Part shown: one piece after another, positions 1-14,998 of the stretch | How the letters are laid out: each line of letters opens with the position of its first letter | How positions within the stretch are numbered: position 1 is the first letter of the stretch | Assembly (NCBI GenBank): GCA_003491845.1 | Contig: DNBN01000214.1 | Coordinates: forward strand, 9,242-24,239 | Length of the DNA: 14,998 nucleotides | Source of the DNA: Porticoccaceae bacterium | Lineage (GTDB): Bacteria; Pseudomonadota; Gammaproteobacteria; Pseudomonadales; Porticoccaceae | Direction: 5' to 3' | The notes under the pieces: generated by a model | The model's database searches: none | What the model saw: the letters and a program-made list of their open reading frames with translations, nothing else | Told to the model about the DNA's origin: nothing | Program-made: the position numbers and the translations under genes

Positions 1-11
1 TTTACTCTCAC

Positions 12-227
12 CTAGGATTGAAGAAGGAGATCCCACCCCCTAGAGTTTTGACGCTCTATTTTCTTTGCAGCCGACTTGGGCTTGGAATGGTAGACAGGAT
101 GTTTTGGTCCCAGTATGGATCCTATTACGCCTTTCCTGTTGCTTTTAAGATACTTGTTGATAAGAGCATCGGCTACAATAAAACTGATACGTCTTGCGAT
201 TAACCGCACCTCAGTTTTGATATTCAT
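12..227 (-). CDS. Possible small hypothetical protein (71 aa), weakly supported
   Basis: An ATG-started frame of 71 codons that I do not recognise. The product would be basic, with an amphipathic N-terminal half (about residues 3-28, alternating I/L/V with R/K), a Gly-Pro-containing middle (GSILGPKHPVY) and a Lys/Arg-rich C-terminal half. No signal peptide, metal motif or clear domain is visible. There is no convincing Shine-Dalgarno sequence, and a TATAAT hexamer overlaps the ATG itself, which would make this start awkward if that hexamer is a real -10 element. It may be a real small gene, the 3' part of an older gene, or chance. Confidence 0.28.
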   Translation of the reverse strand: MNIKTEVRLIARRISFIVADALINKYLKSNRKGVIGSILGPKHPVYHSKPKSAAKKIERQNSRGWDLLLQS

Positions 228-313
228 TATATTTAGTTACATCTTTTAAGCGCTTAACATTGTGATGGCAGTGAAACAAGTGATTGGTCTCTTTTGAGAA
301 TCTCGTCTAGCAA

Positions 314-346
314 TGATCAGATGAGCATATCTTGCCCATCTGATCA
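314..346. repeat. Perfect 10-bp inverted repeat downstream of ribH
   Basis: TGATCAGATG (314-323) is repeated inverted at 337-346 with a 13-nt loop. It lies 42 bases past the ribH stop codon. A stable hairpin is expected, but neither strand has a T-tract after it, so it is not a classic intrinsic terminator. It could still serve as a 3' stem of the ribH message or as a protein-binding palindrome. I see nothing else in 228-388. Confidence 0.5.
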
Positions 347-388
347 CTACCCTAGAAGTGTGTTTTAAATTAGTATTTTTTCCATAGT

Positions 389-853
389 TCAGGAGATAGC
401 TATTAATTCATTTAACGTCGATGTGCAGGCTTGTGCGACTTCTTTTCCTTTAATTAAAAAATGTGACTCAAAAAAATGTTGATGTTCCTGGCTATCATGA
501 AAATGATGTGGTGTTAGTACTGCAGAAAAAACAGGCATACCGGTATCTATTTGCACACGCATTAAGTTATCAACAACAGTAGATGCTACAAATTCATGTC
601 GGTAGATACCTCCATCTACAACCAATGCGGCGGCTACCACAGCGGCATATTTTCCACTTTCTGCTAATGCTTTAGCGAAAAGAGGAATCTCATAAGCACC
701 GGGCACCTCAAAATAGCTGACTTGCTTGTCAGTTAGACGGGTTATTTCCTGCTCGAAGGAATTACGTAGCTGGCCAACAATGTCTTTATGCCAGGTGCCT
801 TGAACAAACGCAATGCGCGGACGACGGACAATTTCTTGGATAGATGTAGTCAT
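389..853 (-). CDS. ribH: 6,7-dimethyl-8-ribityllumazine synthase, type II (RibH2-like)
   Basis: Condenses 5-amino-6-ribitylamino-uracil with 3,4-dihydroxy-2-butanone 4-phosphate to give the lumazine precursor of riboflavin, in the cytoplasm. The 154-aa length fits the family. Visible motifs are an N-terminal substrate-site Trp-His (W21-H22), the PGAYEIP loop (51-57), the GGIYRHEFVA segment carrying the catalytic-type His (H86) and LTPHHFH (113-119). The Trp in the N-terminal loop, GGIYxH and TPHHFH match the type II RibH2 subgroup known from Brucella and Mesorhizobium better than the housekeeping type I enzyme; this comparison is from memory. It stands alone, with no ribD, ribE or ribBA beside it, and is preceded on the same strand by an FMN riboswitch, so low FMN should raise its expression. 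The ATG has only a weak GAG about 9 bases upstream. Confidence 0.93.
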   Translation of the reverse strand: MTTSIQEIVRRPRIAFVQGTWHKDIVGQLRNSFEQEITRLTDKQVSYFEVPGAYEIPLFAKALAESGKYAAVVAAALVVDGGIYRHEFVASTVVDNLMRVQIDTGMPVFSAVLTPHHFHDSQEHQHFFESHFLIKGKEVAQACTSTLNELIAIS

Positions 854-1005
854 AAAAAGCTCAAATCAATTTTTGTTTCAGTGACACTTGTGGTCACCAT
901 GTGTTGGGTTGAGGGCTGATAAGAGAAGGACAGGCCCTTATTGCACAGGACCTTCGACTGAATGTAAGCAAGCAGTCATCCGATATTGTATTTATCTACA
1001 TCTTA
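854..1005 (-). promoter_or_regulatory. Leader between FMN aptamer and ribH (probable expression platform)
   Basis: This 152-nt stretch must hold the switch output. On the minus strand I see a possible hairpin GACTG/CAGTC (12-nt loop), a G.U-containing pairing AGGTCC/GGGCCT, and GTGAC/GTCAC close to the start codon. None is followed by a run of U, so a transcription terminator is not evident and control of ribosome access seems more likely. The actual switching helices cannot be settled by eye. Confidence 0.4.
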
Positions 1006-1148
1006 TTCTCATAACCAGACTTTAACTGTCGGCTTTGGAATCGCACCAAATCTGCTTGTCCTCCAAACAGAAGGCTGTTTGGAGCGCCCGCGGGCTACCT
1101 TTACATAAAGGACTACCGCCGGTGAGGAATTTCACCCCGCCCTGAGAA
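1006..1148 (-). ncRNA. FMN riboswitch (RFN element)
   Basis: On the minus strand the aptamer reads TTCTCAGGGCGGGGTGAAAT, then a CACCGGCGGTA block, an AGCCCGCG block, and the later GATTTGGTG and CCGACAGT blocks that define the RFN family. The closing P1 helix is TTCTCA (1148-1143) paired with TGAGAA (1011-1006). The variable stem is CTCCAAACAG/CTGTTTGGAG. All core blocks are present and in order, so the aptamer looks functional. FMN binding is expected to reduce expression of the downstream ribH. Confidence 0.96.
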
Positions 1149-1174
1149 AACCCACGCTAATCGCGAGACCGAAG

Positions 1175-1203
1175 AGTATAGTGATATTGGATATAGCTGT
1201 ACA
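1175..1203 (-). promoter_or_regulatory. Sigma-70-type promoter for the riboswitch-ribH transcript
   Basis: On the minus strand a TATACT -10 (1180-1175) lies 17 bases after a TGTACA -35-like hexamer (1203-1198, 4 of 6 to consensus). Initiation near 1168 would leave about 20 nt before the riboswitch P1 helix, which is a sensible layout. The -35 lies in one arm of a small inverted repeat, GTACA (1199-1203)/TGTAC (1211-1215), which could be an operator. Apart from this I see nothing definite in 1204-1333. Confidence 0.55.
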
Positions 1204-1333
1204 ATCAAAATGTACTGCACAAAGTGCTATAGTCGATATACCTAATTGCATATTAATAACTTTTAAGACGTTCTAGGTGGCTAATTACTGAGTTCTTAGG
1301 GTATACATAACTATGGGTTCTCCCAGTTACTCT

Positions 1334-1362
1334 TTGCTCTATTGATGACGACAATTTATAGT
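1334..1362 (+). promoter_or_regulatory. Possible promoter for the AI-2E family gene
   Basis: TTGCTC (1334-1339) and TATAGT (1357-1362) are separated by exactly 17 bases. The -10 matches 5 of 6 positions, the -35 only the TTG. It would start transcription about 50 bases before the ATG at 1421. Confidence 0.4.
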
Positions 1363-1420
1363 ATGGTGATGGAGCCATCGTTGGTTTAAGAAGGTTTCGG
1401 TTCATATTTTGGAGTTTATA

Positions 1421-2497
1421 ATGCTTGAAAAAACATCACCGTTTTCACGTTTTTTGGTTGTAGCGGCTGCCTTTGTTATTGTTGTGTCTGGTCTGAAGAT
1501 GGCCGGGCCGTTTCTAGTACCCTTCTTGCTGGCTGTTTTTATCGCAATGGTTGTTTCTCCTCTGTTGGCTTGGCTTAAAGGATTCCGTATTCCTAATGGA
1601 ATAGCTATTTCTCTGGTAATTACCGTTGTACTGTTAACTGGTTTGATTCTTGGTGCAGTGATTGGCTCATCAGTGGACAATTTTCGAGGAGATATTCCTG
1701 AGTATTCTGCAAAACTGTCATTGTTAAGCGGTTCTGTTCAACAATGGCTAAGTCACCGTGGAATTACCATAGATGCTGAGCAGTGGAGTAATAGTTTTGA
1801 TCCAGCGGCTGTAATGGGGGTTGTAGGTAGTACGTTGGCCTCTTTTGGTAATGTTATGACCAATACGGTAATGATTTTACTCACGGTAATTTTTATTCTG
1901 GCTGAAAATGTTAGTTTCGGAGACAAATTGCGTAGTGCAAGGGGACATGAGAGTTCTCAAAAATGGTTGAGTACCTTTGCTGAAAGTGTGCATAGCTATT
2001 TGGCTATTAAAGCTGCGATAAGCCTACTGACGGGGGTCATTATCTTTTTATGGTTAGTCTTTCTTGGCGTGGACTATGCGGTACTATGGGGGTTAATTGC
2101 TTTTTTGCTTAATTTTATCCCGACGGTGGGATCTTTTATTGCCGCAGTACCAGCGGTGCTCTTAGCTTTAGTGCAGCTAGGTGTCCTTCAAGCAGGGCTG
2201 ACTTTGCTCGGTTTTGTTGTCGTGAATCTTTTCATGGGAAGTGTTCTAGAGCCTCGTTGGATGGGGCGTGGTTTAAATTTATCGCCTTTGGTGGTGTTTA
2301 TATCCTTGGTGCTTTGGGGTTGGGTACTGGGGCCTGTTGGTATGCTATTGTCCATTCCTCTGACCATTATGGTGAAAATAGCACTAGAAAATCAAGAAGA
2401 TACTCGTTGGATTGGGGTTATGCTGGGCGCGGGAAAACGTTTAGAGTCTGACTCATATAGTGCAGGTCAACAGCTACAGGCGCCCAAAGACACTTAA
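1421..2497 (+). CDS. AI-2E family transporter (PerM/UPF0118-type membrane protein)
   Basis: A polytopic inner-membrane protein of 358 aa. The family includes E. coli TqsA, linked to autoinducer-2 export, as well as PerM and Na+/H+ antiporter-like members, so the substrate cannot be told from sequence. Seen here are two N-terminal hydrophobic helices with the LVPFLLAVFIAMVVSPLL pattern, a third helix near residue 60, a soluble stretch of roughly 80 residues, then a C-terminal bundle containing NFIPTVGSFIAAVPAVLLAL and the family block LEPRWMGRGLNLSPLVVFIS. The order and length are normal for the family. I chose the ATG at 1421 because GGAG (1411-1414) sits 6 bases upstream; an in-frame TTG at 1409 would overlap that ribosome site. 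The gene stands alone and converges with smpB. Family assignment is firm, function is not. Confidence 0.9.
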   Translation: MLEKTSPFSRFLVVAAAFVIVVSGLKMAGPFLVPFLLAVFIAMVVSPLLAWLKGFRIPNGIAISLVITVVLLTGLILGAVIGSSVDNFRGDIPEYSAKLSLLSGSVQQWLSHRGITIDAEQWSNSFDPAAVMGVVGSTLASFGNVMTNTVMILLTVIFILAENVSFGDKLRSARGHESSQKWLSTFAESVHSYLAIKAAISLLTGVIIFLWLVFLGVDYAVLWGLIAFLLNFIPTVGSFIAAVPAVLLALVQLGVLQAGLTLLGFVVVNLFMGSVLEPRWMGRGLNLSPLVVFISLVLWGWVLGPVGMLLSIPLTIMVKIALENQEDTRWIGVMLGAGKRLESDSYSAGQQLQAPKDT

Positions 2498-2554
2498 GTT
2501 TAGAGTAAATCTGGAGCGCATTTCATCTCCTAAGATTGGTCCGTTTATCTGAAT

Positions 2555-3028
2555 TTACGCATGGCGCATGAGTCGTTGTTTTTGTCGATTCCAGTCACGT
2601 TCTTTGTCGTCCATGCGTTTGTCATAGCTGGCTTTGCCTTTTGCTAGGGCAATCTCGCACTTAATAAGATGATTTTTCCAATAGAGCGCAGTGCAAACCG
2701 CAGTATGTCCTTTTTGATTGACGCCTTCTTCAAGCTTTTGTAACTCTCGATAATTAAGTAGTAACTTGCGCGTTCTTTTGGCATCTGTAACAAAATGTGT
2801 TGAAGCTGATAGTAAAGGTGTTATGTTAGTCCCGATCAACCAAGCTTCGCCATTTTTGACAAAGACATAGGTGTCGGTAAGGTTAACTTTACCCTCTCTT
2901 AAGCTTTTTACTTCCCATCCTAGAAGGACGAGGCCAGCCTCAAATTTCTCTTCAATAAAGTAGTCATGTTTGACTTTCTTATTTAAAGCTATGGTATTTG
3001 AAGTTTGTTTTGATTTTTTCTTTATCAT
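2555..3028 (-). CDS. smpB: SsrA-binding protein SmpB
   Basis: Binds tmRNA and places it in the empty A site of stalled ribosomes during trans-translation. At 157 aa it is of normal length. Typical features are the N-terminal [20 protein letters not shown] block, [19 protein letters not shown], the [12 protein letters not shown] segment, [18 protein letters not shown] and a basic C-terminal tail ([16 protein letters not shown]) that enters the mRNA channel. No ssrA (tmRNA) gene is visible in the window. It is divergent from the symporter at 3157; in many gammaproteobacteria it is instead divergent from ratA, which here comes after the symporter. The ATG has no clear Shine-Dalgarno sequence, and a TATACT hexamer lies only 6 bases upstream. 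Confidence 0.97.
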
Positions 3029-3061
3029 TATCTAAGTATACGTGGCGACTAATTTTTATCA

Positions 3062-3082
3062 TAGATTATTAGTTATAATCTA
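3062..3082. promoter_or_regulatory. 8-bp inverted repeat over a TATAAT in the smpB/symporter divergent region
   Basis: TAGATTAT (3062-3069) and ATAATCTA (3075-3082) form a perfect inverted repeat with a 5-base spacer. The right half contains TATAAT (3074-3079), which could be the -10 for the plus-strand symporter operon, though I find no good -35. The placement would suit an operator, but this is an inference from symmetry alone. Confidence 0.4.
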
Positions 3083-3156
3083 ACTAAATTGTGCATTTAT
3101 TAGGTAGTCAGACAGCAAATAGGTACAATTTATCTACCGACAATTGAGAGGGTAAT

Positions 3157-4530
3157 ATGGCACTACAAAAAAAAGGAATGCATGGAGCTTGGACGAGTCG
3201 CTGGACATTTATTATGGCTGCGACAGGATCGGCTGTAGGTTTGGGCAATATGTGGAAATTTCCCTATGTCGCTGGAAGTAATGGCGGTGGAGCCTTTGTG
3301 CTAATTTATCTGGCATGTATCTTACTTATAGGTGTACCTGTGATGATGGCAGAGGTGCTTATTGGACGTCATGGCCGGCAGAGTCCAATTAATTCGATGA
3401 ACGAAGCGGTGCATGTTAGTGGCGCCGATTTGCGATGGCGCAGTGTCGGTTGGATAGGTGTTGTTGCTGGACTGTTAATCCTATCCTTTTATGCTGTTAT
3501 TGCCGGATGGGCCCTAGACTATATTTTGTTGATGTCTTCAGGAGAACTCCAGGGTATCAATGGTGCGACTGCCAGTGCAGCATTCGATAACTTATTGTCC
3601 AATCCAGGCCGGCTGATTGCTTGGCAAACATTATTTTTGATGCTGTGTGTCGGAGTGGTTATAGGGGGAGTTAAAAAAGGCTTAGGAATTGCCGTTGAAA
3701 CATTAATGCCGTTATTATTTTTGATGCTGTTGCTGTTGCTTGTATTTGCTGTGCTAAAAGGAAATTTTGCAGCCGCTGTTGGTTTTCTGTTCAGCTTTGA
3801 TTTGGATGCTCTCACGTGGCGTGGCGTGCTTGAAGCTATGGGACAAGCTTTTTTTACCTTAAGTATTGGTATGGGAGCTATTATGGCCTATGGTGCCTAC
3901 ATGCCGCAGGATGCAAATATTGGTAAAACCATTCTTATCGTTGCGTTTTTTGATAGCGCCGTTGCCATTATTTCAGGCCTTATTATCTTCTCAATTGTGT
4001 TTGCCACTCCAGGTATTGAGCCTAGTGCTGGTCCTGGACTCATGTTTATTAGTTTACCTGTGGCTTTTGGCGGTATGCCTGGTGGCCTTCTCATTGGAGC
4101 TCTATTTTTTGTATTGGTGTCTATTGCGGCGTGGAGTTCAGCGATTTCTCTACTTGAACCCTGTGTAGCCTGGCTAATGGAGGCGAAAAACATTAGCCGG
4201 GTCAAAGCGAATTTTATTATTGCAGGCGTAGCCTGGGTACTGGGATTAGGGAGTGTTTTCTCGTTTAATATTTGGGCTGATTATAAGTTTGCTGGCTTTA
4301 CTTATTTTGATTTCTTAGACTTCATTACTGCAAATATTATGTTGCCCATAAGTGGCTTACTGATCACCTTATTTGTAGGTTACTTAATTAAAAGAGACAT
4401 TATCGATACTGAAATGCAGGGTACCTCAGAACGAATCATACGATTATGGGAGCTTACAATAAAATATATCGCTCCCTTTGCTATTGCTCTGGTGTTTATT
4501 ATGGGTGTTTATGACAAATTTACCTCGTGA
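3157..4530 (+). CDS. Sodium:neurotransmitter symporter (NSS/SNF) family transporter
   Basis: An inner-membrane sodium-coupled importer, probably for amino acids, as in LeuT and MhsT; the exact substrate is unknown. The 457-aa length matches bacterial 11-helix members. TM1 carries GSAVGLGNMWKFPYVAGSNG (residues 24-43), with residues equivalent to the LeuT sodium ligands G20, A22, V23 and N27 present as G24, A26, V27 and N31. TM8 carries AAWSSAISLLEP, where the serines align with T354/S355 of LeuT, so both sodium sites look intact. The start is well supported: GAGAGG (3147-3152) is 4 bases before the ATG. ratA begins 13 bases after the stop codon, so the three genes up to 5315 are probably co-transcribed. 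The position between smpB and ratA is unusual. Confidence 0.95.
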   Translation: MALQKKGMHGAWTSRWTFIMAATGSAVGLGNMWKFPYVAGSNGGGAFVLIYLACILLIGVPVMMAEVLIGRHGRQSPINSMNEAVHVSGADLRWRSVGWIGVVAGLLILSFYAVIAGWALDYILLMSSGELQGINGATASAAFDNLLSNPGRLIAWQTLFLMLCVGVVIGGVKKGLGIAVETLMPLLFLMLLLLLVFAVLKGNFAAAVGFLFSFDLDALTWRGVLEAMGQAFFTLSIGMGAIMAYGAYMPQDANIGKTILIVAFFDSAVAIISGLIIFSIVFATPGIEPSAGPGLMFISLPVAFGGMPGGLLIGALFFVLVSIAAWSSAISLLEPCVAWLMEAKNISRVKANFIIAGVAWVLGLGSVFSFNIWADYKFAGFTYFDFLDFITANIMLPISGLLITLFVGYLIKRDIIDTEMQGTSERIIRLWELTIKYIAPFAIALVFIMGVYDKFTS

Positions 4531-4543
4531 GAGATAATTAGTT

Positions 4544-4987
4544 TTGGCTACAGTTAAACGATCGGCATTAGTCATGCATTCTGATCAGGAGATGTATGAC
4601 TTAGTCAATGATGTGACAGGATACCCATCCTTTATGGATGGATGTCACAATGTACAGGTCTTTGAACATACCGCCACAACTATGCTTGCGCGGTTAGATC
4701 TAAAAAAAGCGGGGATCAATCTGAGCCTGTTAACACGTAACCATTTGCAGGGGCCAAGGCATATTAATATGACCTTAGAAGATGGGCCATTTAAAATTTT
4801 TCGTGGCGATTGGACATTCACTCCATTGACAGATAGTGCTTGTAAAGTAGAGCTTGATTTGGAATTTGAGTTCATCAGCAGAAGTCTTAGTTTTGCAGCC
4901 TCCAGTCTTTTTTCTGGGGTGGCAAATAATTTGGTGGACTCTTTGTGTAAGCACGCTGATGTTGTCTATGGTGCATCCATTGGATAA
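4544..4987 (+). CDS. ratA: RatA family START-domain protein (ribosome association toxin RatA-like)
   Basis: A 147-aa single-domain START/Coq10-like protein. E. coli RatA was reported to bind 50S subunits and block 70S formation; other members act like Coq10 lipid chaperones, so the physiological role is debated. The sequence follows E. coli RatA throughout: RSALVMHS, QEMYDLVNDVTGYPSFMDGC, LDLKKAGINLSLLTRN, LEDGPFKIFRGDWTFTPL, ACKVELDLEFEF, and the C-terminal NLVDSLCKHADVVY helix. The start is a TTG, chosen because translation from it reproduces the family N terminus and a GAGAG lies about 10 bases upstream; no ATG is suitably placed. It follows the symporter by 13 bases and overlaps ratB. Confidence 0.9.
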   Translation: MATVKRSALVMHSDQEMYDLVNDVTGYPSFMDGCHNVQVFEHTATTMLARLDLKKAGINLSLLTRNHLQGPRHINMTLEDGPFKIFRGDWTFTPLTDSACKVELDLEFEFISRSLSFAASSLFSGVANNLVDSLCKHADVVYGASIG

Positions 4988-5315
4988 TCAGAAGCATCTC
5001 ATTGATGTTGAGGTAGCCTATGCGCTGCCTGAGCAACAATTTCTTGTAAATCTCAGGGTTCCTCTTGGAACGTCGGCAATTCAAGCTGTGGAGCAGTCTG
5101 GTTTGTTGGAACGGTTTATTGGTCTTGACATAACCAACATTGGAATATTTTCTCAACGGTTAGGTTCCAAAGGTATGGCTAGCGCAGACGTCTATGTGTT
5201 AGAGCCTTTTGATAGAGTGGAGATTTATCGACATCTCAGCTTAGACCCAAAAGAAATTCGTCGTCGAAGAGCCGAAAAATCGGCTCAGAAGACAAACACT
5301 AAAAGCTCTCTTTGA
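4968..5315 (+). CDS. ratB: RnfH/RatB family ubiquitin-like protein
   Basis: A small beta-grasp protein (115 aa from this start) of the RnfH family, the usual neighbour of ratA. Its biochemical role is not established. Visible are the opening strand block IDVEVAYALPEQQFLVNLRV, then GTSAIQAVEQSGLLERF, VGIF-like NIGIFSQRLG, and the family-typical end DRVEIYRHLSLDPKEIRRRR followed by a charged Lys/Ser tail. The ATG at 4968 overlaps the end of ratA by 20 bases, suggesting translational coupling; GTG at 4971 and TTG at 4980 are alternatives, and none has a strong Shine-Dalgarno sequence. The frame stays open further upstream inside ratA, but that part does not resemble the family. Confidence 0.9.
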   Translation: MVHPLDNQKHLIDVEVAYALPEQQFLVNLRVPLGTSAIQAVEQSGLLERFIGLDITNIGIFSQRLGSKGMASADVYVLEPFDRVEIYRHLSLDPKEIRRRRAEKSAQKTNTKSSL

Positions 5316-5332
5316 TCAATCAAGAGCGTTTT
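5301..5332. terminator. Possible bidirectional terminator between ratB and the DUF418 gene
   Basis: GCTCT (5305-5309) pairs with AGAGC (5323-5327) around a 13-base loop. The stem is flanked by AAAA on the left and GTTTT on the right, so it could stop transcription from either side. It overlaps both stop codons. The stem is short, so confidence is moderate at best. Confidence 0.4.
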
Positions 5333-6573
5333 ATGCTTTGTATGCTGCCATAGGTTATTGATCGCAATATCCATTCTAACGGGCCGAAATGAAAGCGTTC
5401 CATCCAAGTATGCGAGAGCCCTATTTGAAATATCCAGATACCTACTACGACATAAAGTTGTTCTATTCTATCAAAGGTGCCAAATTTTCCTAAGCCCCAG
5501 CCATAAAAAATAAAACCGCAGATTAAGGTTTGTGAAATATAGTTAGTCAGTGCCATTCTGCCTACATTGGCCAGCACTCTTTTGGTTGAGGTCAACAGCT
5601 GACTCCTTGTGAAAGCTAAAATCCAACACATATAGCTATAGGCCAAAAGCAGGCTGCCCCAATAATTTTCTTGAGAGAGTATTACTTCAATAGGAAACTC
5701 GTTAGCTATGTTGCTATTAATGCGTCCACAAATGATGAAGGTCCCTAAGCAAAAACATACAAGTCCTTGTAACTGTAATGATTTTTTAGTGAACCTACGG
5801 CCAAAAAAATCGGTTTTAAATAGTGCTACACCAATCATCATTAGGCCCAATACACGGCAACCATAAAATAGGCCATTGACTAACATGTCACCTGCCATTT
5901 CATGTCGGTGACCCATTTGTCCTATCCAGCTGGATTGATTGGCAGTAATTTCAAGCTCAATTATGGTCTGATCAGGTTTCCAAGCCATTAAGATCTCTTG
6001 AAGATTCGCTTCATTCATAGAGGGCATTATTGCTGTAGGCAACGCGAATAAAACTGCATTAATAGCAAGTAACAGAAGTGCACATAAAAAAAGAAATCGT
6101 GATGATTTATGTCGAAAAAAGTAGATTACCATTCCAGCAATAGCATAAATAAATAGTACATCTCCATACCAAAGAAGGTATAAGTGCATCAGGCCAAGCA
6201 GGGCTAGAGCGCTCATTCGCCGGAAATGTAAAGAGGCGGAGTTCAAGTCGTTTTCCTCTGCCCTAGAGGTCATGATAAAAAAACCTGTTCCAAATAGAAC
6301 AGCAAAAATGGTCATGAATTTTTGTTCAGCAAAGAGATGTGAGAAATAATAAACAGTTTGATTGGATCCTGAGAAGTCTCCGAAGGATAATGGATTACCT
6401 AAAACCGATGAAATCATTGAAAATAATTGAATGTTAACCAGTAATATCCCCAGGACGGCAACTCCGCGAATAATATCTATACTGGCTAATCGGTCATCTT
6501 CAGGAGTCGGACCTCTGTCTAATGATTGTGTGGTAACTTGAGTAAATACTTTGTTCATAACTTCACTATCCAT
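5320..6573 (-). CDS. DUF418 domain-containing membrane protein (YeiB-like)
   Basis: A 417-aa polytopic inner-membrane protein of the YeiB/DUF418 family, whose function is not known; transporter or acyltransferase-like roles have been suggested for relatives. The family opening is clear at about residues 27-50 (DRLASIDIIRGVAVLGILLV), followed by QKFMTIFAVLFGTGFFIM, then RRMSALALLGLMHLYLLWYGDVL. The C-terminal DUF418 part shows ANVGRMALTNYISQTLICGF, a GLGKFG turn and the closing HTWMERFHFGPLEWILRS block. About ten hydrophobic helices are visible. The start is uncertain: the first ATG gives MDSEVM, and a second ATG five codons later (6558) has a slightly better upstream purine stretch. It lies 42 bases after bamE on the same strand and may be co-transcribed with it. 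Confidence 0.88.
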   Translation of the reverse strand: MDSEVMNKVFTQVTTQSLDRGPTPEDDRLASIDIIRGVAVLGILLVNIQLFSMISSVLGNPLSFGDFSGSNQTVYYFSHLFAEQKFMTIFAVLFGTGFFIMTSRAEENDLNSASLHFRRMSALALLGLMHLYLLWYGDVLFIYAIAGMVIYFFRHKSSRFLFLCALLLLAINAVLFALPTAIMPSMNEANLQEILMAWKPDQTIIELEITANQSSWIGQMGHRHEMAGDMLVNGLFYGCRVLGLMMIGVALFKTDFFGRRFTKKSLQLQGLVCFCLGTFIICGRINSNIANEFPIEVILSQENYWGSLLLAYSYMCWILAFTRSQLLTSTKRVLANVGRMALTNYISQTLICGFIFYGWGLGKFGTFDRIEQLYVVVGIWIFQIGLSHTWMERFHFGPLEWILRSITYGSIQSIKRS

Positions 6574-6578
6574 GTGAG

Positions 6579-6611
6579 TATCAACAGATAAATTTGGTCG
6601 ACCTGTTGATA
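6579..6611. repeat. 9-bp inverted repeat in the bamE-DUF418 gap
   Basis: TATCAACAG (6579-6587) is inverted at 6603-6611 with a 15-base spacer, and the centre contains the palindrome GGTCGACC (6596-6603). It fills the short gap between the bamE stop and the DUF418 start. There is no U-tract on either strand, so it resembles an attenuating or processing stem, or an operator, more than a terminator. Confidence 0.5.
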
Positions 6612-6615
6612 GGTT

Positions 6616-6975
6616 TCACTCAGTTGAGGAAGTTTTCCCTATTGAATTAGGTATATAGTCTCCTACCACATCTTTCATCAGACCTTTGTTATCAAAATAC
6701 ACAGTAATACCTTGCTCGGTCTTAACCCCAGTGGCAGAGGTATTTCTAAAGACATAGTCCCAACGGTGAGTGTTAAAGGTATCTGTTACTATAGGCGTTC
6801 CCAGAACAAATTGCACCTGAGCTTTTGACATGCCAGGCTGCAATTTATTGGCCATGTCTTGATCAAGAATATTACCTTGTTGGACGTTAATTTTATGGAC
6901 ACCAGGAAATTTTATCCAGCTGCACCCCGATGAGAGAAGAGTAATAATTACCAAGGTTACAGCAAAAAATCGCAT
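6616..6975 (-). CDS. bamE: Outer membrane protein assembly factor BamE (SmpA)
   Basis: Lipoprotein subunit of the BAM complex that inserts beta-barrel proteins into the outer membrane. The likely product is 119 aa: a short basic N terminus, a hydrophobic run and a lipobox ending LLSSGC, with lipidated Cys18, then the conserved VQQGNILDQDMANKLQPGMS, KAQVQFVLGTPIVTD and RWDYVFR blocks. I chose the ATG at 6975 because it places the lipobox correctly and has GGAAG 6 bases upstream. The frame is open for 29 more codons upstream, but that extension would run into the fur start and spoil the signal peptide. bamE divergent from fur is a standard gammaproteobacterial arrangement. Confidence 0.94.
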   Translation of the reverse strand: MRFFAVTLVIITLLSSGCSWIKFPGVHKINVQQGNILDQDMANKLQPGMSKAQVQFVLGTPIVTDTFNTHRWDYVFRNTSATGVKTEQGITVYFDNKGLMKDVVGDYIPNSIGKTSSTE

Positions 6976-7044
6976 GACAGGCTTCCAGTTAGGCTCGATA
7001 AAAGACATAATCACTATATTCAAAATATTCAAGAAGAGCAAATT
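6976..7044. promoter_or_regulatory. Divergent bamE/fur intergenic region
   Basis: The 69 bases must hold both promoters. TATATT near 7014-7019 could be the fur -10 but lacks a clear -35. AAGAAGAG (7031-7038) is a good ribosome-binding site 6 bases before the fur ATG. I see no convincing 19-bp Fur box. Confidence 0.35.
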
Positions 7045-7449
7045 ATGATTCATAAAGATCACGAGCTTAAGAAGGCTGGTCTAAAGGTCACGTTACCACG
7101 GATTAAAATCCTTCAGATATTGGAGAATACACCTGAATGGCACATGACAGCTGAGGATATTTATCAAGCACTACGAGATGCCCAGGAAGATGTTGGCATT
7201 GCTACAGTCTACAGAGTATTGACCCAATTTGAAGCAGCTGGATTGATTACCAGGCACAGCTTTGATAATGGCCCAGCAGTCTATGAGCTTGATCGAGGTG
7301 ATGGTCATGACCACATGGTTTGTACTGAAACTGGAAAGGTTGTTGAATTTCAAAATCCTGAAATTCAGAAGCTGCAAGAGCAAATTGCCAAAGAGAATGG
7401 ATACAAAGTAGTTGGACACAGTTTAGTTTTATATGTAAAGCCAATCTAA
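7045..7449 (+). CDS. fur: Ferric uptake regulator Fur
   Basis: Iron-responsive dimeric repressor of iron-uptake genes. At 134 aa it is short, like Pseudomonas Fur rather than the E. coli protein. The winged-helix domain is typical (ELKKAGLKVTLPRIKIL, then GIATVYRVLTQFEAAGLITR as recognition region). In E. coli numbering, which matches residue for residue, the hinge metal site is complete: H33, E81, H88, H90 and E101. The structural CxxC is incomplete (C93, T96), as in Pseudomonas. The third site, H87/D89/E108/H125 in E. coli, has G87 and Q108 here and so keeps only D89 and H125. The start is secure, with AAGAAGAG 6 bases upstream. It is divergent from bamE. Confidence 0.96.
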   Translation: MIHKDHELKKAGLKVTLPRIKILQILENTPEWHMTAEDIYQALRDAQEDVGIATVYRVLTQFEAAGLITRHSFDNGPAVYELDRGDGHDHMVCTETGKVVEFQNPEIQKLQEQIAKENGYKVVGHSLVLYVKPI

Positions 7450-7478
7450 TAGCTTGCCGCCTCCTGTAGGATACTGTT

Positions 7479-7501
7479 AAGGGAAATAAAAAACCTAAAT
7501 G
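7479..7501 (+). promoter_or_regulatory. A-rich translation-initiation region with AANAANAA motif upstream of the AGCS symporter
   Basis: Between a distant AAGGGA (7479-7484) and the ATG at 7499 lies an A-rich run, AAATAAAAAA (7484-7493). It contains an AANAANAA match, the type of site bound by Hfq with Crc near start codons of catabolite-repressed genes in pseudomonads. This is a sequence resemblance only, and A-rich leaders are common in AT-rich genomes. Confidence 0.3.
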
Positions 7502-8884
7502 CTAACGTTAAAGCAAGTTGAAGATTTTTTAAATGCATGGGCTGATGCCATGTGGAGCACACCACTGGTTATTTTATTAGTTGGGGGTGGATTATTTTTT
7601 ATGATTTACTCGCGGTTCCGTCCTTACCGCTACTTTGGTCACGCTGTTGACTTATTGCGTGGAAAGTATAGTGATCCTAATGATCCTGGGCATATTCCTC
7701 ATTCTCAAGCGCTAGCCACTGCACTCTCTGGAACCCTTGGTTTGGGTAACATTGCCGGGGTGGCTATCGCTATTAGCATGGGTGGGCCTGGCGCTGTATT
7801 TTGGATGTGGGTAACTGCTATTGTTGGTGTGTCCACCAAATTCTATACGGCATCACTGGCGATCATGTTCCGCGGTAAAGACGCTGATGGTGCAGTTCAA
7901 GGTGGGCCGATGTATGTTATCACTGAGGGAATGGGTAAGCGTTGGTACCCCTTAGCGGTGTTATTTGCAGTGGCCTGCACGATTGGTGCGCTACCACTGT
8001 TCCAAGCCAATCAATTTATTCAATTATTGCGAGATGTGATTGCAATCCCAGCGGGCATGGCAACTACTGAGGATCATTTCACCTTTGACCTTGTGTCCAG
8101 TGCCATTGTGGCAACTCTGGTAGGCCTAGTGATCGTTGGGCGAATTGAGCGAATTGGCCGAATTACGGTAAAACTAGTGCCCGCGATGGTTTTAATGTAT
8201 TTGTTTATGACCGCCACGGTGCTCTTCACCTATGCTGCGGATATTCCAGCGACACTGCTGTTGATCGTAACGGATGCCTTTACCGGTGAAGCAGTTGCTG
8301 GTGGATCCATAGGCGCAGTAATACTTATTGGTGTGCGAAGAGGCGCATTTTCTAACGAAGCTGGTATAGGTACTGAATCCATGGCTCATGGTGCGGCAAA
8401 GACTCAGCAACCAATTCGCGAGGGAGTCGTCGCGATGGTAGGTCCGGTAGTAGATACCCTAGTAGTCTGTACCTGCACAGCCTTGATTATTTTGTTAACT
8501 GGTGTTTGGCAAAGTGCTGACGGAGTAGAGGGTGTAACGCTTACTGCACGAGCGATAGAGCAGGTTTTCCCTGAAACAGGCATTTACTTGTTGTTAACCA
8601 TGGTTGGGTTACTAAGCTTTAGTACCATGGTGACAATGTGGTTCTACGGTGCTAAGTGTACGGGCTTTTTATTGGGATCTCATCGGCAGCATTATTATAC
8701 GCCGGTGTATCTGGCACTTCTTTTGGGCGGAGCGGTAGTATCAATGGATGTTGTAAACGGTTTGATTCTTGCGACCTATGCTACCATGGCGATTCCAACC
8801 ATGGTCTCTGCGCTTTATTTGGCGCCTAAAGTTAATCAGGCGGCAAAAATTTATTTTGACGAATTGAGAGTAAACAAGCGTTAA
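7499..8884 (+). CDS. AGCS family sodium/alanine (glycine) symporter
   Basis: An inner-membrane sodium-coupled amino-acid importer of the alanine/glycine:cation symporter family (AlsT/AgcS type), 461 aa. The N-terminal helix near residues 18-38 leads into IYSRFRPYRYFGHAVDLLRG, then the family core ALATALSGTLGLGNIAGVAI, the GGPGAVFWMWVTAIVGVSTKF signature and VQGGPMYVITEGMGKRW. Later blocks are VRRGAFSNEAGIGTESMAHGAA and the FSTMVTMWFYGAKC segment. About 10-11 helices are visible. It sits 49 bases after fur on the same strand, where other gammaproteobacteria often have recN divergent from fur. Its stop codon overlaps that of the convergent glutathione peroxidase gene (TTAA), leaving no room for an intergenic terminator. 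Confidence 0.95.
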   Translation: MLTLKQVEDFLNAWADAMWSTPLVILLVGGGLFFMIYSRFRPYRYFGHAVDLLRGKYSDPNDPGHIPHSQALATALSGTLGLGNIAGVAIAISMGGPGAVFWMWVTAIVGVSTKFYTASLAIMFRGKDADGAVQGGPMYVITEGMGKRWYPLAVLFAVACTIGALPLFQANQFIQLLRDVIAIPAGMATTEDHFTFDLVSSAIVATLVGLVIVGRIERIGRITVKLVPAMVLMYLFMTATVLFTYAADIPATLLLIVTDAFTGEAVAGGSIGAVILIGVRRGAFSNEAGIGTESMAHGAAKTQQPIREGVVAMVGPVVDTLVVCTCTALIILLTGVWQSADGVEGVTLTARAIEQVFPETGIYLLLTMVGLLSFSTMVTMWFYGAKCTGFLLGSHRQHYYTPVYLALLLGGAVVSMDVVNGLILATYATMAIPTMVSALYLAPKVNQAAKIYFDELRVNKR

Positions 8885-9360
8885 AGTAGTCCTTCAATAT
8901 GCACTGCTATGGCATCAGGCTTGGTGATGGGGGCGAATCTTTCTACCACATGGCCCTGTTTATTGATTAGAAACTTAGTAAAATTCCACTTGATACTGTC
9001 AGTAATAAGCCCTTTTGCCTGCTTTGTTAAGTACTTGTAGAGCGGGTGTTGATTGGCGCCATTGACATCAACTTTTGCCATTACTGGAAAGCTAAGCCCG
9101 TAGTTGAGTTGGCAAAACTCTTGAATACTTTCATTATTGCCCGGTTCTTGAGCGCCAAACTGATTGCAGGGGATTGCTATTATAGTTAGACCTTTTTCAT
9201 TATAACGCTCATGCAGGGCCTGCAAGCCCTCATATTGGGGGGTAAAGCCACATTGACTGGCGGTATTTACAATCAGTACAACCTTGCCTTGGAAATCTGA
9301 TAAGGCCTTATCTTGTTTATTGCTATCAGACAAAGTGAAATCGTAAATTGAATCTACCAT
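8881..9360 (-). CDS. Glutathione peroxidase family protein (Cys type, probably thioredoxin-dependent)
   Basis: Reduces hydrogen peroxide and organic hydroperoxides. The 159-aa sequence carries the peroxidatic Cys37 in NTASQCGFTPQYEGLQ, the NQFGAQEPG motif (Gln71) and WNF with Trp125 and Asn126, completing the Cys/Gln/Trp/Asn catalytic set. An additional Cys83 in EFCQLN lies where the resolving Cys of thioredoxin-dependent 2-Cys members such as BtuE and the plant/yeast enzymes is found, so thioredoxin is a more likely electron donor than glutathione. No signal peptide is visible, so it should be cytoplasmic. It starts 36 bases after panB on the same strand and may be the last gene of that operon, occupying the position where panC would be expected. 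Confidence 0.94.
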   Translation of the reverse strand: MVDSIYDFTLSDSNKQDKALSDFQGKVVLIVNTASQCGFTPQYEGLQALHERYNEKGLTIIAIPCNQFGAQEPGNNESIQEFCQLNYGLSFPVMAKVDVNGANQHPLYKYLTKQAKGLITDSIKWNFTKFLINKQGHVVERFAPITKPDAIAVHIEGLL

Positions 9361-9396
9361 GGGTATTTCCTTGTGGTTTTAGCGTTAAAAAATTGG

Positions 9397-10188
9397 TTAA
9401 TCACAACAGTGCTCAGGTCCGGGGAAACTTCCGTTAGAAACTTCAACACTGTATGTTTTAAGTGCGTCTTGAATGCTGTTAGCGCCAGCTAAAAAGTCTT
9501 TAGAAAATTTAGGTAAGCGTTTAGAGATGCCTAACATGTCATGCAATACTAGCACTTGAGCATCAGTGCTTGCTCCTGCACCAATGCCTATTACTGGAAT
9601 GTCCAATGCTGCGGTTAAGGCAGTGCCCAGAGTAGATGGAACGCATTCTACAACAATAAGATCGGCCCCAGCATCTTGTATCGCTATGGCCTCTTGAATC
9701 ATTTTTTTTGCCTCGGCTTCGGCACGTCCTTGCACTTTAAAACCGCCAAATTTATGAACTGACTGAGGCGTTAGCCCAACATGACCACATACGGGAATAC
9801 CTCTCTGGCTGAGTAAATAGACGATTTCTGTCAACCACTCCCCTCCTTCTAGTTTTACCATCTGAGCGCCTGATCGCATTAAGGTGGCTGCATTTTCTAA
9901 CGCTTTGATCTCAGTTGCGTAGGACATAAAGGGCATGTCACTGACAAGTAGGGAGTGATTATTCCCTCGTTTTACAGCTGAGGTATGGTAGGCCATTTCA
10001 TCAACAGTCACAGGAATTGTACTGTCATGTCCCAAAATAACATTACCCAATGAATCACCTACCAGTGCAACTTCTATTGCTGCAGCCTCTATAAGATGCG
10101 AAAAAGTATAATCATAGGCAGTGATAGCGGAAAATTTCTCGCCATTTTTTTTCATTGAACGTAGGGTGTTTATAGAAATTTTCTTCAT
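9397..10188 (-). CDS. panB: 3-methyl-2-oxobutanoate hydroxymethyltransferase PanB
   Basis: First committed step of pantothenate synthesis: transfers a hydroxymethyl group from methylene-tetrahydrofolate to alpha-ketoisovalerate to make ketopantoate. The 263-aa length is standard. The metal and catalytic residues fall at the same numbers as in E. coli: D45 (VGDSLGNV), D84 (SDMPFMSY), E114 (VKLEGG) and E181 (VECVP). The loop GHVGLTPQSVHKFGGFKVQG and the C-terminal FPGPEHC are also present. It lies 51 bases after the deoxynucleoside kinase gene. The usual partner panC, encoding pantothenate synthetase, does not follow; a peroxidase gene does. The ribosome-binding site is weak. Confidence 0.97.
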   Translation of the reverse strand: MKKISINTLRSMKKNGEKFSAITAYDYTFSHLIEAAAIEVALVGDSLGNVILGHDSTIPVTVDEMAYHTSAVKRGNNHSLLVSDMPFMSYATEIKALENAATLMRSGAQMVKLEGGEWLTEIVYLLSQRGIPVCGHVGLTPQSVHKFGGFKVQGRAEAEAKKMIQEAIAIQDAGADLIVVECVPSTLGTALTAALDIPVIGIGAGASTDAQVLVLHDMLGISKRLPKFSKDFLAGANSIQDALKTYSVEVSNGSFPGPEHCCD

Positions 10189-10239
10189 CGGACCATGATA
10201 ACCTATTAGAAAGAGTAAACTTAACGCCTACAGTTTATC

Positions 10240-10974
10240 TTAGTAAAACGAAGAAGCAACGGTAGTTTTTTCTGCTGTGAGTGGATGGGGGTTGTAATAG
10301 TGCCTGCCGGACTGGGTTTGCAAGATAAATCTCACAAGATTGTAGTAGTCAAGCTTGTGATTATTAGTAAGATTTATCTCTGATGTATTCACTATGAGCA
10401 ACGGTGTGTCATCATAATGATAAAAAAATTGGGTATAAGCATCGTTAAGTTGTTGTAAATAACTCTCTTCGATAGGTTTTTCAATGGCATGGCCACGTCG
10501 CTGAAGTCTTTCATATAACGTAGCCGTTGGTGCTTGAAGGTAAATGACCAAATCAGGTTTTGGAAGGTCGGTGATAACATTGTCATACACGGTTTGATAG
10601 AGTCGATATTCGTCATCTTCTAGAGTAACTTTGGCAAATAAGGGGTCCTTGTCAATTAAAAAGTCAGACACCCTTACTTGTTGAAAAATGTCACCTTGAC
10701 GTAAAGACTGAAGTTTTTGCATTCTTTGAAATAAAAAGTGTAATTGAACCGATAGTGCATGGGTTCGCCTGTCTCTGTAAAAGCGTTCTAAAAAGGGGTT
10801 TTCCTCGGACTTTTCCAGCAAAATATCATAATTAAATGTGCCCGCAAGACGTTTGGCCAAGGTTGTTTTACCAACCCCAATTGGGCCTTCAACAGCAATA
10901 TATGATGGTATTGTGATGTCGGTGTGCTCTAAATTGAGTTTTGCTAATAGACCATCAAACACACTTAACCCCAC
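10240..10974 (-). CDS. Deoxynucleoside kinase (dNK/dGK family)
   Basis: Phosphorylates deoxynucleosides in nucleotide salvage; which one cannot be told from sequence. The 244-aa protein has a P-loop GPIGVGKT (30-37), EENPFLERFYRDRRTHALSV, QLHFLFQRMQKL, a DFLIDKD segment at the usual DRS-like position, PDLVIYLQAP, and the arginine-rich lid RLQRRGHAIEKPI. The gene lies between folK and panB. Similar insertions are known in some gammaproteobacterial pan/fol clusters, as far as I recall. The start is uncertain: both the GTG at 10974 and a GTG at 10962 are possible, the second preceded by a G-rich run 6 bases upstream; no ATG is available before the P-loop. It begins 15 bases after the folK stop. 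Confidence 0.9.
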   Translation of the reverse strand: MGLSVFDGLLAKLNLEHTDITIPSYIAVEGPIGVGKTTLAKRLAGTFNYDILLEKSEENPFLERFYRDRRTHALSVQLHFLFQRMQKLQSLRQGDIFQQVRVSDFLIDKDPLFAKVTLEDDEYRLYQTVYDNVITDLPKPDLVIYLQAPTATLYERLQRRGHAIEKPIEESYLQQLNDAYTQFFYHYDDTPLLIVNTSEINLTNNHKLDYYNLVRFILQTQSGRHYYNPHPLTAEKTTVASSFY

Positions 10975-10989
10975 AACTTTTTATTAATT

Positions 10990-11478
10990 CTATAGCTTTA
11001 CAATACCCTGATCGAGACAATTTGCCAACAAGTCAGTAACCGTTTTATTTTCAGTAATCAATAATTGAGGATCAATTTCTGACATTGGTAATAGCACAAA
11101 TGCTCGCTCAGAAATTCTAGGGTGCGGAATAGTTAATCGCGGCTTATTAAGCACTAATTTACCATAAATCAATATATCTAGATCAAGAGTTCTGGGCCCC
11201 CATCGCTGGTTTCGAATTCGCTCCTGATCGTTTTCGATAGTTTGCAGATAGTCAAGTAGATCAAGAGCAGACAGGCCAGTATTTAACCGAACAACTGCAT
11301 TGATATAATCTGGTTGATCTTGAGGTCCAATAGGATTTGTGCAGTAAAAAGAAGAACAAATTAGGTCATCTATCTTTGGATGCTCACGTAACACCTCAAG
11401 AGCCTTATTCAGTTGCTCTTTGGGATCCTCAAGATTGCCAGCAAGATTACTCCCCAAGCCAAGATAGACAACCTCCAT
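10990..11478 (-). CDS. folK: 2-amino-4-hydroxy-6-hydroxymethyldihydropteridine pyrophosphokinase FolK
   Basis: Transfers pyrophosphate from ATP to hydroxymethyl-dihydropterin in folate synthesis. All HPPK landmarks are present in 162 aa: YLGLGSNLAGN at the start, SSFYCTNPIGPQDQPDYINAV, the loop RNQRWGPRTLDLDILIYG with the Mg-binding D99 and D101, and HPRISERAFVLLPMSEI. Its ATG shares one base with the TAA of pcnB (TAATG), so the two are very likely translationally coupled. It supplies the folate pathway that provides the methylene-tetrahydrofolate used by PanB further along the same cluster. Confidence 0.97.
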   Translation of the reverse strand: MEVVYLGLGSNLAGNLEDPKEQLNKALEVLREHPKIDDLICSSFYCTNPIGPQDQPDYINAVVRLNTGLSALDLLDYLQTIENDQERIRNQRWGPRTLDLDILIYGKLVLNKPRLTIPHPRISERAFVLLPMSEIDPQLLITENKTVTDLLANCLDQGIVKL

Positions 11479-12833
11479 TAATCTTCAATGACCTTTTTTT
11501 TGCGTGAGTTACGACGTGGCCGCTTTTTACCGGATATTTTCCCAGCTGCATCTGACATCGCCTGCTTTTGCTCTTCATCGGATTCTTGATATTGAGTCCA
11601 CCATTCGCCCATTCCATTGAGATCTTCACCGGCTTGTTCTCGCAGTAAAATAAAATCATAGGCAGCCCGAAAGCGAGAATGTTCTAACAAGCGTTTTGCT
11701 CTTTGTCCTCCGCGCCGAGGTAGCTGCAGTTGTAAATCCCATATTTCTCGCATAGGAATGGTAAATCGTTTTGGAATGGCGGTGATCACTATTTGTCTGG
11801 ATATGGCTTCGCTAGCAGCTTTGCTAAGGGCATAAGTAGCTGAATTCCCTTTTTCCTGAAGCTGATTCGACAAGCGCTCTACTTCTGGCCAGAGTAATGC
11901 GGCATAAATAAAAGCAGGCGTCACTCGTTGATTAGAAGAAATCCGTAAATCAGTATTAATAAAAGCCTGCTCAATTAATTGCTTAGCATTGCTTTTACCA
12001 TTATTCATAAGGCGATCAGCCTGAGGAATTAAAGCGCCGAATACACTGTAGTTGCGCAGCAGGCTTAAGGTCACTGAACCCTTACCACTCATAAATAATT
12101 TAAGCGTTTCATCAAATAGCCTTGGTGGGGACACATGACTTAAATTATTAGCTAATTTAGCGATCGGTTTAGCTGTGCTTGGCTCTATCTTGAAGCCTAA
12201 TTTGGCAGTAAAACGAATGACACGCAAAATACGAACAGGGTCTTCGCGATAACGAGCATCAGGTACGCCTATCATCCTAATTATTCGGTTTTGTATATCT
12301 TCTAAGCCATTCGTAAAGTCATGAATAGTATTGTCTGTTGGATTATAGTACAGAGCATTTACAGTCAAATCCCTTCTTTGAGCATCTTCATTGATAGAGC
12401 CAAAAACGTTGTCTCTGGTGAGCATACCACTCTCATTCTGTTGCATCTGCGTAGAACGTGACGCTACTGTAGTACCATTACTTTGCTCATTAGAGCGAAA
12501 GGTAGTAACTTCGATGAGCTCTCTGCTGAGTTGTACATGGACTATTTGGAATCTTCTGCCTATGATCCTAGATCGTCGAAATAATGATTTAACTTCCGCA
12601 GGTTGGGCATCAGTGGCGACATCAAAATCTTTCGGGTGAATACCCAGTAGCAAATCTCGTACTGAGCCTCCAACAATATAGGCTTCATAGCCAGCTTTTT
12701 GTAGAGTACGAACAACCTTAATGGCATCTTTACTCATTGACGCTGGGTTTATCCCATACGTGTTTGCGTCTACGACTAGAGGCTTCGATGTTAGAGTTTT
12801 GGTGTCAAAAAAATTTACTATGCGCTTAAGCAT
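11478..12833 (-). CDS. pcnB: Poly(A) polymerase I
   Basis: Adds 3' poly(A) tails that promote RNA decay. The 451-aa length matches E. coli PcnB. The class II nucleotidyltransferase head is clear: YIVGGSVRDLLLG (53-64), KDFDVATDA with the catalytic D69 and D71, then IIGRRFQIVHV, the RRDLTVNALYYNP block and REDPVRILRVIRFTAKLGF. The C-terminal domain contains IPKRFTIPMREIWDLQLQLP, RAKRLLEHSRFRAAYDFILL and a basic tail (KKRPRRNSRKKK) of the kind that separates poly(A) polymerases from CCA-adding enzymes. The N-terminal MLKRIVNFF resembles that of E. coli, supporting this ATG, although no Shine-Dalgarno sequence is seen. It is the first gene of the pcnB-folK-kinase-panB run and is separated from the upstream regulator by a terminator. 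Confidence 0.96.
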   Translation of the reverse strand: MLKRIVNFFDTKTLTSKPLVVDANTYGINPASMSKDAIKVVRTLQKAGYEAYIVGGSVRDLLLGIHPKDFDVATDAQPAEVKSLFRRSRIIGRRFQIVHVQLSRELIEVTTFRSNEQSNGTTVASRSTQMQQNESGMLTRDNVFGSINEDAQRRDLTVNALYYNPTDNTIHDFTNGLEDIQNRIIRMIGVPDARYREDPVRILRVIRFTAKLGFKIEPSTAKPIAKLANNLSHVSPPRLFDETLKLFMSGKGSVTLSLLRNYSVFGALIPQADRLMNNGKSNAKQLIEQAFINTDLRISSNQRVTPAFIYAALLWPEVERLSNQLQEKGNSATYALSKAASEAISRQIVITAIPKRFTIPMREIWDLQLQLPRRGGQRAKRLLEHSRFRAAYDFILLREQAGEDLNGMGEWWTQYQESDEEQKQAMSDAAGKISGKKRPRRNSRKKKVIED

Positions 12834-12936
12834 TAATTTATAGTCAGAATGTTGTGAGCATAGTTTAACAGAGGACGTAGCCTTCGGTGTGACTTATTGC
12901 ATATTCACAGAGTAAAAGTCATCTTAATGTGAAATC

Positions 12937-12964
12937 AAAAAGAGGCTGCCTTTCGGCAGCCTCT
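12937..12964 (-). terminator. Strong intrinsic terminator between the response regulator and pcnB
   Basis: On the minus strand AGAGGCTGCC and GGCAGCCTCT form a perfect 10-bp GC-rich stem closed by a GAAA (GNRA) tetraloop and followed directly by TTTTT. It can only act on minus-strand transcripts, so it ends either the regulator message or, more likely, a separate small RNA made in the gap. The pcnB promoter must lie between it and 12834; I cannot pick one out there. Confidence 0.93.
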
Positions 12965-13025
12965 ATAGTGAGCTTTTAGGCGTAAGCCTTTCAAACCCTT
13001 TCGCAATCCATTATTATTATTGTTT
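12937..13025 (-). ncRNA. Candidate CrcZ-like small RNA (Hfq/Crc decoy)
   Basis: Predicted RNA of about 90 nt in the gap between the CbrB-like regulator and pcnB, exactly where Pseudomonas has crcZ. Its 5' part, starting near 13025, reads AAACAATAATAATAATGG, a run of AAN triplets matching the AANAANAA motif bound by the distal face of Hfq with Crc. Several further AAN units lie just upstream (to 13035) should initiation be earlier. The middle has a small AGGC/GCCT hairpin (TTAC loop), and the 3' end is the GNRA-loop terminator with a U-tract. No open frame of note fits inside. It is much shorter than the roughly 400-nt CrcZ of P. aeruginosa. Position, motif and terminator are seen; the decoy function is inference. 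Confidence 0.5.
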
Positions 13026-13031
13026 ATTGTT

Positions 13032-13061
13032 ATTATGTTTAATGCCACACACATGTGTCTA
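13032..13061 (-). promoter_or_regulatory. Sigma-70-type promoter for the candidate small RNA, with overlapping palindrome
   Basis: On the minus strand TAGACA (13061-13056, 5 of 6 to TTGACA) and CATAAT (13037-13032, 5 of 6 to TATAAT) are 18 bases apart. This puts the start near 13025. The 10-bp palindrome ACACATGTGT (13049-13058) overlaps the -35 and could be a regulator site. No GG-N10-GC sigma-54 promoter is present anywhere in 12965-13152. Confidence 0.5.
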
Positions 13062-13152
13062 ACTTAGTTTAATCAAAAAAGCTATTACTGCAAGACATTT
13101 AATTGATATTTTAAGAATACTTCGCTGTGAATTTATGTTTTTTTAGAACCAA

Positions 13153-14415
13153 TTATTTAACTGGCCTGGGAATGTTGAGTTTTTTACGTCGTTGCCAAAG
13201 GTTTTTTCGACTAATACCTAAATTTTGTGCAAGTTGAGTTTCACGCATTGTTTTTTGATTATCCAAGACATATTGAATAAAGTATTTCTCTAAAGATAGT
13301 GAATTACTATTTTCCGAGGTGGTTAGAGCTTCCTTGGCGATATTTTGTGTGTTGCTATTACCATTTATATACGCATGTAAATGTTCTGGAGAAATAATAC
13401 TTCCCTCATCTAATGTTAAAGCGACTTTATAGAGGGTGTTCTTTAGCTCGGTTATGTTACCTGGCCAGCTGTAGTTGGTTAATACTTTGATGCTTTCTTC
13501 GGAGATGTCGATTGGAAAACTTAGTTCCTGACTGACTTTCTCAATAAAATAATTTGCTAATTGGGCTATGTCTGAAGATCTTTCACGCAGCGCGGGAACC
13601 TCGATTTTGATTGCATTTACAGCTCGAAACAGATCCACTCTATAAGGGTCGTCAAGGCATAACATGTCTATATCTTTTGCTGTAGAGGCTATACAGTGTA
13701 TCTTAGAATTTCGTGTTAACTCAATTACAGCTCGTTGATGACTTTTTGCTAGACCACAAATATTAGCTAAAAACACAGTGCAAATACCTGTTTTTTCAGC
13801 TAGCTCGAGACTGTTTTTAAACTGCATATCCGATGCGCTAGGGCAATTGATAGTGATGAAGCGTTTTTCTTTTCGCTCGCTAATATTATGAATAGCCTGT
13901 GCTACAAGGCGCTTGCCTGTGCCTATTTCTCCCGCTATTAATATTGATAGATCAGTTGCAGCTGCTTTTCTTAATAGAGCGTGCGTAGCAATAATTTCTG
14001 TGCTGCTCCCCAGCAGTTGATCTATGCTGTTAAATGCCGTCATTTCACTACTTTTGTTGGCATACAAAATACGTTTAACCGATTGAACTAATTCTTCATG
14101 ATCAAACGGTTTAGATATATAGTCTACTGCGCCTTGGCGCATAATTTCTACCGCAGACCTTAGGCTAGCATAGCTGGTCATTATCAAAACAGGTACCTCA
14201 GGCGCAAGACGTATAAAGTCCCCCCCTGAGCCACCTGGAAGTCGTAAATCACTGACGATTAAATCAAAATTGTTCAAATTAAATCCACTTAAAGCTGCTT
14301 TGACACTGACAGCTTCACTAACTTTATAGCTTTGTCGCTCAAGTAGTTTGACAATAGATAACCTGATGATGTCTTCATCTTCTACGACTAAGATGTGATG
14401 GTTAGTTTTGTTCAT
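13153..14415 (-). CDS. cbrB: CbrB-like NtrC-family response regulator with a degenerate AAA+ domain
   Basis: A 420-aa regulator of receiver, AAA+ and Fis-type DNA-binding domains. The receiver (about 7-118) is intact: acidic E12/D13, phospho-acceptor D56 in FDLIVSDLRLPG, T80 in LIMTSYASLRSAVE, and K102 in SKPFD. It closely resembles Pseudomonas CbrB as I recall it. The AAA+ part (about 135-355) keeps a Walker A, GEIGTGKR (162-169). It lacks the GAFTGA loop: the stretch from NC (190) to Walker B is about 16 residues shorter than in PspF. Walker B DE is A217-N218, the second arginine finger is A265 (the first, R259, remains), and WPGNxREL is WPGNITEL (T322). The C terminus (about 372-420) has a Fis-type helix-turn-helix, NLGISRKNLWQRRKKL. 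It should bind DNA but probably cannot drive sigma-54 open complexes. The kinase gene is 74 bases upstream. Confidence 0.85.
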   Translation of the reverse strand: MNKTNHHILVVEDEDIIRLSIVKLLERQSYKVSEAVSVKAALSGFNLNNFDLIVSDLRLPGGSGGDFIRLAPEVPVLIMTSYASLRSAVEIMRQGAVDYISKPFDHEELVQSVKRILYANKSSEMTAFNSIDQLLGSSTEIIATHALLRKAAATDLSILIAGEIGTGKRLVAQAIHNISERKEKRFITINCPSASDMQFKNSLELAEKTGICTVFLANICGLAKSHQRAVIELTRNSKIHCIASTAKDIDMLCLDDPYRVDLFRAVNAIKIEVPALRERSSDIAQLANYFIEKVSQELSFPIDISEESIKVLTNYSWPGNITELKNTLYKVALTLDEGSIISPEHLHAYINGNSNTQNIAKEALTTSENSNSLSLEKYFIQYVLDNQKTMRETQLAQNLGISRKNLWQRRKKLNIPRPVK

Positions 14416-14444
14416 TTGATTAATTGTAGTTGAGCATATGTTGA

Positions 14445-14454
14445 CTATCGATAG
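14445..14454. repeat. 10-bp palindrome in the kinase-regulator gap
   Basis: CTATCGATAG, perfectly symmetrical, lies 30 bases before the regulator ATG, within the 74-base gap after the kinase stop codon. It could be a regulatory site or chance. No Shine-Dalgarno sequence precedes the regulator ATG. Confidence 0.3.
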
Positions 14455-14489
14455 CTGATGATACCATTTTAAAGACTGTCAGGTTGTTG

Positions 14490-14998
14490 TCAAAGTTTAT
14501 CAAAAATCAGCTTAACCGTGGTACCACGCTGACTATTCTCAGCTGGACTGAATATTGTTATTTGCGCGCCAAGACTTTTTACTAAATTAAATACTACCCA
14601 AAGTCCGAGGCCTGTTCCTTCACCAATATCTTTTGAAGTTACAAACGGCTCAAACAGTTTTGACTGCAAGTCTTCGGCAATGCCAGTACCTAAATCATTA
14701 ATTGTAACAATGATTTTTTTATCTTTAACGCTGGCTAGCATAGTAACCGTACTGTTTTTTGGCGATGCATCTCGGCTATTACTTAGCAAATTAAGAAAAA
14801 TTTGAATAAGCTGATGATAGTCTCCAAAAATATTTAGTGTTTGATCTATGGTGCATTGAAAGGTCACATTAGAGTGATTTTGGCCGAGAGTTAGCAGATT
14901 AATAGCTTCTTCTCCAGCCTCTTGTAAATTGACTTTTTTGAAATTTGCCTTGGTAAGTTCTCCTCCACGCGAGAAATTTATCAGCGACTCTACAATCT
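14490..14998 (-). CDS. Sensor histidine kinase, C-terminal part (cut by window edge)
   Basis: The frame is open from the right edge of the window and ends at 14490, giving about 169 residues of the C terminus. It begins inside the end of the dimerisation region (IVESLINFSRGGEL) and then shows a complete HATPase_c domain: N box FLNLLSNSRDASP, G1 box NDLGTGIAEDL, F box LFEPFVTSK and G2 box GEGTGLGLWVV. An internal GTG at 14867 is not the real start. The phospho-accepting His and the sensory domains lie outside the window, so I cannot say whether it has the SLC5 transporter domain typical of CbrA. The stop is 74 bases before the response regulator on the same strand, so the two are presumably a cognate pair; the gene order matches cbrA-cbrB of Pseudomonas. 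Confidence 0.93.
   Translation of the reverse strand, partial: IVESLINFSRGGELTKANFKKVNLQEAGEEAINLLTLGQNHSNVTFQCTIDQTLNIFGDYHQLIQIFLNLLSNSRDASPKNSTVTMLASVKDKKIIVTINDLGTGIAEDLQSKLFEPFVTSKDIGEGTGLGLWVVFNLVKSLGAQITIFSPAENSQRGTTVKLIFDKL

Follow-up and report, generated by a model that had tools for sequence, protein, structure and literature searches.

The window, a stretch of 14,998 nucleotides from a Porticoccaceae draft genome (341 contigs, 92.4% complete), encodes a CbrB response regulator whose AAA+ domain lacks the GAFTGA loop, the L2 loop and the Walker B pair. We consider it probable that this CbrB has left sigma-54 and now serves sigma-70 promoters as a plain DNA-binding response regulator. 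The parts of this explanation differ in strength. Repurposing of the protein is well supported and a sigma-70 mechanism is likely, judging from the sequences compared; least certain is that, in the lineage of the window itself, CbrB would still control the adjoining sRNA.

Identity and domains of the window protein

The gene order in the window is cbrA-cbrB-sRNA-pcnB-folK-panB. The C-terminal part of the sensor kinase gene cbrA, cut by the window end, lies at 14490–14996 on the reverse strand, which carries all features described here, and pcnB, the downstream synteny anchor, lies at 11478–12833. The order cbrA-cbrB-gap-pcnB-folK-panB holds in relatives with a long enough contig. We take pcnB-folK-panB to be the continuation of the locus in Pseudomonas as well. 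The published order there is cbrA-cbrB-crcZ, in the part of the review available (PMC8871633). With the kinase upstream, pcnB, folK and panB downstream, and this published order, gene order identifies the window protein as the CbrB response regulator of a CbrAB-sRNA-pcnB locus, from a marine gammaproteobacterium of the SAR92/Porticoccaceae group. The named contigs closest to the window bear the titles Porticoccaceae, SAR92, HTCC2207 or Cellvibrionales. CbrAB was called unique to Pseudomonadaceae in the 2022 review, as far as its accessible text goes (PMC8871633); in contrast, the CbrAB-sRNA locus here sits outside that family.

The cbrB orthologue (13153–14415) is an uninterrupted open reading frame of 420 aa, in which profile search and gene order indicate a receiver, a degenerate AAA+ domain and a Fis-type HTH. 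The receiver (residues 5–118; 14062–14403) matches Response_reg and keeps D56, T80 and K102. The AAA+ core remnant (residues 133–276; 13588–14019) keeps its fold in an AlphaFold2 model, and Walker A, GEIGTGKR, is retained at residues 162–169 (13909–13932). Key residues were placed by script and deletions were read from the alignment with relatives. The L1/GAFTGA stretch is deleted after residue 203 (13806–13809), and a pre-sensor-I (L2) stretch of about 13 residues is deleted after K238 (13701–13704). At the Walker B position, within VFLANICGL, A217-N218 replaces D-E (13762–13767). A265 stands at the second arginine-finger position within YRVDLFRAVN (13621–13623), and T322 at the sensor II arginine within WPGNITELKN in the lid (residues 277–350; 13366–13587); the first arginine finger, R259, is kept. 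The Pfam profile Sigma54_activat covers just positions 2–65 of 168, with 60.6 bits. The AAA lid match is present, and the match of the Fis-type HTH (residues 376–417; 13165–13290) is weak, under the Pfam cut-off. VpsR structures are among the structure matches for the protein.

The first-pass annotation had described a CbrB-like regulator with intact receiver and HTH, an uninterrupted frame, no GAFTGA, and A217-N218, A265 and T322 at the catalytic positions. Each residue was found where it had been placed, the truncated Sigma54_activat match agrees, and the gene order bears out the identity. The structure model it proposed shows the core fold kept. It had not seen the pre-sensor-I deletion, the retained Walker A, the relatives without an AAA+ domain or the adjoining sRNA.

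Loss of sigma-54 from the genome was ruled out by the presence of rpoN in 34 of 36 genomes, the two misses being G012 (71% complete) and G024 (75% complete). The four other activators of the window genome match Sigma54_activat with 223–247 bits and have G[AS]FTGA and DE, and the genome holds 30 sigma-54-like boxes vs 3 for the reversed pattern. Among the activators of this genome, the motor loss concerns CbrB.

Age of the motor loss and selection on the remnant

We collected CbrB sequences from 36 relatives, 98 family genomes, named contigs and fetched regions, and called a protein canonical if it has G[AS]FTGA. All 31 full canonical rows have the D and E of Walker B, the second-finger R and the sensor II R; three partial or frame-broken rows were omitted. 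GAFTGA occurs in none of the 36 rows of the same-genus clade, of which 31 are degenerate and 5 have no AAA+ domain at all. The degenerate rows have neither Walker B D (0/31) nor E (0/31); the sensor II R remains in 18/31, the Walker A glycines in 31/31 and its lysine in 26/31. L048 and L051, two named contigs, were assigned to this clade by tree and not by genus code, and L105, a further same-genus row cut by a contig end, stands outside the 36.

The other non-canonical genera of the family are g19, with degenerate proteins (L135, L136), and g23, with short ones (L151–L153). Genera g15, g16, g17, g21, g22, g24 and g27 are canonical, with the exception of L154 (g24), which is short; no CbrB was extracted from g18, g20, g25 and g26. 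Short CbrB proteins (182–210 aa) consist of receiver and HTH without AAA+, in an unchanged gene order. In a tree of pcnB, folK and CbrA, the non-canonical genera lie on one side of a branch with SH-aLRT 100, and AAA+ excision falls on three branches inside their clade and one outside; these were quick IQ-TREE runs under models simpler than a mixture model, with warnings of long branches and a split outgroup. On these alignments and trees, the motor loss dates to the ancestor of the three-genus clade and is old, not local decay. Relatives with intact GAFTGA, which the earlier annotation had named as a possible sign of recent decay, exist only outside that clade. A MAG with 90% identity (L040) has both deletions and the same A-N, A and T residues as the window, and its first arginine finger is K. 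Sequencing error or recent decay was therefore ruled out, since the loss is common to this MAG and the whole same-genus clade.

ActR, PrrA and RegA have a receiver-HTH domain order, which is also that of the AAA+-less CbrB orthologues. The three of nine short proteins scanned score 52–61 bits against NCBIfam ActR_PrrA, far under the cut-off of 250. Membership in ActR/PrrA was thus rejected, and the short proteins are CbrB derivatives.

GAFTGA is also not intact in six rows outside the family: L058, L059, L062 and L063 (Granulosicoccaceae and a Bugula symbiont), L055 and L056. On the CbrA tree these rows require 3 changes, and starred branches force 2 of these. In each, the CbrB-like gene adjoins a CbrA-like kinase gene, and pcnB was not found beside it.

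We estimated dN/dS with our own Nei–Gojobori script for pairs picked by eye from the tree. The omega of the AAA+ core is at most 0.33 in all 13 degenerate pairs, and that of the HTH is 0–0.07 in 12 degenerate pairs. The AAA+ remnant is under purifying selection. D56 is found in 39/39 degenerate and 9/9 short proteins, and the same-genus frames are open. These values speak against a vestigial CbrB, whose AAA+ domain would be drifting toward deletion of the whole system in streamlined genomes. Such drift would agree with the absence of cbrAB at 18 sRNA loci, with 5/36 same-genus genomes giving no CbrB match at E 1e-27, with an AAA+ core omega of up to 5.6 times the receiver omega, and with a lid omega reaching 0.55 in one pair, at dS 0.08. 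We consider it improbable. The purifying selection, the wide conservation and a parallel change of the sRNA promoter uphold the earlier suggestion of repurposing over decay, and the core omega values answer its proposed dN/dS check.

The partner kinase of the nearest relative, L040 CbrA, has 961 aa with PAS, HisKA and HATPase; SLC5 had no Pfam match at E 0.01 in its first 600 residues. No cbrA lies beside cbrB in nine canonical g17 loci (L139, L143, L144, L148, L150, L155–L158) and in L088, all of which have a sigma-54 box at the sRNA. The receiver residues are kept in 7/9 of the g17 loci; in place of D56, L148 and L150 have A and L088 has E. Because cbrA is absent beside receiver-intact g17 genes, an intact receiver is no proof of phosphorylation by CbrA, which counts against our explanation, and CbrB of g17 and L088 may run without its kinase. 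L089 and L090 (G005, G010), from genomes of 1.4 Mb, have a degenerate CbrB with an altered receiver pocket and no adjoining cbrA, yet exact CbrB half-sites persist before their sRNA.

The CA-rich sRNA and its promoter

A CA-rich sRNA, matched by our covariance model R1, lies between cbrB and pcnB (12937–13058, the 5' end being approximate). Its layout is a 5' stem, an array of AANAANAA motifs, a conserved block near GGATTGCGAAAG and a terminator. In the window the CA array is AATAACAATAAACAATAATAATAAT (13010–13034), and a hairpin with a T run resembling an intrinsic terminator lies at 12937–12964. The predicted fold of 12937–13066 has −36.7 kcal/mol (z −4.39), and 8/16 predicted pairs are altered on both sides in at least one of 31 aligned sequences. 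R1 detects the sRNA in 60/98 family genomes at E 0.01, a count that includes weak near-limit matches and comes from a search whose stricter filters lose weak ones. Rfam gave no CrcZ match within window positions 12700–14998 and no match at the gathering score for 18 related loci, canonical ones included, and is therefore not discriminating. By its place and motif the sRNA is CrcZ-like.

Canonical CbrB, a CA-rich sRNA and a sigma-54 box occur together in the window's own family (L137–L148, L150, L155–L158). Two tandem sRNA copies each are present in G041, G062, G075 and G083. L086 has two sigma-54 boxes between cbrB and pcnB, with CA-rich motifs after each, possibly tandem sRNAs. The window genome (92% complete) has only two Exo_endo_phos proteins, L159 and L160, the better of which is an exonuclease III match (353 bits); no separate Crc candidate was seen in it, and Hfq is present (L161).

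We defined a sigma-54 box as a score of at least 12.5 of 15.5 no more than 80 bp before the CA array, at pcnB-linked loci only. Promoter scores came from consensus weights of our own making, not from trained matrices, and p values from shuffles made as first-order Markov resamples. A box precedes the sRNA in 22/24 canonical, 0/24 degenerate, 1/9 short and 0/18 cbrB-less loci, where a locus counts as cbrB-less if the sRNA has no cbrB beside it and the (draft) genome gave no match of CbrB grade. The best sigma-54 score in the window is 8.5 of 15.5 (p 0.725), that is, no box. This bears on a further reading, in which CbrB would join mixed rings with an intact activator at sigma-54 promoters, as a brake or a DNA-targeting subunit. 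The retained Walker A and AAA+ fold, the four intact activators and rpoN are consistent with such rings. We regard them as very improbable, since no box precedes the sRNA at the 24 degenerate loci with an array and relatives manage without the AAA+ domain.

The promoter test omitted five duplicates of named contigs (L122–L126), the partial L105, the frame-broken L146, and L078, a canonical locus with pcnB 2.8 kb off and no array. Stretches without pcnB were omitted as well. Two of these, L095 and L097, are degenerate and have an array but no box. Of the canonical ones, L104 has a box, L085 has three motifs without a box, and L087, whose contig ends 365 bp past cbrB, has neither box nor array. 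The others are L140, which runs into a contig end, L053 and L055–L063. The cbrB-less set omits L166 (contig end before the sRNA) and L181 (contig end; cbrB on another contig). Three canonical loci, L078, L085 and L087, have neither a box nor a good array, which counts against our explanation. We compared four independent-branch pairs: 3 agree, 0 oppose and 1 shows no difference, which is non-significant (median p 0.25); L086 was entered as box-bearing, with two boxes before arrays and a score of 10.5 at the picked array, and L084 (11.5) as a miss.

A sigma-70-like promoter is proposed at 13066–13093 (−35 TTGCAG, spacer 16, −10 TAAACT). Its score in the window is weak and like that of shuffles (p 0.375), which counts against the explanation; the promoter is clearer in relatives. 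Taken singly, p 0.05 is reached by 13/24 degenerate, 4/9 short, 6/18 cbrB-less and 1/24 canonical loci. CTTG stands at one place in 26/29 aligned same-genus upstream regions, followed 16–17 bases on by a T/A-rich −10. Within 13 close pairs, identity is 79–97% in the promoter stretch, 77–99% on the array side and 56–96% in the upstream stretch.

The half-sites of CbrB in P. putida are TGTTAC and GTAACA, in the portion of PMC6296734 available. We found 52 in 26 canonical loci (4.3 expected; at least one in 25/26), 16 in 26 degenerate loci (1.2 expected; in 12 loci) and 2 in 8 short loci (both in L154; 0.3 expected). The sequence searched ahead of short arrays, and of many degenerate ones, was shorter than at canonical loci. 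In one degenerate subclade a palindrome, TGTTTC-N5-GTAACA, with CGTTTC as its first half in L097, lies about 105 bp ahead of the CA array. Two results count against our explanation. Exact TGTTAC or GTAACA was not found before the sRNA in the window, L040 and L046–L051, and a genome-wide search for the CbrB palindrome gave 1 match vs 1 control match, so that no regulon could be proposed.

The link between CbrB and the sRNA is also loose elsewhere, and these cases too count against the explanation. The sRNA is kept at 18 loci without cbrAB (L162–L165, L167–L180), so its presence does not depend on CbrB; the order there is two genes that we take from their sequence to be dksA-like and gluQ-like, the sRNA and pcnB. 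Conversely, the sRNA is missing between cbrB and pcnB in seven degenerate loci (L103, L129–L134). They belong to a same-genus subclade that keeps degenerate CbrB, with a cbrB-pcnB gap of 89 bp in six and 166 bp in L133, and R1 found no sRNA elsewhere in six of the seven genomes (G045, G056, G064, G081, G110, G114). In L154 (G046; 3778–4410 of its reverse strand) CbrB lost its AAA+ domain by a clean in-frame deletion, and the sRNA keeps CbrB half-sites together with a sigma-54 box scoring 14.5 of 15.5. Motor loss can thus precede promoter change. Together, the 18 loci, the seven loci and L154 indicate that CbrB has other targets in some species.

It may be that CbrB is mainly a repressor or modulator of other genes, and that a constitutive sRNA on sigma-70 freed it from sigma-54, with no role for CbrB at that promoter. 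The 18 cbrAB-less loci, where the sRNA persists with no sigma-54 box, the seven degenerate loci that keep cbrB alone, and the lack of a known CbrB site in the window's lineage all agree with this. A parallel is Caulobacter NtrC, which lacks GAFTGA and represses genes whose sigma-70 promoters are activated by CtrA, according to the accessible part of PMC10274813. However, the TGTTTC-N5-GTAACA palindrome kept in the degenerate subclade and the excess of exact half-sites at degenerate loci speak against it, and we think this alternative rather unlikely.

A proposed change of sigma factor

The explanation that we prefer, CbrB at sigma-70 promoters, starts from what the sequences show. In the ancestor of the three-genus clade, CbrB lost its sigma-54-facing loops and Walker B catalysis. 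Receiver and HTH stayed, as did the partner kinase and gene order in most members; the sRNA of the clade has no sigma-54 box, and same-genus loci share the aligned sigma-70-like promoter. CbrA would still phosphorylate D56, the conserved HTH would bind DNA, and CbrB, with no remodelling powered by ATP, would recruit or block sigma-70 RNA polymerase. The AAA+ remnant, which keeps Walker A and its fold in the model, may be a nucleotide-binding or dimerising spacer. It is presumably dispensable, because within the clade it was excised on three further occasions, which left a receiver-HTH protein of 182–193 aa. A wider claim is that the whole circuit switched sigma factor, with CbrB motor loss and a change of the sRNA promoter from sigma-54 to sigma-70 on one branch, followed by repeated AAA+ excision; this we hold as a serious but tentative possibility.

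Pseudomonas CbrB is sigma-54 dependent and has Walker A and B, in the parts of two papers available (PMC6296734, PMC8871633). The window locus resembles the CbrAB-CrcZ systems of Pseudomonas and Azotobacter in its receiver, AAA+ and Fis HTH domains and in the order cbrA-cbrB-sRNA. It differs from that of Pseudomonas in two respects: CbrB is missing GAFTGA, the L2 loop and Walker B, and no sigma-54 box precedes the sRNA.

NtrC of Rhodobacter capsulatus and of Caulobacter has no sigma-54 loop and is reported on sigma-70 promoters, in the section of PMC10274813 consulted. The window CbrB is likewise an NtrC-family protein without GAFTGA, and in this respect the Rhodobacter precedent drawn by the first-pass annotation fits, if loosely. 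It does not extend to ATP: these NtrC proteins act in nitrogen control, Caulobacter NtrC needs Walker A and B and Rhodobacter NtrC needs ATP binding (PMC10274813, same section), whereas the window CbrB lacks Walker B and several orthologues have excised the AAA+ domain. VpsR, TyrR, DhaR and HupR are regulators with a defective GAFTGA, according to the available part of PMC3162934. Unlike CbrB, they belong to other families with other targets, and in the text seen we found no single locus with a graded series from an intact AAA+ domain to its excision. Our literature search, with thin coverage of subscription papers, returned nothing on CbrB with SAR92, nor on CrcZ with Cellvibrio.

Regulators without GAFTGA are known; the new element would be that regulator and promoter changed on the same branch and that the motor was excised repeatedly. 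The regulator and its sRNA target seem to have changed machinery together. For a regulator to abandon sigma-54 and keep its target is difficult, since both the motor and the promoter have to change. At this locus of fixed order, related species present intact, degenerate, AAA+-less and regulator-less states, each with a promoter, which makes the sequence of events testable. If the explanation is true, living species display the intermediates from an NtrC-type activator to a receiver-Fis HTH regulator. For SAR92 bacteria, whose abundance in coastal seawater is noted in the portions of the literature available, the locus would supply a candidate carbon-control sRNA.
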